Shown here: one piece after another, positions 1 to 55,147 of the stretch
Layout of the letters: each line of letters opens with the position of its first letter
How positions within the stretch are numbered: the first letter of the stretch is position 1
Source: Clostridiales bacterium
Lineage (GTDB): Bacteria; Bacillota; Clostridia; Christensenellales; Borkfalkiaceae
DNA length: 55,147 nt
Reading direction: 5' to 3'
Assembly: GCA_022508285.1 (NCBI GenBank)
Contig: JAFLVN010000008.1
Location: 1-55,147 of the forward strand
Notes under the pieces: generated by a model
Databases searched by the model: none
What the model was told of the DNA's origin: nothing
The model's input: only the letters and a program-made list of their open reading frames with translations
Made by a program: the position numbers and the translations under genes

Positions 1-42
1 CAGTTTATTTTGAAATAGTAGAATAATTAAAATACACTTAAA

Positions 43-63
43 TTATAACCGACACGGTTATAA
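43..63. repeat. 9-bp dyad, function unknown
   Basis: A perfect inverted repeat (ttataaccg, loop aca, cggttataa) sits in the AT-rich stretch at the left edge. It has no T-run after it on either strand, so it does not look like a terminator. It could be an operator or part of a gene lying to the left of the window. Nothing else was found in bases 1-78. Confidence 0.4.
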
Positions 64-71
64 CTTCTCCT

Positions 72-109
72 AAAAATGCGGTGGGCGCATCAATATGATG
101 CGCCCACCG
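72..109 (-). terminator. terminator of the cwlD-like gene
   Basis: A perfect 14-bp stem (79-92 with 96-109, loop ata) lies 15 bases past the stop of the minus-strand amidase gene. Read on the minus strand it is followed by a short T-run (76-72). On the plus strand it is followed by gtttttattt, so it probably works in both directions. Confidence 0.8.
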
Positions 110-123
110 TGTTTTTATTTAAT

Positions 124-816
124 TCAACCGTAATAGCTTACTGCACCCTTGAATATGGCGTAAGCAACGCTTTTCTGATATTCGGGAGAGGACAAAAGTT
201 TTTCGTCCTCGCCGTTGGTCAAAAATCCGCACTCGACTATAACCGAAGGGCTTTCCGTGCACTTTAACATATAGTAATCACCGGCAAGCGCAGAGCTCTT
301 TTTAACACACTCTTTCATGTTGTTTAAGGACGACTGAATACAATCAGCCAAAGCCTTGCCGCACTCGCTGTCGGGATTATAAAATACTTGACCGCCACGC
401 CTTGTTTCGAGTGGGCAGGAGTTCTGATGTACGGATATAACCATATCCGCCGAGCTTTCCTCTATAATCTGCTTTCGCTTTTTCATATCACGCATTTTAA
501 AGCCCGAATTTGGCAGTCCGTAAAGTCCGCCGTTGGATGTTCTCGTCATAACCACGGTAAACCCCGCCTCCGAAAAATAGCTTTTAAGCTGTTTTGCAAT
601 GGCAAGGTTTATATCGCTCTCTTTCACGTCGGTAACTCTGCCTACAACGCCTGCGTCTATTCCGCCGTGTCCTGCGTCAATAACGATAACCCTATCGCCT
701 TCGCTTTTAAAGGCGGTAACGGCAAGCGCACCCGCACACACGCCTATTGCTACAATCGCAAAAATAATTGCTAATACGGTAATTATAATACTCTTTTTTA
801 AAACTATTAATTTCAC
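124..816 (-). CDS. cwlD: N-acetylmuramoyl-L-alanine amidase, CwlD-like
   Basis: This 230-residue protein is a zinc amidase of the Amidase_3 family, which cuts the bond between MurNAc and the stem peptide. Residues 10-36 form one N-terminal membrane segment, so the catalytic domain is exported and tethered. The zinc and catalytic residues are all visible: His50 in DAGHGG, Glu66 in KESDIN, His130 in SVHQN and Glu195 in VECGF. The length and single-domain layout match CwlD, which makes muramic delta-lactam in spore cortex, and other sporulation genes in the window support that reading; a vegetative amidase remains possible. The start is GTG with a weak upstream AGGATA. The gene is transcribed away from mrnC. 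Confidence 0.85.
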   Translation of the reverse strand: MKLIVLKKSIIITVLAIIFAIVAIGVCAGALAVTAFKSEGDRVIVIDAGHGGIDAGVVGRVTDVKESDINLAIAKQLKSYFSEAGFTVVMTRTSNGGLYGLPNSGFKMRDMKKRKQIIEESSADMVISVHQNSCPLETRRGGQVFYNPDSECGKALADCIQSSLNNMKECVKKSSALAGDYYMLKCTESPSVIVECGFLTNGEDEKLLSSPEYQKSVAYAIFKGAVSYYG

Positions 817-835
817 GCTATATCCTATGGAATAA

Positions 836-864
836 TTGCTTTTTTTATTCTTAAGTAGTATAAT
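836..864 (+). promoter_or_regulatory. promoter for mrnC-rlmB, possibly bidirectional
   Basis: TTGCTT (836-841) and a perfect TATAAT (859-864) are separated by 17 bases. On the opposite strand the overlapping TATACT (862-857) could be the -10 box of the divergent amidase gene, which would make a symmetric promoter. The plus transcript would start near 871, leaving only about 8 bases before the mrnC ATG. Confidence 0.6.
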
Positions 865-878
865 TAATATGGAAAAAG

Positions 879-1274
879 ATGATGTTTAAATTTTTTGAGC
901 CGATTACCTTGAACAAGGCGGAAAACTTAAGCCCCGTAACGCTTGCATTTGCGGGCGATGCGGTATACTCGCTGTACGTGCGCCAAAAGTTAGTGCTTGA
1001 AGCCGATTATCCTGCGGGAAAGCTCCAAAAGCTATCGAGCGCCCAAGTCTCCGCACACGGACAAAACGAACTTCTCCGCCGCATAGAGCCAAAGTTCACA
1101 GAGCAAGAGGCGGCAATTTTCAAGAGGGGTAGAAACGCCAAAAAGCCCTCGCACAGCAAAAACGCCGACCTTGCCGAGTACAACAACTCCACGGGTTTAG
1201 AGGCGGTAATCGGCTGGCTGTATCTGACGGGGCAGGGCGAAAGACTTTTACAGCTTTTAGAGGATGAGGAATGA
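879..1274 (+). CDS. mrnC: Mini-ribonuclease 3
   Basis: This 131-residue protein is a Mini-III RNase: an RNase III catalytic domain without the double-stranded RNA binding domain. In Bacillus it matures 23S rRNA. The catalytic Asp27 is in the signature FAGDAVY and a second acidic residue, Glu108, is in GLEAVIGWLYL. The basic stretch around KRGRNAKKP is typical. It overlaps rlmB by 4 bases (ATGA), so the two are translationally coupled; pairing with rlmB and a sigH-type gene is the standard Firmicutes order. ATG at 879 or 882 could be used; GGAAAAAG lies just upstream. Confidence 0.93.
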   Translation: MMFKFFEPITLNKAENLSPVTLAFAGDAVYSLYVRQKLVLEADYPAGKLQKLSSAQVSAHGQNELLRRIEPKFTEQEAAIFKRGRNAKKPSHSKNADLAEYNNSTGLEAVIGWLYLTGQGERLLQLLEDEE

Positions 1275-1996
1275 AAACCGAAGGCAGAAACGCCGTTTTT
1301 GAACTACTCAAAACGGATAAAAATATAGATAAAATATTGCTTGAAAAGGGTGCGCAGGGGACTTTGGGCAGAATTTTCGCCGAAGCCCGCAAACGCAATA
1401 TCCGTGTGCAGTTCGTCGATAAAAAGGTGCTCGATAAAGAGAGCGCAGAGGGTAGGCATCAGGGCGTTATTGCATTTTGTTCAGACTACGAATATGCCTC
1501 AATCGACGAAATCATTTCGGCAAAAACCCAACACGGATTAATAATTCTGTGCGACGGTATAGAGGACGTGCATAACCTCGGCTCGATTATAAGGGTTGCC
1601 GAGTGTGCGGGCGCAAACGGCGTGATTATCCCGTCTAACAACTCCGCAAGCGTTACGGAAGCGGTAGTACGCATTTCCGCAGGTGCGGCAAACCACATAA
1701 AGGTAGCAAAGGTCAATTCCATTAACCGTGCGATTGACGAGTTGAAGAAGGCTAACTACTGGATATATGCCCTCGAAGCCGACGGGCAGAACATATACGA
1801 AACGGAGCTTTCCGGCAATATCGCACTCGTAATCGGCGGCGAGGACAGCGGCGTTAAGCGGCTCACAAGGGAGAAATGCGACTTCACCATTTCTCTGCCG
1901 TTAAAGGGCAAAGTAAATTCATTAAACGCCTCGGTTGCACTCGGCATAGCCGCATACGAAGTTAAGTTTAGGAGAGCCGAACCTGCGAAGCCCTAA
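1271..1996 (+). CDS. rlmB: 23S rRNA 2'-O-methyltransferase, RlmB/TrmH family
   Basis: This 241-residue SpoU-class (trefoil-knot) methyltransferase is predicted to methylate a 23S rRNA ribose, normally guanosine 2251. The N-terminal substrate-binding domain begins with the typical EGRNAVFELL. The three knot motifs are present: motif 1 around IEDVHNLGSIIR, motif 2 VIGGEDSGV and motif 3 LPLKGKVNSLNASVALGIA. The last dozen residues and the stop lie inside the left arm of an inverted-repeat element (see 1962-2239), so the extreme C-terminus may have been rewritten by that insertion. The yacP gene that often follows in other Firmicutes is absent here. Confidence 0.9.
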   Translation: MKTEGRNAVFELLKTDKNIDKILLEKGAQGTLGRIFAEARKRNIRVQFVDKKVLDKESAEGRHQGVIAFCSDYEYASIDEIISAKTQHGLIILCDGIEDVHNLGSIIRVAECAGANGVIIPSNNSASVTEAVVRISAGAANHIKVAKVNSINRAIDELKKANYWIYALEADGQNIYETELSGNIALVIGGEDSGVKRLTREKCDFTISLPLKGKVNSLNASVALGIAAYEVKFRRAEPAKP

Positions 1997-2239
1997 GGGT
2001 GTATATTTCGCGCTTTCCGCACGGCTTGCGCTTGAAATACGTTCAGTATTCCTGCACACAATCCGCACAAAAATCATCAAAATATACTTACTTAGGGTGC
2101 ACAGCAGTTTTTATAATAAAATCAAAGCAAGACAAGGAGTTTGGACGCAGGCGTATCGAATATACGTCAAGGACAAACGACAAAGTATCGCAAAGATTTT
2201 ATTGAAAAAACCTTGCGAGTTCGGCTCTCCTAAACTTAA
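1962..2239. repeat. 278-bp element bounded by 21-bp inverted repeats
   Basis: Bases 1962-1982 and 2219-2239 are perfect 21-bp inverted copies (core ttaggagagccgaac). The left arm covers the last codons of rlmB and the right arm ends 9 bases before the sigma-factor ATG. Between them are smaller dyads: GTATATTTC/GAAATAC near 2001-2040, cgtat/atacg at 2152-2166 and ataaaatc/gattttat at 2116-2202. A 68-codon reading frame (1999-2205) inside it resembles no protein I know and is probably non-coding. The shape suggests a miniature inverted-repeat element or a folded intergenic repeat. It replaces any ordinary spacer between rlmB and sigH. Confidence 0.65.
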
Positions 2240-2248
2240 AAGAAGAAA

Positions 2249-2806
2249 ATGACAGACGAACAGCTTTTAATTTCCGCCCGCAGCGGCGACAAATCTGCCG
2301 AAAGTCAGCTTTTAAATAAATATTCCACACTTGTTAAGGCAATATCTGCGGGCTTTTTCATAAGCGGAGCTACCGAAGAAGACCTTTATCAAGAGGGGAT
2401 GGTCGGGCTGTATTCGGCGATAGGCGGCTACGACTTGTCGAGCGGCACAAACTTTTCAACGTACGCATATAAGTGCATACGTAACGCAGTTTTGGATGCG
2501 GTAAAAAAGAGTCTTGGCGCAAAGCATGCCGCATTGAACAATTTCGTGCCAATAGTGGAAATTGCCGAGGAAAGCGCAATTTCCGACCCCGAAGACGAGC
2601 TAATACGCCGGGAACAGCGCCGTGAGTTTTTGCAGAAGATATCCCGCATACTTTCGTCTTTCGAGTTCAAAACGACGGTATTATACCTTGACGGGCTCTC
2701 CGCTTCGGAGATTGCGGTGGCTTTAGATAAATCGTCAAAGAGCGTGAGCAACGCCCTGACCCGAGCAAAGCTCAAATTGCAGAAATCATATCATACAGAG
2801 AACTAA
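2249..2806 (+). CDS. sigH: RNA polymerase sigma factor, SigH-like
   Basis: This 185-residue protein is a sigma-70 family factor. Region 2 is clear (EEDLYQEGMVGLYSAI, then NFSTYAYKCIRNAVLDAV), and a C-terminal region 4 helix-turn-helix follows (GLSASEIAVALDKSSKSVSNALTRAK). Place and shape fit SigH, the early sporulation and transition-state sigma factor that follows mrnC-rlmB in many Firmicutes. It is somewhat shorter than Bacillus SigH (about 218 residues), so a role divergent from classic SigH is possible. The ribosome binding site is weak (agaag). The gene ends 14 bases before dnaX. Confidence 0.8.
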   Translation: MTDEQLLISARSGDKSAESQLLNKYSTLVKAISAGFFISGATEEDLYQEGMVGLYSAIGGYDLSSGTNFSTYAYKCIRNAVLDAVKKSLGAKHAALNNFVPIVEIAEESAISDPEDELIRREQRREFLQKISRILSSFEFKTTVLYLDGLSASEIAVALDKSSKSVSNALTRAKLKLQKSYHTEN

Positions 2807-2820
2807 TTACGGAGAAATAA

Positions 2821-4494
2821 ATGGCATACCTTGCGTTTTACAGGACTTTCCGCCCCTCGTCGTTCGATACGGTCGTACGGCAGGAGCACATAGTCCGAAT
2901 CCTCAAAAATCAGATAGAGAGCGGAAAGATAGGTCACGCATATCTCTTTTGCGGACCTCGGGGCACGGGTAAAACCACGCTTGCGAAAATCTTTGCCCGT
3001 GCAATCAACTGCGAAAACCCCCAAAACGCATCGCCCTGCGGCAAGTGCCCCACGTGTAAGGCGCTCGCCGACGGTAGCAGCCTCGATATCTCCGAAATAG
3101 ACGCAGCGTCAAATAACGGTGTAGACGAAATGCGCGACCTTAGGGAAAAGGTGCAGTATCCGCCCGTTGCAGGCAAGTATAAAGTGTATATTATCGACGA
3201 GGTTCATATGCTCACGGCTTCGGCTTTCAACGCCGTGTTAAAGACGCTTGAAGAGCCACCCCGCCACGCAGTGTTCATTCTCGCCACTACCGAACCCCAA
3301 AAAATCCCCGCAACAATTCTGTCGAGGTGTATGCGGTTTGACTTCAAACTTATCCCACAAAGCGATTTGGAGGAGCTTATAAAATCCGTACTCATAAAGA
3401 CGGGCAAGGAATTTGAGGAGGAGGCAGTCTCGGCGATAGCCCGTGCGGGTGCGGGAAGTGCACGTGACAGCCTTTCAATCGCCGATATGTGCGCCTCTTA
3501 TTCCACAGGCAAACTCACGTATAACGACGTTTCCGCAGTGCTGGGCTCGGCAGACTTTTTAAAGATAGCCGAAATCTGCGAATATATTTTGCACGAGGAC
3601 TCTCAAAACGCTTTAACGGCGGTCGAAAATATTCTGTCCACTGGCAAGAGTGTTGGCGTTCTTATAAAGGATTTACTCACATTTTTAAATAATCTTGCAA
3701 TCGTCAAGGTGTGCCGCACGGCTCGGGAAATTATCAATCTGCCCGATGAAACGTATAAGAAAATAGAGAGTATTGCAAAGGACTGTGACGGTCACAAGCT
3801 GCTTCGGGTAACAGAAATTCTTGCAAAAGCCGAAACGGATTTGCGCTATTCCACAAGCGGCAGAATAACACTTGAAACGGCTGTATTGAAGTGTTCCATG
3901 CCCGAAACGGACTACAATATAGACGCATTAATCGGCAAAATCAACGAGCTCGAACGCAAGCTGGGGAGCGGAAAGTACAGCGTATCTGCACAAGCTGTTG
4001 TTGCTCCGTCTTCCGTTCCGGTCGCTCAATCCTCTCAGGTAACTTCCGAACCCGCAAAACCTGTTGAGCAGGCAAAGCCCGCACCTAAACCCGTATTAGT
4101 GGAAGAACCCGCAGCCGAACAACCCGTTTTATGGGAGGCAGTTGAAAATATCGCTCCGAAAGGCGGAAACCTTGGCGAAAGCGACAAGCGGGCGGTGTTC
4201 GGCAAATTCATAAAAGCTCTGCGCACCACGCATAAAAACGCCGTGCTGTTCACGCTGTGTATGGATTTGATTACGGAATTCGAGGGCGAAAAACTTGTTT
4301 TCTACACCGATAACGAGTCCGTTTACAAGGGCTTGAACCGTCCCGATAACTACAAGTTTATCGGCGGTGTGCTTGCGGAGTTCGGAGTAACAGAGTACGA
4401 AATCCGTCTCCGACCCAAGGGCGAAAGCGACTTCGACAAAGCGTTGAACGAACTTAAAAATAATTTAGGAAACACAAATATTGACGTAAAATAA
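2821..4494 (+). CDS. dnaX: DNA polymerase III subunit gamma/tau
   Basis: This 557-residue AAA+ clamp-loader ATPase has Walker A GPRGTGKT at 45-52, zinc cysteines C64, C73, C76 and C79, Walker B/DEVH at 126-129, sensor 1 TTEP at 156-159 and the arginine-finger motif SRC at 168-170. Residues 1-360 are the clamp-loader body. Residues 395-440 are a Pro/Ala/Val-rich linker, and 450-557 form a tau-like C-terminal domain. The protein loads the beta sliding clamp and links the polymerase cores. GGAG lies at a good distance from the ATG. It leads the conserved dnaX-ybaB-recR group. Confidence 0.96.
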   Translation: MAYLAFYRTFRPSSFDTVVRQEHIVRILKNQIESGKIGHAYLFCGPRGTGKTTLAKIFARAINCENPQNASPCGKCPTCKALADGSSLDISEIDAASNNGVDEMRDLREKVQYPPVAGKYKVYIIDEVHMLTASAFNAVLKTLEEPPRHAVFILATTEPQKIPATILSRCMRFDFKLIPQSDLEELIKSVLIKTGKEFEEEAVSAIARAGAGSARDSLSIADMCASYSTGKLTYNDVSAVLGSADFLKIAEICEYILHEDSQNALTAVENILSTGKSVGVLIKDLLTFLNNLAIVKVCRTAREIINLPDETYKKIESIAKDCDGHKLLRVTEILAKAETDLRYSTSGRITLETAVLKCSMPETDYNIDALIGKINELERKLGSGKYSVSAQAVVAPSSVPVAQSSQVTSEPAKPVEQAKPAPKPVLVEEPAAEQPVLWEAVENIAPKGGNLGESDKRAVFGKFIKALRTTHKNAVLFTLCMDLITEFEGEKLVFYTDNESVYKGLNRPDNYKFIGGVLAEFGVTEYEIRLRPKGESDFDKALNELKNNLGNTNIDVK

Positions 4495-4504
4495 GGAGTT
4501 ATTT

Positions 4505-4873
4505 ATGGCTGGATTTAATAGAGGCGGCGGAATGGGCAATATGCAGAACATGCTTCGCGAAGCTCAGAAAATGCAGGAGCAGATGCAACAGGCAGACCAG
4601 GAGCTTGAAGAGCTCGAAGTCGTAGGGCTTTCGGGCGGCGGTGAAGAAGGCGACGAAACGGTAGTCGTCTATATGAACGGCAAAAAAATAATCAACGGCA
4701 TAGAGTTCGGTAGCAAGCTTTCCGAGCTCGTCGATATCACCGACGAGGACGACGTGGAGATGCTCGAAGACCTTATAATGGCTGCTATTTTGGACGGCTA
4801 CAAAAAGGCTGACGAAATCTACAACGAAAAAATGGGTCCCTTTGCAAAAGCCGGCGGCGGACTACTGAGGTAA
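4505..4873 (+). CDS. ybaB: YbaB/EbfC family nucleoid-associated protein
   Basis: This 122-residue DNA-binding protein of the YbaB/EbfC family is expected to act as a dimer on DNA. A glycine- and methionine-rich N-terminus leads into a long helix (MLREAQKMQEQMQQADQELEE), followed by the family beta-sheet (VVVYMNGKKIINGIEF) and a C-terminal helix (LEDLIMAAILDGYKKADE). The C-terminal half is unusually acidic (DITDEDDVEMLEDL). It lies 10 bases after dnaX and 3 bases before recR, the usual order, which ties it to replication and repair. Confidence 0.92.
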   Translation: MAGFNRGGGMGNMQNMLREAQKMQEQMQQADQELEELEVVGLSGGGEEGDETVVVYMNGKKIINGIEFGSKLSELVDITDEDDVEMLEDLIMAAILDGYKKADEIYNEKMGPFAKAGGGLLR

Positions 4874-4876
4874 GAA

Positions 4877-5467
4877 GTGGACGTATTTATCGAGCCTATC
4901 GGCAGACTTATAAACGAGTTTTCCAAGCTGCCGGGCGTTGGCAAAAAGACTGCCCAGCGTTACGCATATAAAATTATCGGGATGACCGATACTGAAGCAA
5001 AGCAGTTTGCCGAAAGTATAATTTACTGCAAACAGCGTGTAAAATATTGCAAAATCTGCGGCAACTTCACCGAGGACGATACCTGCGCTATCTGCAAATC
5101 ACGTGATAAAGGCACAATTTGCGTCGTAAAAGAACCCAAGGACGTAATCGCAATGGAAAAGCTACACGAGTTCAAGGGCGTATACCACGTGCTTCACGGC
5201 GTAATTTCCCCCATGGACGGGGTTGGTCCAAACGATATAAGAATTAAAGAACTGCTCGCCCGCATAGATGATAGCGTGCAGGAAGTAATTATGGCAACAA
5301 ATCCCGACGTAGAGGGTGAAGCCACTGCAATGTACATTGCAAGACTTTTGAAGCCTTTGGGCGTGAACGTAACCCGCCTCGCCCACGGCATACCGGTAGG
5401 CAGCGAGTTGGAGTACACCGACGAGGTAACGCTCTCCCGCGCCTTATTAGAGAGAAAACAAATATAG
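4877..5467 (+). CDS. recR: recombination mediator RecR
   Basis: This 196-residue protein acts with RecF/RecO to load RecA on single-stranded DNA gaps. A helix-hairpin-helix ([14 protein letters not shown], about 17-30) is followed by a four-cysteine zinc finger (C58, C61, C70, C73) and a Toprim domain that begins at [10 protein letters not shown]. The end, with [12 protein letters not shown], is typical. The start is GTG, 3 bases after the ybaB stop, with gaag as the only visible upstream signal, so expression probably depends on coupling. Confidence 0.95.
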
Positions 5468-5491
5468 GAATTTTTAGCGAAAGGAGATCTT

Positions 5492-6481
5492 ATGAAAATT
5501 TCAGTGCTTGGCTGCGGACGCTGGGGTTCGTTCATCGCTTGGTATCAGGCTACGGTACTCAAAAATAAAGTAATCTCGTGGGGACCCGAGGGCGACTATT
5601 CCTACGAAGTCTTAAAAAACGAGGGCAAAAACGAATACGTCAATCTCGACAAGTCCATTGAGCTGACTTGCGACCTTGAATACGCCGTTAAATCAAGCGA
5701 CGTAATTATAATCTCAATCTCCTCGCAGGGGTTGCGGGGCTTTATGAAAAAAGTCACCGCCTATCCAGTGCAGGACAAAACTTTCGTGCTCTGCATGAAG
5801 GGAATAGAGGAGTCCACAGGCAAACGCCTCTCCGAAATTCTCATAGAGAGCGGAATACAAAAAAATAAAATTGCCGTTTGGGTTGGACCCGGTCACATTC
5901 AGGCGTTTACGCAGGGTATACCCAACTGCATGGTTATCGACAGTTATGACGAAAATTTAAAGCGCTACCTTGCCGATAATTTCAAGTCAGACTTGATCCG
6001 TTTCTACTACGGCAACGACATAATAGGGACGGAAATAGGTGCGGCGGCAAAAAACGTACTCGGCATTGCCGCAGGCGTTTTGGACGGAAGCGGTTACGTA
6101 AGCTTAAAAGGACCTCTCATGGCAAGGGGCGCATACGAAGTCGGCAAACTAATGAAGGCTTTGGGCGGCGAATTTACTTCCGCCTACGGTCTTGCCCACC
6201 TCGGTGACTACGAAACGACTCTCTTTTCCGAGTATTCCCATAACAGAAAATACGGCGAAATGATGGCGCACGGAGCAAAGTTCGAAAAGCTTGCCGAGGG
6301 CGTAATGACGGCAAAAGCAATGAAGGAGTTGGGGGACAAGTACAATCTCGAGCTTCCCATAACCAACGCCGTTTACGAGGCTTGTTTTGAGTCTCATGCC
6401 TTCGAGTCTGGCAATGGCGCCGAAAACTGTATGAAAATTATATTAAAACTGTTTGAACGGGAAACCAAAAGCGAATTTTAG
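5492..6481 (+). CDS. gpsA: glycerol-3-phosphate dehydrogenase [NAD(P)+]
   Basis: This 329-residue enzyme reduces dihydroxyacetone phosphate to sn-glycerol-3-phosphate, the phospholipid backbone. The Rossmann motif at the N-terminus reads GCGRWG, where most GpsA proteins have GxGxxGTA. The catalytic lysine lies in GAAAKNVLGIAAGVLDG and the substrate-loop signature is SHNRKYGE rather than the usual SRNRxFG. Length is normal. The variant motifs suggest a divergent GpsA branch, but the reaction call is sound. It has a strong AAAGGAG and stands after recR with a 24-base gap. Confidence 0.88.
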   Translation: MKISVLGCGRWGSFIAWYQATVLKNKVISWGPEGDYSYEVLKNEGKNEYVNLDKSIELTCDLEYAVKSSDVIIISISSQGLRGFMKKVTAYPVQDKTFVLCMKGIEESTGKRLSEILIESGIQKNKIAVWVGPGHIQAFTQGIPNCMVIDSYDENLKRYLADNFKSDLIRFYYGNDIIGTEIGAAAKNVLGIAAGVLDGSGYVSLKGPLMARGAYEVGKLMKALGGEFTSAYGLAHLGDYETTLFSEYSHNRKYGEMMAHGAKFEKLAEGVMTAKAMKELGDKYNLELPITNAVYEACFESHAFESGNGAENCMKIILKLFERETKSEF

Positions 6482-6505
6482 AAATATTTAAATAATGGAC
6501 GCCGA

Positions 6506-6593
6506 GAAAGGTAGGCGGGATTCACTTCCGCCGTATAGCCTTTCACGACCACAGCAATCTCGCGACAAGTCGCGCCACTGCACGACTTGCGCG
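6506..6593 (+). other. folded leader or intergenic repeat before typA
   Basis: The 134-base gap between gpsA and typA contains two strong dyads. The first pairs gaaagg plus ggcgg (6506-6518) with ccgcc plus cctttc (6528-6544). The second pairs cgcgacaagtcg (6561-6572) with cgacttgcgcg (6583-6593), with one unpaired base. Neither is followed by a T-run, so they are not simple terminators. An AAGGA site lies further down at 6604-6608. It may be a structured 5' leader or a repeat shared with other loci. Confidence 0.5.
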
Positions 6594-6615
6594 AAAGGAC
6601 ATATAAGGACTTTTT

Positions 6616-8445
6616 ATGTTAAGAGAAGATTTACGAAACGTAGCGATAATAGCGCACGTCGACCACGGTAAGACGACCCTTGTCGACGCAATGTTAAAAC
6701 AGAGCCACACATTCCGCGACAACCAGTCGGTTGAAGAGAGGGTAATGGACTCAAATGATTTGGAACGTGAGCGCGGTATAACCATACTTGCAAAAAACAC
6801 GGCCGTACACTATAAGGGCGTAAAAATAAACATAGTCGATACCCCCGGTCACGCGGATTTTTCGGGCGAGGTTGAGCGTGTAATGATGATGGTAAACGGC
6901 GTGCTCGTTCTTGTTGACGCCGCCGAAGGTCCTATGCCGCAAACCCGCTTCGTCGTGCAAAAGGCGCTTGAAATGGGTCACCGTCTCATAATTGTAGTGA
7001 ACAAAATCGACCGTCCCGACGCCCGCCTCAACGAAGTACAGGACGAAATTTTGGAGTTGCTTCTCGACTTGAACGCTTCCGACGACCAGTTCTCCAGTCC
7101 CGTGGTTTGGTGCTCGGGCAGAGACGGCACGGCAACCCTCGATTTAAACAACCCCGGCACGGATTTAACTCCGCTCTTTGACACTATCCTCGAGCATATT
7201 CAGCCCATGGAGGCGGATACCGAAGGTCCTGCCCAGCTTCTCTGTTCGTCAATCGACTATAACGAATATGTCGGCAGAATAGGCATAGGCAGAATAGAGC
7301 GGGGAACAATCAAGCAAGGACAAGCCGTAGTCGTTGCAAACTACAACAATATCCAGCTCAAAAATCCGGGTAAAATTGTAAACCTCTACCAGATTGAGGG
7401 GCTTTCCCGCACTCCTTGCGAGGAGGCAAAGGCGGGCGATATAGTCTGTTTCTCGGGTCTTGAAAAGATAAACATAGGCGATACGGTGTGTGCGCCCGAT
7501 TGCGTTGAGCCACACAAATTCGTAAAAATAACCGAACCCACCGTTGAAATGACCTTCTCTGTCAACGACTCGCCCTTTGCGGGAAAAGACGGTAAGTACG
7601 TAACAACCCGCCACCTGCACGACAGACTTTTCAGAGAACTTTTAAAGGACGTATCTCTTCGAGTGGAGGAGACGGGCAGTGCTGACAGCTACCGTGTATG
7701 CGGCAGGGGAGAAATGCACCTTTCCATATTGATTGAAAGTATGCGCAGAGAGGGCTACGAGTTTCAGGTGTCCACTCCCAAAGTAATGTATAAAGAAATT
7801 AACGGGGTCCGTCACGAGCCGATGGAGCGGCTGATTGTTGACGTTCCCGAGGACGCTACAGGCGCAGTTTTCCAGAGTATGGGCAATAGAAAGGGCGAAC
7901 TTCTGCATATGAGCGCTGTGGGCAGCCGCACCCGCCTTGAGTTTATAATCCCCGCAAGAGGACTTTTCGGCTACAAGTCGGAATTTCTCACCTCAACCAA
8001 GGGCGAGGGCGTTATGAACAGCGTGTTCTTTGAGTATCAGCCCTACAAGGGTGAAATTTCCCGCCGCAGTACGGGCTCTCTTATAGCATTTGAAACGGGC
8101 GAGTCGGTAACATACGGACTCTTCAACGCACAGGGCAGAGGAACGCTGTTTATCGGCGCGGGTACGCCCGTATACGAAGGAATGGTAATCGGTGAATCAC
8201 CCAAGAGCGACGATATAAACGTCAACGTCTGCAAAACAAAGCACCTAACCAACACCCGTTCGTCCTCAAGCGACGAGGCGTTGAGGCTAATAACCCCCAA
8301 GCGCATGAGCCTTGAAGAGTGCCTCGAGTTTATCGGCGACGACGAACTTCTAGAGGTCACCCCTAAAAATATCCGTATCCGAAAACGCATACTTGACAGC
8401 GAACTTCGAGCCAAAGCTAGAGCAAAAGAGAAAAAGCAGGTATAA
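6616..8445 (+). CDS. typA: translational GTPase TypA/BipA
   Basis: This 609-residue ribosome-binding GTPase of the EF-G superfamily has G1 AHVDHGKT (13-20), G2 in the ERERGIT stretch, G3 DTPGHADF and G4 NKIDRP. Domain II, an EF-G-like domain V and the TypA-specific C-terminal domain follow ([24 protein letters not shown]). TypA supports ribosome assembly and stress growth. Length and architecture are standard. The start has AAGGA 7 bases upstream. A clear terminator follows. Confidence 0.96.
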
Positions 8446-8468
8446 TCATCATTATTTAAAAATAAAAT

Positions 8469-8500
8469 ATACCACCCCATGTCGGGTGGTATTTTTGTTT
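8469..8500 (+). terminator. terminator after typA
   Basis: A 9-bp stem (ataccaccc 8469-8477 with gggtggtat 8484-8492, 6-base loop) is followed by a T-rich run. It lies between typA and yabP, so yabP probably has its own promoter or depends on read-through. Confidence 0.8.
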
Positions 8501-8511
8501 TGGGAGCGTAT

Positions 8512-8766
8512 ATGGAAAGTCAAGGTCAGAATATAACGATAGAAAGCTGCAAGCGTGTAACGGCGACAGAGATAACAAGCGTGGATAGCTTTTCTGATAA
8601 ACAGATAGTTTTAAGCTATGCAAATGGCAGAATAGTGGTGCAGGGCAACGGTATGAAAATTGTAAACTTTTCAAAGAGCACGGGTGCATTCTCGGCTACT
8701 GGAGAAATTTTCAGCGCACGCTATATTCAAAAGGGTTCGTCTCTTAAGCAGAAACTTTTCAGATAA
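8512..8766 (+). CDS. yabP: spore protein YabP
   Basis: This 84-residue protein belongs to the YabP/YqfC family, needed for a late step of sporulation in Bacillus. Family features are the start of the fold (NITIESCKRVTATEITSVDSF), the central IVVQGNGMKIVNFS and the C-terminal EIFSARYI with a basic end (KQKLFR). I chose ATG 8512 because GGGAG stands 5 bases before it; an in-frame ATG at 8479 lies inside the typA terminator hairpin. yabQ starts on the next base. Confidence 0.82.
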   Translation: MESQGQNITIESCKRVTATEITSVDSFSDKQIVLSYANGRIVVQGNGMKIVNFSKSTGAFSATGEIFSARYIQKGSSLKQKLFR

Positions 8767-9114
8767 ATGCAAATATATATCTTTATAATATGCCTTTTCT
8801 GCGGGGTTTCAAGCGGGGTCGTATACGATATATTATATATAGCCCGCTGTTCGCTCTGCGGTATAGACAAGTCCGCCTATACGGTTAAAGACAAAATATT
8901 TTTAATAATCTGCGACTTATTATACTCCCTCGTTTTCGCTGCGGGCTTTATTTTTGTGTCCGTTATGTTCGGCTTTGAAAATCTCCGTATGTACATGCTC
9001 ATAGGCTGCATAATAGGCGCAATCATATATTTAAAAAGTTTCCACATAATTGTTGCTTTTTTCGTTCGCAAAGTGTATAATATTATCATAACAAAAAAGG
9101 AGCAAAAAAATTGA
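8767..9114 (+). CDS. yabQ: spore cortex membrane protein YabQ
   Basis: This 115-residue protein has three to four hydrophobic segments (about 1-20, 52-76, 79-105) and a short basic tail, the pattern of YabQ, which in Bacillus sits in the forespore membrane and is needed for cortex formation. Sequence identity is hard to judge in such a hydrophobic protein; its place directly after yabP and before a DivIC-like gene is the strongest evidence. It has no gap to yabP and overlaps the next gene by 4 bases. Confidence 0.75.
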   Translation: MQIYIFIICLFCGVSSGVVYDILYIARCSLCGIDKSAYTVKDKIFLIICDLLYSLVFAAGFIFVSVMFGFENLRMYMLIGCIIGAIIYLKSFHIIVAFFVRKVYNIIITKKEQKN

Positions 9115-9365
9115 CCGAAGAAAAGCGCAACCGCATAATAGGTGCATTCACAGTTACCGTAATTCTTTTAATAGCAATTCTTACGGCAATTTTGATATAT
9201 CAGCTTGTCGTAATTGTTTCGATAAACAAGCAAAAAAAGTATATTGAAGGGGAAATTTACAGATATACGGAACTTACTAAGGAGTCCAAGGATAAGCTCG
9301 AATATTTAGAGTCTGAGGAACACCTGTGGGAAGAACTTATAGCAAACGACTATCATAAAAGATGA
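9111..9365 (+). CDS. divIC: septum protein, DivIC/FtsB type
   Basis: This 84-residue single-pass membrane protein has a short basic cytoplasmic N-terminus (TEEKRNR), a transmembrane helix at about 10-32 and an extracellular coiled coil (NKQKKYIEGEIYRYTELTKESKDKLEYLES). That is the DivIC/FtsB layout of the divisome subcomplex with FtsL and DivIB/FtsQ. The start is TTG inside the yabQ stop (TTGA), supported by AAGGAGC. The yabP-yabQ-divIC order is conserved in endospore formers. It overlaps the next gene by 4 bases. Confidence 0.75.
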   Translation: MTEEKRNRIIGAFTVTVILLIAILTAILIYQLVVIVSINKQKKYIEGEIYRYTELTKESKDKLEYLESEEHLWEELIANDYHKR

Positions 9366-10228
9366 AAATTTCAGCTATCGACGTTGGTTCAAATTCCGTC
9401 CGCCTTGCAACCTTTGCGGACGGAAAAACTTTATATAAGCGGCTTGCAACCACCCGCCTCGGCGAGGGGCTCGTTGCAACGGGTAAAATTACGCCTGCCG
9501 CAATCGAGCGCACTGCTCAAGCCATAGCCGCATTTGTTAATGACGCAAAGGCGGAAAACTCAACACGTATTCACATTTTTGCTACTGCGGCTGTCCGCTC
9601 GGCGGCAAACAGACAGGATTTTTTAAGTCGGGTCAAAGAACTCTGCGGCATAGACGTCGACGTTGTTGGCGGTCAGGAGGAGGCGCACCTCGGAATCCTC
9701 GGTGCGCTCAAAGGCAAAGACGGCGGCATAATAGACGTTGGCGGCGCCAGCACCGAAGTAACCGTGCAAAGGGGCGGACAGGCTCTCTATTCTTACAGTG
9801 CCGATATCGGCACCGTCCGTCTGCACGATATTGCAGGCAGGGATATAAAAAAGCTTCAACAAGCCGCTATGGCGAAGATAGCCGAATACGGCGAGTTTGA
9901 CGCCTCGTCGTTAGATATGTACGCAATAGGCGGCACGGCTACAACGCTCGCATCGGTCAAGCACAAGCTTAAAGTTTACGACCCGAAAATTACAGACGGA
10001 ACAGTTCTTTACGCCGACGAAATATACGATATGTCCCAATATATATTGAAGTTATCCGTGGAAGAGGTGCGCAAAATGTCGGGCATGGAGCCGCTCCGTG
10101 CCGACGTAATAGGCGGCGGCTGTCTTTTAACTTACCTTGTAATGAAGCACTTCAAAGTAGATAAAATCACTGTCTCCGAAAGCGATAATTTAGAGGGCTA
10201 CGTAATGCTCAAAGAGGGTTTAAAGTGA
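9362..10228 (+). CDS. Ppx/GppA family phosphatase
   Basis: This 288-residue protein of the ASKHA superfamily is predicted to be an exopolyphosphatase or a pppGpp phosphohydrolase. The phosphate-binding loops are clear: DVGSNSVRLA at the N-terminus, TAAVRSA, the catalytic-type Glu in GQEEAHLG, DVGGASTE and GGTATTLA. It is the short single-unit form without the HD-like C-terminal domain of E. coli Ppx. Which substrate it prefers cannot be told from sequence. It is coupled on both sides (ATGA with divIC, GTGA with the M50 gene). Confidence 0.88.
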   Translation: MKISAIDVGSNSVRLATFADGKTLYKRLATTRLGEGLVATGKITPAAIERTAQAIAAFVNDAKAENSTRIHIFATAAVRSAANRQDFLSRVKELCGIDVDVVGGQEEAHLGILGALKGKDGGIIDVGGASTEVTVQRGGQALYSYSADIGTVRLHDIAGRDIKKLQQAAMAKIAEYGEFDASSLDMYAIGGTATTLASVKHKLKVYDPKITDGTVLYADEIYDMSQYILKLSVEEVRKMSGMEPLRADVIGGGCLLTYLVMKHFKVDKITVSESDNLEGYVMLKEGLK

Positions 10229-10962
10229 AATTCAGAGTTGCAAATTGGGTGGTACTTATATTGTGCGCAATGCTCGCCGCAGGCATAATGGTGTTGTGTT
10301 GGTTTGAGTACGAAAACGAACTTATGCTGTGGCTTTTAGGCATATCAGCCATTTTAAGCTTGCCCGTTTGCTCACTCTTGCACGAGCTCGGTCATATGCT
10401 CTTCGGAGGCTTTTCCAAAATTCATGCAAAAATTAATTGGTCGTCAATCTTTGTGTTTTTTAAACCGTCAAGCTGCGAAATAATTCCCCGCACCGATAAG
10501 GGTATAAAAAAACGCCTTATCACAACAGCGGCGGGCGGACTTGCCGTAAATTTTATATTTATCATTTTCGGTGCAATCGCTTTAAAAGTCGGCGCAATAC
10601 CTACGTACCTTGCAATTGTTGCGCCCGCCTCGTTTTATCTTTTCGTAATGAACGTTATGCCATATGAAACGGGCAGCGGCAAAACCGACGGGCTTGTTAT
10701 TGCAGATATTTTAAAAGATGACGACAGCGCAAAGGTAATGCTCGCCGTGCTGACTGTACAGGCGCAGGTGCTGGGCGGAAAACCGATAGCAGAGGTAGAC
10801 GAAAAGCTGCTTTTCGACCTGCCGCAAATACAGGAGGACGACCCAGCATTCATTTCGCTCACCGAACTTCGTGCAGAATACTTCGAAGCCAAGGGCGATA
10901 CCGAACAAGCGCAAAAATATCAGTCCCGCTTTGAACAGTTAAAAGAAGATTATTTAAGTTAA
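10225..10962 (+). CDS. M50-type membrane metalloprotease
   Basis: This 245-residue protein looks like a site-2-type intramembrane zinc protease. HELGH (53-57) lies within a hydrophobic segment and the second family motif N143-MP-D155G (NVMPYETGSGKTDG) is present, so zinc ligation by two His and one Asp is intact. There are about four hydrophobic segments (5-25, 33-52, 103-123, 128-146) and a cytoplasmic C-terminal part (190-245) that is charged and helical. The family includes SpoIVFB, but I see no feature that assigns it to that role. GTG start overlaps the previous stop. The substrate is unknown. Confidence 0.78.
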   Translation: MKFRVANWVVLILCAMLAAGIMVLCWFEYENELMLWLLGISAILSLPVCSLLHELGHMLFGGFSKIHAKINWSSIFVFFKPSSCEIIPRTDKGIKKRLITTAAGGLAVNFIFIIFGAIALKVGAIPTYLAIVAPASFYLFVMNVMPYETGSGKTDGLVIADILKDDDSAKVMLAVLTVQAQVLGGKPIAEVDEKLLFDLPQIQEDDPAFISLTELRAEYFEAKGDTEQAQKYQSRFEQLKEDYLS

Positions 10963-10980
10963 TTTCTCGGCTTTTTCCCG

Positions 10981-11136
10981 TCAACTTATTCTGTAAAGCC
11001 TGCCGAAGCAGTGCGGGCAAACCCTGCCCCAGATTTCAGCTTGCGTTTTGCAGACGTGGTTTCCGCACGTTCCGCACTCAAAAAATTTATCGATAAAATC
11101 AAACTCTGCCGCATTTGCGCATTTACTCTTTTCCAT
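10981..11136 (-). CDS. small zinc-ribbon protein, 51 residues
   Basis: A short minus-strand reading frame encodes a 51-residue protein with two CxxC knuckles (C21/C24 and C40/C43, the second as CPHC), the spacing of a rubredoxin-like zinc ribbon. C6 and C29 are extra cysteines. It ends 18 bases from the convergent M50 gene. No Shine-Dalgarno sequence is obvious upstream, which lowers confidence. The CxxC pairs are unlikely by chance in so short a frame. Function unknown. Confidence 0.5.
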   Translation of the reverse strand: MEKSKCANAAEFDFIDKFFECGTCGNHVCKTQAEIWGRVCPHCFGRLYRIS

Positions 11137-11189
11137 AAAAAAAGTATGCTCAAATTGCGGTTTTTTAATGCAATTTTTTGTTCAAATTC

Positions 11190-11218
11190 TTGCGTTATTT
11201 CTAATAATATGGTATAAT
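11190..11218 (+). promoter_or_regulatory. promoter for gyrB-gyrA
   Basis: TTGCGT (11190-11195), a 17-base spacer and a perfect TATAAT (11213-11218) preceded by the extended element TG (11210-11211). The transcript would start about 11225, leaving a 30-base leader with GGGAG before the gyrB ATG. Confidence 0.75.
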
Positions 11219-11256
11219 AAATAAAAGAAAATAATTTAAGTTCGGGAGTGTAAAAA

Positions 11257-13182
11257 ATGCCTGAAAAAGTTCAAACAAATTACGACGCGAATTCCCTCCG
11301 TGCGCTCAAAGGTCTCGAGCCCGTGCGCGAGCATCCGGGAATGTATATCGGTCCCACCGACGAAAAGGGGCTTCACTGCCTTGTGCGCGAAGTCATCGAT
11401 AACTCTATCGATGAAGCCCTTGCGGGATACTGCGACAGAATAGACGTTACAATAACGGCGGACGGTGCCTGCTCGGTCAAGGACAACGGCAGAGGAATCC
11501 CCACCGGCATAAACAAGGAGGAGGGCATAAGCGGCGTGGAGCTGGCTTTGACCAACCTTAACGCCGGCGGAAAGTTCGGCGGCGGCAACAAGGCGGGCGG
11601 CTACAAAATTTCCTCGGGTCTGCACGGCGTAGGCGTTTCTTGCGTTAATGCACTTTCAGACTATCTGATTGCAGAGGTCAGCCAAAACGGACATGTTCAC
11701 CGCCAGAGCTATAAGTGCGGCATACCCGACGCTCCACTTGCAATAGTCGGCGACACGGACGAAACGGGCACGACGATAACTTTCCACCCCGATGCAACAA
11801 TACTCGAAGCCACGGAGTTCAACTACGACACTTTAAAAACTCTGCTCAGAGAGCTATCGTATCTCAACAAGGGTTTAACGCTCACTTTAACCGACTTGCG
11901 TAACGATAAGGAGCGGCACGACAGCTTCTGCTACGAGGGCGGCGTCGTGCACTTTATCGAGGACTTGAACAAGGGCAAGCAGGTGCTGTTTGAAAAGCCT
12001 GTGTACTTCGAGGAGTCCGAGGGCGACGACAAATTTTTGGAAGTTGCCATACAGTACAACGACAGCTACGTCGAGCAGATTTTCCCCTTCTCTAATAACA
12101 TCCGTCAGCCGGACGGCGGCACACACCTCGACGGCTTCAAGGCGGCTTTAACAAAGGTTATAAACGACTGCGGACACCGCTTAAATATTTTAAAGGACAG
12201 CGAAAAGCTCTCGGGCGAGGACGTGCGTGAGGGAATAACGGCGGTGGTCTCCGTAAAGATTGCCGACGCACAGTATGAAAGCCAGACCAAGGCAAAGCTC
12301 TGCTCGACCTACGTAAGGGGCTTCGTTCAAAAGGCTGTAACCGAAAAGTTCGGAACATACCTTGAAGAGCATCCCTCCGAAACGAGAGAGCTTATAATGC
12401 GCTGTATAACGGCGCAGAGAGCGAGGGAGGCAGCCCGCCTCGCACGTGAGGAAACGCATAGAAAGGGCGTTTTAGAGAGCACCAAACTCCCCGGCAAACT
12501 TGCCGACTGTTCGGACAAGCGCCCCGAGCTCTGCGAAATCTATATCGTCGAAGGCGACTCTGCGGGCGGCACTGCAAAGCAGGGCAGGGATAGGCGCTTC
12601 CAGGCAATTCTGCCCCTTAGAGGCAAAATTTTAAACGTCGAAAAGGTCCGCATAAACCGTGTACTCGAAAACGAGGAAATCAAAGCCATGATAACGGCTT
12701 TCGGATGCGGCATACAGGAAAATTTCGACGAAAGCAAGCTCCGCTACGACAGAATAATTATAATGACCGATGCCGACGTAGACGGCTCGCATATCCGTAT
12801 ACTGCTTTTAACTTTCTTCTTCCGCTATATGCGTCCGCTCGTTGAAAACGGTCACGTATACGCCGCTCAGCCGCCACTCTATAAGGTTTCGGCAAAGGGC
12901 ATACCCGATACCTATCTCTACGACGACAAGGCGCTTGAAGAGTTCAGAGCGAGCTACGACGGCAAGTTCGAGCTTCAACGCTACAAGGGTTTAGGCGAAA
13001 TGAACAAAGAGCAGCTTTGGGAGACGACAATGGACCCCGCAAAGCGCACGCTCGTAAGAATAAACGTAGAGGACGCAGTGGAAGCGGACAAGACCTTCGC
13101 CCTTTTAATGGGCGAGCAGCCCGAACTTCGTAGACAGTTTATAGAAGAAAACGCAAAGCTCGTTGAAGAGCTGGATATTTAA
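11257..13182 (+). CDS. gyrB: DNA gyrase subunit B
   Basis: This 641-residue subunit powers negative supercoiling with ATP. The GHKL ATPase domain is marked by EVIDNSIDEAL and DNGRGIP; transducer residues follow. The Toprim domain has EGDSAGG and the metal-binding DADVDGSHI. The C-terminus (RYKGLGEMNKEQLWETTMDP and a final VEELDI) is of GyrB rather than ParE type. Length is that of the short Gram-positive form. It is followed 10 bases later by gyrA, so the two subunits are made together. Confidence 0.95.
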   Translation: MPEKVQTNYDANSLRALKGLEPVREHPGMYIGPTDEKGLHCLVREVIDNSIDEALAGYCDRIDVTITADGACSVKDNGRGIPTGINKEEGISGVELALTNLNAGGKFGGGNKAGGYKISSGLHGVGVSCVNALSDYLIAEVSQNGHVHRQSYKCGIPDAPLAIVGDTDETGTTITFHPDATILEATEFNYDTLKTLLRELSYLNKGLTLTLTDLRNDKERHDSFCYEGGVVHFIEDLNKGKQVLFEKPVYFEESEGDDKFLEVAIQYNDSYVEQIFPFSNNIRQPDGGTHLDGFKAALTKVINDCGHRLNILKDSEKLSGEDVREGITAVVSVKIADAQYESQTKAKLCSTYVRGFVQKAVTEKFGTYLEEHPSETRELIMRCITAQRAREAARLAREETHRKGVLESTKLPGKLADCSDKRPELCEIYIVEGDSAGGTAKQGRDRRFQAILPLRGKILNVEKVRINRVLENEEIKAMITAFGCGIQENFDESKLRYDRIIIMTDADVDGSHIRILLLTFFFRYMRPLVENGHVYAAQPPLYKVSAKGIPDTYLYDDKALEEFRASYDGKFELQRYKGLGEMNKEQLWETTMDPAKRTLVRINVEDAVEADKTFALLMGEQPELRRQFIEENAKLVEELDI

Positions 13183-13191
13183 GGAGCTGAT

Positions 13192-15741
13192 ATGGCAAAG
13201 AAAGAGACAAGCCCCGAGCTTACCGAAGAATTCAGAAAAACTCTGCAAATGACCAAACTTTTGGACGTAGAGGTGGACGAGGAACTTAAAAAATCCTTCA
13301 TCGCCTACGCCATGGCGGTCAACGTTTCCCGTGCCATACCCGACGTAAGGGACGGTTTGAAGCCCGTTCACAGACGTATCTTATACTCGATGCACGAGCT
13401 TGGCTTATATTCCGATAAAGCCTTCCGTAAGTGTGCACGTATCGTCGGTGATTGCTTAGGTAAATATCACCCCCACGGCGACAGCTCGGTCTACGACGCA
13501 CTCGTAAGACTTGCGCAGGACTTCTCCATAAATAACCCCCTTGTTGAAGGTCACGGAAACTTCGGCTCGGTTGACGGAGACCCTCCCGCCGCAATGAGAT
13601 ATACCGAGGCAAGACTATCAAAGATTGCCGCCGAAATGTTGCGTGATTTGGATAAGGAGACGGTAGATTTCTACCCCACGTTCGACGACACTGGTATGCA
13701 ACCCTCCGTTCTGCCTTCACGCTTCCCCAACATGCTTGTAAACGGTTCAGACGGTATCGCCGTGGGCATGGCAACTAACATTCCGCCCCACAACCTCGGC
13801 GAAGTAATAGACGGCGTAATAGCGCTTATCGATAACCCCGAAATAGATATCGACGAATTGATGCAGTATATCCCCGCCCCCGACTTCCCCACGGGCGCAC
13901 TCATACTCGGCAGAAGCGGTATAAAAAAGGCATACCGCACGGGCCGAGGCAATATAGTTATCCGCTCCCGCTGCGAGGTTGAGGAATATCAGAGCGGCAA
14001 CCAAACGAGAACCCGCATAATTGTCACAGAAATCCCCTATCAGGTCAACAAGGCAAAGCTCATAGAGAATATAGCCGACCTCGTCAAAAACAAGCGCATA
14101 GAGGGCATTTCCGATATACGTGAGGAATCGGATAGAGACGGTATGCGCATTGTAATAGAGGTTAAAAAGGATGCCAATCCGCAGGTCGTTTTAAATACAC
14201 TGTACAAGCACACCAATCTGCAAGTTTCCGACGGCATAATTATGCTTGCTCTCGTTGACGGCACACCCAAAATTTTAAATCTCAAAGAGTGCCTGCATTA
14301 CTATTTAGAGCATCAGAAAGAGATTATCGTCCGCCGCACGAAGTTCGAGCTTCAGAAAACGGAGGAGCGTGCCCACATATTAAGAGGTCTTGTCATAGCT
14401 CAGGCAAGCATAGAAGAGGTTGTCGAAGTCTGCCGTAACGCAATCGATAAAAGCGACTGTGTGCAAAAGCTCACTGCAAACTTTGCACTCGACGAAAGAC
14501 AGGCAACCGCAGTTGCAGAGCTCCGTCTGTACCGCATATCTCACCTCGAAGTTGATAAAATTACCGACGAGCTCAACACTCTCGAAGCACAGATTGTTGA
14601 CTATAAGGACATTCTCGCTCACGAGGAGCGTGTGCTCGAAATAATAAAGAACGACCTACTTGAAATTAAGCGCAAGTATCCCACCGAGAGAAAAACGGAA
14701 ATTTCTATGGATTTTACAGGCGATATCGAGGACGCCGACTTAATCCCCGTAGAGCAGGTTGTAATCTCAATGACCCACACGGGCTACGTAAAGAGATTGC
14801 CCGTCGCCGAATACCGTGCGCAACACCGAGGCGGCATGGGCATCACCGCTCACCGTCCCAAGGAAGAGGACTTTGTCGAAAGGATGTTCGTCTGCTCCTC
14901 GCACGACGACCTGCTTCTGTTCTCGTCTTTCGGCAAGGTTTACCGCATAAAAGCGTTTGAAATTCCCGAGGCGGCTCGCACAGCCAGAGGCAGAGCGGTT
15001 GTAAACCTCGTACAGATTAGTCAAGACGAAAAAATAACGACTATTATCCCTGTAAACGCAGCCGAAGGCTATATAGCCTTTGCAACGGCGGGCGGACTTA
15101 TTAAAAAGACCAAGCTCGAAGAATTTGAAAGAATAAACAGAAACGGCAAAATCGCAATCCACTTAAACGAAGGCGACAGCCTTATTTCCGTACAGTTCAC
15201 AACCGGCTCCGACGAGCTCATGATAGCTTCCCGCTCGGGCAAGTGCATACGCTTCTCCGAAGAGAACGTGCGCTCCATGGGCAGAGATACTGCGGGTGTT
15301 CGGGCAATGAAGCTTGACGGCGACGACAGGCTCGTTGATATGCTCGTAGTTGACGAAAAGAAGAGCTTATTGACCGTAACCTCGCACGGCTACGGCAAGA
15401 GAAGCTCGCTCGAGGACTACAGAGTACAGGGCAGAGCAGGCAAGGGCATAAAGGCGGGCGTATTCACCGAAGCCACCGGCTATCTTGTAAACTTGAAGCA
15501 AGTTTCCGAGGACGACGATATAATGGTTATATCCGACGGCGGCACGATAATAAGAATGCACGCCGACGCAATCTCCAAAATCGGCAGAGCCACCAGAGGC
15601 GTGCGCTTAATGAGATTAAAGGACGGCATAGTGGCAACAGTTGCCGTAACCGAAAGGGACGACGAAGCTGAGACGGCAGCACCCGAAGAAACCGCCGCAG
15701 ACCTTTCCCCCGAAGAAGTAACGGAAACAACTGAAGAATAA
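13192..15741 (+). CDS. gyrA: DNA gyrase subunit A
   Basis: This 849-residue breakage-rejoining subunit has catalytic Tyr137 in RYTEARLS. In the quinolone-resistance region ([13 protein letters not shown]) the positions equal to E. coli Ser83 and Asp87 are Ser98 and Asp102, the sensitive type. The C-terminal beta-pinwheel starts near 510. Its GyrA box at 544-550 reads QHRGGMG instead of the usual Q(R/K)RGG(R/K)G, so one or two basic positions are lost. Residues 815-849 form an acidic Glu/Thr/Ala-rich tail. Strong AGGAG precedes the ATG. Confidence 0.94.
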
Positions 15742-15754
15742 AGATAAATTAAAA

Positions 15755-15788
15755 TTACCGCCCGCAGGCGTTTGCCTGCGGGCGGTAA
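15755..15788. terminator. 15-bp hairpin after gyrA
   Basis: A perfect 15-bp stem (15755-15769 with 15774-15788, loop gttt) follows the gyrA stop by 13 bases. There is no T-run on the plus side (ataagat follows), so it may stabilise the gyrA 3' end or terminate only with help. The right arm contains part of the next gene's promoter. Confidence 0.65.
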
Positions 15789-15800
15789 ATAAGATATAAT
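15772..15800 (+). promoter_or_regulatory. promoter for the exonuclease gene, inside the hairpin
   Basis: TTGCCT (15772-15777), 17 bases, TATAAT (15795-15800). The -35 box lies in the loop and right arm of the gyrA hairpin. The ATG at 15810 is 9 bases after the -10 box, so the transcript would have almost no leader. Confidence 0.6.
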
Positions 15801-15809
15801 AAATACGAA

Positions 15810-16763
15810 ATGAAATTAGTATTTTTCGATATTGAGTGCGCCGGCGTGCATAAAACTTACGCAAAAATCTGCGTGTTCGGGTACGTCGTGTGCGACGAAA
15901 AATTCAATATACTCGAAAAAGAGGATATCCTTATAAACCCCAAGGGCAGGTTCGAGCTTACGGACAGAAAGGGGGAAAAGGGTTTAGTACTTCCGTATAG
16001 CTATGAGGACTTCAAAAGACAGCCGCCTTTTCCGCAGGTCTACAAACGCATAAAGGCGCTTTTGGAGGATAAGGATAGCTACATATTGGGTCACGCAGTT
16101 TTAAACGACGTAAAGTACTTAAATCTTGAAACACGCCGTTTCAGGCTGCCGTCTTTCAACTTCTCGTTTTCAGACAGTCAACTGTTATTCATGACTCATA
16201 TCGACGACTTTTCCCGTCAGTTCGGCTTGGAGCACATCGCAAATACCCTTGGCGTGGAGTTTACTCCGCACAGAGCCGTAGACGACGCCTACGCCACTAT
16301 GAAGATAATAGAGGCTATGTGCGCCGCACGTAATTGCACCTTCCCCGAGCTGATTGCAAAACTCAACGTCGCCCCCGGGAAAATAGTTAATTATCAGATT
16401 TCACGCCCCCAGTCCAAGGGCTTTAAACGCTTCAATGCACAGAAAAAAGCGGCAAAGGTAGAGCGTTCACAAAAGCGCATAAAGTTTTTCAATAATCTTT
16501 CCAAAAAGCGGGTAAACAGGTCAGGCGGCGTATTAAAAGGTAAAACAATAACCTTTTCACGAGCTATTGAGGACGATATAGAGATTTCAATACCCCTTGT
16601 CGATAAAATCTATGCGGCGGGCGGGAGGTACTCGCAAAAGTTAGATTCATGCACGCTGTACGTTTCTGCCGAGGACGACACCACCACACGCACACAGGCT
16701 GCGGCGGGCAGAGCATTGCCACACATGACGGTGGATGAACTTTTGGAGCTTATAAATGCTTGA
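15810..16763 (+). CDS. DnaQ-like 3'-5' exonuclease with BRCT domain
   Basis: This 317-residue protein joins two domains. Residues 1-175 are a DEDDh exonuclease: Asp7 and Glu9 in FFDIECAG, then HAVLNDVKYL for motif II and PHRAVDDAYAT for motif III with its His and Asp. Residues 180-235 are a basic linker (many Lys/Arg). Residues 240-317 look like a BRCT domain (GGVLKGKTITFSRAIEDD, then IYAAGGRYSQKLDSCTLYVS and the final MTVDELLELI). Similar exonuclease-BRCT proteins are known in Firmicutes and are thought to act in DNA repair. It overlaps the next gene by 8 bases. No Shine-Dalgarno sequence is visible. Confidence 0.82.
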   Translation: MKLVFFDIECAGVHKTYAKICVFGYVVCDEKFNILEKEDILINPKGRFELTDRKGEKGLVLPYSYEDFKRQPPFPQVYKRIKALLEDKDSYILGHAVLNDVKYLNLETRRFRLPSFNFSFSDSQLLFMTHIDDFSRQFGLEHIANTLGVEFTPHRAVDDAYATMKIIEAMCAARNCTFPELIAKLNVAPGKIVNYQISRPQSKGFKRFNAQKKAAKVERSQKRIKFFNNLSKKRVNRSGGVLKGKTITFSRAIEDDIEISIPLVDKIYAAGGRYSQKLDSCTLYVSAEDDTTTRTQAAAGRALPHMTVDELLELINA

Positions 16764-18066
16764 ACTCCCCATTGAATTTTTGGAGAGAATGAGGGCACAG
16801 CTCGGCGACTCTTTTCCCGCTTTTTTGCAGAGTTATGAGAGAGAGTCGCACAAGGCAATTCGTGTAAATACCTTAAAAATCTCCGTGGAAAATTTTATAA
16901 AAATTTCGCCGTTTGCGCTTTCACCTGTACCTTGGGAGCCGAGCGGATTTTTTGTTAACGGCGAAGGCTTGGGAAAAACGGTATTGCATGCCGCAGGCGC
17001 ATACTACGTTCAGGAGCCTTCGGCAATGTCGGCAGTGCCAGAGCTTGAAGTAGAGCCGGGCGAGCGTGTGCTCGATTTATGCTCCGCACCGGGCGGCAAG
17101 GGCACGCAGATAGCGCAGTATATGAAGGGTAAGGGCGTGCTTGTGTTAAACGAGCCGGTATACGCCCGCCGCGATATTCTCGCTCAGAACGTGGAGCGGC
17201 TCGGCATAAAAAACGCAACTATAACGTGTGCCGATCCCGATTTCCTCGCAACTATATTTGAAAATTATTTCGACAAAATTTTGGTAGATGCGCCGTGCTC
17301 GGGCGAGGGTATGTTCAAAAAAGAGCCCAACGCAATACCCGAATGGTCGCCGCAAAACGTAAAAATGTGCGCCGAAAGGCAGTCAAAAATACTTAAAGCC
17401 GCCGACAAAATGCTGTGTGGCGGCGGCAGACTTGTTTACTCAACTTGTACTTTCTCAACCGAAGAGGACGAAGGGCAGATTGAAAACTTTTTAAAATCGC
17501 ACACTAACTACAAACTCATAAAAATGAAAAAACTTCTGCCGCACGAAATACAAGGCGAAGGTCACTTTGTTGCCGTCCTCGAAAAATGCGACGGTAAACG
17601 TGCGGAAGATTTCCCCCTTTTAAATTCTTCAATTCCAAAAAAATCCGACATCCGAGCATATAGGGGGTGGGAGAGCGCAACTTTAAATTTACGCTTTGAT
17701 AATCTTATTTTGGACGGCGATATGCTTATGTGTTTTGCGGACGGTGCGCAAAATTTCACCGCAAAACTTACGCAAAGCGAAAAGTGGCGCTTCCGACATT
17801 CAATCTTTTTAGGCAAGCCCGATACAAAGCGCTTTACCCCGTTTATCCCGAGCCACGCCCTTGCAACAAGGCTGACCCCCGATACGGCGCAGTTTATTGA
17901 GGTAGACGAGCCAACCGCAATAAAATATCTGCGAGGTCTTACATTCGATTGCCCGCAAAATTACAAAGGCTGGTACATTGTAACGTATAAAAATCTTTCA
18001 CTTGGCTGGTGCAAAGCGGTTAACGGCACGGCAAAAAACCATCTTCCCAAAGGCTTGAGAATTTAA
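16756..18066 (+). CDS. rRNA m5C methyltransferase, NOL1/NOP2/Sun (RsmF-like)
   Basis: This 436-residue protein is predicted to make 5-methylcytosine in rRNA using S-adenosylmethionine. The SAM loop is DLCSAPGGKG (107-116); the two functional cysteines of the family are Cys181 in DAPCSGEGMF and Cys231 in YSTCTF. Residues 1-90 are the usual N-terminal RNA-recognition part (AIRVNTLK). Residues 285-436 resemble the C-terminal RsmF/PUA-like extension (KGWYIVTYKNLSLGWCK). Which cytosine it modifies is not evident; RsmF of E. coli acts on 16S C1407. Confidence 0.88.
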   Translation: MLELPIEFLERMRAQLGDSFPAFLQSYERESHKAIRVNTLKISVENFIKISPFALSPVPWEPSGFFVNGEGLGKTVLHAAGAYYVQEPSAMSAVPELEVEPGERVLDLCSAPGGKGTQIAQYMKGKGVLVLNEPVYARRDILAQNVERLGIKNATITCADPDFLATIFENYFDKILVDAPCSGEGMFKKEPNAIPEWSPQNVKMCAERQSKILKAADKMLCGGGRLVYSTCTFSTEEDEGQIENFLKSHTNYKLIKMKKLLPHEIQGEGHFVAVLEKCDGKRAEDFPLLNSSIPKKSDIRAYRGWESATLNLRFDNLILDGDMLMCFADGAQNFTAKLTQSEKWRFRHSIFLGKPDTKRFTPFIPSHALATRLTPDTAQFIEVDEPTAIKYLRGLTFDCPQNYKGWYIVTYKNLSLGWCKAVNGTAKNHLPKGLRI

Positions 18067-18127
18067 GCGGTGTGTTGCCGCACCCAAGTATTTTGTTAAT
18101 AAGCTATTGATATATAACAAATAAATA

Positions 18128-18160
18128 ATCCCGCTTCGAAAGAAGCGGGATTTTTAATTT
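18128..18160. terminator. bidirectional terminator
   Basis: A 10-bp GC-rich stem (18128-18137 with 18142-18151, loop gaaa) is followed on the plus side by tttttaatttt and on the minus side by an AT-rich stretch. It stands between two convergent genes. Confidence 0.88.
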
Positions 18161-18173
18161 TGTTTAAGAACTT

Positions 18174-21100
18174 TTATTCGTCCTTTTTGTCGTCCTCTGC
18201 GGGAGTTTGCTCTGTCGGAGTTTCGTCCACAGGTGTTTCTACGGGAGTCTCTTCCGTTTTAGCTTCCTCGGCGGGTGTTTCCTCGGTAGAGGAGGTTTCG
18301 TCACTTTCGGCAGGCGCTTCTTCTACAGGAGTTTCTTCCGTTGTGACTTCCTCGGCAGGTCCTTCTACGGGAGTTTCCTCAGTGGTGGGAGTCTCGTCGC
18401 TTTCAGCGGGAACTTCTTCGTCGTTTTCCTCAACGGGAGCGGTCTTAACAAGTCCATACCTTCTTATATAGCGCTCACGCTGTTTGTAGTTATTTTTCTG
18501 CATCTGCTTTTGAGTGCGTTTCTTGCTGTAGTTCTTCCAAAGATTTCTCAAAAGCAATGCAATCAGAACGAATATAATTACCGCAAACAGAATAATCGAT
18601 GTTATAAGCAACCAGCCGGACTGTCCATCGGTGTCATCGTCGTCATTGGTGTTATTATCGCCACTATTATCGGTTGCATTATTAATGCTTACAGTCTGGT
18701 CGATAGCCGAGTAATCAACGTAAACGTTGTATGAGTTATCGGTGCTGTCAAACATCTTGAAGTATACAAGCGTTTCGCTTTCCGAGGTTGCAGTATAATT
18801 GTAACCGGTTTGTCCTGCTTCGGCAATCTCGCTGTTGAAGGGGACAAACTGTGCCGAATCGTACCAGCTGAAAGTGTAGTACTCTGCAACGATATTTTCA
18901 AGTCCTGCTTCTTTAAGCTTCTCTTCAACTTTACTCTCTTCAATTCCAAGATCTTCGGCTATTGCCTTAAGCTCGTTGATATTGAGCTCGAAAATATTGT
19001 TCTCTTTAAGATTTTCCTCGTCTTCAAGCAAGCTCGGATCTTCCGCAGTTATAAGGTCGATATAAATCTCCTTAATCGCACTCTCTTTTTCGGAAATAAC
19101 GGTGGAGGCGTTACTGCCGGTTATGCCCGAGTCGGCGATATTGAATGCTACTGCGCCATTGTCAACGCTTTCGGTATCATCGGTGCAACCTCTTTCTCCG
19201 CGCTCGCCGCTCCAAAGCTCAAGTCTGTATGCCTTGGCTTCGTTGCCTGTTTGAATAAAGAAGTTTACGGTTACCCACTTAGGTCTATTGTTTTCGTCCG
19301 TGCCGGTATTTTCTACTTTTACAGCATATTCATACTCGGAGGGCTCTCTATCTAACGAGTAAGGTCTTGCGTAATCGTGATCGAAATCTTTTACGGAAAC
19401 CGAACGCTTGCCTTCTACCAAATAGTAGTAGGTTTCGTTCTCGGCGTCGTACTCGTAAATTCTTTGAGTGTCAACGCAGAGGTAGTGGCTGGCTATCTTT
19501 CCGTCTTCGTTGTAGTAGGTTACGCCGTCTTCAAGGTCGTCATATCTTACATAATTCTCGCCGTTCTCGTCGAGATAGAAGGTGTTATGCTCGAACTTGG
19601 GATACTTAAATCTCTTGGTGAGGTTGGCAAGGTTAGCGTATACTTTGCCGTTCTCGTCTTCGTAAAGACCGTCCTCTCTCAATTTGTAAGCGATAGCTTC
19701 CTTGTGTTCGGTGCTACCGAGTTCCCATTCGTCGTTATACTCTTCTTTTAATACGTTGCCCTCTTCGTCGTAGTAGTACGTGTGCTCGGGAATATCAAAG
19801 GTCATCGTTTCATTGCTTGAAGCGTCTACAAGGTAAATCCACGCCGTGGCACTGCCCGTTACCATAACCTTAACGCTCACCGCTTTAAAGCTGTTTGCGG
19901 AAATTGTGGTATTGGAATTTGCGATATAGCCGTAGTTCATAACTTGACGCAAAGAGTAGTAGGTCTTACCTTCTTCATACTCGGTTGCCTCTTTATAAAC
20001 CCCGTCTTCAAATATAAAGAACTCACCAATGTGTTGCTCGATATATTCAGGATCTGCAGTCGCTTTTTCGTAATATTTACGCAGGTTGTTTACTATTATA
20101 AGGGGCTGATAGCACTGCTCGCCGAACACTTCGTTCCAGCTTGTTGCACCTGCAATAAAGCTGCTGAGTATCTCAGTGCGCAAATCTTCTTTGTAAGTTT
20201 CGTTTTCAAAGCCATCCCTGTTAATAAGACCTGCTATGCCAGAATTATTGTTTTTTCTGTCGTAATCGTCGCTGAACTCCTTATCCGTAACGTGACTGCT
20301 GTAGCCGTTCACTCCATCGTATTTGGTGGGAGTGCCGACTTCCTTTTTAACATTGCTCATTTTTGTAGCTTCGTCAAAGGGGGTATGCGTTTTGGAATCT
20401 TCTTCACCGAAAGTGAGAGTTTTGGCGTACGTACCTTCCGAAACAATTTTATATACGTCTTCCGTAACGTCAAGCGACTGAATATTAGCCATTGCCGCCC
20501 AGCCGTAGTTAAAGGAATTATAGGAAGCACTCTCTATATTTGTATTACCGAAGCTGAACTCAATCTTGAAGGTTTTATCCGTATCGGTTTCGTTGCCAAC
20601 GAAGAAGAAGCACTGTACCCAGCCGCTGTAAATGTCCTTTTCGTCGCCGATATCGGTTTTTATTTTGGTTGAATCAACGGTAATTATTTTGTAATTTTCG
20701 TCGTCTGCAACGCCCTTAATCCTGATAGTTGCGGCAGTAGAACCGTTCATATCGGAAGTCTTTACCCAGAACGAAATTATCTTGTAGTTGTTTTCGCTGT
20801 TCTTCGTACCGTCAACCTTGAACAGAGTTGCGCTTTCGACGGTGGTGGTGTAAGCCGCACCATAAGCCGAAAGGGTCAAAAGCATACTGCCGTTGTAGCT
20901 ACCGGTTGAATTGTATGCGCCGCTGAAATCTTTAAGTGCCGCAAGACCTTTTTCACCGGTAAGCGAGGGATTAAGCCTGCCTGACAAATCTCTGATATCA
21001 AGTCCGTGACCGCTGTCGTCCGTACCCGTGAAATCTTGAGCGGCGAATATTTTACTGCTGTCGTAAATACCTATAAGGTCGTTAAAGGTAGGTCTGCCGC

Positions 21101-22802
21101 CACGGTCTTTCAATGAATCGGGAAGCAAATATTCGCTGCCGTCGTCGCCCTTGGTAACTCCGCTAACATGAGCTTTGTTTTCCAATGCCGAAGCGTAAAT
21201 CTTTCCCATGCTCGACTCGGAGGTGGTCAACGCCGTGCTTACGTTAAGAGTATTGAATGTTATTGCTTTTTTATTAGAAATATCATTGAATTGTTCGGAA
21301 GCAAGGTCGATAAGATAGTGGAAGCGGGTAGAGAATCTTTCGTCGTTCTGACCCTCTTCGTAGATTGTAGTTTTGTCGGCATAGAATATCTTCTCGTCTG
21401 CTTCGCTGAGCAACGAGCAGTAGGAGATATTTGCTCCGCCGTTATCGTCATCAAAAATTATGTCGGCAATATCTTCGTTGTATGAACTTTCGGTAATGTC
21501 GATAAATTTCTTAACTTCAACGTCGTCAAAGAAAGCGTAGCCCGTAATTTTTTCGTCGGTATTCTTTCCGCCAAGTCCGAGGTTTATGGTTATGGTGCTG
21601 TTGGCAAAGTCGCAAGCGTTTACGTAGATTGTGTACTGCAACCAGCCGTTATTCGTGTCGAGTTCGGGGTTGTCCGCAAGAATTTTTTCGGTATTGATTG
21701 CCTTAATCATAAAGGAATCAACGGAGTGACCCGCAACCGACTGCGTAACCTCTATATATGCACCTCTGTCTTGCTGAGTTCCGCCGATTACAGGGTCATT
21801 ATTCAAAAGGTAGCCCCTGTCGAATTTAAGGGCGGAAGTCTTTACCCAAACGGAAATTTCAGCGGCGGTGTTAGCTTCAAGCGTAATACTGTTGGAAGTA
21901 TAGTGCTGTTCGATGCCGTTGTACTTGTTGGAGGTGCTTGTGGGGTAGTTGTGAATCATCAGCACGTTACCCACCGACTCGTCTTTAAGAGTATCGATCT
22001 CGCCGTCGCCGTCGATATCAAAATAGTAATTGCCGTCCTCGTCTACAAGTAGCGTGTACTCCTCGTCGCCGACAAGATAAGTTTCGCCCTCTTCGAGAGT
22101 GCCGTAGTGCGTTTCGGGGTTTTCGATTATGGCATTGCGGACGGGGGTGGCGTCCTCTTCAAAGTAGTAGTCGCCGTCTTCCTCGTCTAGATATACGTCC
22201 TTGCCTCTGAAAGAATAGGTATAGCCGTCGTCCTCGTTGCCTTCTCTCTTTATTCCGAGGAATTGCCAATAAGTGCGCTGCTCCTGTTTGCCGCCGGAAA
22301 GGATTACGCCGTCTTTGGCATATCCGTATTCGTCGTCGCCGATATTAGACTCAAGCAATGCGGCGTAAGGCTCGATATACAAAATATCGCCCGAATCCAT
22401 TCCGTTGTAGTCAACGTGCTTGTCCTTATAGTTGCTGTCGCCTGGCTTTAAGTCGTTGTTGGCGTCCAACGTGGCTTTGAGACCGGTATCGGTCATCTTT
22501 TCCCAAGCCTTTTCGGAAGTATTGATTATACCAGACATCGCACCCGAGCTGTCGCCAGAACGTGACCAACTGGATACGTTCTTAATAAGGTGGACGGCTT
22601 TCTCGGGTACGTTGAAATACTCGAAGTTACCGTTTTTTAAGAGTTGGGTGTCCTCCTTGCGGGGGGTAGAGGAATCGCTGTCGTCACCGCCCGTTGAGCC
22701 ATTGTTTGCACAAGCAGCCGCAAACCCCGTGCAAGTAACCGCAACTGCGCAGAGTGCGGCGATAGCGCTTTTCCTGAATTTTGCGAATTTCGATTTGTTC
22801 AT
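18174..22802 (-). CDS. large surface protein with beta-sandwich repeats and C-terminal TM anchor
   Basis: I do not recognise this 1542-residue protein as a named family. Residues 1-30 form a signal sequence ending AAAC, so Cys31 could be lipidated, although Ala at -3 is atypical. Three diverged units resembling carbohydrate-binding beta-sandwiches share a layout: ISVWVKTSAL/NNGWLQYTIYV/FFDDVEV (317-430), ISFWVKTSDM/YSGWVQCFFFV (676-778) and VSVKVMVTGSA/PKWVTVNFFIQTG (975-1187). Many short D-E-x-G-x-x-Y motifs and a DxDGDGEID loop (262-270) suggest calcium sites. A helix at 1396-1418 spans the membrane, followed by a basic stretch and a Thr/Glu/Pro repeat tail that would be cytoplasmic. Start ATG has aGGTGt upstream. 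It is flanked by genes of other functions. Confidence 0.85.
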   Translation of the reverse strand: MNKSKFAKFRKSAIAALCAVAVTCTGFAAACANNGSTGGDDSDSSTPRKEDTQLLKNGNFEYFNVPEKAVHLIKNVSSWSRSGDSSGAMSGIINTSEKAWEKMTDTGLKATLDANNDLKPGDSNYKDKHVDYNGMDSGDILYIEPYAALLESNIGDDEYGYAKDGVILSGGKQEQRTYWQFLGIKREGNEDDGYTYSFRGKDVYLDEEDGDYYFEEDATPVRNAIIENPETHYGTLEEGETYLVGDEEYTLLVDEDGNYYFDIDGDGEIDTLKDESVGNVLMIHNYPTSTSNKYNGIEQHYTSNSITLEANTAAEISVWVKTSALKFDRGYLLNNDPVIGGTQQDRGAYIEVTQSVAGHSVDSFMIKAINTEKILADNPELDTNNGWLQYTIYVNACDFANSTITINLGLGGKNTDEKITGYAFFDDVEVKKFIDITESSYNEDIADIIFDDDNGGANISYCSLLSEADEKIFYADKTTIYEEGQNDERFSTRFHYLIDLASEQFNDISNKKAITFNTLNVSTALTTSESSMGKIYASALENKAHVSGVTKGDDGSEYLLPDSLKDRGGRPTFNDLIGIYDSSKIFAAQDFTGTDDSGHGLDIRDLSGRLNPSLTGEKGLAALKDFSGAYNSTGSYNGSMLLTLSAYGAAYTTTVESATLFKVDGTKNSENNYKIISFWVKTSDMNGSTAATIRIKGVADDENYKIITVDSTKIKTDIGDEKDIYSGWVQCFFFVGNETDTDKTFKIEFSFGNTNIESASYNSFNYGWAAMANIQSLDVTEDVYKIVSEGTYAKTLTFGEEDSKTHTPFDEATKMSNVKKEVGTPTKYDGVNGYSSHVTDKEFSDDYDRKNNNSGIAGLINRDGFENETYKEDLRTEILSSFIAGATSWNEVFGEQCYQPLIIVNNLRKYYEKATADPEYIEQHIGEFFIFEDGVYKEATEYEEGKTYYSLRQVMNYGYIANSNTTISANSFKAVSVKVMVTGSATAWIYLVDASSNETMTFDIPEHTYYYDEEGNVLKEEYNDEWELGSTEHKEAIAYKLREDGLYEDENGKVYANLANLTKRFKYPKFEHNTFYLDENGENYVRYDDLEDGVTYYNEDGKIASHYLCVDTQRIYEYDAENETYYYLVEGKRSVSVKDFDHDYARPYSLDREPSEYEYAVKVENTGTDENNRPKWVTVNFFIQTGNEAKAYRLELWSGERGERGCTDDTESVDNGAVAFNIADSGITGSNASTVISEKESAIKEIYIDLITAEDPSLLEDEENLKENNIFELNINELKAIAEDLGIEESKVEEKLKEAGLENIVAEYYTFSWYDSAQFVPFNSEIAEAGQTGYNYTATSESETLVYFKMFDSTDNSYNVYVDYSAIDQTVSINNATDNSGDNNTNDDDDTDGQSGWLLITSIILFAVIIFVLIALLLRNLWKNYSKKRTQKQMQKNNYKQRERYIRRYGLVKTAPVEENDEEVPAESDETPTTEETPVEGPAEEVTTEETPVEEAPAESDETSSTEETPAEEAKTEETPVETPVDETPTEQTPAEDDKKDE
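18180..18437 (-). repeat. coding repeat: TEETPVE-type tail
   Basis: The last 85 codons of the large surface protein are a degenerate tandem repeat of units such as TEETPVE, SDETPTTE and TEETPAEE. At DNA level the unit is about 21-60 bases (for example ttcctcggtagagg, ttcctcagtggtgg). The array is likely to vary in length between strains. Confidence 0.75.
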
Positions 22803-22958
22803 ACTAACACCTGAAATAAAATTTCGTACTAATACATTTTAATATAATTCAATTATATTAGCAAGCAATTATCGCTCAATTTAGCATAAAAAATATTATT
22901 ATTTTCCATAAATTGCAAAAACTTATTTAAAAACGTAAAAGCGGAGCGCACAAATTGA

Positions 22959-23321
22959 ATGAGAACGGTTAAAATTAAGTTTAAAAGTACGCTTGCGGGA
23001 TTTTTGACGGGCGCTGTAAACGGCTTATTCGGCGGAGGTGGCGGCATGGTTGCCGTGCCTCTTTTAAAAAATCTTTTGGGCTATAGTGAAAAGCGCTCTC
23101 ACGCCACGGCAATTTTAGTGATAGCTCCCGTCTGTGCAGCTTCGGCTGTGATTTATATAATAAGCGGCTACCTCCGTGCGGACGTAGTAATACCCGCAGC
23201 AGTGGGAGCCGTTGCGGGTGGATTTATCGGAGCAAAGCTTTTGGGGGTTCTGCCGGAATTTATTGTGAATATTATTTTTATCGCCGCCATGCTCGCCGCC
23301 GGCGCAAGGATGCTGTTTTGA
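22959..23321 (+). CDS. TSUP transporter, N-terminal half
   Basis: This 120-residue protein has about four membrane helices and the TauE/SafE (TSUP) signature GAVNGLFGGGGGMVAVPLL. TSUP proteins move sulfite, sulfonates or other small anions. A usual TSUP has about 250 residues and two such halves; here the second half is the next gene, overlapping by 4 bases. GGAG lies 12 bases before the ATG. The 156-base gap upstream (22803-22958) is AT-rich and holds only the promoter region of the divergent surface-protein gene. The substrate is unknown. Confidence 0.78.
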   Translation: MRTVKIKFKSTLAGFLTGAVNGLFGGGGGMVAVPLLKNLLGYSEKRSHATAILVIAPVCAASAVIYIISGYLRADVVIPAAVGAVAGGFIGAKLLGVLPEFIVNIIFIAAMLAAGARMLF

Positions 23322-23713
23322 GTTTTATAATCTTTCTTGCTGTCGGCTTTGTATCCGGTCTTTTGGGCGGTATGGGAATGGGCGGAGGCACTATTTTAAT
23401 CCCGGTGCTCACCATTTTCACGGGCGTAGAGCAGCACGTGGCGCAGGCCACCAACCTCATTGCCTTTCTTCCGATGGCGGCAATCAGTCTTTCCGTGCAC
23501 AAAGACGGAGGACTTATCGAGGGCGGTAACGTGCTTTATCTCATTATACCCGCCCTGATAACTTCCGTGCTCGGCGGCTTTGCCGCCGCCTTTCTCCCCG
23601 GTGACGTTTTAAGAAAGCTTTTCGGCGTTTTTTTAATCGTTTTAGGCATAAAAGGGCTATTCACATTAAAACTTACTCCTTCGAAACAAGCCTCTTCAAA
23701 GGGCGGAAAGTGA
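23318..23713 (+). CDS. TSUP transporter, C-terminal half
   Basis: This 131-residue protein repeats the TSUP half-signature (FVSGLLGGMGMGGGTILIPVL) and has about four helices. It starts with TTG inside the stop of the preceding half (TTGA), an arrangement that couples translation and favours a heterodimer. The 3' end overlaps the convergent spoVB gene by 41 bases. The split is unlikely to be a sequencing frameshift because the second half has its own start context and complete N-terminus, but a recent frameshift cannot be fully excluded. Confidence 0.75.
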   Translation: MSFIIFLAVGFVSGLLGGMGMGGGTILIPVLTIFTGVEQHVAQATNLIAFLPMAAISLSVHKDGGLIEGGNVLYLIIPALITSVLGGFAAAFLPGDVLRKLFGVFLIVLGIKGLFTLKLTPSKQASSKGGK

Positions 23714-25193
23714 ACAGCTTTAAAAGGTATGCCGCCGCTGCGGTAAACAGCAGAAGTACGGGAGCGCATACGGCGATCTGTGCAACGGGAGGCACAAATC
23801 TTTTTAAAATACCGTTCAAAAGCCAACCGAACAGACACGCAAACAGTACTACGACAGTTCCCTTTAAAATATACTTTAAAATATTTATTCTTTCGCACTT
23901 TTTCTTTAAAAGCCGCAAATTGAGCACTGCGGAAATCAAAGTACTGCAAGCCAATCCGCATACGTAGCTGTAAACGCCGATGAGCGGAGTCAAAGCGCCT
24001 ATGCACAGGAGCGTCGCCGCCGCCCCTATCATGAAGTAAATCATAGTCTGCTTTTCGCAATTCATAGAATTCAACACGGTGTTGGTCATCATCGAAATGC
24101 ACATGGGCAAAACTATGAACGAGCTGTAAATCACAATCTCGCCGCACATTTTGCTTGAGTATAAAAATTCACTTATCGCACCGCCCAAAACAAATAAAAA
24201 CGGCACTATCATAACTGCAATAAATATGGCGGCACCTACGGCTTTTTCAATGTCTTTACGCACGGCAACACTGTTTCCACGGTAATAATTTTCCGAAAGC
24301 TCGGGCGCAACCACTACCGCAATCGACCCGATAGCGGACGACGGCATCATCAATATGGGAATAGCCATACCTGCGACTATTCCGAAAAGGCTCATCGCCT
24401 CGGAATTGCTTGCGCCGCCGGCAATAAGTAGAGCTGGCAGAAGAAATGCGACTGCCGAGTTCAAAAGGGATGCGGAAGTGCGCATAGCCGTAACGGGTGC
24501 CGACGAAGCAATCAGCGGTTTTAACTGCTGTTTGGGATTTGCAAACTTCCCGCCCGAAGTCAGATACCAGCCAATCGAAACCGCAAAGGAAAAAACATAC
24601 GAAATGAGCACGGCGATAACGGCGAATTTTGCGCCTGTAACGGGGTCGGGAGCGCCTAAACATAAGATAACTCCGCAAATCACCATTACGGCGTCTTCCA
24701 AAAGCTCAATAACGGAGTAGGGCAAAAACTGTTTGTTTCCCCAAAAAGAGCCGCGGATTACAGAATATATAGCCGTTAGCACTAGTCCGGGTAACAAAAT
24801 AATAAAAATATCGATACACCGCTTATCCGAAAACAAAAACCCGAAGGCGTTTCTGCCGAAAAACAGAATAATTGCAACAGGCACGGTTATTACGAGCGTA
24901 CATATGATTCCGGCTGTAACCGCCGAATGCTTGCCTTTCATATCGTTACTTGCCGTGCTCTTTGCCATAAGTCTCGATACGGTAACCGGAACACCGCTTG
25001 AAGCCGCCGTCAAAAATACGGCAAACACCGTAAGGCAAATCTGATAAATTCCCAGACCTTCCGCACCTATCGTGCGGGATAAAACAATTCTGTAAAGAAA
25101 ACTGAGTCCTTTTTCCACAGTCGAAAATATAGTGACCTGTGCAGCAGACCTGTAAATATTGCTTTTCATCACAACATTATATAGTTTTTTCAT
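23673..25193 (-). CDS. spoVB: SpoVB-like lipid flippase (MOP/MATE superfamily)
   Basis: This protein of up to 506 residues has 12 to 14 membrane helices and belongs to the polysaccharide-biosynthesis branch of the MOP superfamily. The stretch IGAEGLGIYQICLTVFAVFLTAASSGVPVTVSRLMAK matches SpoVB, and related proteins (MurJ-like, YtgP) flip lipid-linked cell-wall precursors. SpoVB is needed for spore cortex in Bacillus. An ATG at 25169 would remove eight residues and fits better: a TATAAT (minus strand, 25181-25176) ends exactly 6 bases before it. The 3' end overlaps the convergent TSUP gene. Confidence 0.82.
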   Translation of the reverse strand: MKKLYNVVMKSNIYRSAAQVTIFSTVEKGLSFLYRIVLSRTIGAEGLGIYQICLTVFAVFLTAASSGVPVTVSRLMAKSTASNDMKGKHSAVTAGIICTLVITVPVAIILFFGRNAFGFLFSDKRCIDIFIILLPGLVLTAIYSVIRGSFWGNKQFLPYSVIELLEDAVMVICGVILCLGAPDPVTGAKFAVIAVLISYVFSFAVSIGWYLTSGGKFANPKQQLKPLIASSAPVTAMRTSASLLNSAVAFLLPALLIAGGASNSEAMSLFGIVAGMAIPILMMPSSAIGSIAVVVAPELSENYYRGNSVAVRKDIEKAVGAAIFIAVMIVPFLFVLGGAISEFLYSSKMCGEIVIYSSFIVLPMCISMMTNTVLNSMNCEKQTMIYFMIGAAATLLCIGALTPLIGVYSYVCGLACSTLISAVLNLRLLKKKCERINILKYILKGTVVVLFACLFGWLLNGILKRFVPPVAQIAVCAPVLLLFTAAAAYLLKLFTFRPLKRLVSKE

Positions 25194-25255
25194 GCCGTTT
25201 TAGAACAATTTTGCGCCTGTTGGCATATTATGATAGAAAAATTTCGGAGTAAACC

Positions 25256-25528
25256 ATGCAAATGTTGCAGCTTGACAGGAGTAGATTTTACAGAGTAAAA
25301 AAGGGACAGACGTCCAAACAAATAGAAAAAGTGCTGTTTGTTCCCGCAAACTGCTGTTTCGAAGGGGCGGTAATAGCCGTCGAAAACTGTACGGAGTACA
25401 TAGTTCAACCTTTTGAAACTTATTCGACCATTGCGGTCAAGTCGGGAGTGCAAGAGGATATACTTAAAAATTTCAACGGCAACCGCCCGCTGTATCCTTC
25501 CTGCAAAATTTTTATTCCCGCACCTTAA
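25256..25528 (+). CDS. small LysM-domain protein
   Basis: This 90-residue protein has no signal peptide. Residues 49-89 (YIVQPFETYSTIAVKSGVQEDILKNFNG...IFIPAP) fit one LysM domain, which binds N-acetylglucosamine polymers. Residues 12-48 (YRVKKGQTSKQIEKVL...) look like a second, eroded copy. Small LysM proteins without a secretion signal are common among spore coat and cortex-associated proteins, which agrees with the neighbouring spoVB, but the role is inferred. GGAG stands 7 bases before ATG. Confidence 0.7.
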   Translation: MQMLQLDRSRFYRVKKGQTSKQIEKVLFVPANCCFEGAVIAVENCTEYIVQPFETYSTIAVKSGVQEDILKNFNGNRPLYPSCKIFIPAP

Positions 25529-25530
25529 CT

Positions 25531-25560
25531 TTCACTCGTAAAAGTTGCAAAGCATATAAT
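25531..25560 (+). promoter_or_regulatory. promoter for the cysteine-rich protein gene
   Basis: TTCACT (25531-25536) and a perfect TATAAT (25555-25560) with an 18-base spacer. The 49-base leader holds a small stem (gcgca 25572-25576, tgcgc 25582-25586) and a strong GGAGG at 25599-25603. Confidence 0.55.
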
Positions 25561-25609
25561 AAAATATACCAGCGCATATTTTGCGCACAATATATAACGG
25601 AGGTCAAAA

Positions 25610-26266
25610 ATGTCATTTTTTTCCAATAATTTTCATTCGGATAAGTGCCCGGGCACGATATCAGGCAATCCGTTGAACGGTATGTGTGAAAAAGTTTGCA
25701 TTCAGGCACAGAAGATATTCGACGCCTGCATCAAGCAGATTCAGTTAGAGAATTTAAATCTGATCCTCACAGACGCAGTGCCCGCAAATCCTACATACCC
25801 GCTCACTTTCATAAGCGCAAGGTCAATCGCATCCACGGCAGAAATTACAAATATCAGCATCGATAGACTGTGCGATAAGCCCAACTGTGCAAGAGTACAG
25901 GCAACCATATCAATTCCCGTAGAGGTGCTTTACACCGACGCGAACGGAGTGGAGGGCTCGGCTCAATCCAATATAAATATCTCTCAGGACGTTCTGCTGT
26001 TCGTGCCTAATCCCTCGATTATGCCTTACCGCGTAACGTGCGAAGCGTCTGCGGTGTCCGCTCAGGCAACATTTAATGAAGACGGAACGTTCAACACAAA
26101 GTGCTGCATAACCACGATTTTAAAGGTCGTAATCGACGTACAGTTACTTGTGCCCAGCTACGGCTATTGCGCAATTCCGCCCGCACAGGACTACTCGCAG
26201 GAGGTCTGCGCAGGTTTCTTCGAACTGCCGCTCTATCCTCAACAGCGTAACTGTTCTTGCCAATAA
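25610..26266 (+). CDS. cysteine-rich protein of unknown function
   Basis: I do not recognise a named family in this 218-residue protein. It has no signal peptide or membrane segment. About a dozen cysteines are spread along it, including LCDKPNCA, KCC, and a C-terminal CSC. The N-terminal part has a conserved-looking block (ISGNPLNGMCEKVCIQAQKIFDACIKQ), and the middle is rich in beta-strand pattern (VQATISIPVEVLYTD). Cysteine-rich, soluble proteins next to LysM and SpoVB genes are often spore coat or exosporium parts, so that is a plausible inference. The strong GGAGG and own promoter suggest high expression at some stage. Confidence 0.7.
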   Translation: MSFFSNNFHSDKCPGTISGNPLNGMCEKVCIQAQKIFDACIKQIQLENLNLILTDAVPANPTYPLTFISARSIASTAEITNISIDRLCDKPNCARVQATISIPVEVLYTDANGVEGSAQSNINISQDVLLFVPNPSIMPYRVTCEASAVSAQATFNEDGTFNTKCCITTILKVVIDVQLLVPSYGYCAIPPAQDYSQEVCAGFFELPLYPQQRNCSCQ

Positions 26267-26337
26267 GGGACGGGTAAAAACTTACAACTTCATCGCTTAC
26301 TAAACTGATTTTTTCTTTTTTATTTCCTTACTCCAAG

Positions 26338-26370
26338 CGACGGGCGCAAGTGCGCCTGTCGTATTTTTTG
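26338..26370 (+). terminator. terminator after the cysteine-rich gene
   Basis: A 10-bp stem (26338-26347 with 26352-26361, loop aagt, one G-T pair) is followed by tattttttg. The next 130 bases are AT-rich with no frame or clear fold. Confidence 0.85.
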
Positions 26371-26500
26371 TTGGTTATTGCCAAAAATAGGCTTTAATAT
26401 AGTACTATGTCACACATAATTGGCTATTTATACAACAATATTCAATATAATGTCTATTTTTATTACCCACTTTAAATTGCTTTAATTTTTGATTGAAAAG

Positions 26501-26509
26501 TGGTAAAAT
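26501..26509 (+). promoter_or_regulatory. extended -10 promoter, leaderless start
   Basis: TGG followed by TAAAAT (26504-26509) lies exactly 6 bases before the ATG at 26516, so the transcript should begin at or beside the A of the start codon. No good -35 box is seen. There is no Shine-Dalgarno sequence. Confidence 0.5.
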
Positions 26510-26515
26510 GTAACC

Positions 26516-27211
26516 ATGAACGTATTTTCGATAAGCGATTTACACCTTTCCGGCAAGAGCGATAAGCCTATGGACGTGTTCGGTGCGGGGTGGGAAAATC
26601 ACTTTGAAAAAATTAAATCCGACTGGTTTAAAAGGGTATCTGAGGAAGATATCGTTTTAATCTGCGGCGACATAAGCTGGGGTACGACTTTGGACGAAGG
26701 GCTGTTTGACTTGCAGTCCTTAAAGGGTCTCCCCGGCAAAAAAGTATTTATTAGGGGCAACCATGATTTTTGGTGGAACGGCATAACAAAGCTCCGCCGT
26801 GCCGCACCCGACGACACATTTTTCTTTCTTCAGAACGACTGCGTAAAATTCGGCGATATAATAATATGCGGCTCCCGAGGCTGGACTTGTCCGGGCAGTT
26901 CCGACTATACCGCCGAGGACGAAAAGCTCTATTTGAGGGAGGCGGAGCGCTTTAAACTGTGCTTTAAAGAAGTGCAAAAGATAAGAGAGGATAACGACAG
27001 GTTGATCGTAATGATTCACTATCCGCCGTTCTCGCAGAAGTTGCCCAATACTCTGTTTACCGAACTTTTCAAAGAGCAGTCGGCGGACAAGGTCGTGTTC
27101 GGGCACGTTCACGGGGAAACTTATTTTCCCTACCGCACGGTAAAGGACGGTATCGAGTACGTTCTGACCTCGTGCGACAAGGTGGCGTTCACGCTGCAAA
27201 AAATTCTTTAA
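26516..27211 (+). CDS. calcineurin-like metallophosphoesterase
   Basis: This 231-residue cytoplasmic enzyme has the complete metallophosphoesterase motif set: SDLH (Asp8, His10), CGDISWG, RGNHDFWW, MIHYPP and GHVHG. A two-metal site is therefore intact. The substrate cannot be told: the family includes nucleotide, protein and phospholipid phosphatases. It stands alone between two terminators and the pyr promoter. The predicted leaderless start is unusual in a genome where most genes have a GGAG-type site. Confidence 0.85.
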   Translation: MNVFSISDLHLSGKSDKPMDVFGAGWENHFEKIKSDWFKRVSEEDIVLICGDISWGTTLDEGLFDLQSLKGLPGKKVFIRGNHDFWWNGITKLRRAAPDDTFFFLQNDCVKFGDIIICGSRGWTCPGSSDYTAEDEKLYLREAERFKLCFKEVQKIREDNDRLIVMIHYPPFSQKLPNTLFTELFKEQSADKVVFGHVHGETYFPYRTVKDGIEYVLTSCDKVAFTLQKIL

Positions 27212-27228
27212 AAAATTTTGCGCTGCAC

Positions 27229-27257
27229 TTTACAACTTCTATATATTGTGTTATAAT
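27229..27257 (+). promoter_or_regulatory. promoter of the pyr operon
   Basis: TTTACA (27229-27234), a 17-base spacer and a perfect TATAAT (27252-27257). Transcription should begin near 27264, about 66 bases before pyrB. Confidence 0.8.
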
Positions 27258-27281
27258 TTTACAGACTTAACTATATAGGCG

Positions 27282-27308
27282 GGCAAAACGGCTTTTGCCA
27301 CTTTTTTT
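27282..27308 (+). promoter_or_regulatory. attenuator-like terminator in the pyr leader
   Basis: Between promoter and pyrB there is a 7-bp stem (ggcaaaa 27282-27288, loop cggc, ttttgcc 27293-27299), two bases and then seven T (27302-27308). It is a complete intrinsic terminator placed in the leader. cagac (27262-27266) can also pair with gtctg (27311-27315) around it. I see no PyrR-binding sequence. Control by UTP supply, as at E. coli pyrBI, is a possibility. Confidence 0.65.
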
Positions 27309-27329
27309 GTGTCTGCCAAAAGGAAAAAG

Positions 27330-28259
27330 ATGCTGAAATCAAAAGATTTACTCGGTTTGCAATATCTTTCCGCCCAAGAGATATGCGAAATTCTCGACGG
27401 CGCAGTTGCAACCAAACAGTTTTTAAAAGGAGATAAAAAGAGTGCGGACGACTTAAAGGGCAGATCTCTTATAACTCTGTTCTACGAAAACAGCACCCGC
27501 ACCCGCACATCTTTCGAGCTGGCGGCAAAATACCTCGGCGCAACCGAAGTGAACGTCTCCGTTGCCACAAGCTCCGTACAGAAGGGTGAGACGCTCATTG
27601 ACACGGGCGAAACGCTTGACGCTCTGAAGATTGACTTCATAGCAATCCGTCACCCCATGGCGGGCGCACCCAAACTGCTTGCCGAGCACGTAAAAGCCTC
27701 GGTCATAAACGGCGGCGACGGCATGCACGAACACCCCACGCAGGCGCTCCTCGATATGTTCACCATAAAGGAGCATTACGGCAAGATTAAGGGGCTGAAA
27801 GTTGCCATTCTCGGCGATATCAAGCACAGCAGAGTTGCTATGAGCAACCTGTTCGGTCTTAATAAACTGGGTGCGGAAGTATATATGTACGCTCCCGCCA
27901 CAATGATTCCAAAAGAGCTGGAACGCCTCGGTGCGCATATCGCCAAATCCCGTGAGGAAGCTGTGGAAGGCGCTGATGCCGTAATGGGACTCCGTATACA
28001 GTTGGAGCGCATGAACGGCGGACTTTTCCCCTCCCTCGGCGAATACGCCCGCTACTACGGCGTTAACGGCGACGTAATGAAGTACGCCAAGCCCGATGCG
28101 ATTGTGCTTCACCCCGGTCCCGTAAACAGAGGAGTGGAACTCACACCCGCATTAATCGACGGCGAGTCGAGCTTAATACTCGAACAGGTCACAAACGGAC
28201 TTGCCGTAAGAATGAGCATCTTAAAGCTGCTCGCCGAGTACAGGGAGAAGAACTTATGA
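27330..28259 (+). CDS. pyrB: aspartate carbamoyltransferase catalytic chain
   Basis: This 309-residue enzyme makes carbamoyl aspartate, the first committed step of pyrimidine synthesis. The carbamoyl-phosphate loop STRTRT is at 55-60, the HPTQ motif and the C-terminal HPGPVNRG are intact. I chose ATG 27330, with AAAGGA 6 bases before it, over an in-frame GTG at 27309 that abuts the T-run of the attenuator. No pyrI regulatory chain is present, as usual in Firmicutes. It overlaps pyrC by 4 bases. Confidence 0.96.
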   Translation: MLKSKDLLGLQYLSAQEICEILDGAVATKQFLKGDKKSADDLKGRSLITLFYENSTRTRTSFELAAKYLGATEVNVSVATSSVQKGETLIDTGETLDALKIDFIAIRHPMAGAPKLLAEHVKASVINGGDGMHEHPTQALLDMFTIKEHYGKIKGLKVAILGDIKHSRVAMSNLFGLNKLGAEVYMYAPATMIPKELERLGAHIAKSREEAVEGADAVMGLRIQLERMNGGLFPSLGEYARYYGVNGDVMKYAKPDAIVLHPGPVNRGVELTPALIDGESSLILEQVTNGLAVRMSILKLLAEYREKNL

Positions 28260-29524
28260 AACTGCTTATAAAGAACGGCACGCTCGTTTTGAAAGACGGC
28301 GAAAAGAAAGCCGATTTACTTGTAGAAGACGGTAAAATCGTAAAAATTGCCGATAAAATCTACAATAAACAATATGAAGTTATCGACGCCTCGGGCAAGC
28401 ACGTTATCCCCGGACTTATCGATATGCACGTGCACCTCAGAGAGCCCGGCTTCGAGGGCAAAGAGGATATTTTAAGCGGCTCAAAGGCTGCGGTAAAGGG
28501 CGGCGTCACACAGGTCTGCTGTATGCCCAACACCAACCCCGTATGCGACAATGCGGTGGTAGCAAGCTATATCAACTCCAGAGCAAAGGAAGTCAACCTC
28601 TGCAAAATTCACCCTATAGGAGCAATCACCAAGGGCGAGCAGGGCGAAACGCTCTCCGATATCGGCAAAATGAAGTCGGCGGGAGTAGTAGCGCTTAGCG
28701 ACGACGGCAAGTCGGTTATGAATTCCTACATAATGCGCCTTGCAATGGAGTATGCAAACGACTTCGGCTTGAAGTGCCTCTGCCACTGCGAGGACGCAAA
28801 CCTTGTGGACGGCGGAGTGGTAAACGAGGGCTATAATTCCACGGTTACGGGGCTCAAAGGCAGTCCCCGAGCCGCCGAGGATATAATGATTGCCCGTGAA
28901 ATCGCCCTTTCGGAAAGCTTGAATATTCCGGTGCATATCTGCCACGTTTCAACCTACAGCGGCGTGGAGATTATAAGAAGCGCCAAAGCTCGGGGCGTAA
29001 AAGTGACGGCGGAGACCTGCCCGCACTATTTCTCGCTCACCGACGATATAATTACAAGCTACGACACTTTTACCAAGGTAAATCCGCCCGTGCGCGAACA
29101 GCGCGACGTGGACGAAATTATCCGAGGCTTAAAAGACGGCACGCTGGACTGCATAGTCACCGATCATGCACCGCACTCCGTAAAAGACAAGCAGGTGGAG
29201 TACAACATTGCCGCATTCGGCATAAGCGGTATAGAAACCAGCCTTGCCATAAGCTACACCTACCTTGTTAAAACCCGAAAGCTCAAACTTTACGAACTTA
29301 TCAACAGAATGAGCAAAGCCCCCGCCGAAATTCTGAATTTAGATGGCGGCGAACTCAAGGAGGGCGCACCCGCAGATATAGCAATCGTTGACTTTGCAAA
29401 GAGTTATACAATCGATGGCAACAAATTCGTTTCAAAGGGCAAAAACACACCATTCAACGGCTACAAGGTCTACGGAGTTGTAGATTATACACTCGTAGAC
29501 GGTGAGATAAAGTTTAAAAATTAG
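28256..29524 (+). CDS. pyrC: dihydroorotase, class I
   Basis: This 422-residue zinc amidohydrolase closes carbamoyl aspartate to dihydroorotate. The metal motif HVHLREPG and the distal DHAPHS are present, as are the metal-ligand histidines in CHCED and ICHVST. Length and sequence match the class I form found with PyrB in Gram-positive bacteria. Coupled to pyrB by ATGA; 8 bases to pyrF. Confidence 0.95.
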   Translation: MKLLIKNGTLVLKDGEKKADLLVEDGKIVKIADKIYNKQYEVIDASGKHVIPGLIDMHVHLREPGFEGKEDILSGSKAAVKGGVTQVCCMPNTNPVCDNAVVASYINSRAKEVNLCKIHPIGAITKGEQGETLSDIGKMKSAGVVALSDDGKSVMNSYIMRLAMEYANDFGLKCLCHCEDANLVDGGVVNEGYNSTVTGLKGSPRAAEDIMIAREIALSESLNIPVHICHVSTYSGVEIIRSAKARGVKVTAETCPHYFSLTDDIITSYDTFTKVNPPVREQRDVDEIIRGLKDGTLDCIVTDHAPHSVKDKQVEYNIAAFGISGIETSLAISYTYLVKTRKLKLYELINRMSKAPAEILNLDGGELKEGAPADIAIVDFAKSYTIDGNKFVSKGKNTPFNGYKVYGVVDYTLVDGEIKFKN

Positions 29525-29532
29525 AGGGGATT

Positions 29533-30450
29533 ATGATTGACTCGTTAATTAAAAAAATTATAAAAATGCAAAATCCAACCTGCGTTGGACTCGATACAGA
29601 CTTTTCCTACCTGCCCGAAGAAATGCGGGGTGGGGTTACAACCTTTTCGGAGGCGGCAAAGCGCATATTCGAATTCAATAAGAATATTATCGATAACGTT
29701 TGCGACATTGTTCCCTCGGTAAAAGTACAGATTGCCTACTACGAAATGTACGGCTATTACGGCTTGAAAGCCTTTAACCAAACGGTGAATTATGCTCACA
29801 AAAAGGGACTTATTGTTATTGCCGACTGCAAGCGCAACGATATCGGCTCAACCGCAAGCTGCTACTCCAAGGCGTACCTCGGCAAAACGCAGATAGGCGA
29901 CAAAAAAATTAAGGCTTTCCCCGCCGATATGCTCACAGTAAACGGCTATCTCGGCTCTGACGGCATAAAACCTTTCGTTGAAGATATCAAAAATAACAAT
30001 AAATCCATCTTCGTGCTTGTTAAAACCTCCAATCCATCGAGCGGAGAATTGCAGAATTTAAAGCTCGAAAATGGCAAATACATATACGAGCAGATGGGTG
30101 AACTCGTTGAGGAATGGGGCAAGGACACGATAGGCAAGTACGGCTATTCGGAGGTGGGCGCCGTTGTGGGCGCAACCCACCCCGAGGAAGCGGCTCGCTT
30201 GAGAGCACAGATGCCCAACACTTTCTTTCTAATCCCCGGATACGGCGCACAGGGCGGCTCTGCCGAAATGCTCAAAGTCTGCTTTGATAAAAGGGGCTTG
30301 GGCGGCGTTGTCAACTCCTCGCGCGGAATACTCTGCGCTTACAAAAAACCCGAGTACAGCGGCAAAAATTACTATGAAGCGGCTCGTGCCGCCTGCATAG
30401 ATATGCAAAATGATTTATTGAGTGCCATAGGCAAGATGGGCAGAAAATGA
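29533..30450 (+). CDS. pyrF: orotidine-5'-phosphate decarboxylase, type 2
   Basis: This 305-residue enzyme converts OMP to UMP. The catalytic motif reads DCKRNDIGSTA, and the N-terminal TCVGLDTD and C-terminal SSRGILCAY are typical of the longer type 2 PyrF. The usual Gly in KRGDIG is Asn here, a tolerated change. GAGGGG precedes the ATG. It overlaps pyrK by 4 bases. Confidence 0.94.
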   Translation: MIDSLIKKIIKMQNPTCVGLDTDFSYLPEEMRGGVTTFSEAAKRIFEFNKNIIDNVCDIVPSVKVQIAYYEMYGYYGLKAFNQTVNYAHKKGLIVIADCKRNDIGSTASCYSKAYLGKTQIGDKKIKAFPADMLTVNGYLGSDGIKPFVEDIKNNNKSIFVLVKTSNPSSGELQNLKLENGKYIYEQMGELVEEWGKDTIGKYGYSEVGAVVGATHPEEAARLRAQMPNTFFLIPGYGAQGGSAEMLKVCFDKRGLGGVVNSSRGILCAYKKPEYSGKNYYEAARAACIDMQNDLLSAIGKMGRK

Positions 30451-31208
30451 AAGATTTATTAGCAACGGTCAAGAGCAATAAAAAGATTGCCGAAAATATT
30501 TACATGATTACGCTCACTCTTCCCGATGAAGTGGGTGCGATTCACGGCGGACAGTTTGTCAATTTATCCACCGGCAACGGCGCAAACCTTCTGCGCCGCC
30601 CCTTGGGTGTGTGCATGGTGGACGGCGACGATATCTCCGTGTGCTACCAAGTCAAGGGTAAGGGCACGCAGTACTTAACCACAGTAGAGGCAGGCAGAAA
30701 GTTGCAGGTTTTACTGCCACTCGGCAACTGGTTTGACTTGGACGACTACAAAAATATAGTAGTTATCGGCGGAGGAGTGGGAGTGTTCCCGCTGATTGCC
30801 ACAATCCGTGAGCATTGCAATAAGAAGAATTTCTATTCCTATATCGGTTTCAGAAATATTGACGCCGTATGCCACTACAACGAACTGAATAAGAGCAAAA
30901 AACTGACGATAGTCACCGACGACGGCAGCTTCGGCGACAAGGGCAACGCCGTTTCGGCATACCTTGCGGATGCGGCTAACGTGCAGGCGGACGTAATCAT
31001 TTCCTGCGGTCCGCCCATAATGCTTAAAATTTTAAAGCAAAAACTTGCGGAAGCGGGCATAAAAACGCCCTGCTTCGTATCCTTGGAAGAGAGAATGGGC
31101 TGCGGTATGGGCGCATGCCTTGTATGCGTATGCAAGACTGCTGAGGGTGAAAACGTCAGAGTCTGCCGCGACGGTCCGGTATTCGACATAAACGAGGTGC
31201 AGTTATAA
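30447..31208 (+). CDS. pyrK: dihydroorotate dehydrogenase B, electron-transfer subunit
   Basis: This 253-residue iron-sulfur flavoprotein passes electrons from PyrD to NAD+. An FAD-binding barrel (LLRRPLGVCMVDG), an NAD-binding domain (VVIGGGVGVFPL) and a C-terminal [2Fe-2S] centre are in order; likely ligands are Cys219, Cys224, Cys227 and Cys240 (RMGCGMGACLVC ... RVCRDG). Its presence shows that PyrD is of type 1B. The stop shares one base with the next start. Confidence 0.94.
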   Translation: MKDLLATVKSNKKIAENIYMITLTLPDEVGAIHGGQFVNLSTGNGANLLRRPLGVCMVDGDDISVCYQVKGKGTQYLTTVEAGRKLQVLLPLGNWFDLDDYKNIVVIGGGVGVFPLIATIREHCNKKNFYSYIGFRNIDAVCHYNELNKSKKLTIVTDDGSFGDKGNAVSAYLADAANVQADVIISCGPPIMLKILKQKLAEAGIKTPCFVSLEERMGCGMGACLVCVCKTAEGENVRVCRDGPVFDINEVQL

Positions 31209-31732
31209 TGGAAGAAAAATTCGGAAAAACGGCAAGGGTTTTATACATAGTTTTCTATTCGATAATAATTCCCGTATGTTTGTTATTTTTTGTAGGGATT
31301 GGAGCATTATTAATTGCGACCTCGCCCGACTTATTGATAATGGGTGTCTTCCTTATTGTTTTGGGCGTAGGGGTTGGCGGCGCCAGCATTGGTTGGCTTG
31401 TGTACTTTATTAAAATGCCACAGTTTGTAATAACTTATAAGGACGGTAAACTGAATTTCAGAAACAAAGTGGAATGTACGCCTGCGGAACTTGATTCATA
31501 TCAGCAAAAGGGTTTCAACTTGGACGGAGCAATATTCGGGTTCGGTAAACTTTTAATTACCGTTAAAGGTCAAAGTTATAAATTCAGATATGTTTACAAT
31601 GTTAACGAAGTTATACAAAGGCTTTATACCATTAAGTTGGAATACACTATGCAGCAGGAAATAGCAAGGCGCAATGCGGAAGCCGCTCAAAAAGTAGAAA
31701 GTGGGGACGATACGGTAGAAAATAATGGCTAA
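31208..31732 (+). CDS. membrane protein of unknown function in the pyr operon
   Basis: I do not recognise this 174-residue protein. Two hydrophobic helices (about 10-34 and 41-68) form a hairpin, and residues 70-140 make a soluble domain of alternating strands (FVITYKDGKLNFRNKVECTPAELDSYQQKG...LLITVKGQSYKFRYVYNVNEVIQRL) that resembles a PH-like fold. The C-terminus is charged. It is coupled on both sides: one shared base with pyrK and 8 shared bases with pyrD. The coupling suggests co-expression with pyrimidine synthesis, but the function is unknown. Confidence 0.85.
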   Translation: MEEKFGKTARVLYIVFYSIIIPVCLLFFVGIGALLIATSPDLLIMGVFLIVLGVGVGGASIGWLVYFIKMPQFVITYKDGKLNFRNKVECTPAELDSYQQKGFNLDGAIFGFGKLLITVKGQSYKFRYVYNVNEVIQRLYTIKLEYTMQQEIARRNAEAAQKVESGDDTVENNG

Positions 31733-32636
31733 TTTACAAGTTGAAATCTGCGGAGTAAAATTTAAAAATCCCGTAATAGCCGCAAGTGGCACTTTCGGTT
31801 TCGGCAGAGAATTTAATTTATTATACGATATATCCGTTTTGGGCGGAATTTCAACTAAAGGCATGACTTTAGAGCCCCGACAGGGTAATCCCGTGCCGAG
31901 AATTGCAGAGGGCTCGAGCGTAATTTTAAACGCAGTCGGATTGCAGAACCCCGGCGTGGAGCACTTCATTAAAGAGGATTTACCGTTTTTAAGGAAAAAG
32001 GGCGTAGTAATCATCGCCAACGTTGCTGGAAAAACGCTTGAGGACTATGGTCAGATTTGCGCACGTCTTGACGGTTTAGTTGATATGGTTGAGCTCAATA
32101 TTTCCTGCCCCAACGTGCGTGCGGGTGGCATGGCTCTCGGCATAAGACCTGAAAATATAAACGAGGTTACAAAGCTTTCAAAGGCAAATTTAAGTAAAAC
32201 GCCTTTAATAGTAAAGCTTTCGCCCAACGTTGAAAGCATTGCAACCAACGCAAAGGCGGCGGAGGACGGCGGCGCAGACTGCATATCCCTTATAAACACG
32301 CTCACGGGCATGGTTATAGATATCGAACGCCGCAAGCCCATAATCGCCAACAATACGGGCGGCGTTTCGGGCGCCGGCATTAAGCCGATTGCAGTCAGAA
32401 TGGTGTACGAGGCTTCCCACGCCGTAAAAATCCCCGTTATTGGTATGGGCGGAATTACAAGCGGCGAGGACGCAATAGAGTTTATGATGGCTGGTGCCCG
32501 TGCCGTGCAGGTAGGCACTGCAAACTTTTCCGACGGCAACGCCATGCCAAAAATTATCGCAGGCATGAATAAATGGCTCGATAGACACGGAATCAATGAT
32601 ATTAATGAGATAGTTAATACGCTAACCTTAAATTAA
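31725..32636 (+). CDS. pyrD: dihydroorotate dehydrogenase B, catalytic subunit
   Basis: This 303-residue FMN enzyme oxidises dihydroorotate to orotate. The N-terminal ASGTFGFG, the catalytic-cysteine segment NISCPNVRAGG and the phosphate-binding GMGGITSGEDA are those of type 1B, which works with PyrK. The start lies inside the preceding gene; TAATGG context without its own Shine-Dalgarno sequence implies coupled translation. Confidence 0.95.
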   Translation: MANLQVEICGVKFKNPVIAASGTFGFGREFNLLYDISVLGGISTKGMTLEPRQGNPVPRIAEGSSVILNAVGLQNPGVEHFIKEDLPFLRKKGVVIIANVAGKTLEDYGQICARLDGLVDMVELNISCPNVRAGGMALGIRPENINEVTKLSKANLSKTPLIVKLSPNVESIATNAKAAEDGGADCISLINTLTGMVIDIERRKPIIANNTGGVSGAGIKPIAVRMVYEASHAVKIPVIGMGGITSGEDAIEFMMAGARAVQVGTANFSDGNAMPKIIAGMNKWLDRHGINDINEIVNTLTLN

Positions 32637-32647
32637 GGAGTATACAA

Positions 32648-33304
32648 ATGACTTACAAACAGCAATTTATTAAGTTTATGGTTGAAAACGGCGTTTTGAA
32701 GTTCGGTGAGTTCACCTTGAAGAGCGGCAGAAAAGCGCCCTATTTTATCAATACTGGCAACTATAAATCTGGCGCACAGCTTGCTAAGCTCGGCGAATAC
32801 TACGCTCAGTGCATAGTTGATAACGGTATAGAGGCGGATACGCTCGTAGGTCCCGCCTACAAGGGTATTCCTCTTGCGGTGACAACGGCAGTTTCTCTCT
32901 TTCAAAATCACGGCATGGATTTAAATTACACCTTCGACAGAAAGGAAGCAAAGGACCACGGCGAGGGCGGCTTGTTTGTCGGCAAACAGCTCGTTGACGG
33001 CGAAAGGGTAATTTTAATAGAGGATGTAATGACTTCGGGCAAGGCGCTCCGTGAAATGCTTCCCAAGCTCGAGCAGGCGGCAAATGTAAAAATTGCGGGA
33101 ATGGTAATCTCGGTTGACAGAATGGAAAAGGGGTTAGAGTCCAACCTCTCCGCCGTGCAGGAAGTATATAAAGAGTTCGGCGTAAAGGTCTATTCGATAG
33201 TTACAATGGCGGATATTATCGACTCAATCGAAACGGGAGTTATCGAAGGCAAAGAGTATCTCGACAAAATGAAAGAATACCGTAAAGCCTACGGAGTGGA
33301 CTAA
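32648..33304 (+). CDS. pyrE: orotate phosphoribosyltransferase
   Basis: This 218-residue enzyme joins orotate to PRPP to form OMP. The PRPP loop VILIEDVMTSGKAL and substrate residues in LKSGRKAPYFINTG are typical of the Gram-positive long form. It is the last gene of the operon, with AAGGAG before its ATG. carA, carB and pyrR are not in the window. Confidence 0.94.
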   Translation: MTYKQQFIKFMVENGVLKFGEFTLKSGRKAPYFINTGNYKSGAQLAKLGEYYAQCIVDNGIEADTLVGPAYKGIPLAVTTAVSLFQNHGMDLNYTFDRKEAKDHGEGGLFVGKQLVDGERVILIEDVMTSGKALREMLPKLEQAANVKIAGMVISVDRMEKGLESNLSAVQEVYKEFGVKVYSIVTMADIIDSIETGVIEGKEYLDKMKEYRKAYGVD

Positions 33305-33315
33305 TTGAATATAGT

Positions 33316-33356
33316 AGCGGCGGCGCAAATTATTGCGCCGCCGCTTATCTTTTTTG
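33316..33356 (+). terminator. terminator of the pyr operon
   Basis: A perfect 13-bp GC-rich stem (33316-33328 with 33333-33345, loop atta) is followed by tatctttttt. It lies between the convergent pyrE and deacetylase genes; the minus side lacks a T-run. Confidence 0.92.
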
Positions 33357-33358
33357 TA

Positions 33359-34042
33359 TCAAAATTTTTTAAATTTATATCCTTGCGCTTTAAAGTGTCT
33401 TATAACCTCTTTCAACGCTTCAACTGTCTCCGTTTTATCCATGGTGTCGTGCGCCAGCATAACTATCCTTCGGGGATTTGAAACGGTGGATATAGCGGCG
33501 GTGTACAGCTTGCCCGCCGTTTGGTCTTTTAGCTCGCTGTCACGGAAAGAAGCGTTCCAGTCCACAAATTTGTAGCCGTTTGCCGTCACCGCCTTAATCT
33601 TTTCGGGCGCAACGGTAAAACTGCCGCCAGGAAAGCGATACACATGCGAGTATTCCCCCGTAACGCTGCAAATAATATCGTTGCACTTTTCTATGTCACC
33701 AAGTAGCGCATACGTAGACTTATAAATTTCTTTATAGTCGTGCGAATAGGAGTGAATCGCCAGAGTATGCCCCTCGTCGAACGCCCTCTTTAAAATATTT
33801 TTACGCTTTTCCGCCTGCCTGCCCACAATAAAAAATGTGGCGGGCACGTTTTCGTTTTTCAAAACGTCTAAAATTTTCGGCGTAACCTTATCGCTCGGAC
33901 CGTCGTCAAAAGTCAGATATATAACCTTTTCGGTTTCTTCGGCAAAGGATGATTGCGGACTCTGGTAAAAGTTGCCCAAAAGTGCGGCGAACAGCGCAAA
34001 CGTCAGCATCATTGCGGCAAGCGCAGGGATATGTTTGTTCAT
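33359..34042 (-). CDS. polysaccharide deacetylase, NodB family
   Basis: This 227-residue exported enzyme has an N-terminal signal anchor (about 5-27) and one NodB domain. Metal and catalytic residues are seen in LTFDDGPS and in HSYSHDYKE, and the arginine/proline motif RFPGG and the late LAHDT are present. Such enzymes deacetylate peptidoglycan sugars; PdaA/PdaB types act in spores, and this small form is PdaB-like. I chose ATG 34042; a TTG at 34081, overlapping the stop of the upstream gene (TTGA), would add 13 residues and would make the pair translationally coupled. Confidence 0.82.
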   Translation of the reverse strand: MNKHIPALAAMMLTFALFAALLGNFYQSPQSSFAEETEKVIYLTFDDGPSDKVTPKILDVLKNENVPATFFIVGRQAEKRKNILKRAFDEGHTLAIHSYSHDYKEIYKSTYALLGDIEKCNDIICSVTGEYSHVYRFPGGSFTVAPEKIKAVTANGYKFVDWNASFRDSELKDQTAGKLYTAAISTVSNPRRIVMLAHDTMDKTETVEALKEVIRHFKAQGYKFKKF

Positions 34043-34077
34043 ATTCCCAGTATGCGCATAATGCCAGATTTTACAAC

Positions 34078-34782
34078 TCAATACAGCTCTATATTTATAA
34101 TTGTATCCGCAATCGCTATCTGTAACTTCCGCATGTCTTTCGAATATATATATCCGTCACCGACAGATTCGCATTCCGCAAGCAGTCGTCTGATTTCACC
34201 CGAAAAACAGTTTTCGCTGTTTGCCTGTTTCAAGCCGTGTAGTCCGCTCGTTACGTCCTTTAAAACGCCCTTTGCCAAGCTTTGGTTGTACTCGCCCGTA
34301 TCAAGTCCGTTTGCGCATTCATAGCACATTTGCGAAAGTGAATAAAGAGTATTCAAATTACCCGTAAAAAGTTTTTCCTTGCCTCGTGCTCCGAGTGATT
34401 GAATATTATAATTATCCGTTTTCACCGAAAGCACCGAGCAGTTAAGCCCTCTTTTTAAAAGGTTTTGCTTTACTCTGTTTGCCTCGGTTTTAGTATAATA
34501 GCAGGCCACGGTCACGTAATAACTACCCTTGTATTCCAAAACGTAGCCCGCACCGCCGTAACTTACCACGGTATCGGAAATGGCGTCCGCAGAAAGGGAG
34601 TTGTCCCTCACCGCAAAACATACGAAATGATATTCCGTTTGAAAAATAATTTTTGAACTGCTTTGTGCGACCACGCCTATAATAATCGCAACCGTAACTA
34701 TCAATACGACCGCAACTGAAACAATAAATGGAGAAATTTTTCTGCAACGAGCCTTCACACATATAAATATATGCACAAGCAT
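34078..34782 (-). CDS. membrane-anchored SPOR-like protein
   Basis: This 234-residue protein has one transmembrane helix (about 18-41), so most of it is outside. Residues 50-122 have the beta-alpha pattern of a SPOR domain (EYHFVCFAVRD ... YYVTVACYYTKTEANRVKQNLLKRGLNCSVLSV), which binds glycan strands bare of stem peptides. The rest (130-234) is helical and unrecognised. It is coupled to the deacetylase gene behind it, so both may act on the same wall or cortex. A GTG at 34758 could be the true start. Confidence 0.68.
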   Translation of the reverse strand: MLVHIFICVKARCRKISPFIVSVAVVLIVTVAIIIGVVAQSSSKIIFQTEYHFVCFAVRDNSLSADAISDTVVSYGGAGYVLEYKGSYYVTVACYYTKTEANRVKQNLLKRGLNCSVLSVKTDNYNIQSLGARGKEKLFTGNLNTLYSLSQMCYECANGLDTGEYNQSLAKGVLKDVTSGLHGLKQANSENCFSGEIRRLLAECESVGDGYIYSKDMRKLQIAIADTIINIELY

Positions 34783-34805
34783 TTGTCTTTATGGCTTAAC
34801 AACGG

Positions 34806-34846
34806 TTGACTTAAATACGCCTTTTATTTATAATAAAAAGCGGAGG
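34806..34846 (+). promoter_or_regulatory. promoter and ribosome site for the rhodanese-TtcA gene
   Basis: TTGACT (34806-34811), 17 bases, TATAAT (34829-34834), close to consensus. A strong GGAGG (34842-34846) precedes the GTG start. It is divergent from the SPOR-like gene. Confidence 0.82.
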
Positions 34847-34852
34847 TGCGCC

Positions 34853-35986
34853 GTGCGTGAGATTACTTGCGATAAGCTTTCAAAACTGAATTCGGACGAT
34901 TTTTTAATCGTCGATATCCGCGATGAGAATTCGTATTCGTACGGGCATATTCCGGGGTCTATCAATATTCCAGCAGAGAAAATACCCCTTGCTGAGTTCC
35001 CCCGTGACAAGCAGATTATCGTATGCTGCCGCAGCGGACTTATCAGCGGTGAAATCGCTGAACAGCTCACGTCAGAAGGTTATGACGCTTACGACTTAAA
35101 GGGCGGCTACGTGGAGTGGCTCAAGCTCCATATCTCCGACCTCGCCGCCGACACCGCTTTAAAAATTGAGGAGGGTCTGCGCAAAAAATTCTCTAAAAAG
35201 CTATTTTCTAAATTTGCCAAAGCTATAGTGGAGTATGGGCTTGTTGAAGCGGGAGATAAAATAGCAGTCTGCATTTCTGGCGGCAAGGACTCCATGCTCA
35301 TGGCAAAGCTCTTTCAGGAGCTTAAACGCCACAACAAATTCCCGTTCGAGCTTGTGTTTCTCGTCATGGACCCGGGCTACAGCAGGGAGAACCGTGAAAT
35401 TATCGAGCGCAACGCAAAGCTTCTGAATATCCCCATTACCGTATTTGAAACGGACATTTTTGAGAATGTTTTCAATATAGAAAAGTCCCCGTGCTACGTC
35501 TGCGCTCGCATGCGCCGAGGACACCTATACAGCAAGGCAAAAGAGCTCGGCTGCAATAAAATTGCTCTCGGTCATCACTACGACGACGTAATCGAAACCA
35601 TACTTATGGGTATGCTCTACGGGGCGCAGATGCAGACAATGATGCCACGGGTGAACAGCGCAAACTTCGAGGGTATGAAATTAATCCGCCCCATGTACTT
35701 AATCCGCGAAGCTGATATCAAGGCGTGGAGGGATTTTTATAATCTGCAATTCATACAGTGCGCTTGCAAGTTCACCGACACGTGTACGGCTGAAGCCTGC
35801 AAAACTTCAAATACGGGTTCCAAGCGTAAAAAGGTAAAAGAATTGATTGCCCGCCTTGCAAAAGAAGACCCGGAAATAGAGCAGAATATTTTTAAAAGTG
35901 CAGAAAATGTTAATCTATCTACGGTAATTTCCTACAAGGATAAACACGGCAGAATTCACCGCTATTCCGACGAGGAGGAGCAATAA
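34853..35986 (+). CDS. rhodanese-TtcA fusion, tRNA thiolation
   Basis: This 377-residue protein joins an N-terminal rhodanese (1-95; Cys59 in the loop CRSGLIS) to a PP-loop ATPase of the TtcA/TtuA group (from about 110). The PP-loop SGGKDS is at 142-147, and CYVCARMRRG plus a later CACKF...C supply the cysteines that bind an Fe-S cluster or take sulfur. TtcA makes 2-thiocytidine in tRNA. The fused rhodanese could hand sulfur directly to the PP-loop domain. GTG start. Exact tRNA position is inferred, not shown. Confidence 0.8.
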   Translation: MREITCDKLSKLNSDDFLIVDIRDENSYSYGHIPGSINIPAEKIPLAEFPRDKQIIVCCRSGLISGEIAEQLTSEGYDAYDLKGGYVEWLKLHISDLAADTALKIEEGLRKKFSKKLFSKFAKAIVEYGLVEAGDKIAVCISGGKDSMLMAKLFQELKRHNKFPFELVFLVMDPGYSRENREIIERNAKLLNIPITVFETDIFENVFNIEKSPCYVCARMRRGHLYSKAKELGCNKIALGHHYDDVIETILMGMLYGAQMQTMMPRVNSANFEGMKLIRPMYLIREADIKAWRDFYNLQFIQCACKFTDTCTAEACKTSNTGSKRKKVKELIARLAKEDPEIEQNIFKSAENVNLSTVISYKDKHGRIHRYSDEEEQ

Positions 35987-36017
35987 TAAAAAATTTTCAG
36001 TTAAACTTTAAAATTGC

Positions 36018-36045
36018 TTGCCAAAATCAAATAATTTGTTATAAT
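36018..36045 (+). promoter_or_regulatory. promoter of tRNA-Thr
   Basis: TTGCCA (36018-36023), 16 bases, perfect TATAAT (36040-36045), 17 bases before the tRNA 5' end. Confidence 0.7.
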
Positions 36046-36062
36046 GATATAAGTCAATAATT

Positions 36063-36138
36063 GCTACTGTGGCTCAGTTGGTAGAGCAGCTGATTCGTAA
36101 TCAGCAGGTCGCCGGTTCGAGTCCGGCCAGTAGCTCCA
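36063..36138 (+). tRNA. tRNA-Thr (anticodon CGT)
   Basis: The 76-base sequence folds into a standard cloverleaf: acceptor GCTACTG/CAGTAGC, D-arm with AGTTGGTA, anticodon stem GCTGA/TCAGC with loop TTCGTAA, and T-arm GCCGG-TTCGAGT-CCGGC. The anticodon CGT reads ACG (Thr). The discriminator base is T and CCA is encoded. Confidence 0.95.
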
Positions 36139-36173
36139 AAAATAGCATTGCCAATCGCAGCAATGCTATTTTT
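36138..36173 (+). terminator. terminator of tRNA-Thr
   Basis: A 14-bp stem (36138-36151 with 36160-36173, 8-base loop) ends in five T and begins at the last base of the CCA. Confidence 0.85.
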
Positions 36174-36269
36174 GTACTGTGGCGGCGAGAACCGAGGTTC
36201 GCGCGAGGCGGCAGAGCCGCCGACGCCTTGCGCACTATATTGTAAAAAAATTCAGATAATGAGGCGCAA

Positions 36270-36288
36270 AGTCCGGCCAGTAGCTCCA
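36270..36288. repeat. 19-bp copy of the tRNA-Thr 3' end, att-like
   Basis: Bases 36270-36288 repeat exactly 36120-36138, the end of the T-loop through CCA. The 131 bases between the copies hold the tRNA terminator, several GC-rich dyads (gcgcgaggcg 36201-36210 with cgccttgcgc 36224-36233) and no gene. This is the footprint expected of an integrative element that used the tRNA 3' end and was then lost. Confidence 0.75.
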
Positions 36289-36291
36289 GCG

Positions 36292-36323
36292 AAAAAAGTC
36301 GACACTTTTATGCCGACTTTTTT
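36292..36323. terminator. second terminator after the tRNA copy
   Basis: A 10-bp stem (36292-36301 with 36314-36323) gives a T-run on both strands. It follows the tRNA 3' copy and may be the original tRNA terminator; it also serves the convergent hutD gene. Confidence 0.78.
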
Positions 36324-36325
36324 TG

Positions 36326-36871
36326 TTATATAAAAATTCTGCACACTATCGCTTTGGTCGCCTCAATGGTGGCTCGCTCGTCCTTTTCCATGTGTATCAC
36401 AGCCAGACCGCCCGGCTCCACACTCAGGGCTTTGCCATCAACCGTCACGTCCCCACCGTCTACGGGATAGACGCAGCAGATTCCGGCATTGACGGTCAGT
36501 CCTCCGCCCATCACCATCATGCTGCCCCCGACTCCTTTGAGCATCAGGTTGAAATCGGTGGCCTTGCCCGAGCAGTGGGTAGCGGTACCACCGTCGAAGC
36601 GGTAGGGCTCGTCCAGCGGTGCCATGGTGACCGTCCGCCCGTCGGGATGGCTCAGGGTGAATCCTCCGCTCAGCGGTGTAATGTACCGGACTACGCCTGG
36701 CAAGGAGGTGAAATCGCTCTCTTCAAGCCGTACTGTAGCCGAGCTGATCCTGGCTTGGAAATCGCGTGATGCATAGTTGCCGTCTTCGGGCCAGAGCCAT
36801 AATTCGGTGGTGGCGCCCCCGGTCCATACCGAGGTGGAGCAGTCCTTTGGGGAATAGATCTTTATCTGCAT
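36326..36871 (-). CDS. hutD: HutD/Ves family cupin protein
   Basis: This 181-residue protein is a double cupin of the HutD/Ves family. Family blocks are WTGGATTELWLWPEDGNYASRDFQARISSATV near the N-terminus and YITPLSGGFTLSH in the middle. HutD has been linked to histidine use in proteobacteria, but its activity is not settled and no hut genes are here. The gene is visibly richer in C and G at third positions than its neighbours and has a perfect GAGGAGG site, so it is a likely horizontal arrival beside the tRNA locus. Confidence 0.85.
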   Translation of the reverse strand: MQIKIYSPKDCSTSVWTGGATTELWLWPEDGNYASRDFQARISSATVRLEESDFTSLPGVVRYITPLSGGFTLSHPDGRTVTMAPLDEPYRFDGGTATHCSGKATDFNLMLKGVGGSMMVMGGGLTVNAGICCVYPVDGGDVTVDGKALSVEPGGLAVIHMEKDERATIEATKAIVCRIFI

Positions 36872-36926
36872 GAGAATGCCTCCTCAAGATTTATCTATAA
36901 TAGCACTAAAATATTCAACATTATAA

Positions 36927-36956
36927 ATTATATCATACTCCACTAATTTAGGTCAA
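36927..36956 (-). promoter_or_regulatory. promoter for hutD
   Basis: On the minus strand TTGACC (36956-36951), 18 bases, TATAAT (36932-36927). The remaining spacer up to 37172 holds only the stem at 37032-37067 and a TATAAT near 37122 that probably serves the next operon. Confidence 0.65.
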
Positions 36957-37031
36957 TAAACGCGTACCGTATAACAAAAGCACTTTAACAAATTTGTCCG
37001 AGTGCAGCCTTTTCGTGCTACATAGACCAAA

Positions 37032-37067
37032 TGTAACGAGGCGTTTGTGCCTCGTTGCATTTTTATT
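37032..37067 (+). terminator. orphan terminator
   Basis: An 11-bp stem (37032-37042 with 37049-37059, one G-T wobble) is followed by tttttattt on the plus strand. No plus-strand gene lies between the tRNA and this point, so it terminates either read-through from the tRNA region, an unseen small RNA, or a gene since lost. Confidence 0.7.
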
Positions 37068-37172
37068 TACTCAAAATGATATTTGAAACAAATTTTCTGT
37101 TTACAATTAAAGCTATTTAATGTATAATGTATTTTGTATAAGTATATACACATTTGATAAAGCGGTAAAACT

Positions 37173-38192
37173 ATGGCACGAATGAGTAAAATAAAGAAGA
37201 GAAAGATTAAATTTATCGTTTTTCTTTCAACGGTTACCGCGTTTATAGTTGCGCTGATTATAACAAATTTTTTTGTTCCCGTAATTTATCTTACCGCATA
37301 CTTTCACTTTAAAAAAGATAGCAACCCTATCGGACAAATGCGCATTCGCTATATTGACGTTGGGTATGGCAATTGTACTTTTATTGAACTTCCCGACGGT
37401 AAAACGATGCTTATCGACGGCGGCACAGGCACGTACGGCAACATTTACCAATTGCTAAGCGTATTAAATAAGAGCAAAATAGAAACCATTGATTACCTTG
37501 TATGTACTTCGGTAAAAAGCGAACACTGCGGTGCACTTAAAGAAATTGTGCGGTACAAGAACGTAGGCACAGCTTTTATTCCTTATGTCACTAACTTGTA
37601 TATTACCGATGAATATGCTGCATTTTACAAGCAACTATTAAAAAGCGGTGCGCACGTTGAAGTTTCCGAATACAGTAAGGGCATTTATAACGATGAATAC
37701 GGCTACTTTTTCGGCATCATGTCTCCCTCGGCTACAACAAGTCCCGACTCCGAATATGATGCGATGAATACCGAGCCGACAAAGAAGAATATCAACAATG
37801 CTTCGGCAGTTTTATGGCTTGAATATGCCGGCAGCGGTTTTATGTTTTTAAGTGATGTCGGCGTAGAAGTACAGCAGAGGATTACCCAAGAACTTAACTC
37901 TGAAGGAAGTAAAATAGTTGTTGACGGCAAAATCTTTAATCTTTCGCCCTGCATCGCACTTGAAGTGTCAAACCATTGCGCAAGCGGGTACGTTGAGCCG
38001 TTATTATATGATTTTATTGAGCCCCAAGCGGCAATAATTTCAGTGGGAAAGAATGCGCAAGCGTGTCCATCAAATGCAGAAATTGCAAACGTTCAACTAT
38101 ATACAAACGGAAATATTTACCGCACTGATGTACACGGCACAATAACGGTAACGGTTAACGCAAACGGATATAAGATTTCAAAGGAGAAATAA
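37173..38192 (+). CDS. degenerate metallo-beta-lactamase-fold membrane protein
   Basis: This 339-residue protein has a basic N-terminus, one transmembrane helix (about 13-40) and an outside domain like the ComEC C-terminal hydrolase (RYIDVGYGNCTFIELPDGKTMLIDGG). The metal motif HxHxDH is broken: SVKSEH (113-118) keeps only the last His. Asp in FMFLSDVG and His in VSNHCASG remain. Zinc hydrolysis is therefore doubtful; it may bind a ligand instead. It shares one base with the aroC start, so it is translated with the shikimate genes, which is unexpected. Function unknown. Confidence 0.82.
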   Translation: MARMSKIKKRKIKFIVFLSTVTAFIVALIITNFFVPVIYLTAYFHFKKDSNPIGQMRIRYIDVGYGNCTFIELPDGKTMLIDGGTGTYGNIYQLLSVLNKSKIETIDYLVCTSVKSEHCGALKEIVRYKNVGTAFIPYVTNLYITDEYAAFYKQLLKSGAHVEVSEYSKGIYNDEYGYFFGIMSPSATTSPDSEYDAMNTEPTKKNINNASAVLWLEYAGSGFMFLSDVGVEVQQRITQELNSEGSKIVVDGKIFNLSPCIALEVSNHCASGYVEPLLYDFIEPQAAIISVGKNAQACPSNAEIANVQLYTNGNIYRTDVHGTITVTVNANGYKISKEK

Positions 38193-39316
38193 TGAGGCTC
38201 ATTACGGCGGGAGAATCGCACGGCAAAACTCTAACGGGAATAATCGAAGGACTGCCTTCCAATTTAAAAATTGATATAGCCGAAATAAACGGCTATCTCG
38301 CCCTGCGTCAGAGCGGATACGGCAGGGGGGAGCGGCAAAAAATCGAATGTGACAGAATAGAGATTTTAAGCGGCGTCCGCAATCTTTTAACACTCGGCAG
38401 TCCGCTCGCCTTTGAAATAAAAAACAGAGATTACGATAATTGGCGAAATATTTTAGCTCCCGAGGGCTGTGATACAACGCAGAAAACCATAACAAAGGTG
38501 CGCCCCGGTCACGCTGATTTAACAGGCGTTATAAAGTATGACCAAACAGATGCCCGCAACGTGGCTGAGCGTGCAAGCGCAAGAGAAACGGCAGTCAGAG
38601 TTGCGGCAGGCAGTATTTTAAGGCAGTATCTTGCCGAACTCGGCGTGCAAATTTCGGGATACGTTAAAAGTGTGTGTGGAATCTGCGACGATAAATATCA
38701 TACCTTTGAGGAGCTCAAAAACGCAAAAAGTCAACCGCTTTTCATGCTCGACGGGCTTAAACAGCGGCAGTCTATGGAACTCATCGACAAACTCAAAGAG
38801 GACGGCGACACGGCGGGCGGAATAATAGAAATCCGTATAAAAGGGTTAAAATGTGGCTTCGGCAGTTGTATGCAATACGGGGCAAAGCTGGACGCAATAC
38901 TCTGCGGTGCGATGATGAGCGTTCAGGCAATAAAGGGAGTTGAAGTAGGTTTAGGTTTTGAAGGTGCGAATCTTCGAGGCAGTGCCGTTCACGATAAAAT
39001 TTATTACGACAACGGATTTTACCGCGAAACAAATAACGCAGGCGGCATAGAGGGCGGTATGTCCAACGGCGAAGAAATAGTTCTCCGTGCGGCAATGAAA
39101 CCCATTCCCACACTGATGCGGGGATTAAGAACGGTGGACTATATTACAAAAGAGCCGCAGACTGCTGAAAGTGAGCGTAGCGACGTTTGCGCGATATGTG
39201 CGGCGGAAATAGTGCTTGAAAGCGTTGTTGCCACAGCTCTTGCCGAAGTCGTATCGGATAGACTTGGCGGCGACAACATGCGTGAAGTAAAGGAACGCTA
39301 TAAAAAATTAAAGTAA
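38192..39316 (+). CDS. aroC: chorismate synthase
   Basis: This 374-residue FMN-dependent enzyme forms chorismate, the last step of the shikimate pathway. Signatures are GESHGKTLTGIIEG, RQSGYGRGERQKIE, RPGHADLTGVIKY and RASARETAVRVAAG. The AAGGAG before its ATG lies in the end of the preceding gene. It leads the aro cluster although it is the last enzyme. Confidence 0.95.
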   Translation: MRLITAGESHGKTLTGIIEGLPSNLKIDIAEINGYLALRQSGYGRGERQKIECDRIEILSGVRNLLTLGSPLAFEIKNRDYDNWRNILAPEGCDTTQKTITKVRPGHADLTGVIKYDQTDARNVAERASARETAVRVAAGSILRQYLAELGVQISGYVKSVCGICDDKYHTFEELKNAKSQPLFMLDGLKQRQSMELIDKLKEDGDTAGGIIEIRIKGLKCGFGSCMQYGAKLDAILCGAMMSVQAIKGVEVGLGFEGANLRGSAVHDKIYYDNGFYRETNNAGGIEGGMSNGEEIVLRAAMKPIPTLMRGLRTVDYITKEPQTAESERSDVCAICAAEIVLESVVATALAEVVSDRLGGDNMREVKERYKKLK

Positions 39317-39317
39317 A

Positions 39318-40382
39318 ATGAAAGATATAACAATAAATACCCCCTTGCAGAAAAGTGTGATTCATTGCGGCGAGGGCGCATTTGAAAAGTACGCAGCCGA
39401 GTTGAAAGTGAGACAACTCTTTATTGTCACCGACTCAAACGTCTTTGCCTGGTACCGCCACGATATCTGGCGTGCTTTCGGCGACAATGTGCCCGTGCAC
39501 ATTATCCCTGCGGGCGAAACGAGTAAAACAGTCCGCAACCTTACGGAAATATTAAAGGCAATGCTCGATAGCGGTATGAACAGGGACTGTACGGTTGTGG
39601 CATTCGGAGGCGGTGTGGTGGGGGATATAGCAGGGCTTGCCGCCTCGCTTTATATGCGTGGAGTGCGCCTCGTGCAAATTCCCACAACCCTTCTTGCACA
39701 GGTAGACAGCTCTGTGGGTGGAAAGACCGCAGTCGATTTCGGCGGCGTAAAAAACGTAATAGGTACATTTTATCAACCCGAGGAAGTAATCGCCGACCCC
39801 TGCTTTTTATCTACGTTGCCCGAAAGAGAAATTCGTTGCGGACTGGGCGAAATTATAAAATACGGAGCGCTCAATGCCCGGATTCTTACACTGCTTAAGA
39901 GCAATATAAACAATCTCAAATCAACTGAATTTTTACAGGAAATAATCTATCAGTGCATAAAGCACAAAGCCGAAATCGTTGCCGAGGACGAGCACGATAA
40001 TAAAGGGCTCAGAAAAACTCTAAATTTGGGGCACACCACTGGGCATGCGTTAGAGCTCTATTACCGCAAAAAGTCGCACGGTGAATTTGTGCTAATCGGC
40101 ATGTATTACGAGCTCTATATAGCCGAAAAACTCAACACGTGCCCGCAAAACTATGCAAACAGTTTGAGAAATCTCATCAAAGCAGTCATAAAAAGAATAC
40201 CCGCTTACGAGGACGTTGCAACCGCCGCCGACCTTGCAAAATACGATAAAAAGAACAGCGGTTTAGATATCACGTTAATCGTGCCCGAAAGCGAGGGCAA
40301 GTGTGCGGAAATTAAGCTTTCCGCCGAGCAGTACACGCAAATGCTTGAGGAGTGCGCTTTGGTTTTAAAGGGGCAGGCATGA
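39318..40382 (+). CDS. aroB: 3-dehydroquinate synthase
   Basis: This 354-residue NAD- and metal-dependent enzyme makes 3-dehydroquinate. The NAD loop GGGVVGDIAG, the active stretch QIPTTLLAQVDSSVGGKTAVD and the metal ligands in EDEHDNKGLRKTLNLGHTTGHALE are present. There is no Shine-Dalgarno sequence; it starts 1 base after the aroC stop. Confidence 0.95.
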   Translation: MKDITINTPLQKSVIHCGEGAFEKYAAELKVRQLFIVTDSNVFAWYRHDIWRAFGDNVPVHIIPAGETSKTVRNLTEILKAMLDSGMNRDCTVVAFGGGVVGDIAGLAASLYMRGVRLVQIPTTLLAQVDSSVGGKTAVDFGGVKNVIGTFYQPEEVIADPCFLSTLPEREIRCGLGEIIKYGALNARILTLLKSNINNLKSTEFLQEIIYQCIKHKAEIVAEDEHDNKGLRKTLNLGHTTGHALELYYRKKSHGEFVLIGMYYELYIAEKLNTCPQNYANSLRNLIKAVIKRIPAYEDVATAADLAKYDKKNSGLDITLIVPESEGKCAEIKLSAEQYTQMLEECALVLKGQA

Positions 40383-41182
40383 AGGAATTAAGGTTAGCGG
40401 TAATCGGCAAGGACGTGTCAAAATCAACTAGCCCCGAAATCCATAAATTTATTGCAACCAGCATGGGCAAAAGTATTAGCTACGAAAAAATTTCCGTGCC
40501 CGTGTACGGGTTTGAGCAATGCATAAGTGAAATACTTGAGGCATATTATGGGGTCAATGTAACAATTCCCTATAAACTTTCGGTAATTCCCTATCTAAAA
40601 AAATTAGATGGTGACGCAAAAACTTTCGGCTCGGTTAATACCGTTACCACCCGAGATTTATGCGGTTACAATACCGACGGCGTCGGCTATTCGATGATGC
40701 TCGAAAATGAAAATGTTGACGTAAAGAGTAAAGAAGTTTTACTTCTCGGCGCAGGCGGCGCAGGTAGAAGCGTCTCAAAAAAGTTGCTCGACATGGGCGC
40801 AAAAGTCAGTGTATACGATAAAAATTCCGCCAAGGCATATGCCCTGTCGCACGAATTCGGCGAACTCAACGCCATTGAAAGTTTAAATGTAAAGCCCTAT
40901 TATCTCATTGTCAACGCTACGGGCGTGGGCATGCACGAGTCGGAGGGGCAGTCGCCTGTCGGTGAGAACTTGCTCGGCTTATGCGAAGTTGCGGTAGACC
41001 TCATATATTCACCCCCCAAAAGCAAATTTTTGGAAATTGCCGAAGGCTTGGGTAAAAAAATTGTAAACGGCGTAGGAATGCTCTTTTATCAGGCGTATTA
41101 TTCGGAGTGTATCTACTTCGGCTTAAAGCCAAATAGCATGCAGGCAAAACGGCTTTTCGAAGAATATCTAAAGGAGAACTGA
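40379..41182 (+). CDS. aroE: shikimate dehydrogenase
   Basis: This 267-residue NADP enzyme reduces 3-dehydroshikimate. The substrate serines are in SKSTSPEIH, the catalytic lysine in NVTIPYK and the Asp in YNTDGVG; the cofactor loop is GAGGAGRS. I chose ATG 40379 (overlap of 4 bases with aroB; GGGGCAGG upstream) rather than an earlier in-frame ATG inside aroB. Confidence 0.94.
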   Translation: MKELRLAVIGKDVSKSTSPEIHKFIATSMGKSISYEKISVPVYGFEQCISEILEAYYGVNVTIPYKLSVIPYLKKLDGDAKTFGSVNTVTTRDLCGYNTDGVGYSMMLENENVDVKSKEVLLLGAGGAGRSVSKKLLDMGAKVSVYDKNSAKAYALSHEFGELNAIESLNVKPYYLIVNATGVGMHESEGQSPVGENLLGLCEVAVDLIYSPPKSKFLEIAEGLGKKIVNGVGMLFYQAYYSECIYFGLKPNSMQAKRLFEEYLKEN

Positions 41183-41183
41183 A

Positions 41184-41594
41184 ATGAAATTTCTCTTTAT
41201 AAACGGCGTCAATCTGAACATGACGGGAAAAAGGCAAAAGGATATATACGGCGCTCAGACGCTCGATGAAATCAATGCCGAGATAGCCGCCCACTTCAAT
41301 GGTGACGAATGCGAATTTTATCAAAGCAATATTGAGGGAGAAATTTGCACTAAGCTGCAAACTGCCGCCTGCGACGGTATTATTTTAAATGCTGGCGCAT
41401 ACACCCATTACAGCTACGCAATCCGGGATGCAATTGCTTCGATTGGTATCCCCGTAATAGAGGTGCACATGTCAAACGTGCATGCACGGGAGGAGTTCCG
41501 TCACACCTCGGTAATTTCCGCCGTGTGCAAGGGTGTTGTTGAAGGCTTCGGTAAAAACAGCTACATTCTTGCCGCAGAGAGCTTTAAATTATGA
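41184..41594 (+). CDS. aroQ: 3-dehydroquinate dehydratase, type II
   Basis: This 136-residue enzyme removes water from 3-dehydroquinate. The order INGVNLNMTGKR, NAGAYTHYSYAIRDAI and EVHMSNVHAREEFRHTS is that of type II. The usual Pro in GPNLN is Val. The catalytic Tyr of the lid appears as DIYGAQTL. It overlaps aroK by 4 bases. Confidence 0.94.
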   Translation: MKFLFINGVNLNMTGKRQKDIYGAQTLDEINAEIAAHFNGDECEFYQSNIEGEICTKLQTAACDGIILNAGAYTHYSYAIRDAIASIGIPVIEVHMSNVHAREEFRHTSVISAVCKGVVEGFGKNSYILAAESFKL

Positions 41595-42085
41595 ACATAA
41601 TTCTTGCGGGAATGCCTGGCAGCGGCAAGAGCGTAGTGTCTATTTTGCTTGCCGCAAAACTCGGTTTTAAAGCGGTAGATACAGATGCCGTCATCGAGGA
41701 AAGCCACGGTAAAATATCAAAAATTTTTGCCGATTACGGAGAAGGATATTTCCGCAAATTAGAAAGTGAAGTCATAGAAAAACTCGCTTCAATCGACAAT
41801 ACTGTCATAGCAACGGGCGGCGGCAGTCTTATAAATCCGAAAAATTGTACGGCTCTCCGTGCGAGCGGAAAAATAATTTATTTAAAGACAGAAGTGAATG
41901 AGCTTACTAAAAGGCTTAAGGGTGACTTATCCCGTCCGCTGCTTTTTGGCGATATGCAAGCGAACCTTAAAAATCTATATGACAGGCGTGCGAAAATCTT
42001 TGAGGCGGCAGCCGATTACGCCGTACAAACCGACGGGCTCACGCCCGATGAAATTGCCGAAAAAATCGTGGAGCTTTTAAAATGA
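41591..42085 (+). CDS. aroK: shikimate kinase
   Basis: This 164-residue kinase phosphorylates shikimate. Walker A is GMPGSGKS, Asp in DTDAVIEE binds shikimate, and the GGG(S) and RPLL motifs are present. Coupled at both ends. aroA (EPSP synthase) and DAHP synthase are not in this window. Confidence 0.94.
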   Translation: MNIILAGMPGSGKSVVSILLAAKLGFKAVDTDAVIEESHGKISKIFADYGEGYFRKLESEVIEKLASIDNTVIATGGGSLINPKNCTALRASGKIIYLKTEVNELTKRLKGDLSRPLLFGDMQANLKNLYDRRAKIFEAAADYAVQTDGLTPDEIAEKIVELLK

Positions 42086-42804
42086 AAACTGCTTTAATTA
42101 CGGGCGGAACAAAGGGAATAGGCAAGGCTATCGCTCTTGCGTTTTTGCAGCAGGGCTACGAGGTGGTTTTAAACTATGATAGCGACGAAGCCGCCGCTCT
42201 TGCCGCACAAGAAGAATTCAATATGATGGGCTATTGCCCTTTGCTACTTCGTGCCGACGTCTCCGACGAAAAGCAGGTTGTCGATATGTTCCGTGATTTC
42301 TTTTCTATCTACGGCAAAATCGACGTGCTCGTAAACAATGCTGGGATATCGCAGATAAACGTATTCCAGGATACCACGCCCGAGGAGTGGGACAGAATTT
42401 TCGGCGTAAACGTCAAGGGCGCATATCTTTGCTGTCGGGAAGTTGTCGATAAGATGATAGGCAGGGGCGGCAGCATAATAAACATATCCTCTATATGGGG
42501 TGAAGTCGGTGCAAGCTGCGAAGTGGCGTATTCGGCATCAAAGGGTGCGGTAATCGCATTCACAAAAGCGCTTGCAAAGGAGCTTGCCCCCTCCAAAGTC
42601 CGTGTAAACTGCGTTTCCCCCGGAGTTATAGACACGGGTATGAACGCTCATCTCTCCTCAGCCGAAATGGACGAGCTGATAAATCAGATTCCTCTCGGCA
42701 GACTCGGCAGACCCGAAGAAGTTGCGAAAGCCTGCATCTATCTCGCCGAAAATGCCTACGTCACTGGCGAAGTGCTGTCGGTTGGCGGCGGATTTGCAAA
42801 ATAA
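42082..42804 (+). CDS. short-chain dehydrogenase, FabG-like
   Basis: This 240-residue Rossmann oxidoreductase has the cofactor loop TGGTKGIGKAIA, the NNAG motif, Ser in INISSIWG and the catalytic pair in YSASK. It resembles 3-oxoacyl-ACP reductase FabG, but other SDR substrates are possible; its place at the end of an aro operon, without fatty-acid genes nearby, argues for caution. It overlaps aroK by 4 bases. Confidence 0.85.
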   Translation: MKTALITGGTKGIGKAIALAFLQQGYEVVLNYDSDEAAALAAQEEFNMMGYCPLLLRADVSDEKQVVDMFRDFFSIYGKIDVLVNNAGISQINVFQDTTPEEWDRIFGVNVKGAYLCCREVVDKMIGRGGSIINISSIWGEVGASCEVAYSASKGAVIAFTKALAKELAPSKVRVNCVSPGVIDTGMNAHLSSAEMDELINQIPLGRLGRPEEVAKACIYLAENAYVTGEVLSVGGGFAK

Positions 42805-42849
42805 TTTACAATTTTTTATTATAAAAAAGTAAAATCGAAAAATTTTTCG
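42805..42849 (+). promoter_or_regulatory. promoter with 14-bp palindrome before dgt
   Basis: TTTACA (42805-42810), a 19-base spacer and TAAAAT (42830-42835). Directly after it is the perfect palindrome cgaaaaatttttcg (42836-42849), which overlaps the expected transcription start and is a good operator candidate. GCGGA stands immediately before the ATG. Confidence 0.5.
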
Positions 42850-42864
42850 TATTATTAAAGCGGA

Positions 42865-43893
42865 ATGAAACAAAAACCCTGTTTAAAAGAGCGTACGTAC
42901 GCCATAGAAGACTGCTTTTTCTCGCCGTATGCGTGCAAATCCAAAGATACGCAAGGAAGAGAAAGGGAGGAAAAACCGTGCTCCATGCGCACGGATTTTC
43001 AACGCGACAGGGACAGAATAATCTACTGTAAGTCCTTCAGAAGGTTGAAGAATAAGACTCAGGTCTTTTTTTCACCCGAGGGCGACCACTACATAACACG
43101 ACTTACGCACACGCTCGACGTGGCGCAGATAGCAAGAAGCATAGCCCGTGCGCTCTCTTTAAATGAGGACCTTGCCGAAGCCATAGCGCTGGGACACGAT
43201 TTGGGGCACACGCCGTTCGGTCACAGCGGCGAGCGCATATTGAATAAACTTTCCCCTAACGGATTCCGTCACAACGAGCAGTCGCTCCGAGTAGTGGACG
43301 TGCTCGAAAAGGACGGAAGAGGGCTCAATCTTACTTTTGAAGTCCGTGACGGCATTTTAAACCACAGAAAGAGCGGCAAGCCCGCCACGCTCGAGGGAGA
43401 GTGCGTTTCAATCGCCGACAGAATAGCCTATATAAACCACGACCTCGACGACGCTTTCCGTGCGGGTATTCTCACCGAAAACGACGTTCCCGAAAAAATC
43501 CGTAAAGTGCTCGGAAAAACCTCCAAGGAGCGCATAAACCGTGCAATTACTTCGGTGTTTCAAACGAGCGCAGACAAAAATTTTGTAAAGATGGACGACG
43601 AAGTTGAAGAGGCAAGCGAAAACCTGCGTGTATTCATGTTTGATAAAGTTTACTTTTCGGGCTCGGCGAGGGGCGAGGAAGAAAAGGCGGAAAAAATGCT
43701 AACCGCCATGTACGAGTATTTTATACAAAATACGGACAAGCTCCCTCAAACCTATACCAGTTTACTTGAAAAATACACCAAAGAGCAAACCGTATGCGAC
43801 TATCTTTCGTCCATGACGGACAGATACGCCGTATATACGTTCAATAAAATATTCGTTCCCAAAGGTTGGACGTTTATAGACGAAAACAATTGA
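42865..43893 (+). CDS. dgt: dGTPase-like HD-domain phosphohydrolase
   Basis: This 342-residue HD-superfamily protein is of the short deoxyguanosinetriphosphate triphosphohydrolase type. The HD residues are in RLTHTLDVAQIA and GHDLGHTPFGHSGE, with a later Asp in ADRIAYINHDLDD. It is predicted to hydrolyse dGTP or other dNTPs to the nucleoside and triphosphate. In Clostridia a gene like this often precedes dnaG and rpoD, as here, which links dNTP pools to replication start. One base separates it from dnaG. Confidence 0.9.
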   Translation: MKQKPCLKERTYAIEDCFFSPYACKSKDTQGREREEKPCSMRTDFQRDRDRIIYCKSFRRLKNKTQVFFSPEGDHYITRLTHTLDVAQIARSIARALSLNEDLAEAIALGHDLGHTPFGHSGERILNKLSPNGFRHNEQSLRVVDVLEKDGRGLNLTFEVRDGILNHRKSGKPATLEGECVSIADRIAYINHDLDDAFRAGILTENDVPEKIRKVLGKTSKERINRAITSVFQTSADKNFVKMDDEVEEASENLRVFMFDKVYFSGSARGEEEKAEKMLTAMYEYFIQNTDKLPQTYTSLLEKYTKEQTVCDYLSSMTDRYAVYTFNKIFVPKGWTFIDENN

Positions 43894-43894
43894 T

Positions 43895-45685
43895 ATGGCA
43901 GACGCATTTTCGGAGTTCGTTGCAACTCTAAAAGAAAAAGTTAATATCGTAGACGTTGTGGCGGGCTACGTCAGCCTTGAAAAACGTGGGGCAAACTATT
44001 GGGCATGCTGCCCTTTCCACCACGAAAAAACGCCGTCGTTTTCAATAAACGAGCCAGACCAGTTTTATCATTGCTTCGGATGCGGCGAGTCGGGCGACGT
44101 AATAAAGTTTGTAAAGGAGATGGAAAATATCGACTTTATGGACGCCGTTAAGCTGCTTGCAGAGCGTGTAAAACTCCCCCTGCCGCAGACCAATTACGAC
44201 AGTCAGAAGACGGTGGAGCAAAAGCGCAAGCGAGACACCGTGCTTAAAATACTCAACGATACGGCGCATTTCTATCTCGATAATCTAAATTCCGGAAAAG
44301 CGGACGAGCATATTGAATATATATTAAAAAGGCAGATTCCTTCCAATATAGTCCGCACGTTCGGGTTGGGTGCGTCTCTAAACTTCAACGACTTGCCAGC
44401 GTTTCTTTTGAAAAAAGGCTACGATAAGCAGGACTTGCTCGACAGCGGAGTAATAAACTCCGTGGACGGTAGACTTATCGACTCGCAGGGCGGCAGACTG
44501 ATTTTTCCTATAATAAACGCCATGGGCGAGGTCATCGCCTTCGGCGGCAGAGCTTTAAAAAAGGTTGATTTCGGCAAGTACAAAAACACAAAAGATACCG
44601 TTGTTTTCAGTAAAAGCAAGTCGCTATACAACATAAATCTTTTAAAAAAGTTAAAAACAACCCAAAATATAAAAGAAGTAATAATGGTTGAGGGATATAT
44701 GGATACCATTTCCCTCTACCAGTCAGGCTTCAAAAACGTAGTTGCCAGCATGGGTACGTCGCTCACGCATGATCAAGCGAGGCTGATAAAAAGATATACC
44801 GACACCGTTCTCATAAGCTACGACGGCGACTCTGCGGGTCAGAATGCAAACTTACGTGGGCTTGAGATTTTAAAGCATGAGGGCTTGAACGTAAAAGTCG
44901 TTCCGCTCGTCGATAACCTCGACCCCGACGACGTAATAAAGCAACTCGGCGCCGAGGGCTATCAAAGCTGTCTTGACAGGGCTATGCCGTTGATAGACTT
45001 CAAGCTTCACAGCCTGAAAGCTCAATACGATATAACAAAGAGCGAGGAAAAGCGCAAATTCGTTTCCGAAGCCTTAAAAGTTATAAAGACGGCAGATAGC
45101 GCCGCCGAGCAGGAAGACCTTTTAAAGGCGCTGAGAGATATCTCCGGCATAACGTACGAATCGCTCAAGCGTGACCTAACTAACGCACCTGCCGAAGTAC
45201 GCACCGAAGAAAAGCCTGCGCCGCAGCGCAAAGATAATTCATCGGTGGCAGACAGGGCTTCGAGATTTGTAATTTCAGCGTACCTGTTCGGTGCAAAATT
45301 TACAGACGACTTGCCCATAACCGAAGTGGAGTTTAATAACGACGTTCACTCAATAATATCAAGATATATACAGTCCAAGCGGCTTATGGAAGAGAGAGTG
45401 CAACCTGCCGAGCTCTTTGAATTTTTCGAGGAGGATAGCGAAGACTACGCAGAACTCTGCCGCATACTTGACTATTCCGACGGAGACAGATTTAAAGGCG
45501 AGGTTGCGGAAAAGTATTTTTACGACTGTGTAAAAAAACTTAAAACCGACTCGATTGACAGCCGTATTGCAAGCTTGAAATCCAAAATAGACGGCGAAAG
45601 CGATGCGGAAAAACGGAAGCAAATGGCACAAACCATTCAGAAATTGACACAAACAAAAAGGAAAATAAACAGCGGAGACAAATAA
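43895..45685 (+). CDS. dnaG: DNA primase
   Basis: This 596-residue RNA polymerase makes primers for lagging-strand synthesis. The zinc-binding domain uses Cys39, His42, Cys60 and Cys63 ([17 protein letters not shown]). The Toprim core has [13 protein letters not shown] and [10 protein letters not shown]. Residues 430-596 are the helicase-interacting part, with a charged coiled end. Its stop shares one base with the rpoD start. Confidence 0.96.
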
Positions 45686-46743
45686 TGAATTTATCCGACC
45701 AGAAATTAAACGAAGTATTGAAGCAAATCATCGACACTTACGGCGCTAAGGGCTCGATTACGACCAACAGTCTGTGCGACATTATGGAGAAGTACGAAAC
45801 TACTCCCGCACAGATGGATTTCGTATACAAGTCCATTGCCGAAGCGGGAATCCAGATTATCGACGAGGCTGAGCGCGACAGGGAGTTGTACGAGCAAGCG
45901 CTCTCCGACATAGGTTTAGACGACCCTGTAAAAATGTATCTCAAAGACATAGGTAGAGTGCCGTTACTTTCCGCAAACGACGAAATCGAGCTTGCCCGCA
46001 AAATGCAGGAGGGCGACGAGGAAGCAAAAAAGAAGCTTTCGGAAGCAAACTTAAGACTTGTCGTATCCATAGCAAAGCGCTACGTGGGCAGGGGTATGCT
46101 GTTCCTTGACCTCATACAAGAAGGCAATTTGGGACTTATGAAGGCGGTTGAAAAATTCGACTATCAAAAAGGTTTCAAATTCTCCACATACGCAACTTGG
46201 TGGATAAGACAGGCGATAACCCGAGCCATTGCCGATCAGGCACGCACGATAAGAATACCCGTGCATATGGTCGAAACAATCAATAAACTCACACGGGTTT
46301 CCCGCATACTTCTGCAAAAGTACGGCAGAGACCCTACCGCAGCTGAAATTGCGAGGGAAATGGGAATAAGCGAGGAGCGTGTGCGTGAAATTCAGAAAAT
46401 TGCGCAGGACCCCGTCTCTTTGGAAACTCCCATCGGCGAGGAGGAGGACAGCCACCTCGGCGACTTCATAGAGGACGAAACTACGGTAACACCCTCAGAC
46501 AGCGTCTCCACAACAATGCTCAAGGAAACGCTTTTGGGCGTGTTGAACAGCCTTACCCCTCGTGAGGAAAAAGTTTTAAGGCTTCGCTACGGCGTGGACG
46601 ACGGCAGACCCAGAACGCTTGAAGAGGTCGGCAAAGAGTTCAACGTAACGAGGGAGAGAATCCGTCAGATAGAGGCAAAGGCTCTCCGCAAACTCCGTCA
46701 CCCTTCCCGTTCCAAGCATCTCAAAGATTTCCTCGACACTTAA
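45685..46743 (+). CDS. rpoD: housekeeping sigma factor SigA/RpoD
   Basis: This 352-residue primary sigma factor has a short region 1.1, region 1.2 ([17 protein letters not shown]), region 2 with the -10 helix ([16 protein letters not shown]), region 3 and region 4.2 with [24 protein letters not shown]. The dgt-dnaG-rpoD order is the macromolecular-synthesis operon of Gram-positives. The many TATAAT/TTGACA-like sites in this window agree with such a factor. No Shine-Dalgarno sequence of its own; coupled to dnaG. Confidence 0.97.
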
Positions 46744-47390
46744 TGGACAGAATAAAAAAACTCTGCGCATATCTTTCACCCTGCAAAACTTTTGCTGACG
46801 TCGGTTGCGACCACGGCTATTGCACGCAGTACATGCTTAAAAATTCGCTTTGCGAGCGAGCGGTAATTTCCGATATAAGCAAAAAGTGTTTAAACAAGGC
46901 GCAGGTATTGCTTAAAAATTATATCGCAGACGGAAAATGCACACCCGTATTGTGTTCGGGGCTTGAAAAGATAGAAAATAGCACCGACCTTGTGCTGATT
47001 GCGGGCATGGGCGGAGAAGAGATTGTAAACATTTTAAAATGCGCTTTTATCCCCGAAAACTTCGTGTTACAGCCGATGCGAAACGCAAGGGAAGTGCGCG
47101 AATATCTTTTGCAAAACGGTGCGGAAATCACGCAAGACGACGTGTTTGAAAGCGGCGGTAAATATTACTTTGTAATATGCGGCAAAAGACAGGGCAATAA
47201 TCATACATACACCCCCGCACAGCTTCGGTTCGGCAAGGGAAATTTAAAGGGAGCGCTCGGCGGTTATCTCATAGAGGAGCTTTTAAAAAAGCGGGAATAT
47301 ATTACCCGCAATTTAAGCGGCGCAAGCCGCAGTCGGATACAGGAAGAAATAAATTTTATCGAGGGAATATTGAGCGGTGAAATCGAGTGA
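46743..47390 (+). CDS. trmK: tRNA (adenine-22-N1)-methyltransferase
   Basis: This 215-residue SAM-dependent enzyme methylates N1 of adenine 22 in some tRNAs. SAM motif DVGCDHGY, the family block IAGMGGEEI and LQPMRNAREVREYL are present. Its position after rpoD and before nif3 is the usual Firmicutes order. It shares one base with rpoD and 14 bases with the next gene. Confidence 0.92.
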   Translation: MDRIKKLCAYLSPCKTFADVGCDHGYCTQYMLKNSLCERAVISDISKKCLNKAQVLLKNYIADGKCTPVLCSGLEKIENSTDLVLIAGMGGEEIVNILKCAFIPENFVLQPMRNAREVREYLLQNGAEITQDDVFESGGKYYFVICGKRQGNNHTYTPAQLRFGKGNLKGALGGYLIEELLKKREYITRNLSGASRSRIQEEINFIEGILSGEIE

Positions 47391-48159
47391 ACTTTTAAAG
47401 CTTTTGGAATATATAGGTCCGCTTTCAATTTCAGACGAATTCTGTAAAAAGTACGACCATTACGATAACAGCGGCATACTCGTTGACAGCGGCGAGGATA
47501 TAACGGGAATTCTGTTTTCCCTCGATTTATCCGCAAAGGCGGTGCAAGAAGCTAAAAAGCAGGGTTTCAACGCCATAGTCACGCATCATCCCGCAATTTT
47601 CGGTGCAATAAACTCGTTGTCGGTTGGCGACAATAAAACTTCGCAGATTGCCGAGTGCCTGAAAAGCGGAATAACCGTCATTTCCATGCACCTCAATTTC
47701 GACGCTGCGCCCGAGGGTATAGACTATCACCTTATGCAGGGGCTTGGCGGTGACGCAGGCAAAACTTTAGTTAAGCTGAGCGGCGGAGCATACGGCAGAG
47801 TATACGATATAAAACCCCGCAAATTGTACGAATATGTCGAGTTTATCAAAAAAAATTTCGGCACGGACAGGGTAATTTACTACGGTGCAAAGGATAAAGT
47901 GATAAGGCGGGTATCCTCTTTCTGCGGGGCAGGCTGCGACGATGAAAGTATTGCTTTTTCCGTAGAGGAAGGCGTTGACGTATTCGTTTCGTCCGACTTA
48001 AAGCACCACCAGATCACTGCGCTCTTATCGCACGGAATAAGCGTAATTTGTCTCACGCACTATGCGTCGGAAAATTACGGCTTCAACAAAATTTACAAAA
48101 AAATAATTGAGGAACTTAACGTGCCCGCCGCATATTTTTGCGACGCTGAGCTCCTATAG
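47377..48159 (+). CDS. Nif3-like dinuclear metal-center protein (YqfO)
   Basis: This 260-residue protein of the Nif3/YqfO family is close to GTP cyclohydrolase I type 2-like proteins, but its function is not settled. Metal-binding residues are in VTHHPAIF, SMHLNFD and the C-terminal THYASENYG. It is the short form without the PII-like insert of B. subtilis YqfO. GTG start overlapping trmK. The opening (KYDHYDNSGILV) replaces the common EEWDNVGL. Confidence 0.88.
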   Translation: MKSSELLKLLEYIGPLSISDEFCKKYDHYDNSGILVDSGEDITGILFSLDLSAKAVQEAKKQGFNAIVTHHPAIFGAINSLSVGDNKTSQIAECLKSGITVISMHLNFDAAPEGIDYHLMQGLGGDAGKTLVKLSGGAYGRVYDIKPRKLYEYVEFIKKNFGTDRVIYYGAKDKVIRRVSSFCGAGCDDESIAFSVEEGVDVFVSSDLKHHQITALLSHGISVICLTHYASENYGFNKIYKKIIEELNVPAAYFCDAELL

Positions 48160-48175
48160 TTCCGAGGGAGTATAT

Positions 48176-48877
48176 ATGTCACAGGTAGAAAAGCTATTAA
48201 AATATCAGGAAGAGGACGAAAAGCTTTTAAAAGTCGAGCGTGAGCTTTCCAATTCCACGGAAAGAAAGAACCTTGCTCAGGCGGTAAACTTTGTTACAAA
48301 GGCTACCGAAAGACTTGAAGCGCTTGACGGCAAGGCGATATCTCTTGCGGCTACGCTTGAGGAACTCAAGGAAAAATATACCGAAGTTGCCGAAACTCTT
48401 TCGGAGTTTGAAAATTTAGACGAACTTTTGGATGGCGGTGCGGATATCTCTTTCTATAAAAAGAATATTGCGCAGATAACCGAAAAGCTTAAAGCAATCA
48501 AGCAGGAGGTTGCGGCGCTCACCAAGGCTATCAAGGAGTCTAACGAGGAATTCCAGAACCTCTACGTAAAAAACAGAGCAATGCAAAAACAGGGCAAGGA
48601 ATTTCAGGAAGCGTATGAAGCTCTAAGGGCGGAAAAACGCAAGGAGAGCGATGTTATAAAAGGCGAGCTGGAAAAGCTTGCAAAGGACATAAATCCCGAA
48701 TATATGCAGCGCTATCAGGTAAAGCGTAGCGAGCGCATATTCCCCATACTATGCCCCGTCAAGGACGGCAGGTGCTCGAAGTGCGGTTCGGAATTGTCGC
48801 TTGTCGGTAAAGAAAAAATTTCTTCCGGCGGAGTTGTGGAGTGCGACAACTGCCACAGGTTTATATACAGCGAATAG
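48176..48877 (+). CDS. coiled-coil protein with C4 zinc ribbon
   Basis: This 233-residue protein has a long coiled coil (about 10-170) and a C-terminal four-cysteine zinc ribbon (CSKCGSELS ... VECDNCHRFIY), the layout of the CT398/YbgI-linked zinc-ribbon family found next to nif3 in many bacteria. It has been linked with flagella or RNA handling in others, with no firm function. ATG 48176 is preferred because GAGGGAG stands 6 bases before it; a longer frame begins inside nif3. Confidence 0.85.
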   Translation: MSQVEKLLKYQEEDEKLLKVERELSNSTERKNLAQAVNFVTKATERLEALDGKAISLAATLEELKEKYTEVAETLSEFENLDELLDGGADISFYKKNIAQITEKLKAIKQEVAALTKAIKESNEEFQNLYVKNRAMQKQGKEFQEAYEALRAEKRKESDVIKGELEKLAKDINPEYMQRYQVKRSERIFPILCPVKDGRCSKCGSELSLVGKEKISSGGVVECDNCHRFIYSE

Positions 48878-48895
48878 TAAATTTATAAAACAATA

Positions 48896-48932
48896 GGCGC
48901 ACGGGCTTGCAGCCCGTGCGCCAACTTTTTTA
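48896..48932. terminator. terminator of the dnaG-rpoD operon
   Basis: A perfect 12-bp GC-rich stem (48896-48907 with 48911-48922, loop tgc) is followed by aactttttt. It separates the operon from the convergent aspS gene and may work both ways. Confidence 0.9.
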
Positions 48933-48943
48933 TGCGGATTAAG

Positions 48944-50275
48944 TTAAGGTGTAACTCTGTTAATATCTCTCGGGAACATTGTTGCATAGCGTACGTTTTT
49001 GAATCCCAAAAGGTGCATCGTAAGTCTTTCAAGTCCGAGCCCAAGTCCACCGTGAGGGGGTGCTCCGTACTTATGAAGCATGAGGTAGGTTTCAAACTGT
49101 GCGGGGTCCATGCCCAGCTTTTTCATCTTTTCAACCTGCATGTTGTAGTCGTGAACACGCTGACCGCCGCTCGTAATCTCGAGACCTCTGAATAGGAGGT
49201 CGAAGGAGAGTGTAACTTCGGGGTCGTCGGGGTCGTCCATCGTGTAGAACGGACGCTTTTTGGAGAGGTAGTGGGTAACGAATAAGAAGTCTGAATTATA
49301 CTGCTGCTTTGCCCACTTGCCGAGGAAAGCCTCTTCTTCGGGCTCGAAGTCCTTCATATCCGTGATATTTTTCAGCTTCTTCACGCACAATTCCTTTGCG
49401 TCCTTAAATCTGATGCAGGGAATAGTGGTAATTTCGGGAATATCTGCTTTCAGCAGTGCAACTTCGGGAGCGTATTCCGTCTTTAAAAGATTCATTATAT
49501 ATTTGAGAGCGCCCGTCTCCATATTCATAATGTCGGTAAAGCTCTCGATATATCCCATCTCGAAGTCCATCGAGATATATTCGTTGAGGTGCCTCGACGT
49601 GTCGTGGTGCTCCGCACGGAACACTGGCGCAATCTCGAACACTCTCTCGTATACGGGCACAAGCGCCTGCTTATAAAGCTGAGGGCTCTGAGCAAGGAAC
49701 ACCGTCTTGCCGAAGTAATCGAGCTTGAAAACGTTTGTGCCGCCCTCTGCGCCCGCAAAGTTGATTTTAGGGGAGTGCACTTCGGTGAAACCCTGGCTCT
49801 GCAAATACTCTCTGAATCCTCTCTGAATACCTTCCTGAATTTTGAATATCGCACGCTCCTTGGGGTTGCGCAGAGTCACGGGGCGGTTGTCAAGATTTAC
49901 CGACAGGTCGCAAACTACTTCTTTTTTCGAAATTACAACGGGAGGTATATCTGCGGGGACGGACATAAGCTCAATATTGTGAATCTGCAATTCGTATCTC
50001 TCGCTGCCGTCTCGGGTTTCGCTTTTTACAACCTTACCTGTAATTTTTGCCGCCGACTGCTCAACGACTTCGGGTGTGAGTCTGTACTCCGAAAATTCGG
50101 GGGAATACACGCACTGAATGAGCTCTCTCGCCGTCCTCACGATAATAAAAGCAAAGTCTGACATAAGCCTTATGTTATGGATTGCGCCTTTAATCGTAAC
50201 GACTTCGTTTACGTGCTTTCCGAATTCGGAATAAGGGGTGGTAGTGCAGGGAATAATTCCCGTAATTTCTTGCAT
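48944..50275 (-). CDS. aspS: aspartyl-tRNA synthetase, archaeal type
   Basis: This 443-residue class II synthetase has an N-terminal OB-fold (20-110) and a class II core with motif 2 RAEHHDTSRHLNEY and motif 3 GLGLGLERLTMHLLG. The blocks FLAQSPQLYKQ and EGGTNVF, the short length and the missing bacterial insertion domain place it with archaeal-type AspRS (AspS2) rather than bacterial AspRS. Such enzymes are often non-discriminating and charge tRNA-Asn with Asp for GatCAB to amidate; specificity cannot be fixed here. An AsnRS reading is less likely. AGG stands upstream of ATG. Confidence 0.78.
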   Translation of the reverse strand: MQEITGIIPCTTTPYSEFGKHVNEVVTIKGAIHNIRLMSDFAFIIVRTARELIQCVYSPEFSEYRLTPEVVEQSAAKITGKVVKSETRDGSERYELQIHNIELMSVPADIPPVVISKKEVVCDLSVNLDNRPVTLRNPKERAIFKIQEGIQRGFREYLQSQGFTEVHSPKINFAGAEGGTNVFKLDYFGKTVFLAQSPQLYKQALVPVYERVFEIAPVFRAEHHDTSRHLNEYISMDFEMGYIESFTDIMNMETGALKYIMNLLKTEYAPEVALLKADIPEITTIPCIRFKDAKELCVKKLKNITDMKDFEPEEEAFLGKWAKQQYNSDFLFVTHYLSKKRPFYTMDDPDDPEVTLSFDLLFRGLEITSGGQRVHDYNMQVEKMKKLGMDPAQFETYLMLHKYGAPPHGGLGLGLERLTMHLLGFKNVRYATMFPRDINRVTP

Positions 50276-50396
50276 AAAATAGCCTCGAATGATTTTTTTA
50301 TAATTTTAAAACATACTCGCATAAAAATCAAGTAAAATTGTAAAAAATTTCCTTTGCCTTTTCAGCTTAAATATGCTAAACTTATAAATACTAACT

Positions 50397-50565
50397 ATGT
50401 CTGCGGTGTTCGTGGTATGGAGAATTCGTAATCCACAATATGTAAAAGGGAGCGGTTGTTTGAGGAAATAGGCAAGGTCTGGTTTCGGAAAGTCCGAGGT
50501 TCCGCTCCGCCGCACCCACCTGCGAGAAGCGGGTTAAAACTTTTTCATATCACGGCACAGGCGGA
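50397..50565 (+). ncRNA. ssrS: 6S RNA (probable)
   Basis: The 629-base gap between aspS and the next gene holds a structured RNA. The ends (gtctgcggtgttcgtggta 50399-50417 and tatcacggcacaggc 50548-50562) pair, with G-U pairs. GAGAAG and TTAAAAC (50524-50540), as in the known 6S central bubble, lie on the 3' side, and gggagcggttg on the 5' side matches the E. coli pattern GCTCCGCGGTTG in part. 6S RNA imitates an open promoter and traps the SigA holoenzyme. A -10-like TATAAA lies at 50383-50388. Ends are approximate. Confidence 0.68.
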
Positions 50566-50663
50566 TTTTGAATGTTGCGGTATGCGCACTATTCAAAATC
50601 CGCTTAAATTATAATTAAATCAAAATCATAAAAGCGGGTGCGTATGCACCCGCTTTTATTTTT
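50561..50663 (+). terminator. two hairpins behind the 6S RNA
   Basis: The first stem (gcggattttgaat 50561-50573 with 50591-50603) lacks a T-run and may belong to the RNA. The second (50628-50641 with 50646-50659, loop gtat, then ttttt) is a full terminator. Confidence 0.75.
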
Positions 50664-50765
50664 GTAACTTACTGTTCAGATATAGGTCGCTGAAAAAATG
50701 CATGGGGTAACATTCAATGAGCATATGGTAAAATTTCACTTCCGTTTATAATAGACGCAATTCCC

Positions 50766-50794
50766 TTGACAACAGAACTGTTATTATATAAAAT
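50766..50794 (+). promoter_or_regulatory. consensus promoter for the pseudo-GH3/AAA operon
   Basis: TTGACA (50766-50771), exactly 17 bases, TAAAAT (50789-50794), the best -35 box in the window. The start would be near 50801, with a leader of about 104 bases. Confidence 0.85.
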
Positions 50795-50811
50795 GTAATA
50801 TGTATAGTTAT

Positions 50812-50868
50812 CACTTAGAGTGTAAGTGGTGTGCCAAAAATAATCATATAATTATAGAATATAATTAT
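50812..50868 (+). promoter_or_regulatory. two dyads in the leader of the pseudo-GH3 gene
   Basis: cactta-gagtg-taagtg (50812-50828) and a 9-bp inverted repeat ataattata-gaa-tataattat (50848-50868) follow the promoter. They could be regulator sites or leader folds. aggggt precedes the ATG. Bases 50664-50765 hold nothing else that I can name. Confidence 0.45.
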
Positions 50869-50904
50869 AAAACTGTCACCGCAAGGGACGGACAGGGGTA
50901 AAAC

Positions 50905-53900
50905 ATGTTAGCTAATGAACGGCTTATAATAAAAATGTCATTGGAACAGAAGGTGAAATTCGTCACAAGCTTAAATGCGTACGAAAGTTCACCCGTAGGA
51001 GGCTACGAGTTCCCCGTTTTCAAGTTAAAGGGTCAGCCATATGATGACTGCCCCGACGTTTACGCTACGTGTTTTCCTTCCGATAAGGCGCTTGCCTCAA
51101 CTTGGAACTCTAATCTTATAAGCGACGTTTACGGTGCGATAGGCAATGAAACGAAAAGTGTGCACAGCTTCGGCTATTTTAACAATACCGACGATTGCGC
51201 CATAGAAAACCTCTCAAGCGACAATTTCGTTACCGCAAAATTTATACTTTCAAGAACGCTCGGACTCAGTCTCAGTAATCAAGCGGTCAACTTTGAAAAA
51301 ACGTATACGGAAAACAGCGAGCGCGAGTACGACAAAATGTTTATTACAAACACCGTTTTGGCAGATGCTAAGCCGACTTCGATACTCGTTAAAAATCCGT
51401 CAGACGTAGAAAGCATTACTAAAAAATTCAAATATAACAATCTCTTTTTCGGTATTGCTTCATCTCCGCTGGAAACTGTCCGCCTTCTTTTGGCGGGGTG
51501 CTCGCTCGTGTTTATTTCAGAAGATTTCTTAACCGAGCTTGTGGGCTTTTTGTCTGTACGCACAGAAGAATACAGAAAGGCGTACAGGCACTATCGCAGC
51601 GGACAAATGAAGCTCGGCGAGTTTGACCGTCTTGTCCGCAACTTGGAGATTTTCGACGAAACGATAATAGACGAGGCTTGCGACAAGCTTATTTCCATTC
51701 TCTTCGAGATGAAAGAGAATGGAGAGAAAGTCCACGAAATGGAAGGGCTTGACGGAAAAAACAATGCAAAATTCGATGAGATTTCACACGACGAGCTTGC
51801 GCTCAGAGCGGCGAGGGAGTCTGTCGTGCTTATCAAAAACGACGGTATTCTGCCACTCACGCACCGTACGAGAATTGCCGTTGCCGGCGAATATGCCAAC
51901 GATTTTTCCTATCAGAAAGAACTTTTCGGTTGCAACCCCACCGTCGAAATGCTTCCGTTCGACGTTATCAACGAATACGAAGAGCTTAACACAACAGGTT
52001 ACGTTGCAGGCTATGCCAAGGGCGTTAGTGGCAGGGTAGACCTTATCGATTCGGCTGTCGGACTTGCCGGACAGTCGGACTACACTTTATTATATCTCTG
52101 CGCAGGCAGGGGGCAGGCGAGCCTTCCGCCCGAACAGACAGAGCTTATCGAGGCACTCTCATCAAAAGGTGTCGGCATTATCGCAGTGGTTGCTTGCGAT
52201 GAAAATATCGATTTATCCTTTGCTGATAAGTGTAAAGCAGTGCTTTTAACGTATAACGGCGGACAGGAGGGAACGGCAGCCGTTCTCGATATCCTTTGCG
52301 GGATTGTGTCGCCCTCGGGAAAACTCGTCAAAGAGGTTTTAAAACCCGACGGTGAAGTTATGTATCCCTTCGGCTACGGACTTTCGTACACCAAATTTGA
52401 ATATAGCAAATTAAAAGTCAAAACAAACGGCGTAAGCTTCACGGTTTCCAACACGGGAGAGTGCGACGGCTTTGCAAACGTTCAGCTCTACGTAAAGAAA
52501 AAGGACGCAGAGGGACTCTTCTCAAATAAGACCTTGCGCGGTTTTGCAAAGGCGTTCGTCAAAAAAGGTGATGCGGTAAACGTTGAAATTGCCTTTGACG
52601 AAAACACGTTCAGATCGTTCAGCGACGAAAAAAATTGCTATACGATAGACGGCGGCAACTACGAAATTACTGTTTCCGAAAATTACACCTGCGACAAGCT
52701 CTCAAAAACCGTGACTCTCGGCGGGCACGTATTTAATAAAATTCCACAAAACGAAATCGCCGAAACTTCAAACGGCGCAGATATTCAATTCACGGGCGTC
52801 AAAGAGGAAAAAGCACGCACACAAGCGAGTGCGAAACTCTCGTTCAGCGTAAAACTTTTCCTTGCGCTCATGCTCGGCTTGTACTACAACGGGCTTATCG
52901 CCGTATTTGCTTTCACTCCAATAATCAGTGTAAAAGGTTTTATTCTCTACGTAATACTCGGCTCAATTGCGGTAGTTTTAAATATACTTCTTATCGTATA
53001 TATAGTTTTGATAGCCAAACAGCGCAAAAAACAGCTTAAACTTCACACAAACGACATGCTTACCGATATGGTCGGCAGTATAAAAGACTTCAAGGAAATT
53101 GCAAAGGTTTCATACGCCGTACCTGTCAAAGCCGAAGAGGATGAAGAAAAAAATGGCGAAGGTGAAGCAAACGGTGAAAATACCGTCTTCAGTACCGAAG
53201 ATCCGGTTGAGCGCACTTTTGACGCAAGCTTAGACGATAGCGAAGAAGAGGTAACGTTCACCGAGCATATTTCCCTTGCCGAAGTTTGTTCCAACTTCCG
53301 TGAGTTTGCGCTCTCATACGGAGTCAATATAGAAATTATTTCCGTCCGAGCTATAATCTCTGCGGTTGCGTCAAGTAAAATCGTAATTTTAAAATCGGCA
53401 AATACCGAAGTTTTGCCCGACCTTTTAAAGGCGCTTTGCGCATACTTTGGTAGCACCGCAATTACAAATGCCAAAGATTGTTGGAAAAAAGCGGGCGACC
53501 TTATGTGGAAGGAAGCGGGCGACAGATATGTTGTATCAGACTTCACCAACGCCGTTCACGGCGCAAGTAAGTCTCCCGCAAAAATGTGTGTTGCAATTCT
53601 TGAAAACGTCAATGCCGAAAACGTTATGTCGTATTTTAGCGACTTTGTAGACTATGCAAACCATCCGACGGAAGAACACGAGATTAAGATAAGCGACGAG
53701 CTTATTATAAAGCTCCCCGATAATATTACGTATTTTGTAGTACCCGAAGAAGGGTCAACGCAGAACTTCCCCAAGGAATTTATCAACGCTTCCATGACCG
53801 TAGATCTTGCACTCAGCAGGGCTGAAAAGGGTAGCGAGGTAGAAGCAAAAAGCGTTGCATTTGCAGAATTTAACGATTTGGTTAAAGCCGCTCGCGAAGA

Positions 53901-54213
53901 CGTCTTCATATCGGAAAAAATTTGGAAAAAGATAGACGAACTTTTCGGAACGATAAGCGCAAGCGAAAAATTCTATGTCGGCAATAAAAACACTATACAG
54001 ACGGAAAAGCTCACTTCCGTAATTATGGAGTGCGGAGGCGACGAAGCCGAAGCGTTTACGCAGATGTTCGTCTGCAAGCTTGTTCCGCTCTTAAAAAATA
54101 CTCGCCTCTACAAGCAGGACGGTGGCGACAGAACTCTTTCGGGCATTATAGAAAAGCTTTTCCCCGAGGAAGATCTTGCAAAAATTCAGAAGGCGCTTGT
54201 AAAGCTCAACTGA
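50905..54213 (+). CDS. GH3-like pseudoenzyme with TM hairpin and pseudo-AAA+ domain
   Basis: This 1102-residue protein has four parts. Residues 10-290 recall a GH3 beta-glucosidase barrel (MSLEQKVKF, ATCFPSDKALASTWN), but the acid and substrate Asp positions are missing and the place of the SDW nucleophile reads FFGIASSP. Residues 298-500 keep the GH3 C-domain (AARESVVLIKNDGILPL; YPFGYGLSYTKFEYS), and 505-605 look like the fibronectin-III domain. Two membrane helices (649-671, 678-704) form a tight hairpin. Residues 785-1100 align with the AAA+ protein encoded downstream but lack Walker A and B. No signal peptide is seen, so both ends probably face the cytoplasm. It lies 21 bases before the ATPase gene. 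Confidence 0.85.
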   Translation: MLANERLIIKMSLEQKVKFVTSLNAYESSPVGGYEFPVFKLKGQPYDDCPDVYATCFPSDKALASTWNSNLISDVYGAIGNETKSVHSFGYFNNTDDCAIENLSSDNFVTAKFILSRTLGLSLSNQAVNFEKTYTENSEREYDKMFITNTVLADAKPTSILVKNPSDVESITKKFKYNNLFFGIASSPLETVRLLLAGCSLVFISEDFLTELVGFLSVRTEEYRKAYRHYRSGQMKLGEFDRLVRNLEIFDETIIDEACDKLISILFEMKENGEKVHEMEGLDGKNNAKFDEISHDELALRAARESVVLIKNDGILPLTHRTRIAVAGEYANDFSYQKELFGCNPTVEMLPFDVINEYEELNTTGYVAGYAKGVSGRVDLIDSAVGLAGQSDYTLLYLCAGRGQASLPPEQTELIEALSSKGVGIIAVVACDENIDLSFADKCKAVLLTYNGGQEGTAAVLDILCGIVSPSGKLVKEVLKPDGEVMYPFGYGLSYTKFEYSKLKVKTNGVSFTVSNTGECDGFANVQLYVKKKDAEGLFSNKTLRGFAKAFVKKGDAVNVEIAFDENTFRSFSDEKNCYTIDGGNYEITVSENYTCDKLSKTVTLGGHVFNKIPQNEIAETSNGADIQFTGVKEEKARTQASAKLSFSVKLFLALMLGLYYNGLIAVFAFTPIISVKGFILYVILGSIAVVLNILLIVYIVLIAKQRKKQLKLHTNDMLTDMVGSIKDFKEIAKVSYAVPVKAEEDEEKNGEGEANGENTVFSTEDPVERTFDASLDDSEEEVTFTEHISLAEVCSNFREFALSYGVNIEIISVRAIISAVASSKIVILKSANTEVLPDLLKALCAYFGSTAITNAKDCWKKAGDLMWKEAGDRYVVSDFTNAVHGASKSPAKMCVAILENVNAENVMSYFSDFVDYANHPTEEHEIKISDELIIKLPDNITYFVVPEEGSTQNFPKEFINASMTVDLALSRAEKGSEVEAKSVAFAEFNDLVKAAREDVFISEKIWKKIDELFGTISASEKFYVGNKNTIQTEKLTSVIMECGGDEAEAFTQMFVCKLVPLLKNTRLYKQDGGDRTLSGIIEKLFPEEDLAKIQKALVKLN

Positions 54214-54234
54214 CGAAAAAGATAAGGAGTAATT

Positions 54235-55147
54235 ATGTCATACGGCAATTTAATATCGGCGGCCACGCCTGCGGTGCTGTTCAACCGGCTACTTGATGTG
54301 CTCACCTGCCGTACAGCCTTAATAATCTACGCTTGCATACTGCTTGTCTTAATTCTCGTGCTTGCAATACGGGTAATTGTGGCTGAGCAGCGCCGTGCCG
54401 CCGCACTCAAGGAAAAGAACGAAGCCGTCCCCGAAATCCAAAAAGACGAAGCATTGGAATCCGTCAAGAAAGATATCGACCAAAAAATGGATAAACTCAG
54501 CGGGGATATGTCGTTCGTAAAAAAATCGCTTGCAATGGGGGCGCCTTATGCGGCGGGATATACCTATCGTAGCTGTACCCCTGATATTGATAAACCTGAA
54601 GCGAACGGGAATGCCGAAGAAGAAATAAACGAGGGCGGCTCGCGGTTCTACATGCTCACGCAGATAGATAAAGAATACGAAAGCTACGTCCGCCCCGAAT
54701 ACGACGATAATATATCGTTGAAAGAGCTGTGCGAAGAATTCCGCAATTTTTCGGCGGGACAGTTGAAGCTGTATTACGATATCGAGGACATAAGAAGATT
54801 TATAGGCGCTTTAGCGGTAACAAAGCTTATAATCCTACAAGGTATGTCGGGTACAGGTAAAACCTCGCTTGCCTACGCGTTCGGAGAGTTTTTAAAAAAT
54901 AAGACGGTAGTAGTCCCCATACAGCCGATGTGGAAGGAGAGAACGGACCTACTCGGCTATTTCAACGAATTTACAAGACGATTCAACGAAACGACGCTTC
55001 TGTATAAGATGTACGAGGCGAATAACAACGAAGAGATATATATAACTGTACTCGACGAAATGAACATAGCGAGAGTGGAGTACTACTTTGCGGAATTTTT
55101 ATCGCTGTTGGAAATCCCGAACCCCGACGGCAGGAACTTAGACGTAG
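54235..55147 (+). CDS. membrane-anchored AAA+ ATPase, partial at window end
   Basis: The first 304 residues are visible; the gene runs off the window. A transmembrane helix (about 27-49) is followed by a coiled, charged stretch (50-130) and an AAA+ domain with Walker A GMSGTGKT (203-210) and Walker B VLDEMN (Asp274, Glu275). DEMNIARVEYYFAEFL is typical of the dynein-related AAA_5 group (McrB/MoxR-like), which remodels protein complexes. Both active motifs are intact. AAGGAG (54225-54230) sets the ATG. The C-terminus and any further genes of the operon lie to the right. Confidence 0.88.
   Translation, partial: MSYGNLISAATPAVLFNRLLDVLTCRTALIIYACILLVLILVLAIRVIVAEQRRAAALKEKNEAVPEIQKDEALESVKKDIDQKMDKLSGDMSFVKKSLAMGAPYAAGYTYRSCTPDIDKPEANGNAEEEINEGGSRFYMLTQIDKEYESYVRPEYDDNISLKELCEEFRNFSAGQLKLYYDIEDIRRFIGALAVTKLIILQGMSGTGKTSLAYAFGEFLKNKTVVVPIQPMWKERTDLLGYFNEFTRRFNETTLLYKMYEANNNEEIYITVLDEMNIARVEYYFAEFLSLLEIPNPDGRNLDV

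Follow-up and report, generated by a model that had tools for sequence, protein, structure and literature searches.

A candidate membrane-anchored McrBC-type machine with a degenerate pseudo-GH3/pseudo-AAA+ subunit in a Clostridiales bacterium

McrB and McrC proteins are known as restriction enzymes, and McrB-type NTPases as hexamers that use GTP. In the part of the survey by Bell et al. (2024, eLife; PMC11090510) on which we draw, the NxD branch of McrB NTPases is defined by Walker A, Walker B and an NxD motif that is usually followed by D or E, and McrC homologues may be without the PD-(D/E)xK nuclease domain. The same part of that source names the CoCoPALM systems, in which the McrB-type domain is fused to an FtsB-like membrane/coiled-coil segment, and which are associated with proteins of the signal-peptidase family. 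As far as this source describes them, NxD McrB systems, and CoCoPALM especially, are the closest known kind to the operon reported here.

The window that we analysed is the 55,147-nucleotide contig JAFLVN010000008.1 of a Clostridiales bacterium, and its last two genes (Table 1) are the first two of a conserved operon with the order P1, AAA1, P3, AAA2, P5 and P6. The preliminary description, made from the window alone, had proposed to look for co-occurrence of the two genes, and indeed, at 53 of the 57 named loci where this could be judged, the gene immediately upstream of the first AAA gene is P1. At three of the remaining four (L077, L082 and L101) it is P3, so that the AAA gene there is probably AAA2. 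As to the rest of the order at the named loci, P3 follows AAA1 in 39/44, an AAA gene follows P3 in 39/39, and a surface protein follows AAA2 in 35/35. The five loci with no P3 after AAA1 (L100, L102, L115, L123 and L128) have perhaps lost it by collapse between repeats. Hosts of the operon are labelled Clostridia, Oscillospiraceae, Bacillales and Mycoplasmatota.

Table 1. Features of the two genes at the end of the window (coordinates on the window)
Feature	Coordinates	Strand	Basis
P1, pseudo-GH3 + membrane hairpin + pseudo-AAA+, 1102 aa	50905..54213	+	
P1 GH3 fold, residues 1-611, predicted cytosolic	50905..52737	+	
P1 Ile184, at the site of the catalytic nucleophile Asp of GH3 enzymes	51454..51456	+	alignment with 21 GH3 controls
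P1 membrane hairpin, model helices 636-670 and 679-710	52810..53034	+	AlphaFold2 helices, hydropathy
P1 acidic low-confidence linker, residues 711-790	53035..53274	+	pLDDT <50 for 710-787
P1 degenerate AAA+ domain, residues 791-1098	53275..54198	+	hhalign to AAA domains
P2 (AAA1), membrane-anchored McrB-type NTPase, cut by the contig end	54235..55147	+	
AAA1 single membrane helix, residues 27-49	54313..54381	+	hydropathy, sequence
Region (start approximate) that relatives have homogenised between AAA1 and AAA2, with the contig break inside it	54619..55147	+	inferred for the window
AAA1 Walker A GMSGTGKT	54841..54864	+	
AAA1 Walker B VLDEMN	55048..55065	+	

By their motifs, AAA1 and AAA2 are McrB-type NTPases of the McrB GTPase-type clade. 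McrB was the only PDB match below E 0.2 for the AAA profile (three chains, 6hz4, 6ut6 and 7vsr, at E 6e-5 to 2e-4), and GKT, DE and NNDD are present in 92/92 AAA proteins; AAA1 of the window ends before the NNDD site, and the piece that carries NNDD sits at the end of contig C56. The sequences have N-terminal membrane helices, one in AAA1 and two in AAA2. P3 is McrC-like. DUF2357 was found by hmmscan at E 0.01 in 18 of 41 P3 proteins and in none of the other 23, L066 included, while in a whole-genome search it scored above the cut-off at P3 in G004, G006, G007, G009, G010, G012, G013, G017 and G034. In the predicted structure of P3 a single helix of 210 residues spans 349-558 and the C-terminal part consists of long helices; these filled the list of VIA-align matches for the model, among which McrC was absent. 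The nuclease families of the PD-(D/E)xK type, PF04411 and PF10117, were absent among the matches listed (25 of 26 families) for the 41 P3 proteins.

The operon shares with the type IV restriction system McrBC of E. coli the McrB match of its AAA profile and the DUF2357 of P3, but differs from it in having membrane anchors and surface-protein partners and in giving, for the proteins scanned, no match to methylcytosine-binding or nuclease families. It resembles the CoCoNuT systems, as the consulted part of PMC11090510 describes them, in an NxD motif with a further Asp after it and in the long helix on the McrC homologue; unlike them, its NTPases have N-terminal membrane helices, and no HEPN or other nuclease family appeared in the scanned proteins. 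A role in defence, with a membrane McrBC/CoCoNuT-like NTPase sensing phage attack at the surface through P5, P6, P9 and P1, would agree with the McrB/McrC-type core with NxD, which the same source knows from predicted type IV restriction systems, and with a match of the PADLOC candidate-defence model PDC-M26A to the AAA domain (E 3e-44). We consider it unlikely, since the Pfam scan of operon proteins, which covered a subset of the genes of the loci, matched no nuclease family, whereas CoCoNuT-type systems without an active McrC nuclease are, in the part of PMC11090510 consulted, always encoded beside one. The constant presence of a surface protein after AAA2 and the identity of the commonest neighbour families (P8 and P9, below) also speak against defence, and P1 has no PADLOC match.

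With CoCoPALM, to the extent that the source sets it out, the operon has in common a membrane-anchored NxD McrB-type NTPase, a McrC-like protein and a tie to extracellular structures. Over 244 columns P3 aligned with the McrC-like protein encoded at two CoCoPALM-like loci (hhalign probability 99.8, E 6e-30). The two homogenised NTPase genes, the dead NTPase subunit with GH3 and the large YDG/MBG-type proteins set the operon apart from CoCoPALM as described there. We do not favour the view that the operon is simply CoCoPALM, because the three CoCoPALM-like AAA sequences form a clade of their own (support 100/100, its place among the operon AAA proteins not fixed), because SipW-like genes, recognized by sequence pattern in the CoCoPALM-like loci L055, L139 and L140, were not found within the operon loci and their 10 kb flanks by the same pattern, which can miss members, and because G034 and G013 carry both a CoCoPALM-like locus and the present operon. 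Given this coexistence, we term the operon a sister variant. The preliminary description knew of no system with such a build; in our searches of open-licence PubMed Central text we recognised no paper on the operon itself, but CoCoPALM is a related kind that already has a name. Three soluble McrB-like sequences fell on a very long branch among diverged AAA2 sequences, so the tree does not establish the operon AAA proteins as an exclusive clade.

The colinearity of the C-terminal domain of P1 with the downstream ATPase, claimed from the window alone, was borne out by profile comparison (hhalign E 5e-39), which rules out a chance resemblance and makes the two domains homologous. The Walker losses given in that description were exact to the residue: P1 has L837/P838 in Walker A and E900/N901 in Walker B in place of functional residues, while both motifs of AAA1 are intact. 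None of 53 P1 proteins keeps the Walker A Lys, and none has both Walker B residues (Asp-Glu). P1 sequences form one clade (100/99, with a long-branch warning from the tool on these rows). Both proteins carry membrane helices, as had been noted: P1 a hairpin, whose second helix closes with the basic stretch KQRKKQLK, and AAA1 a single helix.

The N-terminal part of P1 contains the whole three-domain GH3 fold, in common with the GH3 beta-glucosidases 9lql, 4zo6 and 7ms2, from which it differs in the replaced nucleophile Asp and in the fusion to a membrane hairpin and an AAA+ domain. The claim that this module lacks its catalytic Asp held: the column has Asp in 21/21 GH3 controls against 8/45 P1 sequences, and Ile184 in the window. 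Profile alignment with 7ms2 further showed that the SDW motif is replaced and the region of the KH motif not conserved. An ordinary GH3 enzyme fused by error can be dismissed, since orthologues with the same fusion exist in other genomes. A GH3 module was recognized by regular expression in 43/53 P1 proteins, and also occurs in L079, which the expression overlooked and which aligns at 42% with the P1 of the window. On this sequence evidence, GH3 is an exchangeable front module and the degenerate AAA+ domain is the core of P1. In G006, G017 and G054 a 7-TM protein occupies the place of P1, and at L130 another gene does, so the dead AAA+ is not needed universally.

Mycoplasmatota are wall-less. 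In comparing wall-less hosts with GH3 loss we saw no GH3 in L086, L092 and L113, while L087 appears to have it and L090 and L103 are truncated at the 5′ end; we note this as a lead only.

Within operons, the ATPase domains of AAA1 and AAA2 are homogenised in 30 of 35 pairs. These 30 pairs differ by 211 synonymous and 6 nonsynonymous changes in 8716 codons, and the median DNA identity over 36 pairs was 99.0% within an operon versus 76.5% to the best other locus. On the tree the AAA1 and AAA2 labels are scattered as if shuffled. The genes have diverged in 5/35 pairs at named loci, and also in G006, G017 and G054. The sequences thus suggest that the live ATPase domains are held identical within operons by apparent recurrent gene conversion, while the membrane anchors differ. 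No second 5′ AAA copy is present in the window's own assembly, and the contig break at the end of the window fits near-identical ATPase domains.

P5 and P6 are large surface proteins, each with one N-terminal membrane helix; P6 has 4128 aa in the genome of the window. The short cytosolic tail of P6 is strongly conserved, with two aligned Tyr columns (Y in 40/41 and 41/41). A tail pattern, picked after inspection of the tails, matched 41/41 P6 and 0/43 P5 proteins, and a mean of 0.89 of 41 shuffled tails. Such a tail could serve as the handle of a membrane AAA+ dislocation machine that extracts or folds misassembled surface proteins, a general quality control with which the membrane anchoring of the NTPases would also agree. 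An operon with large dedicated partners of its own points to a specific role instead, and we know of no McrB-type ring that acts as a protein unfoldase, which also counts against this reading; we hold it to be improbable.

The two commonest neighbour families are a membrane/LRR pair, P8-P9. P9 has an N-terminal part, then a membrane helix, then LRR repeats; this layout, and the sensor-like look of the exchangeable N-terminal modules of P1, would suit signalling, in which the surface proteins report contact inward, the NTPase and the P3 coiled coil organise the cell interior (division or shape), and GH3 reports cytosolic sugars. We regard this as quite unlikely, because no output family, whether kinase, receiver or other, turned up among the operon proteins that were scanned against Pfam.

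Our preferred reading, to which we give a probability of about 0.45 from the sequences, is that of a membrane-anchored, NTP-driven machine of the McrBC type with P1 and AAA1 as its first two subunits; its likely function would be that of an envelope machine acting on the surface proteins through the conserved cytosolic tail of P6. AAA1 and AAA2 would co-assemble into one ring at the inner face of the membrane, which P1 would join as a non-hydrolysing subunit that breaks the symmetry and contributes a sensor; in most of the hosts sampled this would be the dead GH3, which may still bind sugar. P3 would dock into the ring and, by analogy with the action of McrC on McrB, stimulate hydrolysis. Through the tail of P6 the ring might then drive or switch the surface proteins, so that an adhesive structure is, for instance, erected, retracted or put together. 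The preliminary description had proposed that a dead GH3 and a dead AAA+ serve a live ATPase in a membrane machine. Its dead modules, live partner, membrane anchoring and pairing stand, but the machine would be larger, with a second live ATPase, the McrC-like P3 and surface proteins, and the GH3 exchangeable and P1 itself replaceable by the 7-TM protein.

In an even draw of 398 genomes across the phylum, 52, including that of the window, had an AAA-profile match at E 1e-20; all 14 genomes listed for the same class were without one. Two matches that we opened, L142 and L143, look like soluble McrB-like genes and not the operon. A phage or plasmid origin was rejected: AAA1 of L066 matched 266 plasmid and 2 phage records, all partially and at less than 60% identity, none covering 80% of the query.

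More tentatively, McrBC-type NTPases may have been recruited as cell-surface engines, here and in another form in CoCoPALM. In the present form, gene conversion would keep the NTPase domains of the two products that build one ring identical, their membrane anchors would determine position, and symmetry would be broken by a dead subunit bearing an exchangeable sensor. From the contig breaks at the repeat it would seem that annotation of metagenome assemblies captures the system incompletely. Twin ATPases identical at the protein level offer a natural test of the construction of mixed-subunit rings, and symmetry breaking can be tested on the dead subunit. The operon would show a non-immune use of the McrB/McrC NTPase, its core being bound to the membrane and linked with surface proteins of very large size.

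The draft genome that contains the window comprises 97 contigs (1.47 Mb), and the window is one of these in its entirety (C78, 55147 bases). It ends within the gene of AAA1 (P2), a McrB-type NTPase, next to P1, which joins a pseudo-GH3 module, a membrane hairpin and a degenerate AAA+ domain. The sequence strings and residue numbers with which the preliminary description had paired these two proteins were correct on rechecking. The end of contig C56, which has 11 bases in common with the window end, carries the missing end of an AAA gene, two large surface proteins (P5, 1133 aa, and P6, 4128 aa), a polytopic membrane protein (its counterpart in the related genome G004 has a DUF975 match, below cut-off), P8 and the start of P9. 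P3, the McrC-like protein of related loci, was not found in this assembly.

Coordinates of the genes and loci discussed
Feature	Sequence	Position	Remark
6S RNA (RF00013)	window	50395-50571	upstream of P1; 50.5 bits, gathering score 46.4
P1	window	50905-54213	penultimate gene
P2 (AAA1), start	window	54235 to contig end	last gene
P6 of the window's own genome (4128 aa)	L138	2945-15328	many YDG-like motifs
CoCoPALM-like locus	L139	6776-10829	membrane McrB-like, McrC-like, SipW-like peptidase
CoCoPALM-like locus	L140	3806-7571	membrane McrB-like, McrC-like, SipW-like peptidase

A scan of GTDB genomes gave 520 relatives of the AAA protein, and because the best 80 of these were kept (69 loci), the locus counts describe the closest relatives. 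The gene order in the sampled loci is P1-AAA1-P3-AAA2-P5-P6. Of the 57 loci that allow the test, 53 have P1 immediately 5′ of the first AAA gene (P3 is upstream in L077, L082 and L101, a different gene in L130), P3 comes next after AAA1 in 39/44 (exceptions L100, L102, L115, L123 and L128), an AAA gene follows P3 in 39/39, and the gene after AAA2 encodes a surface protein in 35/35. In L100, L115, L123 and L128, P1-AAA is followed at once by surface proteins, without P3 and AAA2, perhaps through either repeat-to-repeat recombination or assembly collapse. Host labels are Clostridia, Oscillospiraceae, Bacillales, Acholeplasmatales, Anaeroplasmataceae and Haloplasma, and include the named strains Pumilibacter intestinalis and Anaerocaecibacter muris. 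P3 of G004 was matched in 17 of 61 genomes of the window's relatives, some matches being distant only.

Below an E value of 0.2, the AAA profile matched three McrB chains in the PDB and no others. The NNDD motif of AAA1 and AAA2 fits the NxD signature of one McrB GTPase branch, in which, according to Bell et al. (PMC11090510), a second acidic residue usually comes next. DUF2357 was detected in 18 of 41 P3 proteins at E 0.01, and in nine genomes the P3 gene has a match to it above the curated cut-off; the Pfam matches shown for the 41 proteins include no nuclease family. In the predicted structure, P3 residues 349 to 558 form a single helix.

AAA1 and AAA2 appear to be kept alike by gene conversion. 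Among 36 pairs in which each ORF reaches 380 aa, the two genes of an operon share a median DNA identity of 99.0%, mostly over ~1.1 kb, whereas AAA1 and its closest counterpart at another locus share a median of 76.5%; the within-operon value is the higher in 34 of the 36. Of 35 pairs with both ORFs of 420 aa or more, 30 together have 8716 codons, of which 211 differ synonymously and 6 nonsynonymously. Mapped on the tree, the AAA1 label takes 20 changes and the AAA2 label 21, where shuffling gives means of 20.0 and 19.9. In the 30 pairs, the shared tract starts a median of 78.5 residues before Walker A, and the two membrane anchors therefore remain different. Copying of a consensus by the assembler may inflate the cases of 100% identity, but is not the whole cause, since the strain A. 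muris has a pair of 98.5% identity (L116) and many of the pairs are not identical at every site. The 24 AAA ORFs cut by a locus end in the 69 loci fit the way the window ends in AAA1. AAA1 and AAA2 have diverged in five pairs (L107, L110, L125, L129 and L130), and likewise in G006, G017 and G054, genomes with a 7-TM protein in P1's place.

GH3 was found at the N-terminus of 43 of 53 P1 proteins by regular expression, and also in L079. P1 lacks an N-terminal module in L086, L092 and L113, has zinc-ribbon-like cysteines in GH3's place in L102 and L112 (the L102 Pfam match is below cut-off), similar cysteines with no Pfam match in L088, and several N-terminal membrane helices in L100; in L090 and L103 it is cut at the 5′ end. 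Of four Mycoplasmatota-labelled loci whose P1 start is complete, three (L086, L092 and L113, versus L087) lack GH3. Four membrane helices occur in P1 of L107, L110, L120 and L125, and three of these loci (L107, L110 and L125) are among those with a diverged AAA1/AAA2 pair.

P5 and P6 begin with a short stretch followed by one membrane helix. P6 of L087 has YDG and MBG_2 above Pfam cut-offs, that of G000 an MBG_2 match below cut-off, and that of G004 no match in the Pfam scan. Two aligned tyrosine columns are near-invariant in the 41 P6 tails (40/41 and 41/41); the tail pattern, chosen after the tails had been seen, occurs in 41/41 P6 and 0/43 P5 proteins, against a mean of 0.89/41 in shuffled tails. 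P8, a small membrane protein, and P9, which combines an N-terminal part, a membrane helix and BspA-type LRR, are each upstream in 19 of 69 loci and lie downstream of P6 in G004 and G000.

The nearest known system is CoCoPALM. Bell et al. (PMC11090510) introduce this name, leaving the description for later, for NxD McrB proteins that carry an FtsB-like segment as a fusion and occur with coiled coils and with signal-peptidase family proteins linked to pili. G034 and G013 carry loci fitting CoCoPALM, with membrane McrB-like (519 and 516 aa) and McrC-like (539 and 537 aa) proteins, a SipW-like peptidase, for which the Peptidase_S24 match in L139 stays below cut-off, and secreted proteins that bear AWFT. 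We presume that the peptidase resembles SipW and the secreted proteins TasA. The McrC-like protein of these loci is a clear relative of P3. Three AAA rows of CoCoPALM-like type form a separate clade (100/100), whose place among the operon's AAA proteins the tree does not fix; three soluble McrB-like rows, on a very long branch, fall among AAA2 rows that have diverged, and P1 rows are flagged for long branches. We read the operon as a sister variant of CoCoPALM because G034 and G013 carry both systems.

We infer ring assembly, nucleotide use, a GH3 role and the link to P6. AAA1, AAA2 and P1 would assemble into a membrane ring that P3 would stimulate, and that may work via the cytosolic tail on P6 and its partners, a tentative proposal to which we give a probability of about 0.45.
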